Assembly (NCBI RefSeq): GCF_016863435.1
Contig: NZ_BOOW01000041.1
Coordinates: 62,001-126,000 of the forward strand
DNA: 64,000 nucleotides
Direction: 5' to 3'
From: Sinosporangium siamense
Lineage (GTDB): Bacteria > Actinomycetota > Actinomycetes > Streptosporangiales > Streptosporangiaceae
Shown: piece after piece, positions 1-64,000 of the stretch
How the letters are laid out: every line of letters begins with the position of its first letter
Position numbering within the stretch: position 1 is the first letter of the stretch
Notes under the pieces: model-generated
The model's input: only the letters and a program-made list of their open reading frames with translations
Told to the model about the DNA's origin: nothing
Database searches by the model: none
Translations under genes and position numbers: made by a program

Positions 1-368
1 TCGCCGGGGGGAACGGCGCCGCGCATCGTCGTCCACGAGGACAGGCAGTTCTCCGGCTTCATCCACGGGGCGTACATGCGGTTGTGCACGGCGGCCGAGC
101 CGAAGTCCCACAGGATCAGCTCGCCGGTGCGGGTGTAGATCGCGTAGCGGGAGAGCTTCTCGCGCGTCCACTCACCGATGGCGATGCCGGTCAGGTAGCG
201 GATGTTGTTGTTGTCGAAGACCAGCACCGCGCCGAGCTCGGACTGCTCCAGGGCCTCCTGGATGCGACCGATGCGGTAAGCGCGCAGCCGGTCGAAGTTC
301 ACACGCTCCTCGAAGTCGACGAACATGTTGCCGGGGGCGGGGGCAACGGGGAGCCTCGGGATGGTCAT
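1..368 (-). CDS. M24-family (Xaa-Pro peptidase/creatinase-like) protein, N-terminal part
   Basis: This is the first 122 codons of a gene that runs off the left edge of the window. The ATG at 368 follows an AGGAGG-type ribosome site. The visible part starts MTIPRLPVAPAPGNMFVDF and continues with a stretch containing LRAYRIGRIQ and VFDNNNIRYLTG, which is the creatinase N-terminal fold typical of the aminopeptidase P / creatinase / DddP-like M24 superfamily. The catalytic pita-bread domain with the metal ligands lies outside the window, so the reaction cannot be assigned. It follows the peptide-transporter operon on the same strand, but a strong terminator (392-438) lies between, so co-transcription would need readthrough. 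Its position next to two amidohydrolases suggests it belongs to the same catabolic function (inference). Confidence 0.75.
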   Translation of the reverse strand, partial: MTIPRLPVAPAPGNMFVDFEERVNFDRLRAYRIGRIQEALEQSELGAVLVFDNNNIRYLTGIAIGEWTREKLSRYAIYTRTGELILWDFGSAAVHNRMYAPWMKPENCLSSWTTMRGAVPPG

Positions 369-391
369 GGGTTCCTCCTGGATATGTTGTG

Positions 392-438
392 CCGTCGGCT
401 CGCGCCGGGATCGCTCCGGGGGCGGCGCGAGCCGACGG
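392..438 (-). terminator. Strong hairpin terminator after the transporter operon
   Basis: Perfect 15-bp arms (392-406 and 424-438; left arm CCGTCGGCTCGCGCC) enclose a 17-nt loop, starting 11 nt after the stop of the last ABC ATPase gene. There is no clear U-tract, as is usual in actinomycetes. Confidence 0.75.
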
Positions 439-449
439 TGTTCGGGGGC

Positions 450-1541
450 TCAGCCACGCAGCGTGGCGGCGTTGTGACAGGCCACCCGCTGGGTGGGGGA
501 AAGCGGGGTGGTGAGTTCCGGCACCTCGGACTTGCACACATCGGTGGCGAAGGCGCAGCGGGTGTGGAACGAGCAGCCGGGGGGCGGGTCGAGCGGGCTC
601 GGCGGTTCTGAGACGGGTCCGAGGCGCCTGCGCTCCGCCGTACGCTCAGCCTGCTTGTCGGGGTTCGCCACCAGGGTGGAGGCGAGCAGGGTCTGGGTGT
701 AGGGGTGCGAGGGCGTGCCGTAAACCTCGGTGGCGGGCCCGAGCTCGGCGAGCCTGCCGAGGTAGAGCACGCCGATCGTGTCGCTCACGTGCCGCACGAC
801 GTCGAGGTCGTGAGCGATGAACAGATAGCTCACGCCGAGTTCGCGCTGGAGCTCCATCAGCAGGTTGATGACCTGGCTCTGGGTGCTGACGTCGAGCGCG
901 CTGACCGGTTCGTCGCAGACGATGAGCCGCGGCTTCGGCGCGAGGGCCCGCGCGATCGCCACACGCTGCCGCTGCCCTCCGGACAGCTCGTGCGGGTAGC
1001 GGTCGGCGTGGTAGGACGGCAGGCCGACGCTGTCGAGTACGGCGACGACCTCCTTGTCCCGTTCCCGCGCCCCCATGGGCCGGTGGCGCTGGATGGCCTG
1101 GCCGAGGGTGGTGCCGATGGTCTGCCGGGGGTTGAGCGAGGAGATGGGGTCCTGGAAGACCACCTGCACGTCGCGATGGAACGACGAGGGGGCGCGGCGG
1201 CCGAAGCCGCCGACGTCCATTCCGTCGAACTCCACCTTGCCCTCGGAGATCGGCGCGAGCCGCAGGATGGCGCGGCCGATGGTGCTCTTGCCCGAGCCGG
1301 ACTCCCCCACGAGGCCGAGCGTCTTGCCGGCCTCGATGGAGAAGCTCACGTCACGGACGGCGGCGAGGCTGGTGGTGCGGCCGAGGATGCTCCGCCCGAG
1401 GGGGTAGCGCACCGTGAGGTGCTCGACCGACAGCAGGGGCCTGCCCTGCGGCGGGGCCGCGGGCTGCTCCTTCAGCAGCGGTTCACCGTTCATCGCGCGC
1501 TCCCTTCCGGCTGGGCCCGCCGTCGGCGGACGCGGGGTCAT
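450..1541 (-). CDS. Oligopeptide/dipeptide ABC transporter ATPase (OppF/DppF type)
   Basis: This is one of the two nucleotide-binding subunits of a family-5 peptide-type importer, acting at the inner face of the membrane. A Walker A motif (GESGSGKS) is near residue 80, followed by the signature LSGGQRQR, Walker B LIVCDEPVSALD, and a C-terminal oligo_HPY tail with paired cysteines (CSFHTRCAFATDVC). At 363 aa the length is normal. The chosen ATG at 1541 overlaps the stop of the upstream gene (ATGA) and has GGAAGG just upstream, indicating translational coupling. A second in-frame ATG at 1493, also with a good ribosome site, would give 347 aa. It is the last gene before the operon terminator. 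Substrate specificity cannot be read from the ATPase. Confidence 0.93.
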   Translation of the reverse strand: MTPRPPTAGPAGRERAMNGEPLLKEQPAAPPQGRPLLSVEHLTVRYPLGRSILGRTTSLAAVRDVSFSIEAGKTLGLVGESGSGKSTIGRAILRLAPISEGKVEFDGMDVGGFGRRAPSSFHRDVQVVFQDPISSLNPRQTIGTTLGQAIQRHRPMGARERDKEVVAVLDSVGLPSYHADRYPHELSGGQRQRVAIARALAPKPRLIVCDEPVSALDVSTQSQVINLLMELQRELGVSYLFIAHDLDVVRHVSDTIGVLYLGRLAELGPATEVYGTPSHPYTQTLLASTLVANPDKQAERTAERRRLGPVSEPPSPLDPPPGCSFHTRCAFATDVCKSEVPELTTPLSPTQRVACHNAATLRG

Positions 1542-3526
1542 CGGGCACCTTCCAGCTTCAGTTCGACCGCCCTGCGGCAGCGCACACCGTCGTCGAGGGG
1601 GATGAACCCGCTCTTGCAGTCGTCGACGGCGTAGGAGCAGCGGGGGTGGAACCGGCAGCCCTTCGGCCAGTCCCAGGCGGGCGGCACCCGGCCGGGGATG
1701 GTCGCGAGGGTCTCGCCGCTGTCCTCGCCGTGCGGCATGGCGGCCAGCAGCGCCTCGGTGTAGGGGTGCTTGGGCGAGGTGAACGCGCCCCTGACGTCGC
1801 GCACCTCCACCACCTGGCCGGCGTACATGACGCCGACGCGGTCGCACAGGTCGGCCACCACGCCGAGGTCGTGCGTGATCAGCAGCAGCGACATGTTGAG
1901 CCGGTCGCGCAGCCCCGCCAGCAGGTCGAGCACCTGGGCCTGGATCGTGACGTCCAGCGCGGTGGTCGGCTCGTCGGCGATGAGCAGCTCGGGGTCGCAG
2001 GCCAGAGCCCCGGCGATGACGACGCGCTGCGCCATGCCGCCGGAGAACTGGTGGGGGTAGTCCAGCATGCGCTTGCGCGGCGCCGGCACCCCGACGAGGG
2101 AGAGCAGCTCGATCGCGCGCTCCTCCGCCTGCGCCTTGGACAGGTCGCTGTGGGCCCGGATGGCGTCGGTGAGCTGCCGCCCCACGGTGTGCACCGGGGA
2201 CAGGGCGGAGATCGGGTCCTGGAAGACCATGCCGATGCGGCGGCCGCGGATCTGGCGGAGCCGCTCGCCGCTGAGCGAGGTCAGCTCGGTGCCGTCGAGC
2301 GTGACCGAGCCGCCGGTGACGCCGACGCCCTTCGGCAGCAGGCCGAGGATGGCGGCGGCGCTGATCGACTTGCCGCAGCCGGACTCGCCGACCAGGCCGA
2401 ACGTCTCACCCTTGCCGATGTGGAACGACACCTTGGAGACGAGTTCCGCGCCGGTGGCGGTGGAGACGGTGAGGTCCTTCACGGTGAGCAGCGCGTCCGC
2501 CGGGGCGGCCTCGGGGGCCGCGTGGCGGCCGGCGGCCTTCGCCGTGCCGTTCACGGCGCCGCCGGCGGCCGGGGCGTCGTCGCCTTCGACCGTCTTGGGG
2601 CGCTTGACCTTCTTGCCGCCGACGCCGCGCGGCGAGCTGGCGTCGCGCAGGCCGTCGCCGAGCAGGTTGAACACGAGCACGCTCAGCGTGATGGCGGCTC
2701 CGGGGAGGATCGCCAGCAGCGGCTGCTCGCTCACGTGCTGCCGGGAGGCGTCGAGCATGGAGCCCCAGCTCACCGCGGTGGCGTCGACGCCGATGCCGAG
2801 GAAGCTCAGCGTGGCCTCGATAAGCAGCGCCGTGCCGAGGGCGATGGACGCCTGCACGATCAGCGGCGGGGCGATGTTCGGCAGGACCTGCCGGAACATG
2901 ATGGACGACGATCGCAGCCCCAGCACGCGGGCCGCGTCGACGTAGAGGCGTTCGCGTTCGGCGAGCACCACGGCCCTCGCGACCCGCATGAAGCTGACCG
3001 CGAAGATGATGCCGACGGCCAGCATCGCCTTGCCGAGGCCGTTGCCGATGACGGCGACCAGGGCGAGGGCGAGCAGCAGAGCCGGGATGGACTGCATGAC
3101 GTCGGCGATGCGCATGCCGATCCGGTCCCACCAGCCGCCGCGGTAACCCACGAACAGGCCGAGGCTGACGCCGAGGACCAGACCGATGGCGACGCTCTGG
3201 GCCGAGGCGATGAGCGCCGTGCGGGTGCCGTAGAGCAGGCGGGAGAACGTGTCGCGGCCGAGGTCGTCGGTGCCGAGCAGGAACTCCGCGCCCGGCCCTT
3301 CGAACCTGTGCTGCACGTTGGGGTGCAGCGGGTCGTGCGGCGCGATCCAGGGCGCCGCCAGCGCCACGACCACCTGCAGCGCCAGGATGGCGAGACAGAT
3401 GAGCGTGATGGGCTGGCGGATCGCCCGGTGGAACATCCCGGTCTTCTGCCGGGCGCTCGGGGCGTCGTCGGGTGCCTCGCCTCCCGCGGTGGCCGGGTCG
3501 GCGAGAGCGACGGGTTCCATGGTCAC
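1538..3526 (-). CDS. Fused ABC permease (DppC type) and ATPase (DppD type)
   Basis: One 662-aa reading frame carries two transporter subunits. Residues ~1-330 are a DppC-type permease with the characteristic LLGTDDLGRDTFSRLLYG segment and about six membrane helices. Residues ~350-660 are a DppD-type ATPase with Walker A GESGCGKS near 380, a non-canonical signature FSGGMAQRV, Walker B LLIADEPTTALD and an oligo_HPY tail. A 50-residue linker rich in Lys, Ala, Pro and Gly joins them. This permease-ATPase fusion is known in actinobacterial peptide transporters, so it is not a sequencing artefact. The start is the GTG at 3526, which overlaps the upstream stop (GTGA) behind AAGGTGAGG; an ATG at 3520 is the alternative. 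Confidence 0.92.
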   Translation of the reverse strand: MTMEPVALADPATAGGEAPDDAPSARQKTGMFHRAIRQPITLICLAILALQVVVALAAPWIAPHDPLHPNVQHRFEGPGAEFLLGTDDLGRDTFSRLLYGTRTALIASAQSVAIGLVLGVSLGLFVGYRGGWWDRIGMRIADVMQSIPALLLALALVAVIGNGLGKAMLAVGIIFAVSFMRVARAVVLAERERLYVDAARVLGLRSSSIMFRQVLPNIAPPLIVQASIALGTALLIEATLSFLGIGVDATAVSWGSMLDASRQHVSEQPLLAILPGAAITLSVLVFNLLGDGLRDASSPRGVGGKKVKRPKTVEGDDAPAAGGAVNGTAKAAGRHAAPEAAPADALLTVKDLTVSTATGAELVSKVSFHIGKGETFGLVGESGCGKSISAAAILGLLPKGVGVTGGSVTLDGTELTSLSGERLRQIRGRRIGMVFQDPISALSPVHTVGRQLTDAIRAHSDLSKAQAEERAIELLSLVGVPAPRKRMLDYPHQFSGGMAQRVVIAGALACDPELLIADEPTTALDVTIQAQVLDLLAGLRDRLNMSLLLITHDLGVVADLCDRVGVMYAGQVVEVRDVRGAFTSPKHPYTEALLAAMPHGEDSGETLATIPGRVPPAWDWPKGCRFHPRCSYAVDDCKSGFIPLDDGVRCRRAVELKLEGAR

Positions 3527-4467
3527 TGTGGCCTCACCTTCGGGTTGATCAGGCCGTACGCGATGTCGGCGGCGAGGTTGACCAGCAGCACGATGATCGC
3601 GACGACCACGATCGTGCCCTGGAGGACCGGGTAGTCGGCCCGCACGACGCTGTCCATGAGCAGTGTGCCGAGACCGGGGATGGCGAAGATGCGCTCGATG
3701 ACGAAGCTGACCGCGACCAGCACCGACATCTGAATGGCGACGACCGCGAGGACCGGCACCATCGCGTTCTTGGTGGCGTAGCGCAGCACGATGGAGCCGC
3801 GCTTGACGCCCCTGGCGAGCAGGGTCTGCACGTAGGGCGAGTCGAGGGCCTCGATCATCGCGCTGCGCACCTGGCGGGCGATGACCGCCGCCGTGTGCAC
3901 GCCGAGGGCGAGCGACGGCAGCACCAGACTTAGGAACCAGCCGACGGGGTCCTCGAACAGCGGCGTGTAGCCGATGACAGGGAACCAGCCGAGGTTCACC
4001 GCGAACACGAGCGCCAGCAGCAGCGCCAGCCAGAAGCTGGGCACGGCGAGGCCGGCGGCGACCACGATCGTCAGCATGCGGTCGGCCGCGGTGCCGGGGC
4101 GCAGCGCGCCGAGCACCCCGAGGGGGATGCCGACCACCAGGGCGACGCCCATGCCGGCGAGGGCCAGCGACAGCGTGATGCCGATGCCGTCGGCGATCGA
4201 CTCGGAGACCGACAGGCTGGTGTAGAGCGAGGCGCCGAGGTCGCCCTGGAGCGCCGAGACCAGCCAGGAGACGTATTGCTCGGCGACGGGCCTGCCCAGG
4301 CCCAGTTGCTCGGCGAGCTGGGCCTTGGCCTCGGCCCCGGCCCCCTCGCCCAGGATCTGCGCCACCGGGTCGATCGGGGTGGCGTGGATGAGCAGGAACA
4401 CGAAGACCGAGACCAGCAGAAGCGTGGGCAGGACCGAGAGCAGCCGTCCGGCGACGAACTTGATCAC
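3523..4467 (-). CDS. Oligopeptide/dipeptide ABC transporter permease (DppB type)
   Basis: First membrane subunit of the importer, 314 aa. It begins with an amphipathic N-terminus and a membrane helix (LLSVLPTLLLVSVFVFLLIH), followed by the conserved LGLGRPVAEQY element of OppB/DppB proteins and the cytoplasmic coupling region with YVQTLLARGVKRGSI. About six membrane segments are visible. The start is a GTG that overlaps the stop of the upstream amidohydrolase gene (GTGA), with AGGAAAG upstream, so the two are probably translationally coupled. It would pair with the permease half of the next gene. Confidence 0.93.
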   Translation of the reverse strand: MIKFVAGRLLSVLPTLLLVSVFVFLLIHATPIDPVAQILGEGAGAEAKAQLAEQLGLGRPVAEQYVSWLVSALQGDLGASLYTSLSVSESIADGIGITLSLALAGMGVALVVGIPLGVLGALRPGTAADRMLTIVVAAGLAVPSFWLALLLALVFAVNLGWFPVIGYTPLFEDPVGWFLSLVLPSLALGVHTAAVIARQVRSAMIEALDSPYVQTLLARGVKRGSIVLRYATKNAMVPVLAVVAIQMSVLVAVSFVIERIFAIPGLGTLLMDSVVRADYPVLQGTIVVVAIIVLLVNLAADIAYGLINPKVRPQ

Positions 4468-5828
4468 GCCGCCGGGACTTTCCTGAGGTGCGGTGGCATG
4501 GCGGGGTGCTCCTCTCCGAGCACGCGGGTGCGGACGCGCTGGATGGCGGCGCCCGCGTCGCCCGCGTCCAGGTCGGTGAGACGGCCGTCCTGCTTGCGCA
4601 CGACGCCGCCGATGACCACGGTGTCCACGTCGGCGGGAGCCGTACGGAGCACAACGTGGTTGGCCGGGTCTCCGAGGGCCATGCCGTACGGGCCCGGGTC
4701 GACGATCACGAGGTCGGCCAGGTAGCCCGGGGCGAGCCGGCCGAGCTGATCGCCGAGGCCGACGTGCTGGGCGGCGTTGACGGTGGCGAACTCCAGCATC
4801 TTGCGGGGCTCGACCTGCGGCGCGCCGGGGCGGCGCACCAGCGGCCAGCGGTCGGCCTCCCGCTCCTCCTGCGCCTGCAGGTAGCGCATGATCGTGAAGG
4901 TGATCCGCATCTGGCCGAAGATGTCGACCTTGGTGCGGGCGGCGGTGTCCACGCCGAGGCTCGGCGTAGCGCCCGCCTTGAGGGCGCGGCCGATGACGGT
5001 CATGGAACGGCCGCCGACGAACTCCCCTTCCGGGGTGAAGGAGATGCCGCCGCCGCAGTCGGCCAGCAACTCCAGCTCGTCGTCGGCGGCGACATTGGCG
5101 TGCGCGGGCAGCAGGTCGCCGCCGAGCAGGCCGAGCCGGTGCAGCTCGCGGATCTGGCCGCCGGTGTTCTGGTGGAACGTCATGCGCAGGCCCAGCTCGC
5201 GGGCGAGCGCGACCTCCGCCTCGACCTGCTCGATCGGGCGGAACTCCATGGAGGACACCGCCATGCCGAGGCGCAGCAGCGACGAGGGGTCGCCGCCGAG
5301 CTCGGCGTGCAGGGAGCGCACCTTGTCGAGGCGCCACTGATGGTCGACGCTCAGCTCGTCGAAGCTGCCGAGCATGCCCATCGCGAACAGCGCCCGCTGG
5401 CCGTTGTCCCGGTGGGCCCTGATCGACTCGTCGGCGTGCTCGGGGGACATGGTGTTGTGGCAGAAGTTCAGCACGGTGGTGACACCGGCGTCGATCATCT
5501 CCACACCCGCCGCGAAGGTCGCGTCGTACATGTCCTTGGCGGTGAAGCTCTCGCGGAGGTTGAAGACGTTCTCGTAGTAGTCGGCGTTGCCCCACCCGTG
5601 GGCGTAGGCGCCCCTCAGGGGCGCCTGCCACGAGTGCATATGGGTGTCGAGCAGACCGGGGATCACGATCTTGCCGCGGGCGTCGATCTCCGTCGCGCCC
5701 TCGGCGGTGAGGTTCGCCCCGACCGCGGCGACGCGGTCTCCCTCAATGAGAACGTCACCCAGCACGTCCCCGAGGAGGGGATCCATAGTGATGACGAACC
5801 CGTTTTTGATCAAAAGGCGTTCAGGCAC
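4464..5828 (-). CDS. Amidohydrolase, ATZ/TRZ-SsnA-like
   Basis: A 454-aa metal-dependent hydrolase of the cyclic amidohydrolase superfamily. The beta-sandwich N-terminus is followed by GLLDTHMHSW (metal ligands His63 and His65), a further histidine in MTFHQN, another in LLPAHAN, and the catalytic aspartate in SLGVDT, so the active site looks complete. Family members deaminate, dechlorinate or open rings of s-triazines, cytosine, guanine and related N-heterocycles. The substrate here is unknown. Embedded in a peptide-type ABC importer operon, it overlaps the preceding amidohydrolase by 8 nt and the following permease by 4 nt, which suggests it acts on the imported compound. Confidence 0.9.
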   Translation of the reverse strand: MPERLLIKNGFVITMDPLLGDVLGDVLIEGDRVAAVGANLTAEGATEIDARGKIVIPGLLDTHMHSWQAPLRGAYAHGWGNADYYENVFNLRESFTAKDMYDATFAAGVEMIDAGVTTVLNFCHNTMSPEHADESIRAHRDNGQRALFAMGMLGSFDELSVDHQWRLDKVRSLHAELGGDPSSLLRLGMAVSSMEFRPIEQVEAEVALARELGLRMTFHQNTGGQIRELHRLGLLGGDLLPAHANVAADDELELLADCGGGISFTPEGEFVGGRSMTVIGRALKAGATPSLGVDTAARTKVDIFGQMRITFTIMRYLQAQEEREADRWPLVRRPGAPQVEPRKMLEFATVNAAQHVGLGDQLGRLAPGYLADLVIVDPGPYGMALGDPANHVVLRTAPADVDTVVIGGVVRKQDGRLTDLDAGDAGAAIQRVRTRVLGEEHPAMPPHLRKVPAA

Positions 5829-7503
5829 GGGTCACTCCCAGGGGTCGGGTGACGGTGGTGACGGGGAGGGCGTCGAACGGCTCGGCAGCGTGCACGACGC
5901 GTCCGCCCACGAAGGTCAGGACGGACTCGATGAGGGGGATGCGCTCCACCTCGACCTCGAAGTAGTCGTCGCTGAGCACGGCGATGTCCGCGAGCATGCC
6001 CGGCTCCAGCCGGCCGCGCTCGTCCTCCTCGAAGCTGAACCACGCGCCGGACGCCGTGTAGCCGCGCAGCGCCTCCTCCCTGGACAGGAGGTTGTGCCCC
6101 GCCAGCGTCTCCCTGCCGTGCACGGTGCGCCCGGTGAGGAACCATGCGAGCGTCGTGAACGGGTTGTAGGACGCGACGCGCATGGCGTCGGAGCCGAGGC
6201 CCACCCGCATGCCGAGGTCGAGCATCTTGCGGAACGGCGGAGCCTCCGCGACGACCTCCTCGCCCCAGATCTCCAGCGCGTCCTCACCCTGGAAGCGGAA
6301 CAGCCCCTGGGCGAGCACACCGCCGCCGAGCGCCTGCAAACGCTCCAGATCGATCGGCTTGAGGGGCTCGGCGTGCACGAGCGACCAGCGCAGCCCGCTG
6401 ATGTCGAACTCGGCGTGCACCTTCTCCCAGGCCGTGAGGATCGCGTCGATCGTCTCGTGCTGGTGGGCGTGGGCGTGGATGGTCCAGCGGTTCTTGGCGA
6501 GGTCGCGGAACATCTCCAGGAACTGGCTCTGCGCCTCCGCGCCGACGTCGGCCGGCTGGCCGATCTTGTCGAGCGACCGGTAGAGGATCAGCTCGCCCGC
6601 GCCGAGCACACGCAGCATGCCGTCGCCGAGGTCCAGCGGGGTGAACCGCTGGTAGCCCGCCATCTCCTCGAACTCGCGGCCCGCCGCCGACGCGTGCAGC
6701 GTGAGGCGGGTGCGCACGGTGAGCTCACCGCGGCGCCACGTCTCGTACATCGCACGGTAGGTGTCGGGGCCGCTGTTCATGCCGCCGCCGTCGATCGCGC
6801 CGGTGATGCCGAGCCGGTTGAGCTCGCGCGACATGGCGGCGGTCGAGGCCACCTGCTCCTCGAAGGTGGGGGCCGGCATGCGGCTGTAGAACCACTTCAT
6901 CATCTCGGTGCCGCTGACCTTGCCGGTCAGCTCCCCGTCGGCGCCGGTCTCGAAGTGCTCGGCGCCGAGCTCGGCGACGAGGCCGGCGTTCACGTCGATC
7001 GCCTGCATGGCCGCCGTGTTGAGGACCGCCCAGTCGTACAGGAACTGCACGTAGACGGGGTTGTCCGGGGCGACCGCGTCGAGCTCCTCACGCGTCGGGC
7101 CGCGCCCCTCGGGGAACTGGCCGGGGTGCCAGCCGCCGATGGTCCTGATCCACGCACCGGGCGGGAGCGACTCGGCGCGGCGGCCGATGGCCGCGAGGGC
7201 GGAGGCGAGCGTCGGCTCGTTCTCCCACCGCACCTCGTCGTTCCAGGTACGGCCGGCCCGCATGATGTGCACGTGCGAGTCGATCAGGCCGGGGATGACC
7301 CGGCGCCCCGCGAGGTCGACCACCTGGGTGGCCGGGCCGGCCAGCTTCCCGATCTCCTCGCTCGTGCCGATAGCCGCGACGCGGTCACCGGCGATCGCGA
7401 GGGCCTCCGACTCGGCGGTCGTGTCATAACCCGCCATCGTCGTGATGCGGCCGTTGACCAGGATCAGGTCGGGTGTGCTGTGCTTTTCGCGGGGTTGGGC
7501 CAT
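5821..7503 (-). CDS. Amidohydrolase, YtcJ-like (Amidohydro_3)
   Basis: A 560-aa protein of the YtcJ-type amidohydrolase family. It has the typical opening VNGRITTM, then GLIDSHVHI with His77 and His79 as metal ligands, a histidine cluster HAHAHQHE in the middle, and GLGSDAMRV with the catalytic aspartate near the C-terminal third. Family members hydrolyse amide bonds in small N-containing compounds. The ATG at 7503 (MAQPREKHS) follows GGAGAT; the longer frame upstream has no family similarity that I can see. It lies between the binding-protein gene and the second amidohydrolase, so two different hydrolases are expressed with one importer. No signal peptide: cytoplasmic. Confidence 0.9.
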   Translation of the reverse strand: MAQPREKHSTPDLILVNGRITTMAGYDTTAESEALAIAGDRVAAIGTSEEIGKLAGPATQVVDLAGRRVIPGLIDSHVHIMRAGRTWNDEVRWENEPTLASALAAIGRRAESLPPGAWIRTIGGWHPGQFPEGRGPTREELDAVAPDNPVYVQFLYDWAVLNTAAMQAIDVNAGLVAELGAEHFETGADGELTGKVSGTEMMKWFYSRMPAPTFEEQVASTAAMSRELNRLGITGAIDGGGMNSGPDTYRAMYETWRRGELTVRTRLTLHASAAGREFEEMAGYQRFTPLDLGDGMLRVLGAGELILYRSLDKIGQPADVGAEAQSQFLEMFRDLAKNRWTIHAHAHQHETIDAILTAWEKVHAEFDISGLRWSLVHAEPLKPIDLERLQALGGGVLAQGLFRFQGEDALEIWGEEVVAEAPPFRKMLDLGMRVGLGSDAMRVASYNPFTTLAWFLTGRTVHGRETLAGHNLLSREEALRGYTASGAWFSFEEDERGRLEPGMLADIAVLSDDYFEVEVERIPLIESVLTFVGGRVVHAAEPFDALPVTTVTRPLGVTRA

Positions 7504-7573
7504 GGGGATCTCCGTAGTGGCGTTCTTTCCGGGGGCGGGCTTGGGGTGTGAGAGTGGTGTCCGCTGTTCGCGG

Positions 7574-9169
7574 TCACTCCTTGACCCGGGCTTCCTTGTA
7601 GCGGAAGACGGCGACATCGTTGTTGGTGGAGACGATGTTTTCGACCTTCTTGGAGTCGTATGCCCAGAAGCCGGTGTAGCTGAAGTAGCCGCAGTCGAGC
7701 GCCTCGTCATTGACGATCTTGGTGACCTCGCGCCAGGCGGCGTCCCTGGCGTCCGGGGTCTTGGCGTCGAGGCCCTTCTCGATGGCGGCGGTGATCTCCG
7801 GGTATTCGATCTTGAGCGGGTTGCCGGAGGCGTCGGGGGCGAACTTCTTCGTGTAGTACTCGTAGGCGCCGGCGCGAGAGCCGTCCGAGAGGATCGCGAC
7901 CGGATACTTGCCGCTCTGGTAAGTGCTCAGGAACTGCGGGAAGTTCGGCAGCTCGACCGTGACGTCGATGCCGATCTCCTTGAGCTGACTGCGGAACAGC
8001 TCGGCGATCGGCCGCTGGGTGTCCCAGCTGATCAGGGTGAAGGCGACCTTGGGGTTGCCGAGCTCCTGCATGAGCTGCTTGGCCTTCGCCACGTCGTACG
8101 GGTAGCCCTTGACGTCGGGGTTGAAGCCGGCCTGGCCTTCCGTGAAGCGCTGAAGCTGGGTCTGCCCCTTGCCGCCGAGCGCGGCGTCGATGTAGTCCTT
8201 CGTGTTCAGCGCGTAGCACATGGCCTGGCGCAGCTTCTTGTCCTTGAGCGTGTTCTTCGTGTCGAACATCTGGACGTGCCAGAGCACCGACGGGAAGTTC
8301 TCGGACTTGAAGCCCTCACGCTCGGCCTTGGCGGCCAGCGCGGGCGTGGTCCAGACGACGTCGAACTGGCCGGTGCGCATGGCGTTGTACAGGCTGTCGG
8401 CGTCGTTGATGTAGGTGACCTCGACGTTGCGCGGCCCGACGCTGTTCGGGTCGTAGTACTTGTCGAAGAACTTCAGGGAGACCTTGAGGCCCCTGACCGT
8501 ACCCGCCGTGTCGACCTTCCAGGGCCCGGTGCCGCTGGGCGTGGTCTTGTAGCTGCCGTCGTCCAGGGCCTTCGGCGAGACGATGTAGGTGCCGAGCCGG
8601 GCGAGGTCGGACACCAGGCTCGGAGCGGGCCGCTTGAGCTTGATGACCACCTCGGTGGGGCTCTTGGCGGTGATGCTCTCGACTTCCTTCATGCTGCCCT
8701 GGTAGGAGCTCGGCGTCTTCCGGACCCGCTCCAGGTTCTTGACGACGGCGTCGGCGTTGAACGGCGTGCCGTCGTGGAAGACGACGTTCTCGCGGAGGGT
8801 GAAGCTCAGCTCCTCGTCGCTCTCCTTCCAGCTCGTCGCCAGTTGCGGCTGGATCGTGAAGCCGTCCTTGGCCAGCGACAGGAGGCTCTCGTAGACGAGG
8901 GCGGTGTACGTCGCGTTCTGCTTGGTGATGGTCTCCCAGTCGTCGAGACGCTGGTTCGTCCCGAAGTTGAGCGTCCCACTGGGACCGGAGACGGAGCCGC
9001 CGGCGGATCCCGCCGAGGTCTTCTCCTCGTCTCCGCTGCCTCCGCTGCCTCCGCTGCCTCCGCATGCGGCCAGGACAGCAGCAGCGAGCAGGCCGCCCAG
9101 CCCGGTGGTCAAGGCCCGGCGGGCACCGCCGACCCGCCGTGAGGGGTGTGAAATGTTCTTGTTGTGCAC
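7574..9169 (-). CDS. ABC transporter substrate-binding lipoprotein, family 5
   Basis: First gene of the transporter operon, 531 aa. A twin-arginine-containing N-terminus leads to a lipobox LAAC with the lipidated Cys36, then a Gly/Ser-rich spacer. The mature part is a SBP_bac_5 domain (for example the motif FTLRENVVFHDGTPFNADAVVKN split around residues 120-145). It is therefore anchored outside the membrane and delivers ligand to the two permease subunits. Family members bind peptides, nickel, opines or sugars; the ligand here is unknown. The following amidohydrolase starts 70 nt downstream. It is transcribed divergently from the XRE-cupin regulator, with a 247-bp regulatory gap. Confidence 0.93.
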   Translation of the reverse strand: MHNKNISHPSRRVGGARRALTTGLGGLLAAAVLAACGGSGGSGGSGDEEKTSAGSAGGSVSGPSGTLNFGTNQRLDDWETITKQNATYTALVYESLLSLAKDGFTIQPQLATSWKESDEELSFTLRENVVFHDGTPFNADAVVKNLERVRKTPSSYQGSMKEVESITAKSPTEVVIKLKRPAPSLVSDLARLGTYIVSPKALDDGSYKTTPSGTGPWKVDTAGTVRGLKVSLKFFDKYYDPNSVGPRNVEVTYINDADSLYNAMRTGQFDVVWTTPALAAKAEREGFKSENFPSVLWHVQMFDTKNTLKDKKLRQAMCYALNTKDYIDAALGGKGQTQLQRFTEGQAGFNPDVKGYPYDVAKAKQLMQELGNPKVAFTLISWDTQRPIAELFRSQLKEIGIDVTVELPNFPQFLSTYQSGKYPVAILSDGSRAGAYEYYTKKFAPDASGNPLKIEYPEITAAIEKGLDAKTPDARDAAWREVTKIVNDEALDCGYFSYTGFWAYDSKKVENIVSTNNDVAVFRYKEARVKE

Positions 9170-9416
9170 GGTGTGAAACCTCCGCAGTGCCGTGGACCCG
9201 AGTGTGACCGCGGCAACACTCTGTGCGTTATGATGAACATATGTGCAGTGAGACTGTCAACGGTTCCTGCAGATTACGTCATCATCTTGCACAAAACGTA
9301 ACGTTTGGTGTTCTCTATAGACGCAGGTCAGCACAGTTTGCCCGTGTACAGTGCGATCATTGTTCAACGCCGCACGATCGTCGTTCACCGTGTACACAGG
9401 TCACGAGGGGGCTTCA
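9170..9416. promoter_or_regulatory. Divergent control region between transporter operon and XRE-cupin regulator
   Basis: The 247-bp gap has several operator-like signals: a 13-bp palindrome AAACGTAACGTTT (9294-9306), a 13-nt direct repeat (CGATCATTGTTCA at 9354, CGATCGTCGTTCA at 9375; 11/13 identical, 21 bp apart), and CCGTGTACA at 9342 and 9388. TATGAT at 9229-9234 could be a plus-strand -10 box and TTGACA reads on the minus strand at 9260-9255, but neither has an ideal partner. Confidence 0.5.
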
Positions 9417-10235
9417 ATGAACTCTCCCAAGCCCGGTGCCAGCCCCGGGCTCGGTGCCAGGCTACGAAAGATACGGACAGAGCGTCGACTCTCGCTCCGT
9501 GAACTCGGTCAGCGCGCCGGATGCTCCGCCAGCCTCATCTCGCAGGTCGAACGCGGGCAGAGCGCACCCTCGGCGGGCGTGATCTACGCACTCGCCAACG
9601 AACTACAGATCTCCCTCGACTACCTGTTCGGCGTCGCCGACGCCGAACCCGCGACCGTGCCGATGCACGAGGCTCCCGCCGTACCCTGGGGCGAGTTCCC
9701 GCGCTTCGCGGCAAACCACACCGTGCACCACCCCAGCGCGGCAAACCACACAGCGCACCACCAGAGCGCGTCAAACCACTCCGCAGGAAACGGACCGGTG
9801 CCACCCCCCCCGGACCAGGCCGCCGAAGGCCCCCTGCTCACCGAGGCCCCGCGGCCGGAGGCCCCCGCGGGCCCCGCCCTGCCCCCGGCGGTGCCGGACA
9901 TCCTGCAGCGCCAGGCCACCCGCCGCACCATCGACCTGGCCAGCGGGGTGCGCTGGGAGCGGCTCACCCCGCAGGCCGACGGCAGGGTCGACTTCCTCGA
10001 AGTCGTCTACGCGCCCTTCGGGCGCTCCACCGAGTCGCACACGATGATCAGGCACGAGGGGCGTGAATATCAGCTTGTCCTGGAGGGCACCCTCCACGCC
10101 GACATCGGCTTCGAGACCTACGTCCTCGAAGCGGGCGACTCCCTGGCCTTCGACCCGTCAACCCCCCACCAATTCCGCAACATGACCGATCGCACGGTCA
10201 GGGCCGTGTCGGTCGTGGTCCACCGGGCCGACTGA
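9417..10235 (+). CDS. XRE-family regulator with C-terminal cupin domain
   Basis: A 272-aa transcription regulator. Residues ~12-66 form an XRE helix-turn-helix (LRELGQRAGCSASLISQVER), and residues ~195-268 form a cupin sensor (EGREYQLVLEGTLHADIGF, then HQFRNMTDR). Between them is a long low-complexity linker with two copies of a decapeptide (AANHTVHHPS, AANHTAHHQS) and a partial third, giving many His and Asn residues, followed by a Pro-rich stretch. The ATG at 9417 is preceded by GAGGGGG. Divergent orientation suggests it controls the transporter/amidohydrolase operon and itself (inference). Cupin-containing XRE proteins normally sense a small ligand or metal. The histidine repeat is not a usual part of the family. 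Confidence 0.92.
   Translation: MNSPKPGASPGLGARLRKIRTERRLSLRELGQRAGCSASLISQVERGQSAPSAGVIYALANELQISLDYLFGVADAEPATVPMHEAPAVPWGEFPRFAANHTVHHPSAANHTAHHQSASNHSAGNGPVPPPPDQAAEGPLLTEAPRPEAPAGPALPPAVPDILQRQATRRTIDLASGVRWERLTPQADGRVDFLEVVYAPFGRSTESHTMIRHEGREYQLVLEGTLHADIGFETYVLEAGDSLAFDPSTPHQFRNMTDRTVRAVSVVVHRAD
9711..9785 (+). repeat. 30-bp in-frame repeat coding for His-rich linker
   Basis: Two full 30-bp units (9711-9740, 9741-9770) and a partial third (from 9771) lie inside the XRE-cupin gene and encode the HTxHH-type decapeptides. Units differ at only a few positions, suggesting recent slippage. Confidence 0.8.
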
Positions 10236-10249
10236 CACCGCTCCCTCGG

Positions 10250-10288
10250 GGCCACCGGCCGCCCGGCTCACGTGCCGGACCGGTGGCC
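10250..10288. terminator. Bidirectional hairpin between convergent genes
   Basis: Arms GGCCACCGG (10250-10258) and CCGGTGGCC (10280-10288), with an inner CCGGC/GCCGG stem, fill the 60-bp gap between the regulator and P450 stops. Confidence 0.7.
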
Positions 10289-10295
10289 GGGCCCG

Positions 10296-11516
10296 TTACC
10301 AGACGAGCCGCAGCGCCCCCGGCGCCCGGTGGATCAGCGTCGGCACCATGGCGACGGGCGCGACGGGGTCCAGGCGCAGCCCCGGCAGGCGTGCCGCCAG
10401 CGTCTCCAGCGTGATCTTCACCTGCTCCCTGGCCAGATGCGATCCCGGGCACCCGTGCACACCGTGCCCGAAGGCGAGATGACGCGCCGGAGGCCGGGTG
10501 ATGTCGAACGCGTCGGGCCGCTCATAACGCGCCCCGTCCCGGTTCGCCGAGCCGAACGCCACCAGCACATGCGTCCCCGCCGGCAGCGTCGTGCCCGCCA
10601 GCGCTACCGTCCGGGTGGTAATGCGGCGGAACGCCTGCACCGCCGCGTCGTAACGCGCCGCCTCCTCCACCGCCGACGGGATCAGCTCCGGCGACGCGCA
10701 CACCGCCTCCCACTGGTCCCGGTGGTTCAGCAGGTGCAGCAGCGTGGTGCCGATGAGCGCCGTCGAGGTCAGATGCCCTGCGATCAGCAGATTTTGCAAG
10801 TTGGACACGATCTCGCCGCGCTGCTCCAGGGTGAGCTCCCCCGTGCCGGGCGCGAGCCCCAGCACCATCTCGGTGCACAGGTCCTCCCCCGGGCTCGCCC
10901 TCCGGGCACGCGCGTAGCGGTCCAGCATGTGCTGCAGATCCACCACGTCGCGCGCCGCCGCCACCTTCTCCTCGTCGGTCAGCGCGCGAAACAGCAGCGC
11001 CTCCGCCTGATAGCTGCCGTGTACGGCGAAGGCCACATCACTGGGGTCGAACCCGATCAGCCGCCCGATCACCTCCCCCGGCAGCCTGCGCGCGTAACTC
11101 GCCATCAGCTCGACCCGGCCGTCCGCCGCGAAGGCGCCGACCAGCGCCTCGGCCCTCGCACGGATGAACGGGATGATCTCGGCGACCCGGCCCGAGGACA
11201 GGCCCCTGTTGAGCGGCCGGCGGTAACGTTTGTGGGCCTCGCCGTCGGCGGTCACCACGGTCGAGCCGCCGCCGATCCCCCGGGCCAGCTCGGCGAGCAC
11301 GGCGGCGGAGGGGTGCACGTCGGCGAGCAGGGCGTTGGCCGAGGAGAAGTCCTCCGGCCTGCGCAACACCTCCCGCACGTCGGCGTGCCTGCTGACCAGC
11401 CAGGCGTCGACCTCGGGGAGGTAGGTCAGGCCCTCGGCCTCGCGGGCGCGGGCGTAGTGGGGGTAGGGGTTCGTGTACAGATCGACATACGGTGCGTCCA
11501 AAGCATCATCGGTCAC
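10296..11516 (-). CDS. Cytochrome P450 with atypical I-helix
   Basis: A 406-aa bacterial class I-type P450, soluble. The ExxR pair is Glu285-Arg288 and the haem-binding loop FGHGVHGCPGSHLAR puts the thiolate ligand at Cys356. The I-helix reads LLIAGHLTSTALIG: the residue before the conserved threonine, normally Asp or Glu (AGxD/E-T), is Leu249, so the usual acid of the acid-alcohol pair for O2 activation is missing. The GTG start has GAGAGGAAA upstream. No ferredoxin or ferredoxin reductase gene is adjacent, so redox partners must come from elsewhere. It stands as a single gene with a TGTGCAC-rich upstream region; substrate unknown. Confidence 0.94.
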   Translation of the reverse strand: MTDDALDAPYVDLYTNPYPHYARAREAEGLTYLPEVDAWLVSRHADVREVLRRPEDFSSANALLADVHPSAAVLAELARGIGGGSTVVTADGEAHKRYRRPLNRGLSSGRVAEIIPFIRARAEALVGAFAADGRVELMASYARRLPGEVIGRLIGFDPSDVAFAVHGSYQAEALLFRALTDEEKVAAARDVVDLQHMLDRYARARRASPGEDLCTEMVLGLAPGTGELTLEQRGEIVSNLQNLLIAGHLTSTALIGTTLLHLLNHRDQWEAVCASPELIPSAVEEAARYDAAVQAFRRITTRTVALAGTTLPAGTHVLVAFGSANRDGARYERPDAFDITRPPARHLAFGHGVHGCPGSHLAREQVKITLETLAARLPGLRLDPVAPVAMVPTLIHRAPGALRLVW

Positions 11517-11654
11517 GATATTTCCTCTCAGACACCCGCATACTTGATCTTCACCAACATGGTGACAGTTCGGGGTTGGGCTCGCAGCCGCTCCTATCAG
11601 GTCGGGAGATTCCCGCTGTCCCGCCTGCCGTCGGCCCCGCGGCCCGGTTCACAG

Positions 11655-11714
11655 CCCATGTGCACAAGAGCATGTACACGCGATGTGTGCCGTTGTGCAC
11701 GGCACTGCACACGG
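11655..11714. promoter_or_regulatory. TGTGCAC-rich operator-like cluster upstream of the P450
   Basis: Between the P450 start and DUF3073, GTGCAC or GTACAC boxes recur within 60 bp (ATGTGCACA at 11659, TGTACACG at 11673, TTGTGCACG near 11694). A dyad GTGCCG-N7-CGGCAC occupies 11687-11705. The rest of 11517-11989 holds no gene I can support. Confidence 0.4.
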
Positions 11715-11767
11715 GTGGCGCTACCGTCGTCCTCACTGCCCGGCAGAGCAAATCGTGAAATGGCAAA

Positions 11768-11806
11768 TTGCGAGATTCTTTAACTCGCAAGACTGTTGGG
11801 TAGAGT
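11768..11806 (+). promoter_or_regulatory. Palindrome and probable -10 box upstream of DUF3073
   Basis: TTGCGAG (11768-11774) and CTCGCAA (11784-11790) are perfect arms around a 9-bp A/T-rich spacer. TAGAGT at 11801-11806 resembles an actinobacterial -10 element and the palindrome would overlap its -35 region. Confidence 0.4.
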
Positions 11807-11989
11807 GTTGCTCTGTCGGCGGATAGCGGTTTGCGCGGGCGGCGGCACCTCGGGCCCGATGGCCACTCTGATGGCCACCGAGGGCGGCCCGGCAGGCGGC
11901 AGCCAGACGGCAATGCACAGGAGCGCTCCGGTTGCGCCGGTCGCGCGTGGGGATGGGCCGGGCACGGCCCAGACGAAGGAGTGGAGTCC

Positions 11990-12163
11990 ATGGGGCGAGG
12001 CCGAGCCAAGGCGAAGCAAACGAGGGTGGCTCGCAAGCTCAAATATGACAGCCATGTCATAGATCTCGATTCGCTCCGTCAGGAGCTCAACGTAGACGTA
12101 GCCGAGGACTCCGAGCCGGACGACGACGTCCAGGCACCGGTTGACAGACAGGAAGGCCGATAA
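11990..12163 (+). CDS. DUF3073 domain protein
   Basis: A 57-aa small protein starting MGRGRAKAKQTRVARKLKYD, matching the conserved DUF3073 N-terminus found across actinobacteria. It is basic at the front and acidic at the end (DVAEDSEPDDDVQ). The ATG follows AAGGAGTGGAG with good spacing. Its function is not known; the basic KAKQT region suggests nucleic-acid contact (inference). It lies 133 bp upstream of the ArsR gene on the same strand and may share its transcript. Confidence 0.9.
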   Translation: MGRGRAKAKQTRVARKLKYDSHVIDLDSLRQELNVDVAEDSEPDDDVQAPVDRQEGR

Positions 12164-12296
12164 CCCACCTGTGTTCCGCGGACCCCTCCGTCGTCTCCGG
12201 GCCGCCGCCTGGCACACGGAGGGTCCGCAGGGACGCCGAAGGCCAGGAGCCTCCGGGATTCACCCCGTCCCATCGGGGCATGGAAAGGAGATCGTA

Positions 12297-12647
12297 TTGA
12301 CCACGCCGCTCTACCAGTTGAAGGCCGAGTTCTTCAAAACGCTCGGCCACCCCGCGCGCATACGGGTGCTGGAGTTGCTGAGCGAGCGTGATCACTCGGT
12401 CTCGGAGCTGCTCCCCGAGGTGGGCATCGAGGCCGCCCACCTCTCCCAGCAACTGGCGCTGCTGCGCCGGTCGAACCTCGTGGTGTCCCGCAAAGAGGGC
12501 TCCACCGTGCATTACTCCCTGACCAGCCCGCTGGTGGCCGATCTGCTGGACATGGCCCGGCAGATCCTCACCGAGATGTTGTCGGGCCAGGCGGAGATGC
12601 TGCACGACCTGCGGGCGACCCCCCGCGCCACCTCGGCTCGCCACTAG
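12297..12647 (+). CDS. ArsR/SmtB-family transcription regulator
   Basis: A 116-aa winged-helix regulator (FFKTLGHPARIRVLELLSER, then HLSQQLALLRRSNLVVSRKEGSTVHYSL). The start is taken as TTG at 12297, which has AAAGGAG six bases upstream; no in-frame ATG or GTG lies nearer, and the nearby ATG at 12280 is out of frame. The ELCVC-type metal-binding motif of arsenic sensors is absent from the recognition helix, so the inducer is not a classical As/Cd site. No neighbouring metal-transport gene is seen. The target is unknown. Confidence 0.9.
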   Translation: MTTPLYQLKAEFFKTLGHPARIRVLELLSERDHSVSELLPEVGIEAAHLSQQLALLRRSNLVVSRKEGSTVHYSLTSPLVADLLDMARQILTEMLSGQAEMLHDLRATPRATSARH

Positions 12648-12745
12648 CGAACCGCACTACTCTTGATCATCGAGGGGGACCTCCAACCGCGAGGCCTCCG
12701 CCGTACTCCTGCGCGGGGAGACGGGCCGGTGTGAAGAGGCGGCAC

Positions 12746-14599
12746 TCACCCCCGGCCCTCGCCGGCCTCGCCCTCATCACCCGCGTCGTCCCCGTCCTTC
12801 TCGTCGTCCCCGTCCTCCTCGCTGAGCACGACCGAGGCGAGGTTCAGCACGTCCGGCACGACGTCCGGGGTGACGCGGACGAGCAGGGCGAGGTTCGGCA
12901 GGATGGTCACAGGACGCGAGCCCGCGGCGTCGAAGGCGGCCATGAAACGCCAGCCCACTAGGCCGGCCACCTCGGCCCGCACCTCGGGCCGCACCCAGGC
13001 GGTCGCGACGAGGGCGAACAGCGCCGCCTCGCTGATCCAGTCCTCGGGCCCGAAGGCGAGATCGACGAGCACCTCCCGCCGGGTCGAGCTCTCCCACGGC
13101 TCCTCGGGCCGGAGGTGGGCGATGCCGAGGCAGGCCCACGCCTGCACCGCGCGGATCCACGTCGGCCACCCGACCGGCTCCACATAGGGCGACTCCGGCG
13201 GATGCACGAGCACACCCAGAAGGTCCGCGAGGCCGGCGTCGGCGAGTGCGGCGGCGTGGTTGTAGGCGGCGGGCAGGTGAGGCCACCGCTGTTCGGCCAG
13301 CCGCGCCACCGCGTCGCTCACGTCCGGCGCGGGCGGGCCGGCCATGGGGTGGGCCACATTGCCGGTGTAGCTCCACACGCGCCGGGTGACGTTCTTCACC
13401 GGCCCGTGGAAGTAGACCTCGGGCACGGTGAGCCGCGGGTCGGGGTCGAGCACGGCGTCGACCTCCACCTCGAGCCGGGGCAGGGCGCGGCGCACGGCGA
13501 GCAGCGCGCTCGGCGGCTCCAGCACCGATAAGGACACGGTATCGGTCCAGGTGGCGGTGTCGACCCCCTGCTCCACCACCCTGAACATCAACGCGGTCAG
13601 CGCCTCGCCGGGCGCGGGCAGCGGCCCCAGCCAGAAGGACCGGCGCGAGCACATGGCCAGCACGTCGCCGGCGTGCCGGTTGCCGGGGTTCCTGCGCAGA
13701 TAGTCGGCCAGTGCGACGAGGTGGCGCAGATCCTGGTCCATGCCGTACCTCAGGCTGCACGCCGTGGGGAACGCGCTCTCATGCTCGGGCTCGACGGCGA
13801 GCGCCCGCTCGACCCACGCCAGCGCGTCCTCGTGCCTGCCGCTGAGCTCCAGCAGCTCGGCGATGTCGGTGAACAGCGCATAGTTGTCGGGCTGGTGCGT
13901 GAGCGCCTGCACCATGGCGCGCTCGGCGCTGTCCCACTCCCCCAGGTTGCGATAGGCATAACCGAGCGCGAGCGACGCCTCGAACGACGGCCGCATCCGC
14001 TCCGACCGCAGCGCCAGCTCGACCGCCTCCTTGGGCTCCCCCACCCGCCGCGCGAGCAGCGACGCCACCCAGAGCACCGTCGCACTGTCCGGGTGCGCCG
14101 CGGCCGCCTCGCGCATCAGCGCCATGTACGGCATGAGCGCCGGCCTGCCTTCCTCCCGGACCGGGTCGGCGAGTGCCGGGAGAAGCCCGCTGATCGCGAG
14201 GCACAGGTGATCCGGTGCGATCTTCGTCGCCAGCTCGGCGTCGAGAACCCACGGCACGTGCGCGAACCGGGCGGCGGGCTCGTGCCGCTGGGCCTGCACC
14301 AGCAGGTCGAGCGCGTCGGAGTGCCGGCCCAGCGAGGCGAGCACGTGGGCGCGGGCGACGACCGTGCCGAGGAAGGTGCGCTCCTCCAGCGCGAAGAGCT
14401 CCAGCCCGCCGTCCGGGTGGGAGGCGAGCAGGGCGAGCAGTTCGTGCGCCTCGGGAAGTGTCGGCTCGTGCAGCAGGGCGTCGGCGACGTGCTGGGCGGC
14501 GTGCGCGAGGTCTCCGCTGTCGAGGGCGAGCAGAGCCATGCTCACCTCCCCTTCGGCCTCCAGGCGGGGATCGTCGACGCCCTCGTGCGCATGTGCCAT
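12746..14599 (-). CDS. Tetratricopeptide-repeat protein
   Basis: A 617-aa cytoplasmic protein. The N-terminal two thirds consist of degenerate TPR-like helical repeats (for example DALDLLVQAQRHEPAARFAHV, SLALGYAYRNLGEWDSAERA and LLELSGRHEDALAWVERALA), a protein-protein interaction scaffold. The C-terminal third is not recognised and ends in a very acidic tail (EEDGDDEKDGDDAGDEGE). The ATG at 14599 follows CTGGAGTG; the open frame upstream of it has no family similarity that I can see. No enzymatic domain was found. It is convergent with the ArsR gene. Confidence 0.8.
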   Translation of the reverse strand: MAHAHEGVDDPRLEAEGEVSMALLALDSGDLAHAAQHVADALLHEPTLPEAHELLALLASHPDGGLELFALEERTFLGTVVARAHVLASLGRHSDALDLLVQAQRHEPAARFAHVPWVLDAELATKIAPDHLCLAISGLLPALADPVREEGRPALMPYMALMREAAAAHPDSATVLWVASLLARRVGEPKEAVELALRSERMRPSFEASLALGYAYRNLGEWDSAERAMVQALTHQPDNYALFTDIAELLELSGRHEDALAWVERALAVEPEHESAFPTACSLRYGMDQDLRHLVALADYLRRNPGNRHAGDVLAMCSRRSFWLGPLPAPGEALTALMFRVVEQGVDTATWTDTVSLSVLEPPSALLAVRRALPRLEVEVDAVLDPDPRLTVPEVYFHGPVKNVTRRVWSYTGNVAHPMAGPPAPDVSDAVARLAEQRWPHLPAAYNHAAALADAGLADLLGVLVHPPESPYVEPVGWPTWIRAVQAWACLGIAHLRPEEPWESSTRREVLVDLAFGPEDWISEAALFALVATAWVRPEVRAEVAGLVGWRFMAAFDAAGSRPVTILPNLALLVRVTPDVVPDVLNLASVVLSEEDGDDEKDGDDAGDEGEAGEGRG

Positions 14600-14672
14600 C
14601 GGACACTCCAGGTAGATCGCAACTACGATCTTCCACGATCCCACAGCGGACTCGCCGCCAGACGTGAAACAA

Positions 14673-14706
14673 CCGGGTACACCCTCGCAATCGCGGGTGT
14701 ACCCGG
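14673..14706. promoter_or_regulatory. 12-bp inverted repeat upstream of the TPR gene
   Basis: Perfect arms CCGGGTACACCC and GGGTGTACCCGG around a 10-nt loop, 74 bp upstream of the TPR start and downstream of serine hydrolase 1. It may be an operator for the TPR gene or the terminator of the hydrolase transcript. Confidence 0.5.
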
Positions 14707-14807
14707 TGTTTCCCGGGATCGGACCGGGTTGTGGAGCGGCTGCCGGGTGGCGGGGGGCATGGGCTCCGCCGGCCGTGAGGCGGGTCCTTCCCGGGGGTCG
14801 CGCCCTG

Positions 14808-14851
14808 CCCTCCGGCTTTGAGATCGGGGCCCTCCGGCTTTGAGATCGGGC
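14808..14851. repeat. 22-bp tandem duplication
   Basis: Two adjacent copies of a 22-bp unit starting CCCTCCGGCTTTGAGATCGG, differing only at the last base, in the spacer just after serine hydrolase 1. The rest of 14600-14900 holds no gene. Confidence 0.8.
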
Positions 14852-14900
14852 CGAGGATCCCTCCGCCGCCTTCCCGAGCCCGGATGGCCCGGCCCGGTGA

Positions 14901-16238
14901 CTAGGAGACGCGGGGCAGGGACCGGCTGTTGAACAAATGGGTCGCCTTGCCGTCCACGACCGTGAACACCACAGGACGGTCACTCTCGACGTCGAGGAAG
15001 ACGTGATCGTGGACGTGCACGTAGCGGGACGTCGACGGCTCCATCCCCAACTTGGCGGCCAGCTCGCCCGGAGTGAGCGTCACCTTGAGCGCGCCGCCGT
15101 CGCCGACGATGTCGTAGCGCATGGCCGGGCTCTCGAAGCCACCGACATAGGGCGCGGTGTCGACCGACTGCGGGTCCGCCGGCGGCACCAGGCGAGCCGG
15201 CGGCGTCAGTTTCGCGATCCCGGCGATCAGGTCCCGCATGTCGGCGAAGACCTTCCCGGCGTCCTCACTGTTGACGGCCAGCGCCATGACCACACCGGTC
15301 TCAGGGGCGATCCACCAGGTGGTGGCGTTCCCGGTGGTGCCGCCGTCGTGCCCGTAGGCCCCGCCGCCCCACCCGAGGAGCCCGATCCCGAGCCCCCACT
15401 GAGCGTCGAGCCCCGGCAGCGGCGGCACGTCGACGTTCGGCGTGAGCATGGCGCGGACCGACTCCTCCGACAACACCCGGGTGCCGTCCTCGGCGACGCC
15501 GCCCGCCATCAGCATCCGCCCGAACCGCACGAGCTCCCGCGGAGCCAGGCACAACGTCGACCCCGCCGGCGCGTTACTGCGCGGCGCGAGCCACGGCCGG
15601 AGCACCTTGTTGCCCTCCGGCGTCCTGCCGTGCCCGGCCGCCGCGCGGAACAACACCGTCTCCTCCGGCAGCAGGCCGATGTGCGTGCACCCGAGCGGAG
15701 TGGCGAGATACTTGCGCATGGCCTCCTCCCAGGTGCAGCCGCGCAATCTGGCGACGATCGCGCCAAGCACCACATAGCCCGAGTTGCAGTAGGAGAACGC
15801 GGTGCCCGGCGGGTCGATCTGCTTGAGATCTCCGAGCGACTTCACATAGAGATCGACAGAGTCGTCCCCCCGCCCGGTGTCGGTGAAGATGTCACCGTCG
15901 AACCCACCGGTGTGCGTGAGCAGGTGCCGTACGGTGACCCGCGCGGCGGCCTCCTCGTCACCGAGCACGAACTCGGGAAGGTAGGCGCGCACCGGCTGAT
16001 CGAGGTCGAGCAGCCCTTCGTCGACGAGCTGCATGATGAGCACGGACGTCCACACCTTGGTGGTGGAACCGACCTGGTGAAGAGCGTCGACGGTGGCCTC
16101 CACCCCGGTCTCGACGTTCAACACCCCGGTGGCCGCCTCCAGCGTCTCGCCACCGGCGTAGACGGCGATAGACGCGGCCGGCACGCCGTGCGCGGCGACG
16201 GATGTCTCCAAGGCCTTAAGCAGCTCATCGCGTGTCAT
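14901..16238 (-). CDS. Beta-lactamase-fold serine hydrolase 1 (class C/EstB type)
   Basis: A 445-aa serine hydrolase of the class C beta-lactamase/PBP4* family. Ser58 and Lys61 form the SxxK motif (VGSTTKVW), Tyr150-Cys-Asn152 the YxN motif, and GHDGG the third active-site element. No signal peptide is visible, so it appears cytoplasmic, unlike true beta-lactamases. The C-terminal ~100 residues form a separate beta-rich domain ending in THLFNSRSLPRVS, shared with the two paralogues downstream. Family members act as esterases, D-aminopeptidases or transesterases; the substrate here is unknown. A 19-bp palindrome lies 76 bp upstream and is shared with the paralogous operon. Confidence 0.9.
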   Translation of the reverse strand: MTRDELLKALETSVAAHGVPAASIAVYAGGETLEAATGVLNVETGVEATVDALHQVGSTTKVWTSVLIMQLVDEGLLDLDQPVRAYLPEFVLGDEEAAARVTVRHLLTHTGGFDGDIFTDTGRGDDSVDLYVKSLGDLKQIDPPGTAFSYCNSGYVVLGAIVARLRGCTWEEAMRKYLATPLGCTHIGLLPEETVLFRAAAGHGRTPEGNKVLRPWLAPRSNAPAGSTLCLAPRELVRFGRMLMAGGVAEDGTRVLSEESVRAMLTPNVDVPPLPGLDAQWGLGIGLLGWGGGAYGHDGGTTGNATTWWIAPETGVVMALAVNSEDAGKVFADMRDLIAGIAKLTPPARLVPPADPQSVDTAPYVGGFESPAMRYDIVGDGGALKVTLTPGELAAKLGMEPSTSRYVHVHDHVFLDVESDRPVVFTVVDGKATHLFNSRSLPRVS

Positions 16239-16313
16239 TCACCGATCTCCTCACACCCATGCGCCTCCGCCTGCCCCTCGCCCGCCCGGCGCGGTAAAGC
16301 AGCGGAGAACTTC

Positions 16314-16332
16314 TAACGTGTGCTGCACGTTA
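16314..16332. promoter_or_regulatory. Operator copy 1 (TAACGTG-N5-CACGTTA)
   Basis: Perfect 7-bp arms in TAACGTGTGCTGCACGTTA. It is 16/19 identical to the palindrome at 20400-20418 between serine hydrolase 3 and its divergent TetR gene. Confidence 0.75.
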
Positions 16333-16430
16333 TCCGCGCCCATTCAACCCGGACAATGGACGATCCCCCAAATGCACCGCCCACTTTCGTCCACCCGGAC
16401 ATGCCCCCACCACTCTGCCCCACAGGCTCC

Positions 16431-16871
16431 TCAGCATGCCGCCGCCGCTCGGCGGAGCAGGGGTTCGGCGGTCGCACGCAGTTCGTCGCTGAACGGCGCG
16501 GGCCGCAGTGTGGCCGGGTCCAGATTGACGTTGACGCGATAGCCCTCGGCGTGCACCACCGCGCGATCGGCCGACAGCACGCGGAAGCCGTAGACGCCGC
16601 TGGTGCGGCCCATGCGCTCGATCCAGAAGTGCACTAGCGCCGCGCCCGCCCCCGCGATGGGCACGTTGTAGGTCACCTTGAACTCGCGCACGGCCAGGAA
16701 CACGTCCTTGAACGCCGACCCGGCCGGATCCGGAGCCCAGCCCAGGCGCTGCCAGTAGGCCCCGATCGCCCGCTCGACCAGCAAGGCGTACCGGGAGTTG
16801 TGCAGCAGACCCATGGCGTCGAGATCGTCGAAATACACCTGGACCGGTTCGTGCACGCCGTCTTCACTCAT
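16431..16871 (-). CDS. Hotdog-fold acyl-CoA thioesterase (4HBT)
   Basis: A 146-aa thioesterase of the 4-hydroxybenzoyl-CoA thioesterase family. The N-terminal VQVYFDDLDAMGLLHNSRYA contains the typical D-x-x-G-x-x-H/N-N active-site segment, followed by the hotdog helix and the beta strands AGAGAALVHFWIERM. It hydrolyses acyl-CoA or aryl-CoA thioesters in the cytoplasm. The ATG at 16871 follows GGAGGATTGATC. It starts 2 nt after the stop of the TetR gene upstream, so the two form an operon, and the repressor probably responds to an acyl-CoA or related ligand (inference). Confidence 0.9.
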   Translation of the reverse strand: MSEDGVHEPVQVYFDDLDAMGLLHNSRYALLVERAIGAYWQRLGWAPDPAGSAFKDVFLAVREFKVTYNVPIAGAGAALVHFWIERMGRTSGVYGFRVLSADRAVVHAEGYRVNVNLDPATLRPAPFSDELRATAEPLLRRAAAAC

Positions 16872-16873
16872 GA

Positions 16874-17506
16874 TCAATCCTCCGGGAGAAGCGTCGGGTC
16901 GGGACATAGCGCGCGCAGGCGTTGCAGTACGGCGCGGCGAGCGTGCACAAGGGAGGCCGGCCCGTCGGCCAGGCGGGAGTGGATGATCACCATCTCCCCG
17001 AGGGCGTCGATCTCGTAGGCGAGCTGGGCCACCTCCACGCTCTCGGCGAGCTCGCCCAGAGCCATGGCCTCCGCCACCTGCCGCCGGATGAACTCCTGCC
17101 ACTCGCGCATGGCGCGCGCGACGCGATCGCGCAACGTCCCGGGCCGGTCGTCGACCTCGGCCTGAACGGCGAAGAAGAAGCACCCCCCGGGAAGCACGCC
17201 CTCGCCGTAGAACCTCAGCCGCGCCTCGTGCAGCGCGAACAGCCGCCGCACCCCGGCCGGGGCCTGCATAGCGGGCACCACCACCCGCTCGGTCCACTGA
17301 CGACTGGCCCACTCCACGGCATCGAGCTGTAGTTGCTCCTTGTCACGCCAGTGGGCAAAAAATCCGGACTTGCTGGTGCCGGTCGCCGCCGCCAGTCGCC
17401 CCAGGGAGAGTCCGTCCAACCCTTCGACGGAGGCCAGGCCCACCGCTTGTTCGAGGATCGCCTCGCGGCTGCGCAACCCGCGCAGCCGCCGACCGTCTTG
17501 TGTCAT
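16874..17506 (-). CDS. TetR-family regulator (thioesterase operon)
   Basis: A 210-aa repressor. The N-terminal HTH covers residues ~12-60 (LGRLAAATGTSKSGFFAHWRD); the C-terminal ligand domain carries the motif YGEGVLPGGCFFFAVQAEVDD. It precedes the thioesterase gene by 2 nt. A 32-bp imperfect palindrome ends 8 bp upstream of its start codon, consistent with autoregulation of the two-gene operon. Confidence 0.93.
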   Translation of the reverse strand: MTQDGRRLRGLRSREAILEQAVGLASVEGLDGLSLGRLAAATGTSKSGFFAHWRDKEQLQLDAVEWASRQWTERVVVPAMQAPAGVRRLFALHEARLRFYGEGVLPGGCFFFAVQAEVDDRPGTLRDRVARAMREWQEFIRRQVAEAMALGELAESVEVAQLAYEIDALGEMVIIHSRLADGPASLVHARRAVLQRLRALCPDPTLLPED

Positions 17507-17513
17507 GGACGCA

Positions 17514-17545
17514 AACTACATTAACGACCGATCGTTTGTATAGTT
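17514..17545. promoter_or_regulatory. 32-bp imperfect palindrome, likely TetR operator
   Basis: The inner dyad AACGA-CCGA-TCGTT (17523-17536) and outer arms AACTA (17514-17518) and TAGTT (17541-17545) share one centre at 17529.5; 12 of 16 half-site positions pair. It sits directly upstream of the TetR start at 17506. Confidence 0.75.
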
Positions 17546-17618
17546 GCCCAAGCCGAAACACGTGTGACCGCGAACCGCCCAAGGCCGGTCCGCGGTCACA
17601 TGCAGGAAGAGGAAAGGG

Positions 17619-18971
17619 TCAGACCCGGGGCAGCGACCGAGTGTTGAACAGGTGGGTGGCGCGGTCTCCGTCCATGAGGAACTTCGCCACCTCGTACATC
17701 CCCTCACGAGCGGTGTCGCAGATGAACGAGTGGTCACCGCGCCACACGAAGCGGCGGACCTCGGAGGCACCCCCCATGTCCGCGCCGATGCCAAGGGGCG
17801 TGGTGGTCACCTTGAGGAAACCGTTGTCGTCCTCAAAGTCGTAGCGCCCCATCGAGCACTCGTAGCGGCCGATATACGGCGTCGTGTCGACCGGCTGGGG
17901 GTCGGCCGGAGGGACGGCGGCGGGCTCGGGTTCGAGGCCGGCCTCGCGGGCGATGGGGTCGAGGACGTCCTCGATCATGCCCATGAGGTTGCCGCCGTTG
18001 GCGTTGAGGGCCGCGACGACTCCGGTCTCGGGGGCGACCCACCAGATGGTGGACTGCCCGGGGGTGCCGCCGCTGTGCCCGAAGGCGCCGGCGCCGAGGC
18101 CCATGATGATGAAGCCGAGGCCCCAGTGGCCGGAGAACATTGGGTAGTCGGGGATGGGGAACTGCGGGGTGATCATCGCCCGCACCGACTCCTCCGACAG
18201 GATGCGGGTGCCGTCCTCGGCCACGCCGCCCGCGAGGATCATCCGGCCGAAGCGGACGAGTTCCCGCGGCGCGAGCGACATGATGGATCCGGCCGGGCCG
18301 AGGCTGCGGGGGAACATCCACATCTTGGACACGACCTGCTCGGAACCGCCGGGCGGGGTCACGTGACCGGCCGCGGCGCGGAACAGCACGGCCTCCTCGG
18401 GATAGAGCGCCGCCTGGGTGCACCCGAGCGGGTCGAGGAGGCGCTCGCGCAGCACCTGCTCGTAGACCGCGCCCCGCAGTTTCGCCACCAGGGCGCCGAG
18501 GACGACGTATCCGGAGTTGCAGTAGGCCAGCGCGGTGCCGGGCGGGGTGACCTGAGGGGCGTCCTTCATCGTGCCCAGGTAGATCGTGACGCAGTCGTCG
18601 CCACGCCCGGTGTCGGTGAAGATGTCCCCGTCGAAGCCGGGGGTGTGGGTCAGCAGATGCCGTACGGTGATCGCCTTGGCCGCCTCCTCGTCCGCCAGCA
18701 CGAACTCCGGCAGATAGGTGCGCACGGGGGCGTCGAGGTCGACCAGCCCCTCGTCCACGAGCTGCATGACCAGCGCCGCCGTCCACACCTTCGAGGTGGA
18801 CCCCACCTGGTAGACGCTGTCGGGCGTCGCCTCCACCCCCGTGTCCACGTTCAACACGCCGGTGGCGGCCTCAAGCAGCTCGTCACCCGTCCAGACGGCG
18901 ACCGCCGCGCCCGGCACGCCCCTGGCGCGGGCCGAGGCGTCCAGGCTCTTCTGCAGATCTTCGAGGTTCAT
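17619..18971 (-). CDS. Beta-lactamase-fold serine hydrolase 2
   Basis: A 450-aa paralogue of hydrolase 1, with Ser58-Lys61 in VGSTSKVW, a YCN motif in AYCNSGY, and GHSGG as third motif. The start is taken as the ATG at 18971, which has GAAGGGATG eight bases upstream; an ATG three codons earlier sits too close to that ribosome site. It begins 27 nt after the stop of hydrolase 3, so both are probably one transcript. It lacks a signal peptide. Its C-terminal domain (residues ~350-450) ends in LFNTRSLPRV like its siblings, but it is more diverged around the substrate-facing loops (FPRSLGPAGSIMSLAPREL is conserved). Confidence 0.9.
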   Translation of the reverse strand: MNLEDLQKSLDASARARGVPGAAVAVWTGDELLEAATGVLNVDTGVEATPDSVYQVGSTSKVWTAALVMQLVDEGLVDLDAPVRTYLPEFVLADEEAAKAITVRHLLTHTPGFDGDIFTDTGRGDDCVTIYLGTMKDAPQVTPPGTALAYCNSGYVVLGALVAKLRGAVYEQVLRERLLDPLGCTQAALYPEEAVLFRAAAGHVTPPGGSEQVVSKMWMFPRSLGPAGSIMSLAPRELVRFGRMILAGGVAEDGTRILSEESVRAMITPQFPIPDYPMFSGHWGLGFIIMGLGAGAFGHSGGTPGQSTIWWVAPETGVVAALNANGGNLMGMIEDVLDPIAREAGLEPEPAAVPPADPQPVDTTPYIGRYECSMGRYDFEDDNGFLKVTTTPLGIGADMGGASEVRRFVWRGDHSFICDTAREGMYEVAKFLMDGDRATHLFNTRSLPRV

Positions 18972-18998
18972 CGGGGACATCCCTTCGATCAGTGTGGG

Positions 18999-20354
18999 TC
19001 AGGCTCGGGGAAGCGTGCGGCCGTTGAACAGGTGGACGGCTCTGCCGTTCTCCACCTCGAAGCCGACGACGGCGTGGCGGCCGGCGAACTTGTCGACGGC
19101 GATGAAGTGGTGCTCGCTCAGCGGCACGTAGCGCACGGTGTCGCGGGTCATGCCGAGTTCGGCGGCGAGGGGGCCGGGCACGGTCGTCACGTCGAGGTGG
19201 CCGCCGGCGTCGGCGACCTCCAGGCTGAACAGCGGCCCTTCGAAGTTTCCAAGGTAGGGGGCGGTGTCCACCGGCGCCGGCTCGGCCGGCGGCACAGGAC
19301 GGCGCGGGACGTCGAGGCCGGCGACGTCGCGGGCGATCGCGTGCACCAGGTCCTCGTGCAGGCCGGGCACGTCGCCGCCGTTGGCGTTGAGGGCGAAGAC
19401 GACTCCGCGTTCCGGCGCGATCCACCACTCGGTGGTCTGCCCGATGGTGCCGCCGTCGTGTCCGAAGGCTCCGCGGCCCCACCCCATGAGGTGGAACCCG
19501 AGTCCCCAGTGCCCGCCCAGCCCGGGGAAGTCGGGCACCTTGACCTGCGGGGTCAGCATCGCCCGCACCGACTCCTCCGACAACACGCGTGTGCCGTCCT
19601 CGGCCACCCCGCCCGCCAGGATCATCCGGCCGAAGCGCACAAGTTCACGCGGGGCCAGGCCGAGCACGCCGCCCGCGGGACCGCTGCTGCGGGGCAGCTG
19701 CCAGGTGCCCGCCACCACGGCACCGGACCCGTCGGGCGCGGGCACATGCCCGGCGGACGCCCGGAACAGCACGGCCTCCTCGGGATAGAGGGACGCGTGC
19801 GTGCACCCGAGGGGCGTGAGCAGATGTTTCCGCAGCGCCTCCTCCCAGACCATCCCGCGCAGATTCGCCACGAGTGCACCGAGCACGTTGAACCCGGCGT
19901 TGCAGTACGACAGCGTGGCGCCCGGCGGGGTGATCTGCTTGGCGTCCTTCAGCACCGCGAGGTAAAGGTCGACGCAGTCGTCGCCACGCCCGGTGTCGAG
20001 AAAGATGTCCCCGTCGAAGCCGGGGGTGTGCGTCAGCAGGTGCCGTACGGTGACCCGCGCCGCAGCCTCCTCATCGGCCAGCACGAACCCCGGCACATGG
20101 GTGCGCACAGGGGCGTCGAGGTCGACCAGCCCCTCCTCCACGAGTTGCATCACCAGCGCCGCCGTCCACACCTTCGTGGTCGACCCCACCTGGTAGACAC
20201 TGTCGGCGGTCGCCTCCACCCCGGTGTTCAGGTTGAGCACACCGGCGGCTGCCTCGTGCAGCGTGCCACCGTCCCAGACGGCGACCGCCGCCCCCGGCAC
20301 TCCCCGGGCGCGGATCACCTCTTCGAGATTCTTCTGCAGGTTGTCGAGCGTCAT
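18999..20354 (-). CDS. Beta-lactamase-fold serine hydrolase 3
   Basis: A 451-aa paralogue with the same layout: Ser58 and Lys61 in VGSTTKVW, YCN motif in SYCNAGF, GHDGG as third element, and a C-terminal beta domain ending LFNGRTLPRA. The ATG at 20354 follows CAGGAGGAACCACC. It is first in the two-gene operon with hydrolase 2 and divergent from a TetR gene; the shared 19-bp palindrome lies 46 bp upstream. Three close paralogues in 5.5 kb, all without export signals, suggest a locally amplified hydrolase set with differing substrates. Confidence 0.9.
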   Translation of the reverse strand: MTLDNLQKNLEEVIRARGVPGAAVAVWDGGTLHEAAAGVLNLNTGVEATADSVYQVGSTTKVWTAALVMQLVEEGLVDLDAPVRTHVPGFVLADEEAAARVTVRHLLTHTPGFDGDIFLDTGRGDDCVDLYLAVLKDAKQITPPGATLSYCNAGFNVLGALVANLRGMVWEEALRKHLLTPLGCTHASLYPEEAVLFRASAGHVPAPDGSGAVVAGTWQLPRSSGPAGGVLGLAPRELVRFGRMILAGGVAEDGTRVLSEESVRAMLTPQVKVPDFPGLGGHWGLGFHLMGWGRGAFGHDGGTIGQTTEWWIAPERGVVFALNANGGDVPGLHEDLVHAIARDVAGLDVPRRPVPPAEPAPVDTAPYLGNFEGPLFSLEVADAGGHLDVTTVPGPLAAELGMTRDTVRYVPLSEHHFIAVDKFAGRHAVVGFEVENGRAVHLFNGRTLPRA

Positions 20355-20399
20355 GGGGTGGTTCCTCCTGCGGGGCCGGTGGGAGCATGCCCGGAGCTA

Positions 20400-20418
20400 T
20401 AACGTACCCTGCACGTTA
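20400..20418. promoter_or_regulatory. Operator copy 2 (TAACGT-N7-ACGTTA)
   Basis: TAACGTACCCTGCACGTTA has perfect arms and extends to a 21-bp dyad with the flanking A and T. It lies in the divergent promoter between hydrolase 3 and the TetR gene at 20487. Confidence 0.8.
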
Positions 20419-20486
20419 TGCTGACCGGGATGGCGGCGCTACGGTCGATCCACCGAAGGACGGGTCGCCTTTTGTGTAAGGAGACA

Positions 20487-21158
20487 ATGCGCATGCCCCC
20501 TCAGAAACGCACGCGGGTACGGCGTGGCACCCTTAACCGCGACCTCATCGTCGACGCGGCGATCGGCGTGCTCGACCGCGACGGCGTCGAAGGGTTCACC
20601 ATGCGCGCCGTCGCCGCCGCCCTGGGCGCCCAGCAGATGTCGATCTACAACTACGTGACCGGCAAGGACGACCTGCTCAAGGCCGCCTCCATGCACCTCC
20701 ACACCTCCGTGAAGCCGCCGCCGTCCGACAGCTCCTCCATCGAGGACTTCATCGGCGTCTACCGTGAGTTGTGGGTGTTGCTGAAGTCCCACCCGTGGCT
20801 GGTGCATGTGGCGGTCCCGCCGGACAGCAAGGAGTTCCTCCAATTGGTGGAGCCGACCTACCGGGTGCTCTTCCGGCTGGGGTTGTCCGCGCGGGAGGCC
20901 GCCGTCTTCGTCACCGCCGTCAGCAACCTCGTCGTCGGATGCGCCGCGCACTATGCGGCGATGCAGCAGAGCGCCGCAGGCGAGGATGAGCGCATCGCCG
21001 CAGACCACGCGGCCATCGCCGCCCTCCCGGAGAAGGAATATCCGGCACTGCAACGCCTCGTCGAGGAGCTACCCGCGGTGACGCCCGAGGCGGCACTGGA
21101 ACACGGCTTCGCCGCACTGGTGAGCAGCCTGGGACTCCCACGCGAGCGCAACCCCTGA
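20487..21158 (+). CDS. TetR-family regulator (serine hydrolase locus)
   Basis: A 223-aa repressor. The HTH spans residues ~20-66 (FTMRAVAAALGAQQMSIYNYVTGKDDLLKAA), and the C-terminal domain contains HPWLVHVAVPP and YRVLFRLGLSAREA. The ATG at 20487 has AAGGAGAC upstream. A longer frame starting inside the palindrome at 20418 is unlikely. Divergent placement and the palindrome it shares with serine hydrolase 1 suggest it represses all three hydrolases and itself (inference). Confidence 0.92.
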   Translation: MRMPPQKRTRVRRGTLNRDLIVDAAIGVLDRDGVEGFTMRAVAAALGAQQMSIYNYVTGKDDLLKAASMHLHTSVKPPPSDSSSIEDFIGVYRELWVLLKSHPWLVHVAVPPDSKEFLQLVEPTYRVLFRLGLSAREAAVFVTAVSNLVVGCAAHYAAMQQSAAGEDERIAADHAAIAALPEKEYPALQRLVEELPAVTPEAALEHGFAALVSSLGLPRERNP

Positions 21159-21346
21159 GGCGCTTGTCGCCGCACGTCCGGTTCCAACCCGCTGCTCCCG
21201 GCGGCCAGGGCGGCATCGCGGCCTTCTACGCTTCCACCGTGAAGGGCTCGTCCATCACCAAGGCCGAACCGACCTACGCGAACTGACCGGAGCAGCAACC
21301 GTTCACGACTTCCGCGGGAGAGCCCCCGCCCGAGAAGTTCGACAGG

Positions 21347-22051
21347 TCAGAAGTGGTCGAGCAGCTCTGTGAAGGCGGCGATGTGGAGCACTCCCGCGTC
21401 GGTGAGGTCGAGCTCGTCGTGCTCCAGCGCCCATGTGTGGGTGTGCGGGATGAAGACGGCGTTCATCCCCGCCCGCCGCGCCGGAAGGATGTCCGACTTG
21501 GGGGAGTTGCCGATCATCCAGGTCGTGGTGGGCACGAGGGCCTGGTCGGCGGCGAGCCGGAGGTAGGTGGCCACGTCCTTCTCCGGCACGATGTGCACGC
21601 TGCGGAAGTGGTGCGCGAGGTTGGACGCCTCCAGCTTGCGCTGCTGCTCGGCGACCTCCCCCTTGGTCAGCAGCAGCATGTCGTGCCGCCCGCCGAGGTC
21701 GGCGAGGGTGTCGGCCACGCCCGGCACCAGCTCGACCTCGCCGCGGTGTGAGAGCGCGAGCGCGAGCTCGTCGATGTGACTCCGCTCGGCCGGGGAGGCG
21801 GGCCTGCCGCGCAGCCGCTCGAAGCAGTCGCGCAGGCTGCGGATGAACACCAGCGTGCCGTAGCCGTGGACCGCGATGTTGGCCCGCTCGATGTCGTCGA
21901 GCACGGCACGGCGGGCGGGCATGGTGAGGTCGGGACGGCCGACCCACTCCAGGAAGGCGTCGATGATCCGCTCGAAGATGATGTTGTTCTCCCACAGCGT
22001 GTCATCCGCGTCGAAGATCAACACTTGCCTGCCGCGTCTCATCGCGCTCAT
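21347..22051 (-). CDS. HAD-superfamily hydrolase
   Basis: A 234-aa haloacid dehalogenase-type phosphatase. Motif I is IFDADDTLWENN (nucleophile Asp and acid/base Asp), motif II is LLLTKGE, and motifs III/IV lie in WMIGNSPKSDILPARRAGM. A helical cap follows motif I. It dephosphorylates a small phosphorylated metabolite; the substrate is unknown. The ATG at 22051 follows AAGGGGG; an ATG three codons downstream is possible. It lies downstream of the GntR gene on the same strand with a 152-bp gap, and converges on the TetR gene across a 188-bp spacer in which I see no gene. Confidence 0.9.
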   Translation of the reverse strand: MSAMRRGRQVLIFDADDTLWENNIIFERIIDAFLEWVGRPDLTMPARRAVLDDIERANIAVHGYGTLVFIRSLRDCFERLRGRPASPAERSHIDELALALSHRGEVELVPGVADTLADLGGRHDMLLLTKGEVAEQQRKLEASNLAHHFRSVHIVPEKDVATYLRLAADQALVPTTTWMIGNSPKSDILPARRAGMNAVFIPHTHTWALEHDELDLTDAGVLHIAAFTELLDHF

Positions 22052-22203
22052 GGAACCCCCTTGTCGCCGCGACGAGATTACGGAGCAACCGGAGTCCCGC
22101 GCCACCGAATTTTCGCACGACGGCCGGCGAGCGTGAGCGCCCCTTGACTGAACGCGAGACGGGCATCTACCTGAGGAAGCGGTGTCGCTGAACGTAAGCC
22201 GGG

Positions 22204-22989
22204 CTACTTGCGAGACCCCCGGCGCTGGAGGTGGTCCAGCATCACCTCGTGGTGGCGGAGCACCGCCTCGAGTGCCGCCTCCTCGTCGCCCTGCTCCAGC
22301 GCCTGCATGATCGGCTCATGGATGGCGATCAGCTTGGCCGCCGCGCTGGGCTTGAGCCAGGCCGGCACCTTCTCACTCTGGATCCACGGGTCGTATTCAT
22401 AACGGATGACCGCCGTGTGCACACTCTCGTAGATCGAGGCCAGGAAGGGGTTGCCCGAGCGCCGCACGACGGTCGCGTGGAACACCGTGTCGGCGGCGAT
22501 CCACGCCGACGCGCTGCCCGCCCCGTCCTTGAGCCGCTCGAAGGCCGCCCGCACCTCGGTCAGGTCGCCGCCGGCGCCGCGGCGCACCGCCTCCTGCACG
22601 CCGATGGTCTCGAGCCACAGCCGCAGCTCGGCGAGCTCGGCCACCGACTCCTTGTCGAGCTCCAGCATCAGGCTCACCGACGCCGTCATACTGCGGTCGG
22701 GCCGGTGCACCACATAGGCCCCGGAACCCGGCCGGATCTCCACCAGCCCCATGAGTGACAGAGTGCGCAGGGCCTGGCTCACCGTGGGGCGGCTCGCCCC
22801 GAACCGCACCGCGAGGTCGCGTTCTGAGGGCAGCCGGGTGTTCTCCGCGAGATCCTCGCTCACGATGAAATCACGGATCTGCTCGGCCACGAGCTCCGAA
22901 AGGCGGCTGACCGCCACGGGGCGGACGGGCCCGAGGTCGACGGGACCCGACCGGCCACTGCCGGCGGCCGAGCCCTTGGCTGCCATCAT
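22204..22989 (-). CDS. GntR-family regulator, FadR/FCD subfamily
   Basis: A 261-aa regulator with an N-terminal winged helix (EQIRDFIVSEDLAENTRLPSERDLAVRFGAS) and a C-terminal FCD ligand domain (ELRLWLETIGVQEAVRRGA, later FHATVVRRSGNPFLASIYE and HHEVMLDHL with metal-ligand-type histidines). FCD domains usually bind carboxylic acids, often with a metal. The start is the first of two adjacent ATGs, at 22989, behind GGAGGAG. Neighbours give no clear target; the SulP gene ends 160 bp upstream on the same strand. Confidence 0.92.
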   Translation of the reverse strand: MMAAKGSAAGSGRSGPVDLGPVRPVAVSRLSELVAEQIRDFIVSEDLAENTRLPSERDLAVRFGASRPTVSQALRTLSLMGLVEIRPGSGAYVVHRPDRSMTASVSLMLELDKESVAELAELRLWLETIGVQEAVRRGAGGDLTEVRAAFERLKDGAGSASAWIAADTVFHATVVRRSGNPFLASIYESVHTAVIRYEYDPWIQSEKVPAWLKPSAAAKLIAIHEPIMQALEQGDEEAALEAVLRHHEVMLDHLQRRGSRK

Positions 22990-23149
22990 CGTCGAACGCT
23001 CCTCCGTTGTGAGATCCACCGGCGAGTCTAGGCCGTCCGGTGCCGTCACGTCCCGGCGCGGCAAGACTAAGGCGGCGGTCCCGCGCCGGCTGTGCCGTAC
23101 GCATGGGACCGCCGCCCCTAAAAGCATGGAAAATCCGGCTTTGAAACCT

Positions 23150-24838
23150 CTAGACCCCGGTGGAGGCCACCGCCGGTATCTGGTCGGAGGTGAGGCGGCG
23201 GGCGTGGGCGAGGGCGGAGGGAGTGTCGGCGAAGACCAGGCCGTCGCGGCGAAGGTGCTCGGCCACGCCGAGAGCTTCGAGCACCTTGCCGTGGCCGGGC
23301 AGTACGCCCGTCAGGAGCACGGTGATGCCGCGCTCCTCCAGCTGCGTGATCACGTCTCCGAGCACGCCCGCCCCCGTCGTGTCGACCGTGGTCACGTGCG
23401 ACATGCGCAGGACGACCACCTGCACGTCGGTGACGCGCGACAACGCCAGCAGGAAGCGGTGGGCCGCGGCGAAGAAGAGCGGCCCCTCGAAGCGGTAGAC
23501 CACGATGCGCTCGTCGTCCCCGAGCTCCTCGGCGGGCAGCGGCACCCGGCCCACCTGCACGGTGCGGGCGACCGCGCGCACCGCGAGCACGACGGCGACA
23601 CCGATGCCGACGAGCACCGCGGTGGTGAGGTCGAGGGCGACGGTGACCACGAAGGTGAGGCCCATGACCGCCCCGTCGCTCCTGGTGGCGCGGGCGATCG
23701 CGCGCAGCGAGGGGATCTGCACCATGCGCACGGTCGTGCCGAGCAGCACCCCGGCGAGTGCCGCCAGCGGGATGCGCGACACCAGGGGCGCCAGGAGGAA
23801 CACGATCACCGCGAGCACCAGCGCGTGGACCAGGGCCGACAGCCGCGACCGGGCTCCGGCGCGGACGTTGACGGCGGTCCGGGCGATGGCCGCGGTCGCC
23901 GGCACCCCGCCGAACAGCGGCGTCACGAGGTTGGCTATCCCCTGCCCGAACAGCTCCCGGTTGGGCTCATGGCGCTCCCCGCCTCTCATCTGGTCGGCGA
24001 CCGAGGCGCAGAGCAGGCTCTCCAGCGCGGCCAGCATGGCGACGGCGAGGGCGGACGGCAAAAGTACGGCGATCGCCGCGGTGTCCAGGAAGTCCAGCGA
24101 GGGCATGGGCAGCGTGGCGGGAAGTGCGCCGATCCGCGTCACAGGCAGCGTCAGCAGCTCGGCCGCCACCGTGGCCAGCGCCACGCCGATCAGGGAGAAC
24201 GGCACACCAGGCCGCCACCTCATGCCCGTCAGCATGAACACCGCGACCAGCACGGCGACCACCGGCGCGGCCCACTGGGGGTCGCGGGCGAAGGCCATCG
24301 CGGCGTCGGCGGCGATCGCCCAGACCCGCTCGCCGTCCACACCGGTGACGCCGAGGGCCGCCGGCACCTGCTGCAGGGCGATCACGACGGCGATGCCGGC
24401 GGTGAAGCCCTCGATCACCGGCGTCGGCATGAAGGCGGCGAACCGCCCCACCCTGGCCAGCGCAAGCACGACCAGCAGCACTCCGGCGAGGAGGCCGACC
24501 AGCAGCACCCCGTTGACGCCGAACTGCGCCGTGATCGGCACCAGCACGACGGTCATCGCCCCGGTGGGGCCCGACACCTGCAGGTTGCTCCCGCCGAACA
24601 CGGCGGCGAGCGCCCCGGCCACGATCGCCGTGACCAGGCCCGCCGACGCGCCCGCGCCGGAACTCACCCCGAACGCGAGCGCCAGCGGCAGCGCCACCAC
24701 CGCGACGGTGATGCCGGCCAGGAGGTCCCGCCGCGGATCCCGGCGATAAGCCGTCCAATCCGCCTTGCCGGGCAGCAGGCCGCTGAAAAGGGCCGTGAGC
24801 CTCACCCGGAGCTGCATAATCGCAAGGGCAGTGGTCAC
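23150..24838 (-). CDS. SulP-family anion transporter with STAS domain
   Basis: A 562-aa membrane transporter of the SLC26/SulP family. It has about eleven to twelve hydrophobic segments, including the family motif GSNLQVSGPTGAMTVVL, followed from residue ~430 by a cytoplasmic STAS domain (LRMSHVTTVDTTGAGVLGDV). Family members move sulfate, bicarbonate or other anions. The GTG start at 24838 has GGGGAGATT upstream; an ATG at 24817 is the alternative. No carbonic anhydrase or sulfate-assimilation gene is adjacent, so the substrate is open. Confidence 0.93.
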   Translation of the reverse strand: MTTALAIMQLRVRLTALFSGLLPGKADWTAYRRDPRRDLLAGITVAVVALPLALAFGVSSGAGASAGLVTAIVAGALAAVFGGSNLQVSGPTGAMTVVLVPITAQFGVNGVLLVGLLAGVLLVVLALARVGRFAAFMPTPVIEGFTAGIAVVIALQQVPAALGVTGVDGERVWAIAADAAMAFARDPQWAAPVVAVLVAVFMLTGMRWRPGVPFSLIGVALATVAAELLTLPVTRIGALPATLPMPSLDFLDTAAIAVLLPSALAVAMLAALESLLCASVADQMRGGERHEPNRELFGQGIANLVTPLFGGVPATAAIARTAVNVRAGARSRLSALVHALVLAVIVFLLAPLVSRIPLAALAGVLLGTTVRMVQIPSLRAIARATRSDGAVMGLTFVVTVALDLTTAVLVGIGVAVVLAVRAVARTVQVGRVPLPAEELGDDERIVVYRFEGPLFFAAAHRFLLALSRVTDVQVVVLRMSHVTTVDTTGAGVLGDVITQLEERGITVLLTGVLPGHGKVLEALGVAEHLRRDGLVFADTPSALAHARRLTSDQIPAVASTGV

Positions 24839-24881
24839 CCCGGAATCTCCCCTCAGTCATGTCTGCGGTGTCAGGGCTGGT

Positions 24882-24911
24882 GGGCATGCTTGAAGCGGGC
24901 ATGCTTGAAGC
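24882..24911. repeat. Perfect 15-bp tandem duplication upstream of SulP
   Basis: GGGCATGCTTGAAGC occurs twice back to back, 44 bp upstream of the SulP start, followed by a further CGCTTGGA half-match. Confidence 0.8.
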
Positions 24912-25067
24912 ACGCTTGGACCTGACGAAGTGGACACGTCGCTTGAACCGCGCATTCCACATGAACCAGCGATACACCGAATCATGTGACTAAGTGTGAC
25001 CGCTTGATTACCTACAGTACAGTCCCCCGGCATGCCTCCGGAGCGGAATTCCCCTAGACCTCAGGCG

Positions 25068-25733
25068 TCACAGCTCCACGCGGATGCGCCGGCCGGTTAT
25101 CTGTGTGTGGGTCACTTTGACGAACAACTGCCGGTCGCCGCCCGCCCACGGCCGCACTCCCAGCCCCAGCACCGCCTCGCGCTCGCTGTCTGTGACAAGG
25201 TGCGCCCCGCCCCGCACGAGCACGCTCCACCCTTCGCGGTTCACGTCGTCGATCCGGTCGACCTCGAAGGCGACCTTGAACTCCAGCCCCTCCACCCCCG
25301 TGCGCAGTCCCCGGTCCAGCGGCCCTCCGAGCGCGGTGCGGAAGTAGACGGCCTCTTCGTGCAGCACGTAGTTCACCGGCAGCACGGAGGGCCCGTCCTG
25401 GTCGTTGAACCCCACCCGCCCCACGCCGCCGGGCGAGATCAGCCGCAGGCACTCCCGCACATCCAGTTTGTCCAGTACGGCCACCCCCGCGGATTCGCCA
25501 CCGGTGTGCCCTGGCGGCGAATCGGCCCGGCAGCCGAGCAGGTCGTCCACACTCGTCGCCAGGGCCGTGGCGAGCCGCCGCAACGTGTCCCCGCCCGGAT
25601 GCGCGGCGCGCTCCTCCAGGTAGGCCAGATAGCCCGGGTCCATCTCGGTGCGCTCGGCCAGCTCCTTCCGGCTGAGCCCGATGTCCTCCCGGCGCCGGGC
25701 GAGCCGCCGCCCAAGATCACTTCGTTCGCCCAT
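25068..25733 (-). CDS. XRE HTH protein fused to pyridoxamine-phosphate-oxidase-like flavin domain
   Basis: A 221-aa two-domain protein. Residues ~8-65 are an XRE HTH (RKELAERTEMDPGYLAYLEER). Residues ~85-215 are a split-barrel of the PNPOx/flavin-reductase-like class, with GRVGFNDQDGPSVLPVNYVLHEEAVYFRT near its start. The fold binds FMN, F420 or haem in other proteins, so this could be a redox- or cofactor-responsive regulator (inference). The ATG at 25733 opens the frame. It is upstream of the SulP gene on the same strand, separated by 229 bp. Confidence 0.88.
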   Translation of the reverse strand: MGERSDLGRRLARRREDIGLSRKELAERTEMDPGYLAYLEERAAHPGGDTLRRLATALATSVDDLLGCRADSPPGHTGGESAGVAVLDKLDVRECLRLISPGGVGRVGFNDQDGPSVLPVNYVLHEEAVYFRTALGGPLDRGLRTGVEGLEFKVAFEVDRIDDVNREGWSVLVRGGAHLVTDSEREAVLGLGVRPWAGGDRQLFVKVTHTQITGRRIRVEL

Positions 25734-25901
25734 GGGAACCCCTCCGCGGTCCTCCCGCCGTGTCCGCGCGCTGTCGCCGACTCCGCCCGGAAGGCCTCAT
25801 CTCTCCCGTGAGCCCCCCGACCCGAATCATTCTCGGACTTCCCCCGACTCTCCTCCGCTAATCCCCCATAGGCGCCTAGAGCGGGCATTGTTCCCTATAC
25901 C

Positions 25902-27044
25902 TCAGTGCGGTGTGCGGGTGGCGGCCAGCGCCGCCGCGATCCGCTGCATGTCGGTGTCGTCGGTCGGATCAAGCCCCGTCAGCTGGGCCACCCGGCGCAG
26001 CCGGTAATCCACCGTGTTGGGGTGCACATGAAGCGCCCTGGCCGTCAGTTTGCGGGCCCGGCCGTGCCGCAGATGCGTCTCCAGCGTGGCCAGCAGATCG
26101 GGATGCCCGTCCAGCGGCGCGATGAGCGCGGCCAGCCCTGGGGTGGCCGCCGTCAACCGGGTCAGCTGATATTCCACCAGGATGTCGGCCAGGCGATAGA
26201 GTCCCGGCCCGCGGCCGAACCAGCGGACCACGTCGAGGATCTCCCTGGTCTGCCGCACCTGCTCGGGCACCTCCCCCGGCGCCGCCTGCCCGGCCGCCGC
26301 GGTCACCGCCGTGCGCCCCACCTCCGACAACCTGGCGACGAGCCCCTCGACCTCCTCCCACGACCCCGGCCACGGCACGAGCACCGTGCCGCCCGCCCCG
26401 TCGATGAGCGTCAGCGCGGGCCCCTCGCCGAAGGTGTTCAGCTCCCTGACCATGCGGTGTACGGCGAGAGCCGTGCTCTCCTCCATCGACAACGTCATGA
26501 CCAGGTAACTCGACGCCAGCCTCACTCCGGCCCGGGCCGCCAGCCCTTCCACCGGCTCCCCGCTCATGAGCGCCGACGCCAGCCGGTAGCGCATGTCCTG
26601 GTCCTCGGCGCGCTCATCGGAGTAGGCCGTCACGACCACCTCGGTCACGCGGTGCAGATAGGCCAGCACGAGCTCCGTGCACGCCAGCACATCAGGCAGA
26701 TCCCCCGGCTCGGCCCGCGCCGTCATCATGCGCCAGATCTCGGCGAAGGCCAGATGGTAGACGTCCATCAGCGTGGTGGGCGGCATGCCCTCCTCCGCGC
26801 CCCGCACGGCCATCTCAAGCATGCGCCGCTGCGGCGCCGCCGGCACCTCACGGCGTCTCAGCACCTCGGCGAGAGCGCCCAGGTTGTCCTCCACCACGGC
26901 GGTCAGGTCGAACGGCAGCCACCGGTGCCCGTCGGCCGCCAGGGCCATCCGCTGGGTGACATCGGTGGCGAGCCGGGTGCGCTCTCGCAGCAGCCACCGG
27001 TGCGCGGGGATCCCGCCGATCACCAGGGGGTTGGAATTCGTCAC
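25902..27044 (-). CDS. PucR-type helix-turn-helix regulator
   Basis: A 380-aa regulator. The C-terminus holds the PucR_C HTH (ETHLRHGRARKLTARALHVHPNTVDYRLRRV, split at about residue 335), and the middle holds the GGDEF-like fold usual for CdaR/PucR proteins. The N-terminal ~130 residues are helical (ELVLAYLHRVTEVVVTAYSDERAEDQ). The GTG start at 27044 has CGAGG upstream. Such proteins activate purine, sugar-acid or amino-acid catabolic genes. The 302-bp gap upstream is filled by direct repeats rather than a target gene, so its regulon is unknown. Confidence 0.9.
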   Translation of the reverse strand: MTNSNPLVIGGIPAHRWLLRERTRLATDVTQRMALAADGHRWLPFDLTAVVEDNLGALAEVLRRREVPAAPQRRMLEMAVRGAEEGMPPTTLMDVYHLAFAEIWRMMTARAEPGDLPDVLACTELVLAYLHRVTEVVVTAYSDERAEDQDMRYRLASALMSGEPVEGLAARAGVRLASSYLVMTLSMEESTALAVHRMVRELNTFGEGPALTLIDGAGGTVLVPWPGSWEEVEGLVARLSEVGRTAVTAAAGQAAPGEVPEQVRQTREILDVVRWFGRGPGLYRLADILVEYQLTRLTAATPGLAALIAPLDGHPDLLATLETHLRHGRARKLTARALHVHPNTVDYRLRRVAQLTGLDPTDDTDMQRIAAALAATRTPH

Positions 27045-27178
27045 GGCAACCTCGGATTGATTGTGCGGGTTCTCCGCTGGATTCCCAGGTCAGACGATCC
27101 AATCATGCTGCTTGCGGCGGGTGCCAGGCTCGGATTGCAGGTTATTGGACCCCGGAGATCCACACGCGATCGTTGCCC

Positions 27179-27329
27179 GGCGGCAGCCGCACGGCAGAGC
27201 ACAACTCGCGCCGGCGCCCGGGACGCGGGCGGGTCGGAGCTTTGCCGTACCGCACGCACAACTCGCGCCGGCGCCCCGGACGCGGGCAGGGCGCAGGCTT
27301 TTCAGGCGGCAGCCGTACGGCAGAGCACA
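27179..27329. repeat. Interleaved direct repeats in the spacer upstream of the PucR gene
   Basis: Unit A (25 bp, GGCGGCAGCCGYACGGCAGA plus GCACA) occurs at 27179-27203 and 27305-27329 with one mismatch. Unit B (32 bp, starting GCACAACTCGCGCCGG) occurs at 27199-27230 and 27256-27287 with one mismatch. No open frame with family similarity crosses them. Confidence 0.85.
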
Positions 27330-27346
27330 TCTTGGCTTGGGAAAGT

Positions 27347-27940
27347 TCATGGCAGGTCGTCGAGTACGGCTTGCAACATGCGGCGGGACACCCAGGTGAG
27401 CTCCTCCATGTCCGGGCGTGGGCCGATCTCGGCGAGTGCGCCCGCCAGGCGGTCGTAGAGGATGCCCTCGACGCACGCGGTGAGCAGATGGCCGGCGGCG
27501 CGGGCGTGCGGCACCCCAAAAGCGGTCAGCATCGCCGTGACCTGCTCGCGGGCGGCGAGGCCCGCGGCGTGGAGCTCCGCGCGCAGTTCGGGACGGCGGG
27601 CGGCCTCCAAGGTGAGCTCGAAACGCGCGAGTTGCCGTTCGCGGCCCTCGGTGAGCCAGTGGTGCAGCAGCGAGGCGAGGGCCTCGGCCGCGGTGTCGAG
27701 AGTGAGACCGGAAAGGTCGCGGGGTCCGTGCCGCCGTATGTCGGCCAGGTCGAGCTCGCTCAGACGGCGGTAACAGGCGCCGATGAGCGCGGCGCGAGTC
27801 CTGAAGTAGTAAGACGTGCTGCCGACGGCCAGCCCCGCGGCGGCGTCGACCGCCCGGTGGGTGAGACCGCGCAGGCCGTGCGTGGCGACGGTGCCGATGG
27901 CGGCGTCGGCGATGAGAGCGCGGCGATCGGAAATTGACAC
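27347..27940 (-). CDS. TetR-family regulator (monooxygenase locus)
   Basis: A 197-aa repressor. HTH: HRAVDAAAGLAVGSTSYYFRTR at residues ~28-50. The C-terminal domain includes LARFELTLEAARRPELRAEL, as in the TetR subgroup next to FAD-dependent hydroxylases. The GTG start at 27940 abuts the first operator palindrome, which would lie in the promoter and leader. It is divergent from the monooxygenase gene and almost certainly represses it and itself. Confidence 0.93.
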   Translation of the reverse strand: MSISDRRALIADAAIGTVATHGLRGLTHRAVDAAAGLAVGSTSYYFRTRAALIGACYRRLSELDLADIRRHGPRDLSGLTLDTAAEALASLLHHWLTEGRERQLARFELTLEAARRPELRAELHAAGLAAREQVTAMLTAFGVPHARAAGHLLTACVEGILYDRLAGALAEIGPRPDMEELTWVSRRMLQAVLDDLP

Positions 27941-27991
27941 GGCGTCACTCTACAGGTGTAGAGTGACGCCGATTCCTCTACAGATGTAGAG
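27941..27991. promoter_or_regulatory. Two TetR-type operators between repressor and monooxygenase
   Basis: Operator 1 (27941-27970) is a near-perfect 30-bp palindrome with arms GGCGTCACTCTACA and TGTAGAGTGACGCC. Operator 2 (27976-27991) is CTCTACAGATGTAGAG. Both share the CTCTACA-N2-TGTAGAG core; centres are 28 bp apart. Confidence 0.88.
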
Positions 27992-28016
27992 TCCGACTTG
28001 GGGGAGAGTGGGGCAA

Positions 28017-29156
28017 GTGAGCACTCGGCACGCTGTCGTGGCAGGCGGCGGCATCGGAGGTCTGACCGCCGCGATCGCGCTGCACCGGCGCGGGTGGCGG
28101 GTGACGATCTGCGAGCAGGCACCCGAGCTGACCTGGGCGGGCGCCGGCATCGTGCTCGCCCCCAACGCCCTGCACGCGCTGGCGTCGATCGGCCTCGGGC
28201 CCGCCGTCTGGAAGGGCGCCCTGCCGAGCCACCTCGGCCTGCGCCGCCCCGACGGCAGATGGCTCAACCGCTCCGACAACGAAGCCCTGGCCGCGAGGTA
28301 CGGCAGTGCCGCACTGGCCGTGCACCGGGCCACGGTGGTGTCGGCCCTCGTGGAGGCTTTGCCGTACGGCACCGTGTCGCTGGGTGTCACCGTGGAGGAC
28401 GTGGACGACACCGGGGACCACATGACCGTGCACACCTCGGCGGGCACCCTGACCGCGGACGTCGTGGTGGCGGCCGACGGCATCCACAGCGCGCTCAGAC
28501 GGCAATGCTTCCCTACGCACCCGGGCCTGCGCCACTCCGGCGAGGCCGCCTGGCGCTCGGTCGTCCCCGGCGCCGGCCTGCCACCTCTGGCGGCGGCGGA
28601 GACGTGGGGCCGCGGCGAGCGCTTCGGGGTGGTCCCGCTGGCGGACGGCCGGGTTTACATCTACGCGACCATGCTCGCGGCGAAGGGAGAGACACCCGAC
28701 CACATGGCGGAACTGACCCGGCGATTCTCGTCCTGGCACGACCCCATTCCCGCGCTTCTCGAAAGAATCGACCCCGCCACCATCCTTTTTCACGACATGT
28801 GCGACCTAGCCCTCCCCCTCCCCCGGCTCCACCACGGCCGCATCGCCCTCATAGGCGACGCGGCCCACCCGATGACCCCCAACCTCGGCCAAGGCGGCTG
28901 CCAGGCCATCGAGGACGCCGTGGTCCTGGCCCACCACCTGGGCGAGGGCCAGGTGAGGCCATGCCTCACGGCGTATACGAGGGATCGGCACACCCGCACG
29001 GCCAACCTCAGCCGCAGATCACGCCAGATGGGACGCCTGGTCCAGCTCACCCACCCGGCCGCGGCGGGCTTGCGCGACCTCGCCGTACGGCTCACGCCCG
29101 ACACGGTGATGATGCGCGCCATGGACACCGTCCTGACCTGGCGCCCGCCTCGCTGA
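28017..29156 (+). CDS. FAD-dependent monooxygenase (aromatic hydroxylase type)
   Basis: A 379-aa group A flavin monooxygenase of the salicylate/6-hydroxynicotinate hydroxylase type. The Rossmann motif is VVAGGGIGGLTAAIALHRRG at the N-terminus, the DG motif lies in VVVAADGIHSALR, and the GD motif in LIGDAAHPMTPNLGQGGCQA. It would use NAD(P)H and O2 to hydroxylate or epoxidise a small, probably aromatic, molecule. The start is taken as the GTG at 28017, which has GGGGGAG ten bases upstream; a GTG at 28008 sits too close to it. Control by the divergent TetR is strongly suggested by two operators. Confidence 0.93.
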   Translation: MSTRHAVVAGGGIGGLTAAIALHRRGWRVTICEQAPELTWAGAGIVLAPNALHALASIGLGPAVWKGALPSHLGLRRPDGRWLNRSDNEALAARYGSAALAVHRATVVSALVEALPYGTVSLGVTVEDVDDTGDHMTVHTSAGTLTADVVVAADGIHSALRRQCFPTHPGLRHSGEAAWRSVVPGAGLPPLAAAETWGRGERFGVVPLADGRVYIYATMLAAKGETPDHMAELTRRFSSWHDPIPALLERIDPATILFHDMCDLALPLPRLHHGRIALIGDAAHPMTPNLGQGGCQAIEDAVVLAHHLGEGQVRPCLTAYTRDRHTRTANLSRRSRQMGRLVQLTHPAAAGLRDLAVRLTPDTVMMRAMDTVLTWRPPR

Positions 29157-29196
29157 CGGGCTCATGCGGGCGTCCGTCCCTGACCTGGCGCCCGCC
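29132..29196. repeat. 18-bp direct repeat spanning the end of the monooxygenase gene
   Basis: CCTGACCTGGCGCCCGCC at 29132-29149 (last codons of the gene) is repeated exactly at 29179-29196 in the spacer, a trace of a small duplication. Confidence 0.8.
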
Positions 29197-29313
29197 GCAC
29201 CGGTCCGCGCTCTGACGCCACCTGGCGGAATGGAAGCGATCAAGGTGCGCTGACTTTTTGAGCGCGGCGAGCGTGAGGCCGCCTACGCCCTCCAGTGCGC
29301 GAGCACGAGGCGT

Positions 29314-30906
29314 CTAGTAAAGCCGGTCCCAGAACCCGCACTTGTGGCGGGCTGAGAAGTCGATCGGCTGGATGCCGCCCGGTCCCGGCTCGAACGCCTG
29401 CACCGGTTTGGCCTGGTCGCGGAACCTCGGCCAGTGCGGTGTGCCGTGGCCGTTGGGGTTGCCGGTGCGGGCGAAGCGGGTCCAGTAGGCGATTATCTGG
29501 CGCGACATCGTCCGCTGGGCCTCGGTGAGGCGGTCGGCGACTAGGGGGAAGAGGAAGAGCAGGTCGGAGCCGTGGTAGGCACCCCAGGGAAGTTCGGGCA
29601 TCTCCGGACCGAGCGTCGGGACAGTGCGGTCGGCGAACTCAAAGCCGTAAACCGGGGCTCGCTTCGCGGCGATGCGGTCGGCGGTGAGGGTGGGGCAGCT
29701 CCAGACCCGGTCCGTGGCGAGTGTCGACCATGCCACTGCCGGCGACTCATAGTCAGACAACGGATATTGTGCGGTCACCTTGGCGGCATTGTCCCCATAG
29801 GAGTCGGCGACAAGAGAGGCATACTGGGCCGCGTCGATACCGCCCGGGCGGGTGAAGAGCACGAACAGCCGCTCCTCGTCCCGGGTGGTTCCCATCATCA
29901 GCGGCATCCGGTGGAAGCGCCCGGCGGTGAAGGCTCGCTTGGGGTCTTCGGGGAGTACGGCGGTGCCGTAGACGGGGCGGCTCAGCAGCTGGGCGGTGGG
30001 ATCGTCCAGCAATCCGTTGGCCCCGGCCGCAGGGATGGCACGCAGGCAGTCGATCGACTGACACCCGCGGCCGGCCATCAGTTGAGTGGCGATGCCCGCC
30101 GCTTCCTCAGGGGAGGAGAAAAGGGTCGCGCCCTCAGGAGTGCCGGGGTAAAGGCCGTTCTTGGGCCAGTTGACGGTGCAGGTGCCGCTCTGCATGATCG
30201 CCCGGTGGAACAACCCGGCCGCACTTGGTGAGGTGAGCTGGGCGCAGATGCTCAACGCACCCGCCGACTCGCCGAAGACCGTCACGTTGCGCGGGTCACC
30301 GCCGAACGCCCGCGCGTTGCGCTTAACCCAGCGCAGCGCGGCCTGCTGGTCCTCCAGGCCGAAGGCGCCGGAACCGGGCAGATCGGGGTGGCTGAAGGAG
30401 CCGAACACGCCGAGCCGATAGTTCACGGTCACCACGACGACGTCGCCCTGGTTCACCAGCCACGAGGCGTCGTAGAAGTCACCGGACCCGCTGGTGAAGC
30501 CGCCCCCGTGCACCCACACCATGACCGGCAGCGGCCGATTCGTTCGCCTCGGGGTGGTGACATTGAGATAGAGGCAGTCCTCGGACTCGCTTCTGACGCT
30601 GCCGAGCTGGGGGAGCTGGGCGCAGGTGTTGCCGGGCCGGGTGGCGTCGCGCGGCTCGGTCCAGGGGGTCACCGGCTGAGGTGAGCGCCACCGCAGGTCG
30701 CCGACCGGCGGCGCGGCGAAGGGGATGCCCTCGAACAGACGCTTATCGGCGGTCACCGTGCCCCGAACCGGACCGCTGTCGGTGCGTACGACCGAGTCTC
30801 GGCTGGTGACCTCTGCAATTGAGGCATGTAAGGGTATGGCTGAGCCACCGACCATGGCCCAGACCATCGCGAAGACCGCAGCTCTTCGCGCTGTGATCAG
30901 ACGCAC
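29314..30906 (-). CDS. Secreted type-B carboxylesterase 1
   Basis: A 530-aa alpha/beta hydrolase of the carboxylesterase/cholinesterase family. A signal peptide (residues ~1-30, RRAAVFAMVWAMVGGSA) indicates export. The family signatures are EDCLYLNV (109-116), oxyanion loop HGGGF, and nucleophile elbow FGESAGA with Ser214; the histidine lies in GAYHGSDL near residue 440. It would hydrolyse ester substrates outside the cell. The GTG start at 30906 follows AAAGGA. A close paralogue lies immediately upstream on the same strand, about 520 bp away. Confidence 0.92.
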   Translation of the reverse strand: MRLITARRAAVFAMVWAMVGGSAIPLHASIAEVTSRDSVVRTDSGPVRGTVTADKRLFEGIPFAAPPVGDLRWRSPQPVTPWTEPRDATRPGNTCAQLPQLGSVRSESEDCLYLNVTTPRRTNRPLPVMVWVHGGGFTSGSGDFYDASWLVNQGDVVVVTVNYRLGVFGSFSHPDLPGSGAFGLEDQQAALRWVKRNARAFGGDPRNVTVFGESAGALSICAQLTSPSAAGLFHRAIMQSGTCTVNWPKNGLYPGTPEGATLFSSPEEAAGIATQLMAGRGCQSIDCLRAIPAAGANGLLDDPTAQLLSRPVYGTAVLPEDPKRAFTAGRFHRMPLMMGTTRDEERLFVLFTRPGGIDAAQYASLVADSYGDNAAKVTAQYPLSDYESPAVAWSTLATDRVWSCPTLTADRIAAKRAPVYGFEFADRTVPTLGPEMPELPWGAYHGSDLLFLFPLVADRLTEAQRTMSRQIIAYWTRFARTGNPNGHGTPHWPRFRDQAKPVQAFEPGPGGIQPIDFSARHKCGFWDRLY

Positions 30907-31365
30907 CTTGTGATCCTTTCTCAGTGAATGCTTGACATGTGCCGAACACGATGGGATGGCGGCCGATGCCTGGCTCCACCCCGAAGGTGATCTTCTGCCC
31001 CTGACCTTAGAAGACCCGTCCCATCTCCTGCATCCCATTAAAAAAATCTTCTTGAAATCCATCCGACGTGCATTTATCCACTACAGAGATTGGAACGTTC
31101 CACACAAGTCGGAGAATCAGATGAACTACTGGAATTCTCAACGAGACCACTTACACGCTCACCTGCGCCCCCTCCTCCAGCTCGCGGTCAGCGGAGCTAC
31201 TTAGCGCACAAAACCAACATCACCCTATGAAATCCACAATCACCGAGAGAACGTAGCGTATCCAGCCATGTGAAAAGCACGTCGATTGTGCTTTTACAAA
31301 TCGCCAAACGCCCGAGGCCCAGATGTCCCCTGACCCGACCACCGGGGCCACGTCACACAGGCACG
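30907..31365. other. Spacer of lower GC, no gene seen
   Basis: The DNA between the two carboxylesterase genes is visibly poorer in G+C than the coding regions (for example 31020-31150) and has no open frame with family similarity. It must hold the promoter of carboxylesterase 1, but no clear -35/-10 pair stands out. Confidence 0.5.
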
Positions 31366-31417
31366 CGGCCCCGGCCAGGCTCATGCCGTACGGCGAGGGG
31401 CCTTCCTGGCGGGGCCG
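31366..31417 (-). terminator. Hairpin terminator after carboxylesterase 2
   Basis: Arms CGGCCCCGGCCAGG (31366-31379) and CCTGGCGGGGCCG (31405-31417) pair over 13 bp with one bulge. It starts 9 nt after the stop codon, so the two esterase genes are separate transcripts. Confidence 0.75.
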
Positions 31418-31425
31418 GATACGGT

Positions 31426-33033
31426 TCAGGTGAGCCCGTCCCAGAAGGAGCACTGGTGGCGGGAGGCGAAGTTGACCGGGTGGATGCCCTGTAGGCCGGT
31501 GGTGAAAGTCTGGGCGTTGTTTCCGCTGAAGCGGGCCCAGTGGGGGGAGCCGAGGCCGTTGGGGTCGCCGGTGCGGGCGAATCTGGTCCAATATTTCGTG
31601 ACCTGTCGGGAAAGCACGGCCTGTGCCTGGTTCAGGTCTCCGCCGGGGACCGGGAACAGGTAGGGCAGCTCCGAGCCGTGATAGGCGCCCAAGGGGAACC
31701 CGGGTGCCGTTACCCGGGGAAAGAGGTTGGGCGCCTGTCTGTCGGCGAACTCATAGGCATATGTCGGCACATGCTTGGCCACGGAGCGATTGCCACTTAA
31801 GGTGGGGCAGCTCCAGATCCGGTCGGTCATGGCGGACGCCCAGGCCATGCCGGGTGACGGGTAGGCGTGGACCGGGTAACGCTCGGCGACCAGGGGGGCC
31901 TTGTCGCCGAAGGACGTGGCCAGCAGTGAGGTGTAGCGGGCCTCGTCGATGCCGTTGCCGTACATCCAGGACACATAAAGCCGGTGCTCGTCCCGGGTCG
32001 TCCCCATCATGATGGGTACGCGGTGGAACCGCCCGGTGGTGAGTGACACCCCGGGGTGCTCGGGGAGCACGGAGGTTCGGTAGGCGGGCCGGGCGAGGCC
32101 GGGTGCGAGCGGGTCGTTCATGATGGCCGCCACGGGCACCCGGCGCAGGCAGTTCACGGTGGTGCAGCGCTGTGAGGCCATCAACGCCGCCCCAAGATTG
32201 TTGATCTCGTCGACGGGTGCCCACTGGCTGCCCTCGGGGATGCCCGGCTGCAGGCCGCCGCGCGGCCAGCTGATGGTGCAGGCGCCGCTCTGGATGATGG
32301 CCTTGTGGAACAGCCCCATCGCGCCGGGCGAGACGAGTTGCGCGCACGTGCTCATGCCGCCGGCGGACTCGCCGAGGAGGGTGACGTTGCGCGGGTCACC
32401 GCCGAAGGCGGCGGCGTTGCGCCGGACCCACCGCAGGGCGGCCTGCTGGTCCTGAAGGCCGAACGTGCCAGAGCCGGGAAGGCCCTGGTGGCCGAAGTAG
32501 CCGAGCACCCCCACGCGGTAGTTGATGGTCACCACGACGATATCGCCCTGCTCAACAATGCGTGCCGCGTTGTAGTCGCCACCCGAACCGGAGACGAACC
32601 CACCTCCGTGCACCCACACCATGACCGGCTTGGGATGATCGGTCCGGCGCGGGGTGAAGACATTGAGATAGAGGCAGTCCTCCGACTCGCTGCCCTCCGC
32701 TCCCCTAAGCGGCGCCGGCAACTGGGCGCACACGGCTCCGGGTTTGGTGACGTCGCGTGTCTCATGCCACGGTGCGGGGGGCTGGGGGGCACGCCAGCGC
32801 AAATTGCCGACGGGGGGCGCTGCGTAGGGAATGCCCTGGAATCGCCGGTGGGTGCCGGCTACGGTGCCCCGGACCGGGCCGGCGTCGGTGCGCACGACGG
32901 CGCTGACCGCGTCGTCGCCGGAATCGGGTTCGGCGAGGGCAGGTAGGGCTAGCGCGTTCGACGTCGGCACGGCCAACACCGCCGTGCACGCCATTGTGAT
33001 CGCAATGGCGGCTCGTCGTACGTACGTTCGCAC
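31426..33033 (-). CDS. Secreted type-B carboxylesterase 2
   Basis: A 535-aa paralogue of carboxylesterase 1. A signal peptide with a hydrophobic core (AAIAITMACTAVLAVPTSNA) and cleavage near residue 27-33 indicates export. The signature EDCLYLNV is at 118-125, the oxyanion loop is HGGGF, the nucleophile is Ser223 in LGESAGG, and the catalytic histidine is in GAYHGSEL. Conserved disulfide-type cysteines match paralogue 1 (CTTVNCLRRVP versus CQSIDCLRAIP), and both end in a C-[SG]-FWD tail. The GTG start follows GAGAGGAG. Confidence 0.92.
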   Translation of the reverse strand: MRTYVRRAAIAITMACTAVLAVPTSNALALPALAEPDSGDDAVSAVVRTDAGPVRGTVAGTHRRFQGIPYAAPPVGNLRWRAPQPPAPWHETRDVTKPGAVCAQLPAPLRGAEGSESEDCLYLNVFTPRRTDHPKPVMVWVHGGGFVSGSGGDYNAARIVEQGDIVVVTINYRVGVLGYFGHQGLPGSGTFGLQDQQAALRWVRRNAAAFGGDPRNVTLLGESAGGMSTCAQLVSPGAMGLFHKAIIQSGACTISWPRGGLQPGIPEGSQWAPVDEINNLGAALMASQRCTTVNCLRRVPVAAIMNDPLAPGLARPAYRTSVLPEHPGVSLTTGRFHRVPIMMGTTRDEHRLYVSWMYGNGIDEARYTSLLATSFGDKAPLVAERYPVHAYPSPGMAWASAMTDRIWSCPTLSGNRSVAKHVPTYAYEFADRQAPNLFPRVTAPGFPLGAYHGSELPYLFPVPGGDLNQAQAVLSRQVTKYWTRFARTGDPNGLGSPHWARFSGNNAQTFTTGLQGIHPVNFASRHQCSFWDGLT

Positions 33034-33327
33034 CTTGCTCTCCTCTCGCGCTGGCGCCTATCCGGCAACCCTCGCGACAAGGTTCGAACGCCCCACATGT
33101 CCCGTTCATGACACGAGCCAAGAAATATGAGCAAGTTTCGCGAATCCAGATTTATCGTGAAATAAGTGGACCAAGGGTACGCTCTTATACACTTAGCGTC
33201 ACAGCCGAAATCGGGGGATACGACCGCTGCTCCTCCCTCGGGGAGAAGGGCTCCTCCTCCCCCGGCGGGAACCGGGGTGACCATTTGACCGATGTGACGC
33301 CTGAGGCGTTCACACCAGGCTCTGAGC

Positions 33328-33912
33328 ATGAGCATACGCAAGATCGCAAGAGTCCTGACGGTGACAACGGCGTTGGACTCAGCGATGGCGGCCCTGACAG
33401 CCGCGGCGTAGGCGGCCCCGGCCCGCTGCGACAAGGCGGCGCGGCAGAGCAGGCTCGACGCCCTGGTGCGCGGCGGGGGCGTGCCGGGCGCGACACTTGC
33501 CGTCGACCTGCCCGACGGCACCACGCTGCACGAGGTCACCGCGTGGAACGCGACAAGTGCGGGCGCCTCGGGGGCCCTCATCTCGACCCCCGCCGACGTC
33601 AACCGCTTCTTCGCGGCCCTGCTGAACGGCAGGCTCCTGCGCCCCGCCGAACTCTCGGCGATGCGCTCGACCGTGCCCGCCGACCCCGCCCGCATGTGGC
33701 CGGGCGCCCAATCCGGGCTCGGCGTCTACAAAACAGCCCTCCAAGGCTGCAAGGGCGAGTGGTGGGGGCACCGCGGCTCCTTCTTCGGATATCGCACCAT
33801 CTCCGCCACCACTCCCGACGGCAGACAGGCGACAATCGCCCTCAACCAGCACCCCACCCCATCACTCGGCGCAGCCCAGGAACTGATCACCACCACCCTC
33901 TGCGACCTATAA
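33328..33912 (+). pseudogene. Decayed serine hydrolase (D-Ala-D-Ala carboxypeptidase-like)
   Basis: An ATG at 33328 opens a signal-peptide-like segment (MSIRKIARVLTVTTAL) that meets an in-frame TAG at codon 28 (33409-33411). The same frame continues with AAPARCDKAARQSRLDALV and PGATLAVDLPDGTTLHEVTA, the usual start of a secreted beta-lactamase-fold carboxypeptidase. It then jumps directly to the C-terminal part (SAGASGALISTPADVNRFF ... GHRGSFFGYRT). The middle ~200 residues with the SxxK and YxN motifs are absent. So it has a nonsense mutation plus a large in-frame deletion and cannot be an active hydrolase. A 148-codon frame from 33466 could still be translated but would lack the active site. 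The 294-bp spacer before it holds no gene. Confidence 0.85.
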
Positions 33913-33915
33913 CCG

Positions 33916-33951
33916 ATACGGCACGAGCCGAAGAACACGGCTGTGCCGTAT
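33916..33951. terminator. Bidirectional hairpin between the pseudogene and glyA
   Basis: ATACGGCAC-G-AGCCG pairs with CGGCTGTGCCGTAT across a 7-nt loop with one bulged base, centred in the 54-bp gap between converging genes. Confidence 0.75.
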
Positions 33952-33966
33952 GCCGCTCGGGACCGG

Positions 33967-35277
33967 TCACGCCGAGGAGCCGAGCCCGGGGTAGAGCGGG
34001 TGCCTGCGGGCCAGCTTGCGGACCTCGGCGCGGAGCGCCAGGACGGCCGGGTCGTGGGCCGGCGACTCGGCGGGCAGCACCAGGGCGCGGGCGATGATGT
34101 CGGCGACCTCGGCGAACGCCTCGGCCTCGAACCCGCGTGTGGCCAGGGCGGCGGTCCCGATGCGCAGCCCTGAGGTGACCATCGCCGGACGGGGGTCGAA
34201 CGGCACGGCGTTGCGGTTGACCGTGATGTCCACCGCGGCGAGCCGGTCCTCGGCCTGCTTGCCGTTCATGGCCGACGCGGTGAGGTCGACCAGCACCAAA
34301 TGTACGTCGGTGCCGCCGGTGAGCACTTTGATCCCGGCGGCGGCGGTGTCGTCGCATGTGAGCCGGTCGGCGATGATCCGGGCGCCGGTCAGGGTCCGCC
34401 GCTGACGCTCGGCGAACTCCGGCCGGGCCGCCATCAGGAACGCGGCGGCCTTGGCCGCGATCACGTGCTCCAGCGGCCCGCCCTGCTGGCCGGGGAAGAC
34501 CGCGGAGTTGACCTTCTTCGCGAGGTCGGAGTCGTTTGTGAGGATGAACCCGCCGCGCGGGCCACCGAGCGTCTTGTGCGTGGTCGACGTGGTGACGTGC
34601 GCGTGCGGCACCGGTGAGGGATACAGGTCCGCGGCGACAAGCCCCGCGAAATGCGCCATGTCCACCATCAGGAAGGCCCCCACCTCATCGCAGATCGCGC
34701 GGAACCTAGCGAAGTCCAGCTGCCTGCAATAGGCCGACCACCCGGCGATGACGAGCCGAGGCCGGTGCTCGCGGGCAAGCCGGGCCACCTGCTCCATGTC
34801 CACCTGAAGGTCGTGCTCGGTGACCTCGTACGGAACGACCTTGTAGAGCAGCCCCGAGAAGTTGATCCGCATTCCGTGGGTGAGATGCCCGCCGTGGGCG
34901 AGCGACAGGCCGAGGATCGTGTCCCCGGGGTCGATCAGCGCCTGCATGGCGGCCGCGTTGGCCTGCGCGCCGGAGTGCGGCTGCACGTTGGCGAACTTCG
35001 CCCCGAACAGCCCGGTGACGCGCTCGATCGCGAGCCGCTCGATTTCGTCGACGTGCTCGCAGCCGCCGTAGTAGCGGCGCCCGGGATAACCCTCGGCGTA
35101 CTTGTTGGTCAGCACCGAGCCCTGCGCCTCCATCACGCCGAGGGGGGCGTGGTTCTCCGAGGCGATCATTTCCAGGCCCGTCTGCTGGCGGGCGAGCTCG
35201 CGGTCGATGAGCTCGGCCACCTCCGGGTCGAGCTCACGCAGGGAGGCGTTGAGAATCGAGGCGGTTGATTGAATCAT
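33967..35277 (-). CDS. glyA: Serine hydroxymethyltransferase
   Basis: A 436-aa PLP enzyme that interconverts serine and glycine with transfer of a one-carbon unit to tetrahydrofolate. The conserved start segment [27 protein letters not shown], and the Schiff-base lysine Lys235 in [15 protein letters not shown] are all present, so it looks active. The ATG at 35277 follows AAGGAAG. It is upstream of a convergent terminator and shares strand and a 90-bp gap with the M20 gene. Whether this is the main or a second glyA copy cannot be told from the window. Confidence 0.95.
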
Positions 35278-35367
35278 GGTCTTCCTTAGTTCGCAGCTTC
35301 GCGGCACAGTGACCGGCGGCGTCGATGGTCTCACCGATCCGCCTCCCGACGGCGGTGAACCCACCGC

Positions 35368-36483
35368 CTACAACTCACACCAGGACCGGCAGATTTGCTC
35401 GACGATCGCTACCGACTCGGCGATCCGTCGCATCGAACACCATTCATCGGTGACGTGCGCCTGGTCCGGTTCGCCGGGCCCGCAGATCACCGTCGGCACG
35501 GATCCGAGCGCGGGCGCGAGCACCGCGGCGTCGGTGAAGAACGTCATCGCCCTCGGCTCACCCTGCGGCACGCCGGTGATCGCCTGAACGGCGGCGGCCA
35601 CAGAGGCCGCCCACTCGCCGTCCGGGTCCGTCCACACCGCGGGCACGTCGACCAGCGGCTCCCACTCCACATACGGCCCGGCGCAGGCAGCCAGCTCCTC
35701 CGCCACGACGTCGTGCCGCTGCCCGGTGACGGTTCGCACGTCGAGCGTCATCTCCGCCCGATCCGGTACGGAGTTCGTATTGAGCCCGCCGTGGAACGTG
35801 GCGACGTTGAGCGTCGGGGCGCCCATCACCAGGTGCGGCGCGTCGGGAAACGTGTGGCCGTCCAGCCGCACGGCGGCGTGCGCGAGCCGTACGACCGCGT
35901 TCACACCGAGCGACGGCATCGATCCGTGCGCGGTGACCCCGGCGGCGTGGCCTTTGAGCCACAGTGCTCCCTTGTGGCCGTAGGCGACGGAGTTGCCGGT
36001 CGGCTCGGTGATCATCAGCGGCCCGCCGGGCCGGCCCCGCAGGAGCGGCACCGCGGCTCGTGCGCCGTCGCACCCCGTCTCCTCGGCAGCGGTCAGCACG
36101 ATCCGGATCCCGGCCCGGCGGGCGCGCCCGGACGTAAGCCGGGTGGCCGCCGTCACGATCGCGGCCACTCCGCCCTTCATGTCGCTGGTGCCGCGGCCGT
36201 AAAGGCGGTCGCCGTCCGCCTCGCCCGCGTGCGGGTCGTGCCGCCATGGCCGGGCCCCGAGCGGGACGGTGTCCAGATGCCCGGAGAGGCAGAGCGGCGG
36301 CACATCCCGGTCGATCGCCCACTCCGCGACGAGACCGCCCCGGCCTGGCGCGTGTTCGACGGTCCGCACGTCGAATCCCGCATCTCCGAGCAGTGGGGCG
36401 AGTACGGCGACGGCCTCGTTCTCCCCGTGCCCGGCGGTGTCGAGCGCGACAAGGCGCCTGGTCAAGGCGACGGCTTCACTCAT
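35368..36483 (-). CDS. M20-family deacylase (ArgE/DapE-like)
   Basis: A 371-aa zinc-dependent amidohydrolase of the acetylornithine deacetylase/succinyl-diaminopimelate desuccinylase type. It has LSGHLDTVP with the first metal ligand, GRGTSDMKGG with the bridging aspartate, TAAEETGCDG with the catalytic Glu pair, and a dimerisation lid in the middle (AAGVTAHGSMPSLGVNAV). The final histidine ligand is probably in ...DQAHVTDEW. The substrate is an N-acylated amino acid or peptide, not determined. The ATG at 36483 follows GGAGGATC. It is divergent from a GlxA-type regulator, which may control it together with glyA (inference). Confidence 0.92.
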   Translation of the reverse strand: MSEAVALTRRLVALDTAGHGENEAVAVLAPLLGDAGFDVRTVEHAPGRGGLVAEWAIDRDVPPLCLSGHLDTVPLGARPWRHDPHAGEADGDRLYGRGTSDMKGGVAAIVTAATRLTSGRARRAGIRIVLTAAEETGCDGARAAVPLLRGRPGGPLMITEPTGNSVAYGHKGALWLKGHAAGVTAHGSMPSLGVNAVVRLAHAAVRLDGHTFPDAPHLVMGAPTLNVATFHGGLNTNSVPDRAEMTLDVRTVTGQRHDVVAEELAACAGPYVEWEPLVDVPAVWTDPDGEWAASVAAAVQAITGVPQGEPRAMTFFTDAAVLAPALGSVPTVICGPGEPDQAHVTDEWCSMRRIAESVAIVEQICRSWCEL

Positions 36484-36554
36484 GCCCCGATCCTCCACGG
36501 CGTCCCGCTCCTGGAGGGAGTGGCGCAAGTGACATTCTGTGATACTTTCCCGCC

Positions 36555-37547
36555 ATGCATCGAGTTGTCGTCCTCGCTCTCGACGAGCTGGTCCTGCTGG
36601 ACTTCGGTGCGGCGTCGCAGTTCTTCGGGCATCGGCACCGTGATCCCGATCCGGCGCAATACGAGTTCCAGGTGTGCACCGCAGGCGGCGCGCCGGTGCG
36701 CACCGCCTGCGGCGTGACCGTCACCGGCCAGGGCGGACTAGAGCTGCTCGGCCACGCCGACACCGTGATCGTCCCGGGCTACGGCCCCATCACCGACCCG
36801 CTGCCCACCGCCACGGTGTCGGCGCTCCGCGGGGCCGCGGCCAGGGGCGCCCGGATGGTGTCGATCTGCACCGGAGCCTTCGCCCTGGGGCACAGCGGCC
36901 TGCTCGACGGCAGGCGCGCGACCACCCACTGGGCGGTCGCCGACGACATGAGCCGCCTGTTCCCGGCGGCGAAGGTCGAGGCGAACGTCCTCTACGTCGA
37001 CGACGGCGACGTGCTCTCCTCGGGAGGTGTCGCCGCGGGCATCGACCTGTGCCTGCACATCGTGCGCAACGACTTCGGCGCCGAGGTGGCCAACAGGATC
37101 GCCCGGCGCACCCTGGTCGCGCCGCACCGGGCCGGTGACCAGGCCCAGTTCGTCGAGCACCGCCTCCCCCACCCCGTCACGCCCACCATCGACATGGCGC
37201 GGCTGCTGAGCTGGCTCGACGACCGGCTGGAGCGGCCGTTGAGTGTCGCGGAGATGGCCGGCCACATCGGCTACAGCACCCGTTCCTTCGGGCGCCACTT
37301 CCGGGCGCAGTTCGGGACCTCGCCGTGGAAGTGGGTCGCGCGCCAGCGCGTCCTGCGGGCGCAGCGGCTGCTTGAGGCGTCCGACCTCACGGTCGCCCAG
37401 ATCGCCACCCGATGCGGGTTCGAGTCGACGGTGGCCTTCCGGCGGAGGTTCCGCGAGCTTGTGCACATCTCCCCGTCGGACTACCGCCGGGCCTTCCGCA
37501 CCACACCGAACGGCAGCGCGCACGCGTCAGGGCACACGCCGGCCTGA
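36555..37547 (+). CDS. GlxA-family regulator (DJ-1/PfpI domain plus AraC HTH)
   Basis: A 330-aa transcription regulator. Residues ~1-190 form a class-I glutamine-amidotransferase-like DJ-1 domain with the nucleophile-elbow region SICTGAFALGHSGLL. Residues ~215-315 form a double AraC-type HTH (MAGHIGYSTRSFGRHFRAQF, IATRCGFESTVAFRRRFREL). GlxA/ArgR-like members sense amino-acid or quaternary-amine metabolites. It is divergent from the M20 deacylase gene with only 71 bp between, containing GATACT as a possible plus-strand -10 near 36540. Confidence 0.93.
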   Translation: MHRVVVLALDELVLLDFGAASQFFGHRHRDPDPAQYEFQVCTAGGAPVRTACGVTVTGQGGLELLGHADTVIVPGYGPITDPLPTATVSALRGAAARGARMVSICTGAFALGHSGLLDGRRATTHWAVADDMSRLFPAAKVEANVLYVDDGDVLSSGGVAAGIDLCLHIVRNDFGAEVANRIARRTLVAPHRAGDQAQFVEHRLPHPVTPTIDMARLLSWLDDRLERPLSVAEMAGHIGYSTRSFGRHFRAQFGTSPWKWVARQRVLRAQRLLEASDLTVAQIATRCGFESTVAFRRRFRELVHISPSDYRRAFRTTPNGSAHASGHTPA

Positions 37548-37556
37548 CATGGCGGA

Positions 37557-37593
37557 GTACGGTGCCCCTGGCGCATGGCCGGGGGCACCGTAC
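37557..37593. terminator. Bidirectional hairpin terminator
   Basis: Perfect 12-bp arms GTACGGTGCCCC and GGGGCACCGTAC around a 13-nt loop fill the gap between the converging GlxA and DJ-1/PfpI genes. Confidence 0.85.
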
Positions 37594-37601
37594 CCACCCG
37601 A

Positions 37602-38321
37602 TCAGCCCGCGGTGTCCGGAAGGTCCACCCCGAGCCTCTTGGCGGCCCGCCGCGCGGTCTCCTCGCGCTGAGCGGTCAGCTTCGCCACCGAGACCCGGGC
37701 CGCCTCCAGCACCTCGGCGGGCGCGGACTGCGGTGTCCCGCTGTCGAACGGCGGCTCCGGCGCATATTGCATGGCGAGCTGGATGCGTTCGGCGGCCCGC
37801 CTGCCGCGGAGTCCGGCGGCCAGGCGCAGGGCACCGTCGATGCCCGCCGTGACGCCGGCGGCGAAGACCCAGTTCCCGTCGACGACGACACGCTCGTCGA
37901 CGGGGGTCGCGCCGAAATAGGGCAGCAGGTGGAACGCCGACCAGTGCGTCGTCGCGCGCCGACCCACGAGCAGGCCGGCGGCGCCGCAGATGAGCGCTCC
38001 CGTGCACACGGAGAACACGGAATGCGCGCCCAGGGCCTGGCGCCGGACCCAGTCCAGCACCTCGTCGTCCTCCATCAGCGCCTCCTGCCCGAAGCCGCCG
38101 GGCACGTGCAGCACGTCGAGCTGCGGCGCCTCGGCCAGCGTGGCGTCTGCCGTCAGCTTCAGACCGTGGATGTCCCGGACGGGGTCGGTCGTCTTGCCGA
38201 ACACCGAGTAGGTGGAGTTCGGGATCTGGGAGAGCACTTCGAACGGCCCGGTCAGGTCGATCTGGTCGAGGCCCTCGAAAAGAAACGACCCGATCTTCAG
38301 GTGCCGGTCGTGCGGAATCAT
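37602..38321 (-). CDS. DJ-1/PfpI family protein (isonitrile-hydratase-like)
   Basis: A 239-aa single-domain protein similar to isonitrile hydratases and stress-type DJ-1 proteins. The catalytic-type cysteine lies in FSVCTGALICGAAGLL, with the preceding glutamate-containing strand VLHVPGGFGQEALMEDDE. The ATG at 38321 (MIPHDRHLKIG) has GGAG upstream at a long spacing; a GTG at 38372 would add 17 residues. The C-terminal tail is charged and helical. It lies downstream of the PEBP gene on the same strand with a 69-bp gap. The reaction is not certain. Confidence 0.88.
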   Translation of the reverse strand: MIPHDRHLKIGSFLFEGLDQIDLTGPFEVLSQIPNSTYSVFGKTTDPVRDIHGLKLTADATLAEAPQLDVLHVPGGFGQEALMEDDEVLDWVRRQALGAHSVFSVCTGALICGAAGLLVGRRATTHWSAFHLLPYFGATPVDERVVVDGNWVFAAGVTAGIDGALRLAAGLRGRRAAERIQLAMQYAPEPPFDSGTPQSAPAEVLEAARVSVAKLTAQREETARRAAKRLGVDLPDTAG

Positions 38322-38390
38322 CGGTTTTGGGCTCCGTTCGCCTTGGTGGTCATGGTTGGTTATGCCGGTCACGCTGCTCCCGGCACCCGC

Positions 38391-38918
38391 TCAACGCGAG
38401 TACACGGGGACGACGATGCCTCTGGCGAGGGTGTGGAAAAGAAGGGTGAACGCCGCCGCGGCCGGTGTGACGTCGGGCGTGAGGTCGAGGCGCTCGACGC
38501 CGACCGCGTGCACGGCGAAGTAGTAGCGGTGGTCGCGGTCACCGGCCGGCGGCGCGGCTCCGCCGTACGCGTGGGTGCCGAAGTCGTTGCGGATGTGAAA
38601 CGCACCAGGTGGGAGCGTCTCGTCACCTGTGCCCGCGCCGGTGACCAGCTCGGTTGTCGCGCCCGGGATGTTCACCGCCGTCCAGTGCCAGAAACCCGAC
38701 GGGGTGGGCGCGTCCGGGTCAAAGCAGCTGATCACAAAGCTGCGTGTCGCCGCCGGGAATCCCGACCAGCTCAGCTGCGGGGAGAGGTCCGCCCCGTCCA
38801 GGGTGTGCGCGTACGGCAGAGCCTTCCCGTCGGCGACGTCCGCCGACGTGAGCGGGAAGGACGGGACCGGCGGCAGGAGGCAGTAGGGGTCGGGAGCGGG
38901 CGGACGGTCGAGGTTCAT
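38391..38918 (-). CDS. YbhB/YbcL-type Raf-kinase-inhibitor-like (PEBP) protein
   Basis: A 175-aa phosphatidylethanolamine-binding-protein family member. Its conserved ligand-pocket segments are SPQLSWSGFPAATRSFVISCFDPDAPT, split across residues ~47-70, then FWHWTAVNIPG, and HAYGGAAPPAGDRDHRYYFAVHA. No signal peptide is visible. The ATG overlaps the stop of the symporter gene (ATGA) behind GGAAG, so the genes are coupled. Bacterial PEBPs have no settled function. Confidence 0.92.
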   Translation of the reverse strand: MNLDRPPAPDPYCLLPPVPSFPLTSADVADGKALPYAHTLDGADLSPQLSWSGFPAATRSFVISCFDPDAPTPSGFWHWTAVNIPGATTELVTGAGTGDETLPPGAFHIRNDFGTHAYGGAAPPAGDRDHRYYFAVHAVGVERLDLTPDVTPAAAAFTLLFHTLARGIVVPVYSR

Positions 38919-40519
38919 GCGCTTCCTTTCGTGGCGGTGGCGTGCTCGGCGCCCAATCCCGTCAGCGCGCGGACTTCCATCTCGGCGTGTTTCACGGCGT
39001 CGGGCCGCTCGGCGGACAACACGGTGCCGAGGTAGCCGAGCAGGAAGGACAGCGGAATCGAGATGATGCCGGGGTTGGACAGGGGGAACCAGGCGAAGTC
39101 GGCCGAGGGGAAGATGGAAGTCGGGCTGCCGGAGACGACGGGCGAGAAGACGATCAGCGTCATGGTGGTGGCCAGGCCGCCGTAGATGCTCCATAGTGCG
39201 CCGGTCGTGGTGAAGCGCCGCCAGAACAGCGAGTAGAGCAGCGTCGGCAGGTTCGCGGACGCGGCCACCGCGAAGGCCAGGGCCACGAGGAACGCGACAT
39301 TCTGACCGTTGGTCACGATCCCGCCGGCGATCGAGACGAGGCCGATGACCACCACCGCCCAGCGGGCGACGGTCAGCTGGGACGCGCCGGCGTCGCGTGC
39401 GTTCCTTTTGATGACGTTCAGGTAGATGTCGTGGGCGAACGACGCCGCAGCGGTGATCGTCAGCCCGGCGACGACGGCCAGGATCGTCGCGAACGCCACC
39501 GCGGCGACCAGGCCGAGCAGTGCCGGTCCGCCGAGTTCGGCGGCCAGCAGCGGAATCGCGGAGTTGGCCTTGCCGGGGGCGCCGAGAATGCGCTCCGAGC
39601 CCACCAGGGCCGCGGCGCCGTAGCCGAGCACCATCGTCATCAGCAGGAACCCGCCGATCAGGCCGATCGCCCACACGACGGAACGCCGGGCCTCCTTGGC
39701 GTCGGGCACGGTGTAGAAGCGCATCAGCACGTGCGGGAGGCCGGCTGTGCCAAGCACGAGCGTGATGCCGAGCGAGAGGAAGTCTGCCCTGGTGACGTCG
39801 GTCGCGCCATACATTTTGCCCGGGGCCAGCATGGCTTCGCCGTTCTCCCCGCCGAGGCGCACCACGTCGCCGAGCAGGGCGGAGAGGTTGAAGCCGTAGC
39901 GGCCGAGGATCCAGACCGCCATCACGAACGCCGTCGCGATCAGCAGCACCGCCTTAATGATCTGGACCCAGGTGGTGCCCTTCATGCCGCCGATCAGCAC
40001 GTAGACGATCATCACGACGCCGACCACCGAGACGGTCACGGCCTGTCCCACCTCGTCGACCACGCCGAGCAGCAGGGCGACCAGGCCGCCCGCGCCGTTC
40101 ATCTGGGCGAGCAGGTAGAAGAAGGTCACGGCGAGGGTGGAGAGCGCCGCCGCCGTGCGCACCGGGCGCTGACGCATGCGGAAGCTGAGCACGTCGGCCA
40201 TCGTGAAGCGGCCGGTGTTGCGCAGCAGCTCGGCGACGAGCAGCAGCGCGACGAGCCAGGCGACGAGAAAGCCGATCGAGTAGAGGAAACCGTCGTAGCC
40301 GTTCAGGGCGATGGCGCCGGTGATGCCGAGGAAGGCCGCGGCCGACAGGTAGTCGCCGGCGAGGGCGACGCCGTTCTGCCTGCCGGTGAAGGCGTTGTCA
40401 CCGGTGTAGAAGCCGGCGGCGGAACTGGGGCCGCGGTTCACACGGAACACGACGACCAGGGTGATGGCGACGAACACGGCGAAGATCCCGATGTTCACGA
40501 CCGGATTGCTGTTGTCCAT
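38915..40519 (-). CDS. Sodium:solute symporter, ActP (acetate permease) type
   Basis: A 534-aa SSS-family transporter with about thirteen membrane segments. ActP-like features are the N-terminal ASxxDFYxGD-type segment (here SSAAGFYTGDNAFTGRQNG), GDYLSAAAFLGITGAIA and GTAGLPHVLMRFYTVPDAKEARRS. It imports acetate or a similar short monocarboxylate with a cation. It follows the DUF485 gene by only 4 bp, the usual ActP-DUF485 pairing, and is coupled to the PEBP gene downstream. Confidence 0.93.
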   Translation of the reverse strand: MDNSNPVVNIGIFAVFVAITLVVVFRVNRGPSSAAGFYTGDNAFTGRQNGVALAGDYLSAAAFLGITGAIALNGYDGFLYSIGFLVAWLVALLLVAELLRNTGRFTMADVLSFRMRQRPVRTAAALSTLAVTFFYLLAQMNGAGGLVALLLGVVDEVGQAVTVSVVGVVMIVYVLIGGMKGTTWVQIIKAVLLIATAFVMAVWILGRYGFNLSALLGDVVRLGGENGEAMLAPGKMYGATDVTRADFLSLGITLVLGTAGLPHVLMRFYTVPDAKEARRSVVWAIGLIGGFLLMTMVLGYGAAALVGSERILGAPGKANSAIPLLAAELGGPALLGLVAAVAFATILAVVAGLTITAAASFAHDIYLNVIKRNARDAGASQLTVARWAVVVIGLVSIAGGIVTNGQNVAFLVALAFAVAASANLPTLLYSLFWRRFTTTGALWSIYGGLATTMTLIVFSPVVSGSPTSIFPSADFAWFPLSNPGIISIPLSFLLGYLGTVLSAERPDAVKHAEMEVRALTGLGAEHATATKGSA

Positions 40520-40523
40520 GTGA

Positions 40524-40880
40524 TCAGACCTCGACTCGCTGCCGGATGTCGTCGACGACCGGGTCCAGCCGGCGATTGGCGAACCACACGTAGGCGGCGC
40601 TGATCAGGAAGGTGGACACGAACTGCAGGAGACCAAGCACCAGGCCGAGCGTGATGTTGCCGACGACTTTGGTGGCCATGAATTCGTGTGCGTAGTCGGC
40701 CAGCAGCACGTAGAGGAGATACCAGGCCAGGAAGAACGCGGTCAGTGGAAAGGCGAAGCCGCGCTGCCTGCGGCGCAGTTCGACGAACTCGGAGCTCCTT
40801 TGGATTTCCTGCCAACTGGTCTCCGGCCTTTGTCTGCCGGTCTCCGGCCTGGACTCGGTGGTGTCTTCGGCGATGTCCAC
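40524..40880 (-). CDS. DUF485 small membrane protein
   Basis: A 118-aa protein with two membrane helices (FPLTAFFLAWYLLYVLLADYAH and LGLVLGLLQFVSTFLISAAY) and the typical DUF485 opening FVELRRRQRGFAFPLT. It is the common partner of ActP-type symporters. The GTG start at 40880 follows GGAGG; an earlier in-frame start has no ribosome site. Confidence 0.92.
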   Translation of the reverse strand: MDIAEDTTESRPETGRQRPETSWQEIQRSSEFVELRRRQRGFAFPLTAFFLAWYLLYVLLADYAHEFMATKVVGNITLGLVLGLLQFVSTFLISAAYVWFANRRLDPVVDDIRQRVEV

Positions 40881-41060
40881 GGTGCCTCCGAGTGGATCCA
40901 ACCCCTGGTGGCCCACACGGGTGGGCCGCCGCCGACCGGGAAAGCGGGGTCGTTGCTGGTCGGCGAGCTTGGGAGTCAGTGTCCGCGCTGCGGAGGGAGA
41001 CCAGCGAGTGGCTGGCGGGACACGTGGCGATACTTTTCAGCCAGAAAGACAGGGAACGGC

Positions 41061-41384
41061 TCAGCGTGGAAGCACGAGCACCGACACCGGGGGCGTGCCC
41101 ACCGGCACACGCCGGTGGATTTTCCCGTCTGCCGTGCCCACGAAGGTCACCTCGCCGGCGGGCCGCAGCATGACGATCAGGCCACCGGGATGCGATTCGC
41201 CGCGTTCGCCGCAGACGGCGTCGGGAGCCGTGGCGCCGCTCCCCTGCTTGCGCGGCGCGACCTCCATGCTCATGCCGGTGGCGAGGTCGAGCGCCACGCC
41301 CGCCCGGGCCTCTGGCCGCGCAACCTCTGGGTCAACGAAGCCCCTCCCGTAACCTCCGGCGGAAGCGGAGACGCACGAGATCAA
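41061..41384 (-). CDS. Possible small gene or gene remnant, unrecognised
   Basis: A frame of up to 107 codons with high third-position GC on the minus strand. The most protein-like stretch is GVALDLATGMSMEVAP and later FVGTADGKIHRRVPVGTPPV. No confident start (the frame opens at a TTG with no ribosome site) and no family match. It may be the 3' remnant of a larger gene. The rest of 40881-41635 shows no other credible gene. Confidence 0.3.
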   Translation of the reverse strand: MISCVSASAGGYGRGFVDPEVARPEARAGVALDLATGMSMEVAPRKQGSGATAPDAVCGERGESHPGGLIVMLRPAGEVTFVGTADGKIHRRVPVGTPPVSVLVLPR

Positions 41385-41469
41385 CCGGTCACGGGAGAAG
41401 GTTACCCCTGACGCCCCACGTGCGGCCGGTACTCCGGCATGTACGGCAGAGCCTGGTACGGCATCGGCC

Positions 41470-41489
41470 GGTACGGCTTCTGCCGTACC
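41470..41489 (-). terminator. Short hairpin built from GCCGTAC palindromes
   Basis: GGTACGGC-TTCT-GCCGTACC is a perfect 8-bp stem with a 4-nt loop, about 150 bp downstream of the GPGG small gene on the minus strand. Confidence 0.45.
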
Positions 41490-41635
41490 GACCGATCGTC
41501 GTGGTTTGTGTTTGATGTGGTCGTTGCGTCTGGTGTTGCCTTCAGCTCAGGCGGAGGGCGCACAGACGCTGGGCCGCGTGCCGCGCTCTTGGGGACGGCG
41601 CGGCGGGGGTGCGGTGGTGAGGACGGCATGGGGGG

Positions 41636-41785
41636 TCAAGGGTGGAAGATGCTCACGCCACCGGGTCCGACGAGGAACCCTAGGACGATCAGCACGATCC
41701 CCCAGAGAAGTTGACGACGGGCGATGATCACGTAGATACCGCCGATGACCAGTGCGACTGCGATCAGCCAAAGCAATGTACCCAT
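41636..41785 (-). CDS. GPGG-motif small membrane protein
   Basis: A 49-aa protein starting MGTLLWLIAVALVIGG, with two membrane helices separated by a short basic loop (IIARRQ) and ending in FLVGPGGVSIFHP. The GPGG-x-S-x-F signature is the mark of a small actinobacterial membrane-protein family of unknown function. The ATG has only a weak ribosome site (GCAGG). It stands 148 bp from the divergent F420 oxidoreductase gene. Confidence 0.82.
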   Translation of the reverse strand: MGTLLWLIAVALVIGGIYVIIARRQLLWGIVLIVLGFLVGPGGVSIFHP

Positions 41786-41933
41786 AATGGCGACCTGCCC
41801 AGCTTCCTACCTATCTATCCCTATTTGGCGTCAACGCTCCGGAGATACCCGCCTAGGTGAGGCTTTGTCCGCACGTCACGGGGTAGGGCACACCACTCCC
41901 GACGGACCGCTCCAAACTGGAAGGAGTGCCCCC

Positions 41934-42887
41934 ATGACACGCTTCGGCTACTTCCTCGCCGCCGAGGAACACGGACCGAAGGAACTACTCCACCAGGCCC
42001 GCCTGGCGGAACGGGCGGGTTTCGAGGGGCTCTGGATATCCGACCACTTCCACCCATGGCTTGACGAACAAGGGCACAGCCCCTTCGTGTGGGCGGTTAT
42101 CGGGGCGATCGCCACCCATACGTCGCTCCCGATCACCACGGCGGTCACATGCCCGCTGATCCGGATCCACCCCGTGATCGTCGCCCAGGCCGCGGCGACC
42201 TGCGCCGTCATCAGCGACGGCAGGTTCCGGTTGGGCGTGGGCACGGGTGAGAACCTCAACGAGCACATCCTGGAGTCGCGCTGGCCACCGGCCGAAGTAC
42301 GGCTGGAGATGCTGGAGGAAGCCATAATCCTCATGAAGCGCCTGTTCACCGGTCAGCTGGTGACACACCACGGCAAGCACTACAACGTGGATACCGCCCG
42401 CCTCTACACCCACCCACAGGAAGCCCCGCCCATCTACATGTCGGCCTTCGGGGAGAAGGCGGCAGTGGTGGCCGCGCAGGTCGCCGACGGTTTCGTGTCG
42501 ACTGCCCCGAACGCCGAACTGATCGAGCAGTTCCGCAAGGCAGGCGGACGAGACAAGATCACCCAGGGCGGCATCAAGGTCTGCTACGGGCAGGACGCGG
42601 CGCAAGCCCGCAAAACCGTGCACCGGCTGTGGCCCACCCAGGGCATCAAGGGAGAGGCTTCGCAGATCCTTCCGCTTCCCCGCCACTTCTCACAACTCGC
42701 CGAGATGGTGACGGAGGAGTCCGCAGTGAACGGCTCCCCCTGCGGTCCCGACCCCGAGGTGCACGTGGCGGCGATCCGGGACTACGTCGACGCGGGATAC
42801 GACGAGATCTACATCAACCAGATCGGCCCCGACCAGGAGGAGTTCTTCACTTTCTACGCCAACGAGGTCCTGCCTCGACTCCGCTGA
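41934..42887 (+). CDS. F420-dependent LLM-class oxidoreductase (TIGR03557 type)
   Basis: A 317-aa luciferase-like (TIM-barrel) oxidoreductase. RFGYFLAAEEHGPKELL, WISDHFHPW, LGVGTGENLNEHIL, IYMSAFGEKAA and YVDAGYDEIYINQIGPDQEEFF match the TIGR03557 group related to F420-dependent glucose-6-phosphate dehydrogenase. It is expected to use coenzyme F420 for hydride transfer on an unknown substrate. The ATG at 41934 follows AAGGAG. It is followed after 18 bp by a membrane-protein gene, so the two form an operon. Confidence 0.93.
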   Translation: MTRFGYFLAAEEHGPKELLHQARLAERAGFEGLWISDHFHPWLDEQGHSPFVWAVIGAIATHTSLPITTAVTCPLIRIHPVIVAQAAATCAVISDGRFRLGVGTGENLNEHILESRWPPAEVRLEMLEEAIILMKRLFTGQLVTHHGKHYNVDTARLYTHPQEAPPIYMSAFGEKAAVVAAQVADGFVSTAPNAELIEQFRKAGGRDKITQGGIKVCYGQDAAQARKTVHRLWPTQGIKGEASQILPLPRHFSQLAEMVTEESAVNGSPCGPDPEVHVAAIRDYVDAGYDEIYINQIGPDQEEFFTFYANEVLPRLR

Positions 42888-42905
42888 CCGACAGGAGGAG
42901 TGCAC

Positions 42906-43454
42906 ATGTCAACCGTCCAAACATCACTGCAGTCCCGCGTTCTCGCGAACGCGGCGCGTGGAGCGAGCGACGGCGTGATCGCCACCGCCGCCATGAGTGC
43001 CGTCATGGAACTCGGCCGCCGCATGGGGCTGCTGCCTGAGCACCCGCCGAAACACGTTATGCGTGCGGGACTACCCGGGCACAAGCGCCGGCCCAAGAAG
43101 TACGAGAGCCCTCTCGCGATTCTCGCTCACTTCGCCTTCGGAGCGGGTCTGGGCGGCCTGTTCTCAATGGCCGCCGGGAAGCGGCGGGTTCCCGTGTCCC
43201 TGGGAGTGGGGTATGGCGTAGCCATCTGGATCGCCGGATATCAAGCCGGGTTGCCCGCCCTGGACATTCTTCCGCCGATCTCCGAAGACCGGCCCGGACG
43301 GCCCCTGGTGATGGGCCTCGGGCACGTGGTCTTCGGTGCCTGCCTGGCGATCCTGCACAACGACCAAGTGCGCGGCCAGAGGCTCGTCCCCCGCCTTGAG
43401 GAAGAGGCCGAGCCCCGTCCCGTGCCCGTGCATCTCGGTGCCGGCATCGGCTGA
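42906..43454 (+). CDS. Membrane protein, DUF1440/DUF6789-like
   Basis: A 182-aa protein with about four hydrophobic segments (ASDGVIATAAMSAVMEL, FGAGLGGLFSMAAG, GVGYGVAIWIAGYQAGLP, GHVVFGACLAILH) and a basic loop GHKRRPKKYES. The ATG at 42906 has a near-perfect AGGAGGA upstream. Position and 18-bp spacing suggest it works with the F420 oxidoreductase. Family assignment is tentative; no function is known. Confidence 0.8.
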   Translation: MSTVQTSLQSRVLANAARGASDGVIATAAMSAVMELGRRMGLLPEHPPKHVMRAGLPGHKRRPKKYESPLAILAHFAFGAGLGGLFSMAAGKRRVPVSLGVGYGVAIWIAGYQAGLPALDILPPISEDRPGRPLVMGLGHVVFGACLAILHNDQVRGQRLVPRLEEEAEPRPVPVHLGAGIG

Positions 43455-43474
43455 CCGGCCGGTGCGCGGCCGAT

Positions 43475-43531
43475 CCGGCTGTGCCGTACGGCTCCGGCTG
43501 TGCCGTACGGCTCTGGCTGTGCCGTACGGCG
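43475..43531. repeat. Three tandem 19-bp units with GCCGTACGGC palindrome
   Basis: CCGGCTGTGCCGTACGGCT begins at 43475, 43494 and (with one change) 43513. Each unit contains the self-complementary GCCGTACGGC, so several alternative hairpins can form between the two converging genes; it may serve as a terminator. Confidence 0.85.
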
Positions 43532-43565
43532 AAAGCCACGGCGGTCGGCGTATCCCGGCTTCGCC

Positions 43566-43787
43566 CTATCCGGCCTCGCCTGATGCGTGCCACGATGCCA
43601 GGGTGATACCGACGGCCACGGCGACGAAGGCCACCGCGAGGACGATGGTCAACCAGTAGACCCCGGCGACCCAGGTGAGCACCCCCAGGCCGAACAGCAG
43701 GACCAATGCGAAGGATCCGATCCTGATGCGGGCGACTTTGCGGGGTGCCGCCACTTCGGTCTGCGGACGTGGTCTGTGCTCGGACAT
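43566..43787 (-). CDS. Small two-helix membrane protein
   Basis: A 73-aa protein: a basic cytoplasmic N-terminus (EHRPRPQTEVAAPRKVARIR), then two membrane helices (GSFALVLLFGLGVLTWVAGVY and LTIVLAVAFVAVAVGITLAS) with a tight turn. The ATG at 43787 has GAGAGGAAGGATC upstream. No recognised family; no operon partner. Confidence 0.75.
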   Translation of the reverse strand: MSEHRPRPQTEVAAPRKVARIRIGSFALVLLFGLGVLTWVAGVYWLTIVLAVAFVAVAVGITLASWHASGEAG

Positions 43788-44235
43788 GATCCTTCCTCTC
43801 TGGCGGCCCCTGGCCTCGGGTGGCGCTGCCGCCGGGAACACGTCCTGTCGCTATACCGCACTAAGCACCGATCTATCCCCTTATTGCGATGAAAGCGCGA
43901 CTTTCGTCATCGCCACATGCTCTGACCAGGGAATTTCCGCCCCGGGGATCAAGGGGTGCGGCTCACGGGGCAGTCGTGCCTCATGGGACAGAGTCGGCAA
44001 GCGCTTCCGGTGGCGTCCCGCGGAACCCAGCGGCGCTCCCGCCTGCCTCCACTGATCTGCGATTCCCCGCATCCGCCCCCCGCCGGAGCCGCCCGCAAGA
44101 AGCCTTTTCCCTTCCTTCACTCTCCCCCAGAGATTGGACCGGTTTTTTAGATTTTTAGGAAAGGTATTCAGCCCTAATCCCAGCTCCCGATCGATACTGG
44201 CGGACGCACACCACAGGTTGAGCAGGAGAAATCCG
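43788..44235. other. Divergent promoter spacer, no gene seen
   Basis: The 448-bp region upstream of two divergent small membrane-protein genes is lower in GC. It has an imperfect dyad (GCGATGAAAG ... CTTTCGTCATCGC, 43886-43913) and a T-rich tract near 44143-44157, either of which could belong to a promoter. I see no open frame I would defend. Confidence 0.4.
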
Positions 44236-44397
44236 ATGGACTACTACGAGAGTTTCTCGACGGTCGGTGCCGGTGTCGGCATCGCCGGCATGGTGCTGGA
44301 ACAGACGTGGCTGTTTGGGATCGTGCTGGCGATCGTGGGCATGGCCGCGCTGCTCCTGAGGCTCGCGTGGCGCCGGGACATGCAGATCAGCGACTGA
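44236..44397 (+). CDS. 53-aa membrane peptide preceding the glycosyltransferase
   Basis: A small protein, MDYYESFSTVGAGVGIAGMV followed by a second hydrophobic stretch (FGIVLAIVGMAALLLRLAW) and a short charged end (RRDMQISD). The ATG has GCAGGAGAA upstream. Its stop is 2 nt before the glycosyltransferase start, implying translational coupling and perhaps a physical partner of that enzyme. No family recognised. Confidence 0.8.
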   Translation: MDYYESFSTVGAGVGIAGMVLEQTWLFGIVLAIVGMAALLLRLAWRRDMQISD

Positions 44398-44399
44398 CG

Positions 44400-45737
44400 A
44401 TGAGAACAGCCCGTCGTGCGGGGCGGGGCAGTGTGGCCATCCCCGCCTTACTGCTGCTGGTCGTCGCGGCCTGGGGTGCCACGCATGTCGTGTCCCTCGC
44501 CGACCTCCCGGAAGGGAGGGGGTGGAAAATCGTCTTTCTCTGGATGTTCGTCTATCTGGCCTGGCAACTGCTCCTCGCCTCGCTTGAGCGGCCCTTAGCA
44601 GGAGAGGGCGAGGTCAAGGGACCCATCCTCGTCAGCGTGCCCGTCTACAACGAGGACCCGGCGCTGCTGGAGGAATGCCTGCTCACCCTGCTGCACCAGA
44701 CCCGCCCGCCCGACCTGGTCTATGTCGTGGACGACGGCTCCGACGCCGCGGACTACACGGCGGTGCACGGCAGGCTGCAGGCCGAGGCCGCCGCGGCCGG
44801 TATCCACCTCGTCTGGGTCAGGACCCCCAACCGCGGCAAACGCCACGCTCAGATCGCGGCCCTCACCGCGTGCCCAGACGCCGAGTTGTTCATCACGCTC
44901 GACTCCGACACGCAGCTCACTCCCACGGCCATCGCGGAGATCGTCAAGCCTTTCCGCGATCCGAAGGTGATGTCGGTGGGCGGTCTGGTGCTCACCGCCA
45001 ACCACGACCGCAATCTGATCACCCGGCTGATCGACCTCTGGGCCGTCAGCAGCATGCTCACCCAGCGTTCGGCGCTGTCGGCGATGCGGAGCGTCATGGT
45101 CAACACCGGCTCGTTCGCGGCCTACCGGGCCGGCCTGGTGCGCGACCACGCGCACGGCTATCTCAACGAGCGGTTCTTCGGCCGCGAGGTGCGTTTCTCC
45201 GACGACTCCATGCTTCCGCTCTACGCGCTGCGCCGCGGCGCGAGCGTGCAGCAGCCGACGGCATTCGCCTTCACCGCGATGCCGGAGACCGTGGGCCACC
45301 ACGTCCGGCAATATGTCCGGTGGATGCGCGGCTCCTTCATCCGGAGCTGGTGGCGTTTCCGCTATCTGCCGCTCCGCTCATATGCCTACTGGGCCCACTT
45401 TTTCACCTGGCTGCACCTGCTGGTGTCGACGACCGCGTTCGTCGCGGTGGTCCTGCTGCGCCCCGCCGAGGTGCTCGCCATCATGCCGTGGCTGGCGCTG
45501 GTGCTGGTGCTGCTCAGCTACTCGCAGGCTCTGCGGTTCCTCACCGTCCGCCGCTCCGACCAGACCTTGGCCGAGCAGCTGGCCACCTTCGCTCTCGCGC
45601 CGCTGGTGACCGTCTGGTCCCTCACCGTGCTGCGGGTGCTGCGCTGGTATGCCATCGCCACCTGCCTGAACGTCGGCTGGAACACCCGCCGCACGGTCGA
45701 GGTCACCGCCCCCTCCTCTAACGCGGCTGCCAGGTGA
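44400..45737 (+). CDS. Family-2 glycosyltransferase, hyaluronan/chitin-synthase-like
   Basis: A 445-aa membrane-bound processive glycosyltransferase. One to two N-terminal helices precede a GT-A domain with VPVYNEDPALL, the VVDDGSD motif (~111), DxD at Asp168-Asp170 (LDSDTQ), an acidic SDDSML at 268-271 in place of GEDRxL, and the processivity motif Gln304-x-x-Arg307-Trp308 (QYVRW). At least three C-terminal helices follow. This layout is that of HAS/NodC/cellulose-synthase-type enzymes that polymerise and extrude a beta-linked glycan. Product unknown. Its 3' end overlaps the convergent ABC permease gene by 20 bp. Confidence 0.92.
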   Translation: MRTARRAGRGSVAIPALLLLVVAAWGATHVVSLADLPEGRGWKIVFLWMFVYLAWQLLLASLERPLAGEGEVKGPILVSVPVYNEDPALLEECLLTLLHQTRPPDLVYVVDDGSDAADYTAVHGRLQAEAAAAGIHLVWVRTPNRGKRHAQIAALTACPDAELFITLDSDTQLTPTAIAEIVKPFRDPKVMSVGGLVLTANHDRNLITRLIDLWAVSSMLTQRSALSAMRSVMVNTGSFAAYRAGLVRDHAHGYLNERFFGREVRFSDDSMLPLYALRRGASVQQPTAFAFTAMPETVGHHVRQYVRWMRGSFIRSWWRFRYLPLRSYAYWAHFFTWLHLLVSTTAFVAVVLLRPAEVLAIMPWLALVLVLLSYSQALRFLTVRRSDQTLAEQLATFALAPLVTVWSLTVLRVLRWYAIATCLNVGWNTRRTVEVTAPSSNAAAR

Positions 45738-46503
45738 TCTTCCGGCCCACCGCCCACAGTACGGCTGCCGCCAGCCCGGCGAGCACCGCCAGGTCTAGCC
45801 AGAGCCTCCCGGTGACCGGCCCCACCATCGCCTGCCGTAGCGCCGAGGCGGCATAGCCCGACGGGCTGACATGGCCCAGGGCGAGCAGCCAGTCGGGCAG
45901 GGTCACCGGTGGCAGCACCACGGGCCCGAGGAAGAGCAGCACGATGGTGAGGAGCAGGGTGAACGGCCCCACTTCCTGCGGGCTGGGCGCCGTCAGGCCG
46001 ATCAGCGCCCCGATGCCCGCGAGCGGCAACGCGCAGAGGGGGATGACGACCAGGGCCAGCGGGCTGATCTGAAGCGGAACCCCGAGCACCAGGACCCCGA
46101 AGACGAGCGTGACCAGCAGCGACGGCACGGCCATCAGCAGAAAGGCCAGCACGGTCGCGATGATGAGCAGGAACCGGTAGACGGGAAGCGTGGCGAAGTA
46201 GTCCAGCATGCCCATCGCCTTCATGAAGGAGAAGTTGTGGGCGACCTGGTTCATGATCTGGAACATCAACGACAACACGATGCTGCCGACCAGGACATAG
46301 GCCAGGGCGTCCGTGCCGTACTGCTTCGCCGGCAGGCCGACCGCGACAAGGGTCATCAGCGGGGCTGCCACCCCGGTGACGACCATCCCCCGCCACGACC
46401 ACCGATAGTTCGACAACTGGATGAGGAGCAGGTCGGCAAGCTGGATGTGTACGGCCTGCCTTTTGCGGTCAAGAGAGACGGCGCTGTTCGGACTAAGAGA
46501 CAT
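45718..46503 (-). CDS. ABC-2 type permease
   Basis: A 261-aa membrane subunit with six hydrophobic segments and the ABC-2 style central region (GMLDYFATLPVYRFLLIIATVLAF, then LTIVLLFLGPVVLPPVTLPDWL). The ATG at 46503 overlaps the end of the ATPase gene by 11 bp; an in-frame TTG at 46524 is possible. With the ATPase it forms an exporter for a drug, lipid or glycan. It converges on the glycosyltransferase gene. Confidence 0.9.
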   Translation of the reverse strand: MSLSPNSAVSLDRKRQAVHIQLADLLLIQLSNYRWSWRGMVVTGVAAPLMTLVAVGLPAKQYGTDALAYVLVGSIVLSLMFQIMNQVAHNFSFMKAMGMLDYFATLPVYRFLLIIATVLAFLLMAVPSLLVTLVFGVLVLGVPLQISPLALVVIPLCALPLAGIGALIGLTAPSPQEVGPFTLLLTIVLLFLGPVVLPPVTLPDWLLALGHVSPSGYAASALRQAMVGPVTGRLWLDLAVLAGLAAAVLWAVGRKITWQPR

Positions 46504-47395
46504 AGTGAAGGTAGAGATCCTCAAGTGTGGCGGACTGCAGGCGGATGTCGACGACGTCGGTGTAGTCGAGCTTGGCCATGAAGGGCGGCACCTCCCCCTG
46601 GTCGATGGAGATCGACCAGGTGTCCGCGGCGACCTGCCGCGGCTCGAAGCCCGCCGGTAACTCGGCTTGAGCGCCGGGCGCGAACGTCAGCTCCACGTGC
46701 ACCTGGAGGGCGATCCCGGCGCGCAGTTCAGCGGGTGTGCCGAGCGCGATGAACCTGCCGTCCCGTACGATCGCCACCCGCTGGATCGCCTTCTCCGCCT
46801 CCACCGCGTCGTGCGTGATGAGGACGACGGTGGTCCCGTAGCTGGTGTTCCACTCCCGCAGCACGTCCCAGACGTGCTTTTTGTTCACTGGGTCGAGGTC
46901 GTTGGTCGGCTCGTCCACGACCAGCACCGGCGGTGAGCCCGCCATCGCGACCGCGAGCTGCATCAGGCGGCGCTGGCCGCCCGACAACTGGCCGCTCCAC
47001 TTGTCCTTGACCTGCTCGATCCGCCACACCTCCAGCAGCCGGTCGCGCTCGGCCCGCGCCGCGCTCCTGCTCAGCCCCCGCAGGTGGGCGGTGAAGTAGA
47101 CGGCCTCCCCCACGGTGAGCCGGTTGAGCGCCGCCCCGCTCTGCGGCATATAGCCGACGAGACCGGACACGTAGTCCGGCTCCTCCCGGATGTCCTTGCC
47201 GAACAGCATGATGCGGCCGGAGTCCGGCTGGAGGAGGTTAACCATCTGCCGCACCAGTGTGGTCTTGCCCGCTCCGTTGTCGCCGAGCAGGCCGAAGATC
47301 TCCCCTTGAGGGATCTGGAAGGTGATGTCATCCGTGGCGGGGCGGGTTTGCCGCCGGTAGGTCTTTCTCAGGTTCTGGATATTGTAGGCAATCAC
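46493..47395 (-). CDS. ABC-2 transporter ATPase
   Basis: A 300-aa (GTG at 47395) ABC ATPase of the drug/polysaccharide exporter type. Walker A is GDNGAGKT, the signature is LSGGQRRL, Walker B is VLVVDEPTNDLD, and the switch histidine is in LITHDAVEAEKA. The C-terminal ~80 residues form a regulatory tail that partly overlaps the permease gene. The start is uncertain: an ATG at 47431 would add 12 residues. Substrate unknown. Confidence 0.9.
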   Translation of the reverse strand: MIAYNIQNLRKTYRRQTRPATDDITFQIPQGEIFGLLGDNGAGKTTLVRQMVNLLQPDSGRIMLFGKDIREEPDYVSGLVGYMPQSGAALNRLTVGEAVYFTAHLRGLSRSAARAERDRLLEVWRIEQVKDKWSGQLSGGQRRLMQLAVAMAGSPPVLVVDEPTNDLDPVNKKHVWDVLREWNTSYGTTVVLITHDAVEAEKAIQRVAIVRDGRFIALGTPAELRAGIALQVHVELTFAPGAQAELPAGFEPRQVAADTWSISIDQGEVPPFMAKLDYTDVVDIRLQSATLEDLYLHYVS

Positions 47396-47597
47396 GTCTG
47401 TTGCAAACCCCCGTTCTCGTGCTTGTGACATCCAACACGAAGCAAGGGCTCGCCTACCGGAAAATCCGGCCATATCCCCGCATGGCGCGTACTGCAGGGC
47501 CTCCGTTTCCGAGCCTCAGAGCAAGATCTTCTGTAACAACCGCCCCTCCCGCACCACTACCTCATGACAGCTACATCCGGGACGAAAGGGCGGGACG

Positions 47598-47714
47598 GTG
47601 ACGGATGATTCTCAACGGTTCACCGCCATGTACGACGAATGCCGACAACGCGTGTGGGCCTACGCGGTCGCACGGGCGGGGCAGCAGATCGCCGACGAGG
47701 TGGTGAGCGAGACT
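47598..47714 (+). pseudogene. Sigma-factor N-terminal fragment
   Basis: A GTG with AAGGGCGGGAC upstream opens a frame reading TDDSQRFTAMYDECRQRVWA and ADEVVSET, the N-terminal region 2 start of a sigma-70-family ECF factor. The expected continuation (FAVAWR...) is missing and the sequence moves into another frame after about codon 39. Regions 2.3-4 are gone, so it cannot act as a sigma factor. Confidence 0.75.
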
Positions 47715-48645
47715 GGACACGGCGCCCTCACGTGCGCCCGACATCGCGCTGAGCACCCCGGTCGCGAAGCTCTCGGCGCGGGAGCTGCTGCTCGCCGCCG
47801 CGACCGAGTCGGCCCGCCAGCCCGTGGGCGAGGGCACCTACTGGCGGATCGTCTCCTCTCATGAACTGATCTTCAACGCGGGGGACTACAACGTGGTCCG
47901 GCGACACGAGAGTGAGGACTGGGTCCCCGGTGTGCCGGACAAGGACCGGGTCGGCGTGATGCGGGATCTCGGGGCGCGTCCCTTCCAGGCGGCAGACGAG
48001 GCGGCCTGGAAGGCGGCCGGATCCCCCAACGAGATCAAGGTGACCGTGGGGGACAGCAAGGCAAAGACGGCGGCGCTGACCATCCGTCCTACCCCGGAGC
48101 GGGTCCAATATATGGCCCCGCACAATGGCGGCGCGGTGTTCTGGCTCGGTGAGAACGTGACTGTGGAGGACCTGCGAAACCTGCCCGACGACCCCGCGGA
48201 ACTCAAGCGGTGGCTGCTCAAGTCCTACAAGGGCACCGCCACCGAAGGGGACCGCAAACAGGACTCCGACGGGTGGCTGTTCGCGGTCAGTCTGGGCCTG
48301 GTCACCTCTATGCCGATCACTCCGAAGGTGGGCGGCGCCGCATTCGAAATGCTCGCCGAACTCGACTCGATCACGTCACTGGGCGAGGTGACCGACGCCA
48401 GGGGCCGCACAGGTGTCGGGGTCGCCATCAAGGACCCGCGCCGCGAAGGCGGCGTGGTGCAGAGCCGTCTGATCATCGACCCCGCGACCGGCCAGGCATT
48501 GGCCTCAGAGAACACCGTGCTTGAGCCCGGAGGCAACTTCAGCCACCTGGAGAAGGGCGTGCGGGCGACCTCAAGCGTCGTCGTCAAGGCCGAGTGGACC
48601 GACGAGACGCCGCCGGCCGCCACGGAACCGCGTCGCGTGCCGTAG
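47715..48645 (+). pseudogene. CU044_5270-type protein, C-terminal fragment
   Basis: In the frame one base off the sigma fragment, an open stretch begins near 47707 and reads ELLLAAATESARQ, then a ~280-residue C-terminal domain (EGTYWRIVSSHELIF ... DDPAELKRWLLKSYKGT ... GRTGVGVAIKDPRREGG ... SRLIIDPATGQALASE). This resembles the extracellular domain of CU044_5270-type proteins that usually follow such sigma genes. Its own N-terminus and membrane anchor are absent. A deletion seems to have joined the start of the sigma gene to the middle of its partner, out of frame. A GTG at 47824 could still start a 273-aa soluble fragment. Confidence 0.7.
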
Positions 48646-48749
48646 GGGGAAGAACGAGAAGAGCCGACAGCAACCATGACCGCTCTCAGCTCTCTCAGAG
48701 TCGAGCACCTCAACGTGCGCACCCTCAAACCGCGCACCCTCAAGTCCGT

Positions 48750-48778
48750 CCCGCCCGACCAGTCCCCGGTCGGGCGGG
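48750..48778. terminator. Perfect 11-bp hairpin terminator
   Basis: CCCGCCCGACC pairs exactly with GGTCGGGCGGG around a 7-nt loop, about 100 bp after the stop of the fragment above. Confidence 0.75.
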
Positions 48779-48913
48779 GCACCCGCGTCCGGGGCCTCGG
48801 CGTCGGGCGGTGGCCTCATCTGAACGCCCGGCGGTCGGATGAGGCAGCCGTGTCCAAGCGCTCGGATGCTGAATAAGACCCCGCGCCTCCCAGGGGCTTG
48901 GCCTCCGGGCAGG

Positions 48914-48970
48914 GCGCTCGTGTCCTGGGGTGCTCGTTGTCCGGGGGTGCTCGTGTCCTGGGGTGCTCGG
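48914..48970. repeat. ~17-bp tandem repeats after metH
   Basis: Three to four degenerate units of GTGCTCGTGTCCTGGGG lie 31-87 bp beyond the metH stop, probably in its 3' untranslated region. Otherwise 48779-49000 holds no gene. Confidence 0.75.
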
Positions 48971-49000
48971 CCGCCCGAGCGAGGCCGCCCCCCCTTGGGC

Positions 49001-52639
<3,639 letters not shown>

Positions 52640-52645
52640 CTGACA

Positions 52646-52733
52646 CCTCCCGCTCGTGTGGGAGGCGCCCTTTAGGTAAGCAGTCCCGGCCGAGCGTGGC
52701 GGACCTCGGGGCCCGTTGCAGCGCCTCTCGACC
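52646..52733 (-). promoter_or_regulatory. S-adenosylhomocysteine (SAH) riboswitch in the metH leader
   Basis: Reading leftwards, the leader has GGTCGAG (52733-52727), AGGCGC (52726-52721), TGCAAC, hairpin GGGCC-CCGA-GGTCC, CCACG, CTCGGCC, a linker, and GCGCCT (52668-52663). AGGCGC/GCGCCT form P1, and GGTCGAG/CTCGGCC form the pseudoknot helix P4 (one G-U pair). The UGCAA and CCA-G-CUCG segments match the conserved SAH aptamer core. Immediately after, CCTCCC (52665-52660) is complementary to the Shine-Dalgarno GGGAGG (52651-52646). SAH binding should hold CCTCC in P1 and free the ribosome site, an ON switch, as described for ahcY leaders. Confidence 0.85.
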
Positions 52734-52948
52734 TTGATACGAGGGTAGCAAGCACGGGGCGCTCGTGGGAAACGCTTACGCCCCTGGGCACACCACATCA
52801 AGCGTATTCCAGCACTTCACCGCCCCTTTATCGACATGCACCCCAAATCCCCCGGCCTTGACCACTGTTGTGGAACTATCGCCCGCCACACTGTGGCGGA
52901 CCGACCTCCGAGCCCGCCACACCCCCACCAGACGCCACTCACCACAAG

Positions 52949-53240
52949 CCCCACAGCGATCAGCAGACCACGGAAGGTCGCGAAGACCCCGCATACCAGC
53001 ATGGCCCCCACTTACTGGCGCGGCCCCACTTACCGGCGCGCAAAGGTCACTGCGCCATAGCCCACCCCTCCCCAAGTCCTCCACACCACAACGCCACCCC
53101 CGCAGCGACCAACAGATCACTGAATGTCATCGCGTAGGCCCCGCTTGTCAGCCTGGAACGATCGCTAAGCTGTAGCGGACCGCCCTCCACGCTCCCTACA
53201 GCGACCAACAGACCACTCAGCGTCGCGAAGACATCACATA
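52949..53240. repeat. Three diverged copies of a ~45-bp core
   Basis: Cores at 52949-52992, 53097-53140 and 53193-53240 share CAGCGA-C-A-CAGA-CAC and TCG-CG spacing. On the minus strand they read as similar hydrophobic strings (VFATFRGLLIAVG, MTFSDLLVAAGVALW, VFATLSGLLVAVG). A 19-bp tandem GGCCCCCACTTACTGGCGC pair lies at 53003-53039. No start/ribosome-site combination convinces me that these are genes. Confidence 0.6.
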
Positions 53241-53458
53241 CCCGGCCGGCATACGAAGCTCCTCTCCCGCGCCATCCCCAGCGGCTCCGCCGCCTCCTCA
53301 ACCTCCTGGCCCACAACAGCGTGCACGGGTGCCACAGGGAGACCGGGCGCCAGACCTGCAGGCCACCGCATCCGGCGCCGCCACAGCAGTACGGCGAAGC
53401 ACAGTGAGCCCAGCCCCCTCACACGGCCGACCGGGTCCCCGGCCACTCGCCGCTTACG

Positions 53459-53556
<98 letters not shown>

Positions 53557-54134
53557 AGCGCCTGAGGTTCCAGGAGCAGGCGGGCAGGCTGTCCGCCTGA
53601 CAGGCCGCCGAGGAGCCGGTCGCGATCGAGGCCGACCAAGCCGAGGCCGTGCAGCTTCGAGGGCGCCGCCCAGCACTAGCTGCGGTCTCGGGTCGAGGTC
53701 GAGGCCGGCTGGGCCGAAGTCGTGCAGCGGCGTCGGCGTCATCGTCGGCCTAACAGGGGCGTTCCGGCTCAGGCCGCTGATGCCGTACCAGCACCGAAGC
53801 CGAGCGGTTCGCCGAGAGGCGCACGCATGCGACGCGGAGGAACCCGGCGGACAGGGCACACGGGTCTTCCCCGCGTAGATGAGTGCGCCGCCCTTGCCCA
53901 CCCGCGTTTTTCACGGCCGACGAACCGATTTTCACACGAGATGCCGATTTCACAGCCGCTATGACGAGCGGAGTAGGGCTTGCGCCCATGCCCGCGTGTC
54001 ACTCCGATGCCTTGCCTCACGCCGCCACCCCCAACGGACCTATCACACGGAGACCACCAATGAGGGATAGCGAGTAGCGAACTCTCGTGTTTCCCCACGA
54101 ATCCAGTTATCGCCATGCACTGCCACCATCCTTG
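53557..54134. other. Spacer without a supportable gene
   Basis: Several open frames cross this stretch but none has a ribosome site or family similarity that I can see. Two related minus-strand segments (LHDFGPAGLDLD and LHGLGLVGLDRD in different frames) suggest a decayed duplicated sequence. From about 53900 the GC content drops. Confidence 0.4.
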
Positions 54135-54401
54135 TCATGCCATGCTCCTTGCCGCCGCAAGACACGGTGATGTAAGAATCACGGTGTCATCGCAATAAAC
54201 CGGAGCACCGGGCTGTCGTGCACCACGGGACACCAGGCCACGTTGAAACTCGGACACATCCGCATTTCCGCAGGTTGCGGACACCATAGCCGGCACCGGA
54301 AACCAATCTCCCCGCTCAGACGGAACACATCGCACGAGATCAGACGCTCCTTGAGGGATATCCCCTTGCCACAACATAGGCGTAGAAAATAAACACACCA
54401 T
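54135..54401 (-). CDS. Hypothetical small protein, doubtful
   Basis: An 88-codon frame in lower-GC DNA downstream of the permease gene. It contains DLVRCVPSERGDWFPVPAMV and CDDTVILTSPCLAAARS. There is no ribosome site before the ATG at 54401 and no family match; an internal ATG at about 54377 is possible. Third-position GC is lower than in neighbouring genes. Confidence 0.25.
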   Translation of the reverse strand: MVCLFSTPMLWQGDIPQGASDLVRCVPSERGDWFPVPAMVSATCGNADVSEFQRGLVSRGARQPGAPVYCDDTVILTSPCLAAARSMA

Positions 54402-54415
54402 TTCGGATATCCCTC
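54353..54415. repeat. 11-bp inverted repeat with palindromic GGATATCC cores
   Basis: GAGGGATATCC (54353-54363) and GGATATCCCTC (54405-54415) are exact inverted copies 41 bp apart, 20 bp beyond the stop of the FtsX-type permease gene. Confidence 0.7.
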
Positions 54416-54435
54416 ACCCCGGCAAGAACGATTAT

Positions 54436-56880
54436 TTAGTCCGCCTTCACCTCATCTCGTATGGCACGCCCCGCAGCCACGGCAGCCGCAGCGGCGGACA
54501 CCACCAGACACGTGACGATCGCCCCGAGCACGACCGGCATCGGCACCACCAAAGGCACGTGCGCGTTCAACTCCTCCGAGAGCCCGGCACGCATGCCCAG
54601 GAGTGCGGGGAGCGCCACAGCGACACCGAGCAGGGTGCCCAGCAGGACGACGAACACAGCCTCGATCGCGACAGTGCGCAGCACCTGCCCCTTCAGCGCG
54701 CCGGACAGGCGCAGCACGAGCAGGTCGCGACGGCGGCTCACAGCGGCCATCATCTGCGTGTTCGCAATGGCGACGCCCGTGTATCCCACCGTCACACCCG
54801 CGAGTAGCAACGTATAGATCCACACCAGGCGGTCTTCCTCATCCTGGCTTTCCTGGGTCAGGTCGGCCGCCGAAACGATCCTCGCCCCGAGGCCGGCCAC
54901 AGGCCCGGCCGCGGGAGTGCCACGCACGATGTAGCCCTGATCGGCCAGCACGACGGGGTCGTGTGCGCGCACAGTCTCACGCGATATCAACACATGCGCG
55001 GGTGCGTCCTTAAGAACGGCGATGACAGTCAAAGGCACGGTGCGCCCGTCCTCAAAGACCACAGGGACGGTCTGTCCCAATCGCCACCCTTGTAGCTCGG
55101 CCGCCACGGTGTCGACGGCGACAGCCGTACCACCGAAATCCGCCAGCGAGCCGGAGACCACCTCAAGCTTGTCCTTTTCATGCGCGAGCAGCTCGTCGTC
55201 GACCCCGTAGACGGGAAGCGTCTCCCCGCTCGGTGCATAAACGCCCGTGAACAAGAGAGACATCGCGCCACTCCCCCGCAACGCCGCGTCGGACAGACCG
55301 GGCGTGCCGTCCGGCACCATCACCGCCTGCGCCTGCACCGTCGAGACACGTGCCGCGGATATGGCGCCCGCCGTCGTCTGCACCATGCCGGTGATCAGTA
55401 CGGCGAAGCCCACCGTGACCAGAACCGGGGCCGCCGTCGCCGCCGTGCGCCGCACCGAGACCATCGCGCTCTCTCGCACCAGGATCCCGGTGGCCCCGCG
55501 CATCCGCGTCAACGGCCAGGTCACCGCCCACAACACGGGAGGCACGATCAACGGAGCCAGCAGTGCCATGCCCAGAATCAGCGCCATCGCCGTGTAGAGG
55601 GCGTAGACCACAAGCTCGTCTCCGCCGGCTGAGGATGTGAGAACCACCCCCGCCGTGCCCGACAGGCAGAGCAGCCCACCCGTGATCCAGCGAAGGCGCG
55701 GCATAGGCCGTTCGTCCACCGACGCCTCGCGAAGCGCTTCGATCGGGGCGACGCGTGCCGCGCGTCGTGAAGCCGACCAGACTCCGACGAGCGCCACCAA
55801 CACCCCCACTGCAAAGGCCCCAGCGATGGGCAGCGGATGCAGCTGCACCTCGAACCCACGCGGTTCGATCCCCAGGTTCACCAGCACCTGCCCGAACGCG
55901 GGCGCCACCAACGCCCCGACCACGACACCGCTTAATGCGGACAAACATCCGACCGCGAGTGCTTCGCCGTAGACCATCCCACGCACTTGGCGCGGCGTCG
56001 CCCCGACCACCCGGAGAAGCCCGAACTCGTGCCGCCGCTGCGCCACACCGAACGCGAACGTCGACGACACCACGAACACAGCGGCGAAAGCCGCCAAGGC
56101 CGACATCGCCGTGAGAATCTGCATGCCCATCCAGCGAATACGAGCGTCGGCGAGCGGCTCCAACTCCACTCTGGCATCCCCGGCAAAAACCCTGTCCTGC
56201 TTTCCGATGACAGAGCGAACCTTGCCAGCCACCGCCTCAGCATCGGCTCCCGGATTGAGCACCAGCCCGATCGTCCGCACTCCCTCAGCCATCGGAAGCG
56301 CCTCGCGGTCGCTCAAATAGACGCCGGGACCGTCGATCGTGCCCGTCACCGTGTAGGACGACGGCCCACGTGCCGTCAGCACCTCGACCCGAGCCCCGAC
56401 GGCAACCCCCGCCTCCCGCCCGAGCGCCACCTCGCCGGCGTTTCGCGGCGCCACCCCTGAAACCAGGGAGTACGGCGCGAGCCCGGCAGTCGACCAGGCG
56501 TAGCCACGATCCTCTTCGAGTGGTTTGCCTTCCTTGACCACCTGCGCGTAGAAAGCTCGATCCGGCAGCGCCTCTTTAACGCCAGGCACCTTCCGCAACG
56601 CGCCGACCAGCGCCTCAACCCGCTCCGGCGCCCACGGCCGATCCGGCGTGAAGTTGCCTTCCGGCCTCTCCCGCTCGTGCACCCCCACCAGAACCCCCGC
56701 CCCCGCGAGGCGCTCCGGCAACTGAGGGCCGGCCGAGAACAAGGCGGTGGTCGTCACCGTGACAGTGGCCACGCCGAGAAACAACGCGAGAAAGCTCCCT
56801 ACAAAAGCAGGCCACCTCTCCCGCCACGTGCTGAGCCCAAGCCGCACACCGCCGCCCGAACCCCTCTGTCGCCGGAACAT
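54436..56880 (-). CDS. FtsX-like ABC transporter permease
   Basis: An 814-aa permease of the MacB/FtsX type used for lipoprotein, peptide or antibiotic efflux. It has an N-terminal helix (WPAFVGSFLALFLGVATVTV), a large extracytoplasmic domain, a first FtsX domain at ~260-390 (FGLLRVVGATPRQVRGMVYGE), further helices, a second outer domain, and a second FtsX domain at ~690-810 (RRRDLLVLRLSGALKGQVLRTV). The ATG at 56880 follows GGAAGGGAAGATAGG. The matching ATPase gene is on the same strand about 940 bp upstream, across repeat-rich DNA; they form one transporter. Confidence 0.92.
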   Translation of the reverse strand: MFRRQRGSGGGVRLGLSTWRERWPAFVGSFLALFLGVATVTVTTTALFSAGPQLPERLAGAGVLVGVHERERPEGNFTPDRPWAPERVEALVGALRKVPGVKEALPDRAFYAQVVKEGKPLEEDRGYAWSTAGLAPYSLVSGVAPRNAGEVALGREAGVAVGARVEVLTARGPSSYTVTGTIDGPGVYLSDREALPMAEGVRTIGLVLNPGADAEAVAGKVRSVIGKQDRVFAGDARVELEPLADARIRWMGMQILTAMSALAAFAAVFVVSSTFAFGVAQRRHEFGLLRVVGATPRQVRGMVYGEALAVGCLSALSGVVVGALVAPAFGQVLVNLGIEPRGFEVQLHPLPIAGAFAVGVLVALVGVWSASRRAARVAPIEALREASVDERPMPRLRWITGGLLCLSGTAGVVLTSSAGGDELVVYALYTAMALILGMALLAPLIVPPVLWAVTWPLTRMRGATGILVRESAMVSVRRTAATAAPVLVTVGFAVLITGMVQTTAGAISAARVSTVQAQAVMVPDGTPGLSDAALRGSGAMSLLFTGVYAPSGETLPVYGVDDELLAHEKDKLEVVSGSLADFGGTAVAVDTVAAELQGWRLGQTVPVVFEDGRTVPLTVIAVLKDAPAHVLISRETVRAHDPVVLADQGYIVRGTPAAGPVAGLGARIVSAADLTQESQDEEDRLVWIYTLLLAGVTVGYTGVAIANTQMMAAVSRRRDLLVLRLSGALKGQVLRTVAIEAVFVVLLGTLLGVAVALPALLGMRAGLSEELNAHVPLVVPMPVVLGAIVTCLVVSAAAAAVAAGRAIRDEVKAD

Positions 56881-56902
56881 GTCCTATCTTCCCTTCCAGT
56901 TC

Positions 56903-57073
56903 TCAGGACCGGTCGGCGCGCTTCTCCAGACACGCACCAACCACGCTTGACAATTCAGAACCGAGCACAAAAACCTCAAAAACGTCACGCCCGAAGGACG
57001 GTGGGATCCCACAGGCGATCAGCAGTCCGTAGCCGAACCCCCCCGGCACCCACCCCGCCGTGGTCAAGTCCAT
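56903..57073 (-). CDS. Possible 56-aa peptide directly upstream of the permease
   Basis: A frame reading MDLTTAGWVPGGFGYGLLIA, then CGIPPSFGRDVFEVFV. The ATG has CAGAGGTGG five bases upstream and the stop lies 22 bp before the permease start. The GGFGYGLLIACG stretch resembles the hydrophobic strings encoded by the repeat cores at 52.9-53.2 kb. It may be a leader peptide, a small partner, or chance. Confidence 0.35.
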   Translation of the reverse strand: MDLTTAGWVPGGFGYGLLIACGIPPSFGRDVFEVFVLGSELSSVVGACLEKRADRS

Positions 57074-57188
57074 GACCGACCACCTCTGCGGCACCGCCGA
57101 CCTCGGCACCGTTGGCAATCTCTGCGACACCACGACCCCGCAGGCGCCCTCGCCTCGCCCCCTTTGAGACGGCACCGAACTCACGAGT

Positions 57189-57284
57189 GCAGGCCCGCGA
57201 ACCCGCAGCCCCACCAACCCACCGCGCTACGAACCGACAGCTCCGCCAGCCCTCTGGCCTACAAACCCACAACTTCGCCAACCC
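57189..57284. repeat. Three 32-bp tandem units
   Basis: Degenerate units (57189-57220, 57221-57252, 57253-57284) share the pattern CTACRAACCSACARCTYCGC followed by CARCCC. Confidence 0.65.
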
Positions 57285-57428
57285 ACAGGCTCAGCCCCCT
57301 TGGGTGCGCCCCCGGGAGGGCGTGTGCCCAGCCGGGTCATCAGCCCGGTCCGCCCATGAGTGCGCAGGTAAACGGGCTGCCCGGACGGGGTACGCACCCA
57401 TGCCAGGGATGTGGAGCAGTAGCGGCAG

Positions 57429-57680
57429 GAGAGCTGCGAACAGGTAGGCGGTGGCGAAGCGCGAACTAGGCAAAGGTGGGCGGTAGCGGCGGAGAGTGCC
57501 GGGGAGGCAGGGAGAGCTGCGAACAGGTAGATGGTGGCGAAGCGCGAACTAGGCAAAGGTGGGCGGTAGCGGCGAAGAGTGCCAGGGAGACAGAAGAGAG
57601 CTGGAAAGAGGCGGACGGTAATGAATTGAAAGTTGAGGGATGGCGGCAAACTGCGAACCGGGTAATGGTGGGCGGTGGTA
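57429..57680. repeat. 83-84-bp tandem repeats
   Basis: Units begin with GAGAGCTGCGAACAGGTAG at 57429 and 57512 (nearly identical over 83 bp); a degenerate third copy begins at 57596 and trails off by about 57680. No supportable gene lies in 57074-57820. Confidence 0.8.
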
Positions 57681-57820
57681 GCGGTGAGGGACAAGGGAGG
57701 GCGGGGCGTTGACGGCGGTAAAGGCCAAGGAGAGGTGGACATTGGCAGCGGTGAGAGCTGGGGAGCGGTGGTGAAAGGCGTCAAGGGGAGCCGGCGGTGA
57801 GGGCGGCCCGGGTTGGTGGG

Positions 57821-58564
57821 TCATGAGGCACTGGCTTCCAGGCCTGCCATGCGGGCGGCGACGTCTTCGGGGGTGACAGGGCCGGGAACCTCCTCAATCA
57901 GTTTGCCGTCGGCAAGGAACAGAACGCGGTCGGCGTATGAGGCCGCGACGGGGTCGTGGGTGACCATGATCACTGCTAATTCGTGGCGGGTGACCAAGTC
58001 GCGAAGCAGGCCGAGGACGTGGCGGGAGGTCTTGATGTCCAGCGCGCCGGTGGGCTCGTCGGCGAAGACGACGGCGGGGCGAGTGATCAGGGCTCGGGCG
58101 ATGGCGACACGTTGTTGTTCACCGCCGGACAGCTGGCTTGGTCTGTGGCCGGCGCGGCCGGAAAGGCCGACCTCGGCCAAGGCCTGGCGCACCTCGGCCG
58201 ACTCCACGCGACGACCGGCGAGGCGGAGGGGGAGGGAGACGTTTTGCTCGGCGGTCAGGGCCGAGACCAGGTTGAACGCCTGGAAGACGAATCCGACCCG
58301 CTCGCGGCGGAGCAGTGTCAGCTCGGTCTGGCCGAGCGTGCCGAGATCGCGGCCGTCGATGATCACCGAGCCGCCGGTCACCCGGTCGAGACCCGCGGCG
58401 CAGTGCAGGAGGGTCGACTTGCCCGAGCCCGACGGCCCCATGACCGCGGTGAACGTGCCGCTGGGGAAATCGACGGTCACGCCGTCGAGGGCGGTCACGG
58501 CCTGGCGGGCTGTGCCATACGTCTTGTGCACCGCTTGGAGGTGCACGGCTGCTGTGGTTTCCAC
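57821..58564 (-). CDS. ABC transporter ATPase, MacB/LolD type
   Basis: A 247-aa ATPase, the partner of the FtsX-type permease. Walker A is GPSGSGKST, the signature is LSGGEQQRVAIARAL, Walker B is VVFADEPTGALD, and the MacB-class motif FVFQAFNLV is present. The start is taken as the GTG at 58564; a TTG three codons upstream is possible, and neither has a strong ribosome site. It is divergent from the histidine kinase gene, a common layout where the two-component system controls the exporter. Confidence 0.93.
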   Translation of the reverse strand: METTAAVHLQAVHKTYGTARQAVTALDGVTVDFPSGTFTAVMGPSGSGKSTLLHCAAGLDRVTGGSVIIDGRDLGTLGQTELTLLRRERVGFVFQAFNLVSALTAEQNVSLPLRLAGRRVESAEVRQALAEVGLSGRAGHRPSQLSGGEQQRVAIARALITRPAVVFADEPTGALDIKTSRHVLGLLRDLVTRHELAVIMVTHDPVAASYADRVLFLADGKLIEEVPGPVTPEDVAARMAGLEASAS

Positions 58565-58652
58565 GGCACCCAAGCAAAGCCGACCGCGAGCCGGGAGACA
58601 TTGGCGCTGGGGCGAGAGGTAATGGTAGACCCAGCTCTACTGCCATGGCCTG

Positions 58653-58670
58653 CGACGTTGGGTAACGTCG
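58653..58670. promoter_or_regulatory. Palindrome in the kinase/exporter divergent promoter
   Basis: CGACGTT-GGGT-AACGTCG is a perfect 7-bp dyad ending 4 bp before the kinase GTG. It is a candidate site for the response regulator or a leader hairpin. Confidence 0.5.
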
Positions 58671-58674
58671 GGGC

Positions 58675-59883
58675 GTGCCTGTTCCAACTGCCTTGGAGGC
58701 GCTCACCCAACGGCCGACGGCCTTCCTCCGGTCGTCATGGCCGTGGCGCTCGCTGGCTTACCTGATCTGCAGTGCCCCCACCGCTGTGGTGGCCGTGGGT
58801 GTGCTCCTGCTGGGAGGCCATGTCGGCGTGCCCGTCGCGGGCGCGGTCGGCCTCGCCCTCTTTATAGCGCTCGGGCTGCCGGTGGCGGGGCTCGAGCGCA
58901 TGAAGCTGCGGCTGGTGGACAACTCCCGTGCGGTCGTGAACCGCCGACCGCCCAGCGGCACCGGTCCGCGCGCCCGCTGGATCAGTCGGCTTCGCGACCC
59001 GTCGGTGTGGCGTGACTACGGCTTTGCCATGCTCGCGTTCACGGGGCTCTGGATGATCGACTTCGGGGTGATCGCCTTGGCGGGCTGGCTGCCGCTGATG
59101 CTCATCTCCGCCCCGATTCAGCCGGACATGCACGTTCTCCTCGGCCTGCCCGTCGCATTGGTCGGGTTCCTACTCCTGCCCGTCGCCGCATATCCCGTGA
59201 CGGCCTGGGCCGGTGCGCGGGCGATGATCACGCGTCCGGTGCTCGCGCCGCTCGAGGCGGAGATCATCAGATCCCGTGCCCGGCTCGTCGACGCCTATGA
59301 GAGCGAGCGCCGCCGCATCGAGCGCGACCTGCACGACGGCGCTCAACAGCGCCTCGTCACACTCACCATGCGGCTCGGCCTGGCCCGTCTCGACCTGCCC
59401 CCCGACTCCCCCGCCGCCTCCCAGGTCGAGCAGGCCCTCCGCGAAGCCCAAGCGGCCCTAGCCGAGCTGCGCGAGCTGGTGCGCGGCGTGCACCAGCAGG
59501 TGCTGACCGACCGCGGCCTCCCGGCCGCCGTCCGCGACCTCGCAGGCCGCTCCCCCATCCCGGTCGACGTAAACTTCGCCCTCCCCGGGCGACTCCCCGA
59601 CCAGATCGAGGTCACGTCTTACTACGTCGTCAGCGAGGCACTCACCAACATCGCCAAGCACAGCGGCGCCACCCGGTGCCGCATCGACGGCAGCCTCAAG
59701 GGGGACGCTTTCATGCTCTCGGTGCGCGACGACGGCCGCGGAGGCGCCGACCCATCAGCCGGCTCGGGCCTGGCCGGCCTAGCCGACCGCCTATCAGTGA
59801 TCGACGGCACCATCACCTTGACCAGCCCAAACGGCGGCCCAACCCACCTACTCGTGGAAATCCCATGCCCGGCCTTCGCGTAG
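58675..59883 (+). CDS. Sensor histidine kinase, NarL/LiaS-like (HisKA_3)
   Basis: A 402-aa membrane kinase. The N-terminal half has four hydrophobic segments and a short outer region, without an extended sensor domain. HisKA_3 begins at ~210 with ERDLHDGAQQRLVTL (phospho-His near 220), and the HATPase domain includes VVSEALTNIAKHSGA and DDGRGGA. This intramembrane-sensing layout is typical of kinases that respond to envelope stress or antimicrobial peptides, often through the adjacent ABC exporter. The GTG at 58675 has no strong ribosome site. It overlaps the regulator gene by 19 bp. Confidence 0.92.
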   Translation: MPVPTALEALTQRPTAFLRSSWPWRSLAYLICSAPTAVVAVGVLLLGGHVGVPVAGAVGLALFIALGLPVAGLERMKLRLVDNSRAVVNRRPPSGTGPRARWISRLRDPSVWRDYGFAMLAFTGLWMIDFGVIALAGWLPLMLISAPIQPDMHVLLGLPVALVGFLLLPVAAYPVTAWAGARAMITRPVLAPLEAEIIRSRARLVDAYESERRRIERDLHDGAQQRLVTLTMRLGLARLDLPPDSPAASQVEQALREAQAALAELRELVRGVHQQVLTDRGLPAAVRDLAGRSPIPVDVNFALPGRLPDQIEVTSYYVVSEALTNIAKHSGATRCRIDGSLKGDAFMLSVRDDGRGGADPSAGSGLAGLADRLSVIDGTITLTSPNGGPTHLLVEIPCPAFA

Positions 59884-60515
59884 TCCTCGCCGAAGACGCC
59901 GTCCTGCTTCGTGAAGGCCTGGTCGGCCTGCTGGAACGGTTCGGGCACAAGGTCGTGGCTGCCGTAGGAGACGCCGAGGCGCTCCTCAGCGCCGCTGCCA
60001 CGCACCGGCCCGACATCGTCGTGGCCGACGTTCGCATGCCGCCCGACTACAGCGACGAGGGTGTCCGTGCCGCTCTCAAGTTGCGCGAGACCCAGCCCGA
60101 CCTCGCAATCCTGATCCTCAGCCAATATGTGGAGCAGACTTACGCCGCTGAGCTCCTCGACGCCGGTCACGGCTCTGGCGTGGGTTACCTGCTGAAAGAC
60201 CGCATCGGAGATGTGCGGGAGTTCGTCGACGCCTTGGAGAACGTCGCCGACGGCCGCACGGTCATCGACCCCGACGTCGTCCGCCAACTCCTCAACCGCC
60301 ACCGCACACCGCTGGCCAGGCTGACCCCACGTGAGCACGAGGTGCTCGGTCTCATCGCCGAAGGCCGCTCCAACGCCGCCATCGCCCGCCGCCTCGTGGT
60401 GACCGAGGCCGCGGTCTCCAAACACATCGCCAGCATCCTCACCAAACTCGACCTGCCCCCCGCCGAAGACGACCACCGCCGTGTCCTGGCCGTCCTCGCC
60501 TACCTCCGGTCTTAG
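59865..60515 (+). CDS. NarL/LuxR-type response regulator
   Basis: A 216-aa regulator. The receiver domain (residues 1-125) has the phospho-acceptor Asp55 in VVADVRMPP and a conserved lysine in YLLKDRIGD. The C-terminal LuxR HTH spans ~150-205 (LTPREHEVLGLIAEGRSNAAIARRLVVTEAAVSKHI). It starts inside the kinase gene, so the pair is translationally coupled. It probably regulates the divergent MacB-type exporter (inference). Confidence 0.94.
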   Translation: MPGLRVVLAEDAVLLREGLVGLLERFGHKVVAAVGDAEALLSAAATHRPDIVVADVRMPPDYSDEGVRAALKLRETQPDLAILILSQYVEQTYAAELLDAGHGSGVGYLLKDRIGDVREFVDALENVADGRTVIDPDVVRQLLNRHRTPLARLTPREHEVLGLIAEGRSNAAIARRLVVTEAAVSKHIASILTKLDLPPAEDDHRRVLAVLAYLRS

Positions 60516-60699
60516 AGCATCCCGCGCGCATGGGTATGGGATGACGGGCTGAGGCGGCGTAAGGGAAACCGTTCACCGGGCTACCGATGGAGCCGCCCCC
60601 GACACCTCCTGAAGGTGGTGCACAGGCTGAAGCTGGCAGACGGGCGAGCCAGCGGCAGGCCAAGCAGCGGCTGACCATGGGCCTTGCGCGTACCGGCCG

Positions 60700-60868
60700 G
60701 TCGGGCATTCCCGGGACAAGGTCCGCCTACGCCTATGAGTCAGTAGGGGACCTGGGGCGGGCCATCCCCATGTACGAGACCACGCTGGCCGACTGCGAGC
60801 GGATCCTGGGCAATGACCACGCCCTCACCAAGACGGTGAGGGACAACGCGGACACGGCCACGGGATAA
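60700..60868 (+). pseudogene. Remnant of a TPR protein
   Basis: The frame ending at 60868 contains SAYAYESVGDLGRAIPMYET, TLADCERILGNDHALTKTV and RDNAD, which is a single repeat of the NB-ARC/TPR proteins common in actinomycetes. A frame can be opened at 60587, but the part before the repeat has no similarity and no domain partner remains, so this is a decayed fragment. Nothing else is seen in 60516-61005. Confidence 0.6.
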
Positions 60869-61005
60869 AGGCGTTCACGGCTTCCGTGTGCCCTCCGTTG
60901 AGACGCCTGCCGGACGATGCTCACCACGTCCTGAAATGTAGGCAAACACCCAGTTGGCAATCCACGATCAAGTCATTTGAAATGCGCCCGTGGTTGACTC
61001 TGCGC

Positions 61006-61476
61006 ATGCGAGTGAGATCGAAGTGGCCGCTGATCGTAGCCGCGGTGTTGTGCTGGGCGCTCGCCCCTCTCGTCTATCTGTGGCCGCATTGGGTGGCGGT
61101 CTGGGACGACATGAACCAAGGCCGGACCGTCAACGAGGTCAGTCTCGTGAAAGGTGTGAAGTTCGAGGTCGCGGCGTACGGCGCGGGCCCCGCCGCCGGC
61201 CAGGCATTCACCTGCGTGCTGAAGGACCTCTCCTCGGGCACCGAGACCACCGTGCATGTGAGCGGGGGTGCCGTCCCCGAGCGGTATGTCGACGGCACCT
61301 TCGTCTCACCTGTGGCCGGCGTGCACAGCTACGAGTGCGACCCCCGCGCGGTCGGCACGGTCATCCGCCGTGAACCCGGCCATTCGGAGGTGTTCTGGAT
61401 CGTTCTCGGGGTGATGCTGATGGTGTGGGCGTTCATCCCTGCGCGCGGGAAGGTGAAACGTCCCGCCAAGCCGTGA
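61006..61476 (+). CDS. Membrane protein with outer beta-rich domain
   Basis: A 156-aa protein with one N-terminal helix (WPLIVAAVLCWALAPLVYLW), an outer segment of ~90 residues containing two cysteines (FTCVLKDLSSGTETTVHVSG, later SYECDPRAVG) that may form a disulfide, and a second helix (FWIVLGVMLMVWAFIPA) before a basic tail. The start is uncertain: ATG at 61006 or 60982, neither with a clear ribosome site, so a leaderless transcript is possible. Function unknown; convergent with the RDD gene. Confidence 0.72.
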   Translation: MRVRSKWPLIVAAVLCWALAPLVYLWPHWVAVWDDMNQGRTVNEVSLVKGVKFEVAAYGAGPAAGQAFTCVLKDLSSGTETTVHVSGGAVPERYVDGTFVSPVAGVHSYECDPRAVGTVIRREPGHSEVFWIVLGVMLMVWAFIPARGKVKRPAKP

Positions 61477-61488
61477 CACGGGCGGGTG

Positions 61489-61938
61489 TCAGTGGTGGAC
61501 GGCGCGCAGGTCGCGTGTGCGCACGACTCGCAGGTCCGACCGGCGATCCTCGCCCACGAGCATGTCGAAGAGGTCGCCGCGCGCGTCGCTGAGGAACCCG
61601 AGCGGGGCTCTGACGGCGAAGAGCAGTCCCCTGCCCCAGTCGCGTACGAGCGCGCCACGCGCCGGTGTCCCGCCCTCCTCCTCGTTGACGAGTCGCAGTC
61701 CGGTGAGACGCTTGCCGACACTCGCCCCGCCGAGTAGGACGTGGTTGGCGTAGGAGACCAGGAAAATCGAGAGCACGACGCCGATGAGGATGCGGCCCAG
61801 GAGTCCGTTGAGCGTTCCAATGACGAACGCGCCGGTCACGCCGATCACACCGCCGCCCACCAGCGCCACGAGTTTGTCGGCCACCACGGCCAGGACATAG
61901 CGGAAGCCCGTTTCAGCGGGGGGAAGCTCACTGTTCAT
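61489..61938 (-). CDS. RDD-family membrane protein
   Basis: A 149-aa protein. The N-terminal helix segment AVVADKLVALVGGGVIGVTG is the RDD-type start, followed by a second helix (LGRILIGVVLSIFLVSYANHV), then GASVGKRLTGLRLVNEEEGG, typical of RDD proteins. The C-terminal ~50 residues are cytoplasmic and charged. RDD proteins include cation transporters and anonymous membrane proteins; no specific role is visible here. The ATG is at 61938. Confidence 0.85.
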   Translation of the reverse strand: MNSELPPAETGFRYVLAVVADKLVALVGGGVIGVTGAFVIGTLNGLLGRILIGVVLSIFLVSYANHVLLGGASVGKRLTGLRLVNEEEGGTPARGALVRDWGRGLLFAVRAPLGFLSDARGDLFDMLVGEDRRSDLRVVRTRDLRAVHH

Positions 61939-62190
61939 GGGTGAATCATGGCGTCTTCTCGGCCATGCACGGAAACCAACGGGCCTTTCACGGGATTACC
62001 CCCCGAAGGGGCGGCCAAGCGAAATGTCCCGCGCTCCTCCTCAGAAGACAGCTCGTCGCCGGACAAAGGTGCGACTGCCCCACATGCCGAGGTTCCAGCG
62101 GCGGGCAGGAGGACGGCCGGCGTGCCGCAGGCGCAGAGTGCTTGCCCTTGCCCGCGAGATCGGCGAGTGCGGCGAGTGCGGCAATCGCAC

Positions 62191-62233
62191 GCGCAGGGTG
62201 CTTGCGAGTGCGGCAATCGCAAGCACCCTGCGC
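62191..62233. terminator. Perfect 17-bp hairpin downstream of orphan atpB
   Basis: GCGCAGGGTGCTTGCGA (62191-62207) and TCGCAAGCACCCTGCGC (62217-62233) pair fully with a 9-nt loop. GAGTGCGGCAATCGCA is repeated next to it (from about 62174 and inside the loop). It lies about 180 bp after the atpB stop. The rest of 61939-62413 has no gene I can support. Confidence 0.65.
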
Positions 62234-62413
62234 AAGCGCGGCGGTGGGTTTCGACACCCTGACGGCGAACCGGCTGCGGCCGGTCCCTGCCCTGGGTGAA
62301 GGCCGGCATGGTGACGCTGCCGGAGGGCTATGTCCACTGCGGCTAGGTTTGCACCGTTCCGAAGGTCGCCGACGGCTGAGCAATGCCGGACGGCGGACCG
62401 CCCGATGGGTGGT

Positions 62414-63187
62414 CTAGTGCTCGGGATGCATGGCGTTGCCGATGTACATCGCGGTGAGCATCGTGAACAGATATGCCTGCAACAGCATGATGAAGATTTC
62501 CAGCGTGGTCATCGCGATGGCCATGGCCACGCTGAGCAGCCCCAGCGGCACACCCACGAAGGTGGGCCGCTCGAAGAGGAACCAGAAGCCGACCGAGCTG
62601 AAGAAGGCCAGCAGCAGGTGTCCGGCGAACATGTTGGCGAACAGCCGTACGGCATGCGTGAAGGGCGAGGTCACGAAGTTGTAGATGAGCTCCAGCGGCG
62701 CGTAGAGCACCAGGGCGAGGGGCTTGGGCAGCCCGGGAGGGAACATCATGCCCTTGAAGTAGCCGACCAAGCCCTGGTGTTTGACGCCCAGATAGATCTT
62801 GATCACGTAGGCGACGAGGGCGAAGAACGCGGGGAAGGCGATATGGGCCGTGACCGGGAACTGCACGCCGGGCACGACGCCGAAGAGATTCCACACCACG
62901 ATGAGGAAGAAGAGCGAGAGCAGCAGCGGCATCCACCGGTCGGTGTCCTTGCCGAGGAACGGCCGGGCCACCTGGTCGCGCACGAAGAGATAGCCGATCT
63001 CCCCGACGTTCTGAATCCCCCTAGGCACGAGCTTCGGGCGGGCGAAGGCCGCCCAGGCCAGCACGCACACCAGGATCGTGCCTAACAGGGCGAAGAGCAC
63101 GGATTTGGTCAGCCAGAACGGTGCTCCCGGCCAGAGTGTGGGGAACTCGAAAAGTCCCAGGCCAGGCGCCTGGTAGCGGTCGTTCAC
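62414..63187 (-). CDS. atpB: ATP synthase F0 subunit a, orphan copy
   Basis: A 257-aa membrane protein, the proton-channel subunit of F-type ATP synthase. The essential arginine is Arg181 (THAVRLFANMFAGH; E. coli Arg210) and the late glutamine is Gln237 (LLQAYLFTML; E. coli Gln252), so the channel residues are intact. The usual RLFGNM reads RLFANM. The GTG at 63187 follows GAGAGG. In a standard atp operon, atpE and atpF follow on the same strand; here a hairpin and an RDD gene follow, and a divergent TetR gene sits upstream. It is therefore either a duplicate subunit or a displaced gene. Confidence 0.92.
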   Translation of the reverse strand: MNDRYQAPGLGLFEFPTLWPGAPFWLTKSVLFALLGTILVCVLAWAAFARPKLVPRGIQNVGEIGYLFVRDQVARPFLGKDTDRWMPLLLSLFFLIVVWNLFGVVPGVQFPVTAHIAFPAFFALVAYVIKIYLGVKHQGLVGYFKGMMFPPGLPKPLALVLYAPLELIYNFVTSPFTHAVRLFANMFAGHLLLAFFSSVGFWFLFERPTFVGVPLGLLSVAMAIAMTTLEIFIMLLQAYLFTMLTAMYIGNAMHPEH

Positions 63188-63216
63188 ATCGCACACCTCT
63201 CTCGACGGCAAAAACT

Positions 63217-63272
63217 GCGTATGGTGTACCTGGTTTCGATCCGAACCCTAAATTACCCGGTACCGTGTACGC
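63217..63272. promoter_or_regulatory. GTAnnGTGTAC repeats between atpB and TetR
   Basis: GTATGGTGTAC (63219-63229) and GTACCGTGTAC (63260-63270) are direct repeats 41 bp apart. GCGTATGGTGTACC and GGTACCGTGTACGC are also near-inverted copies. They are candidate repressor sites in the 120-bp divergent promoter. Confidence 0.55.
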
Positions 63273-63307
63273 AATACAGGCGAGGTCAACGAGCGAGGAC
63301 GAGAACG

Positions 63308-64000
63308 ATGGCGACCCACGAGAACCTGTGGCTGCGGTCCGAGCGGCAGGGGACCCGCGGGCCGAAACCCAGCTTCAGCCGCGAGGCACTCACCGAGGCC
63401 GCGATCCGGATCGCCGACGCGGAGGGCATCGAGGCGATCTCTATGCGGCGCCTCGCCCTGGAGCTGGGCGCGGGCACGATGAGCCTCTACCGGTATGTGT
63501 CCGGCAAGGACGACGTGATCGAGTTGATGATCGACACCGCCGTCGATGGCTACATCCCGGAAGGCACCGTCATGTCCGGCGACTGGGTGACGGACATGCG
63601 CGACCTGGCGCAGCGGTCACGGCAGACGATGCTCCGCCACCCCTGGCTGGCCCCGCTCGCGGCGAACCGGCAGCAGACGGGCCCCAACCGGTTCAGGCTG
63701 ATGGAGGAGACCCTGGCCATCTTCGACGGGCTCGGCCTGAGTCCCGACCGGATGCTGACGGTCGTAGGCAGCGTGATCGCCTACGTCAACGGGTTCGTGC
63801 AGAGCGAGCTCGCCTACGCCGAGGCGATGCGCCGCACCGGCCTCGACATGCGGCAGTGGATGGCCCTCCACACGCCCTTCATCGAGTCGATGCTGGCCAC
63901 CGGCCGATTCCCGAGGTTCGCCCGCATGACCGCCGAGGCCGGCCGCGAACTCGTGGGCAGCGACGCACGTTTCCTCTACGGCCTCGACCGCCTCCTGGAC
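63308..64000 (+). CDS. TetR-family regulator (TetR_C_1 type), 3' end cut
   Basis: 231 codons are visible; the gene continues past the window. The HTH is at residues ~30-75 (ISMRRLALELGAGTMSLYRYVSGKDDVIELM). The C-terminal domain matches the TetR_C_1 group (RHPWLAPLAANRQQTGPNRFR, VIAYVNGFVQSELAYAEAM). The ATG at 63308 follows GCGAGGACGAG. Repressors of this group usually control a divergent neighbour, which here is atpB. Confidence 0.92.
   Translation, partial: MATHENLWLRSERQGTRGPKPSFSREALTEAAIRIADAEGIEAISMRRLALELGAGTMSLYRYVSGKDDVIELMIDTAVDGYIPEGTVMSGDWVTDMRDLAQRSRQTMLRHPWLAPLAANRQQTGPNRFRLMEETLAIFDGLGLSPDRMLTVVGSVIAYVNGFVQSELAYAEAMRRTGLDMRQWMALHTPFIESMLATGRFPRFARMTAEAGRELVGSDARFLYGLDRLLD

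Follow-up and report, generated by a model that had tools for sequence, protein, structure and literature searches.

Two divergently oriented genes lie at the end of the window (the whole 64 kb stretch of DNA analysed here, bases 62001-126000 of the 155,384-base contig C41 in a genome of 8.86 Mb and 84 contigs):

62414..63187, minus strand: atpB2, a stand-alone gene for F0 subunit a (257 aa, GTG start at 63187; PF00119; 67% identity to the AtpB of the atp operon)
63308..64000, plus strand: gene for a SimR-like TetR of 243 aa (TetR_N and TetR_C_1 domains), ending at window-equivalent 64039, 39 bp past the window

The AtpB2 protein covers the full length of the Pfam ATP-synt_A domain (185 bits, cut-off 33.9) and also scores above the threshold of TIGR01131 (124.5 bits, cut-off 102.6). 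A ribosome site, GAGAGAGG, precedes the GTG start, and an in-frame TTG codon occurs upstream at 63211. A sequence-only reading of this DNA had described an intact subunit a gene with its channel residues, standing alone and divergent from a TetR_C_1-type repressor. All of this agrees with the domain scores, with the retention of R181 and Q237 and with the start of the repressor gene at 63308.

The first gene downstream of atpB2 encodes an RDD protein (61489-61938). A terpene synthase, a P450, an ABC transporter, an alpha/beta hydrolase and a two-component pair are encoded in the wider flanks. Further atp genes are absent there, and nothing recognisable as a biosynthetic cluster for an ATP synthase inhibitor was seen in the neighbouring genes examined. 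Between atpB2 and the RDD protein gene, positions 62172-62238 contain a 21-bp direct repeat and a G+C-rich, near-perfect 26-bp inverted repeat with a 1-nt loop, which could form a terminator-like or cruciform element. Elsewhere in the window, the minus strand encodes the B12-dependent methionine synthase MetH (49001-52801); the 1278-aa open frame opposite to it has no Pfam match and is a typical artefact of high-GC coding sequence.

A second subunit a in addition to a complete atp operon

The complete operon atpI-atpB-atpE-atpF-atpH-atpA-atpG-atpD-atpC is located on contig C9, which rules out that atpB2 is a relocated single copy. The operon-encoded protein (AtpB1) and AtpB2 are 67% identical, and all channel residues are kept in AtpB2. 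The genome contains two AtpB genes but only one gene each for subunits c and b; AtpB2 can therefore work only with the ordinary partners, and a second complete F-ATPase is excluded by the absence of a second c or b gene from the genome. The search for an alternate (N-type) F-ATPase operon was likewise negative (TIGR03306, 49 bits versus 302). One other genome of the same genus was searched and has a single atpB.

Conservation of the atpB2/tetR pair

Many of the 341 genomes of the family carry two atpB genes; these counts cover the family; a mycobacterial query run across the class lacked the sensitivity needed to count second copies outside it. The loci found in such genomes include the same divergent TetR, beginning ENLWMRPERPARGPRPSFSR. 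When GTDB genomes were scanned with the TetR alignment, 80 loci were obtained, and every TetR with at least 56% identity faced an atpB gene (23/23) versus none of the more distant ones (0/57). The 23 atpB-facing loci belong to Microtetraspora, Planotetraspora, Microbispora, four Nonomuraea species and one unclassified actinomycete MAG.

In a maximum-likelihood tree the TetR-paired AtpB proteins form one clade (100/100) that spans several genera, and the divergent TetR is present in 24 of its 25 members. The TetR has been lost in G224, where atpB now lies behind a same-strand gene for a LuxR-type response regulator. A chance neighbourhood is ruled out, as the pair persists among differing outer neighbours. 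Two findings had been named in advance as telling against the sequence-only reading, the lack of any other atpB in the genome and a TetR pairing without conservation; both turned out otherwise.

Two of the loci need separate comment. In Microbispora sp. H11081 (L086) the atpB gene has a frame change, possibly a sequencing error. The pair of MAG RYN_229 (L091/L222) had the appearance of a transfer, but the L091 atpB is 66% identical to the operon copy of its own genome versus 52% to atpB2 of the window, which makes independent recruitment or gene conversion the likelier origin. The GTAC sites described below are missing from this pair and a palindrome, TTAACTCGATA...TATCGAGTTAA, stands in their place; the recognition helix of the L091 TetR is altered in step with the operator change, from GTMSLYRY to RPMAIYSY.

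Operators, promoter and type of the repressor

The intergenic region contains the following predicted elements:

63219..63229, no strand: operator O1, GTATGGTGTAC, downstream of the atpB2 promoter; palindrome kept in 19/19 aligned orthologues
63245..63250, minus strand: -10 element TAGGGT of the atpB2 promoter
63260..63270, no strand: operator O2, GTACCGTGTAC, between -35 and -10 of the atpB2 promoter; kept in 19/19 aligned orthologues
63269..63274, minus strand: -35 element TTGCGT of the atpB2 promoter, overlapping O2

The repeated GTAnnGTGTAC sites pointed out earlier thus correspond to two sites that are conserved in orthologues. Their general form is GTAC-n3-GTAC, with two palindromes per intergenic region in all 19 aligned orthologues, although a few operators, O1 of the window among them, are off by one base. 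On the plus strand of the 64 kb window, GTAYNNYGTAC matches nowhere but at O1 and O2, and none of 5000 dinucleotide shuffles of the intergenic stretch contained two matches, which rules out chance operators. The promoter pattern TTGCGT-N17/18-TAnnnT occurs on the atpB2 strand in 18 of the 19 orthologous intergenic regions; O2 falls within its spacer and O1 follows the -10 element on the downstream side, a layout that would be expected for repression. The same GTAC-n3-GTAC motif precedes nearly all of the more distant TetRs; the spacing differs, being 41 bp between O1 and O2, and about 41 bp in most atpB-linked loci, versus 21 bp in most Streptomyces. The motif agrees as well with what has been published on the Pip operators, in which two 4-bp palindromes are separated by a 3-bp spacer (PMC5743821).

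The best solved relative of the TetR is SimR (2y2z, E 2.6e-49), followed by 5ojx and ActR, and the alignment with SimR begins at residue 6 of the TetR and so includes the N-terminal arm. SimR occupies two operators in the region that separates the divergent simR and simX genes, and the antibiotic simocyclinone releases it (PMC5812520). Among the 57 more distant relatives that lack an adjoining atpB, 48 face a DrrA/DrrB-type ABC exporter (ABC domains checked in two examples). No drug exporter faces the TetR of the window, where atpB2 occupies that place instead. These data support the assignment of the repressor to the antibiotic-sensing SimR/ActR type, as judged from its sequence. Within the scan, loci L093-L149 make up a large group of SimR-like TetRs divergent from DrrAB-type exporters. 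The group has pairs of GTAC-n3-GTAC operators, in Streptomyces often spaced at exactly 21 bp, and gives the impression of a coherent family of regulators and exporters.

Other stand-alone atpB lineages

The largest group of orphan atpB genes is a second type found in about 30 genomes assigned to Nonomuraea (examples are loci L180-L194), where it has a fixed place between HAD-hydrolase genes and genes for a glycosyl hydrolase of family 3 and PTS proteins. In these orphans the otherwise invariant E166 is replaced by Ile, Val or Met. No obvious regulator of the drug-sensing type is present beside them at the loci examined, and induction is therefore not general. Related orphans occur in genus g5, one of them divergent from a MarR gene (G328). 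Four orphans of a probable Actinomadura type adjoin a cytochrome P450 gene (L200, L205, L206, L207), and at least three of these four loci have, immediately upstream and in the same orientation, a gene for a BetI-type TetR. Together with the LuxR-type response regulator mentioned above, the BetI-type TetR and MarR cases indicate that regulators were acquired more than once. A few stand-alone atpB genes are broken, by an in-frame TAG in L202 (G259) and by an internal deletion in L221 (G181).

Tests of origin were run with the segment around residues 157-172 held apart. One origin for all orphan atpB genes is ruled out (p-AU 1e-4), which implies two or more separate origins of stand-alone subunit a genes. 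For the TetR-paired and Nonomuraea/g5 clades, a single shared origin is compatible with the data (p-AU 0.13). Among 54 Nonomuraea genomes, 30 have an intact gene of the Nonomuraea type and 5 the TetR-paired type, and the two are never both intact (hypergeometric p 0.013, ignoring ancestry); one TetR-paired carrier retains a truncated remnant of the Nonomuraea type. This mutual exclusion suggests that both types do the same job.

Channel residues, selection and the a/c interface

R181, N185, H190, E230 and Q237 are identical across the canonical and all orphan groups. The signature of subunit a in alkaliphilic Bacillus, a Lys and a Gly near the channel, was looked for and not seen. A change of ion or of channel chemistry is ruled against, as no residue change supports it. 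The dN/dS ratios between orthologues (orphans 0.13-0.36 versus canonical 0.10-0.23) indicate purifying selection in the orphan copies, slightly stronger in the canonical ones.

The differences that distinguish the TetR-paired clade are concentrated in one segment:

62669..62719, minus strand: AtpB2 codons 157-173, a cluster of substitutions fixed in the TetR-paired clade

Ten differences between TetR-paired and canonical proteins are fixed, six of them in residues 157-172 (hypergeometric p 5e-6) with one more at 173, and a one-residue insertion adjoins the cluster. In M. smegmatis, aL170, aP172, aI173 and aV176 touch bedaquiline at the lagging a/c site (PMC9516385). By sequence alignment, the equivalents of these four residues fall within AtpB2 157-173; the mycobacterial sequences used for this were checked for agreement with the published residue numbers. 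The position equivalent to aL170 is Leu in 43 of 45 canonical copies and Tyr or Phe in 25/25 TetR-paired, 14/14 Nonomuraea orphan and 5/6 Actinomadura orphan copies. As the Actinomadura orphans are of separate origin, this aromatic change is a parallel one. The equivalent of aI173 has become Leu in the TetR-paired and Nonomuraea orphan groups. The altered c-ring/a interface that the sequence-only reading had proposed finds its counterpart in these substitutions, which are predicted to lie at that interface; neutral drift shared in a tolerant helix could account for part of the clustering. The assignment of bedaquiline contacts to AtpB2 is an analogy, since the drug is synthetic and the mapping was made by sequence alignment only. 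Oligomycin-resistance sites of yeast ATP6, presumably at R-15 and R-11, would map to AtpB2 residues 165 and 169 and are given as a lead only.

Interpretation

The second copy, the conserved pair, the operators placed over the promoter, purifying selection and the clustering of substitutions at the interface are established at the level of sequence. On these grounds atpB2 and tetR are probably an inducible spare-part module, in which a replacement subunit a is induced by a xenobiotic; we give this reading a probability of about 0.55. The SimR-type TetR would bind the two GTAC-n3-GTAC operators and hold atpB2 off until released by a small and hydrophobic ligand, for which an antibiotic directed at Fo or at the membrane is the likeliest candidate. 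AtpB2 would then be made and take the place of AtpB1 in newly assembled ATP synthase, together with the ordinary c-ring and b subunit. It shares the proton-path residues of AtpB1, but its a/c interface is putatively remodelled at the point of entry into the horizontal helix; an enzyme containing it may go on rotating under conditions that block the normal a/c interface.

The sequence-only reading had offered two roles, inducible target replacement and adaptation to pH or uncouplers. The former has gained from the second copy, the conserved TetR pairing, the antibiotic-sensing type of the repressor and the changes at the a/c interface; the pH alternative is less supported because the channel residues are unchanged. 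In a broader form of the latter, the TetR would respond to a metabolite of the cell itself, and AtpB2 would adjust ATP synthase to uncoupling, a low proton motive force, extreme pH or a stage of development. N. gerenzanensis, which grows at pH 4-12 and in which duplicated ATP synthase genes have been noted in passing, has an rpoB duplicate linked to alkaline growth (PMC5431353), and the lack of a linked regulator of the drug-sensing type in most Nonomuraea orphans also fits such a role. However, the five proton-path residues are the same in canonical and orphan copies, subunit c is single with no sign of altered ion or channel chemistry, and the relatives of the repressor sense antibiotics and control exporters. 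The unchanged channel and the drug-sensing ancestry of the repressor favour the drug reading, and we regard tuning to pH or energy state as rather unlikely.

The same ancestry could mean that the TetR is a general drug sensor and that AtpB2, acting jointly with further genes under the same repressor, such as exporters encoded at other loci, confers tolerance to membrane-damaging compounds and not to one Fo inhibitor. This would suit a SimR/DrrAB-type family in which the operator motif is common to many relatives, but the atpB2-linked TetRs form a group of their own, have no linked partner other than atpB and differ in operator spacing (about 41 bp, versus 21 bp in most Streptomyces), which makes the proposal improbable. 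That atpB2 is a relict duplicate without present function, as the broken orphans (G259, G181 and L086) might hint, or a relocated single copy, is very improbable in view of the complete atp operon with its own atpB, the low dN/dS values and the retention of pair, operators and promoter over several genera.

Replacement of subunit a in response to a xenobiotic thus remains the preferred reading of the locus. Its extension to soil actinomycetes at large is more tentative, with the odds somewhat against it: antibiotic-inducible target replacement of ATP synthase might be family-wide, with subunit a remodelled at the bedaquiline-type lagging site in at least two separate evolutions and with repressors derived from those of drug exporters. 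If so, natural inhibitors acting at this site are implied. Were the module to work as proposed, the bacterium would exchange one subunit in the stator of its rotary motor as the need arises, the repressor could serve directly as a sensor in the search for natural inhibitors of ATP synthase, and the conserved substitutions would show how a drug site now used against tuberculosis is altered in nature.

Comparison with known systems

Resistant duplicates of drug targets are known for RNA polymerase, gyrase and others. AtpB2 shares with such duplicates its presence as a second copy beside the normal one and a concentration of substitutions at a known inhibitor site. The literature searched offered nothing direct on orphan atpB, on self-resistance by subunit a or on Pip/SimR operator sequences, and no description was found of a resistant duplicate of the Fo motor with its own ligand-responsive switch.

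In its regulatory half the locus resembles SimR/SimX of Streptomyces antibioticus and ActR, which also combine a TetR_C_1-type TetR with an N-terminal arm, a divergent target and two intergenic operators; those systems regulate an efflux pump, whereas here the target is an ATP synthase subunit and no biosynthetic cluster is recognised alongside. The pristinamycin-responsive Pip/ptr system of Streptomyces has two 4-bp palindromes with a 3-bp spacer in operators that overlap the promoter (PMC5743821), but it controls a multidrug resistance gene and has three operators versus two here; the likeness rests on the description of the operators. As to the target, regulated alternative isoforms of one Fo subunit are represented by the ATP synthase c-subunit paralogues of Podospora anserina, which differ in concerning subunit c of a fungus under ordinary metabolic regulation and not a TetR switch (PMC4956034). 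The rpoB(R) gene of Nonomuraea gerenzanensis and rpoB2 of Nocardia are likewise extra copies of an essential subunit with substitutions near the drug site (PMC5431353); in the present case the duplicated subunit belongs to the Fo motor and has a putative repressor of its own, and resistance is a predicted outcome.
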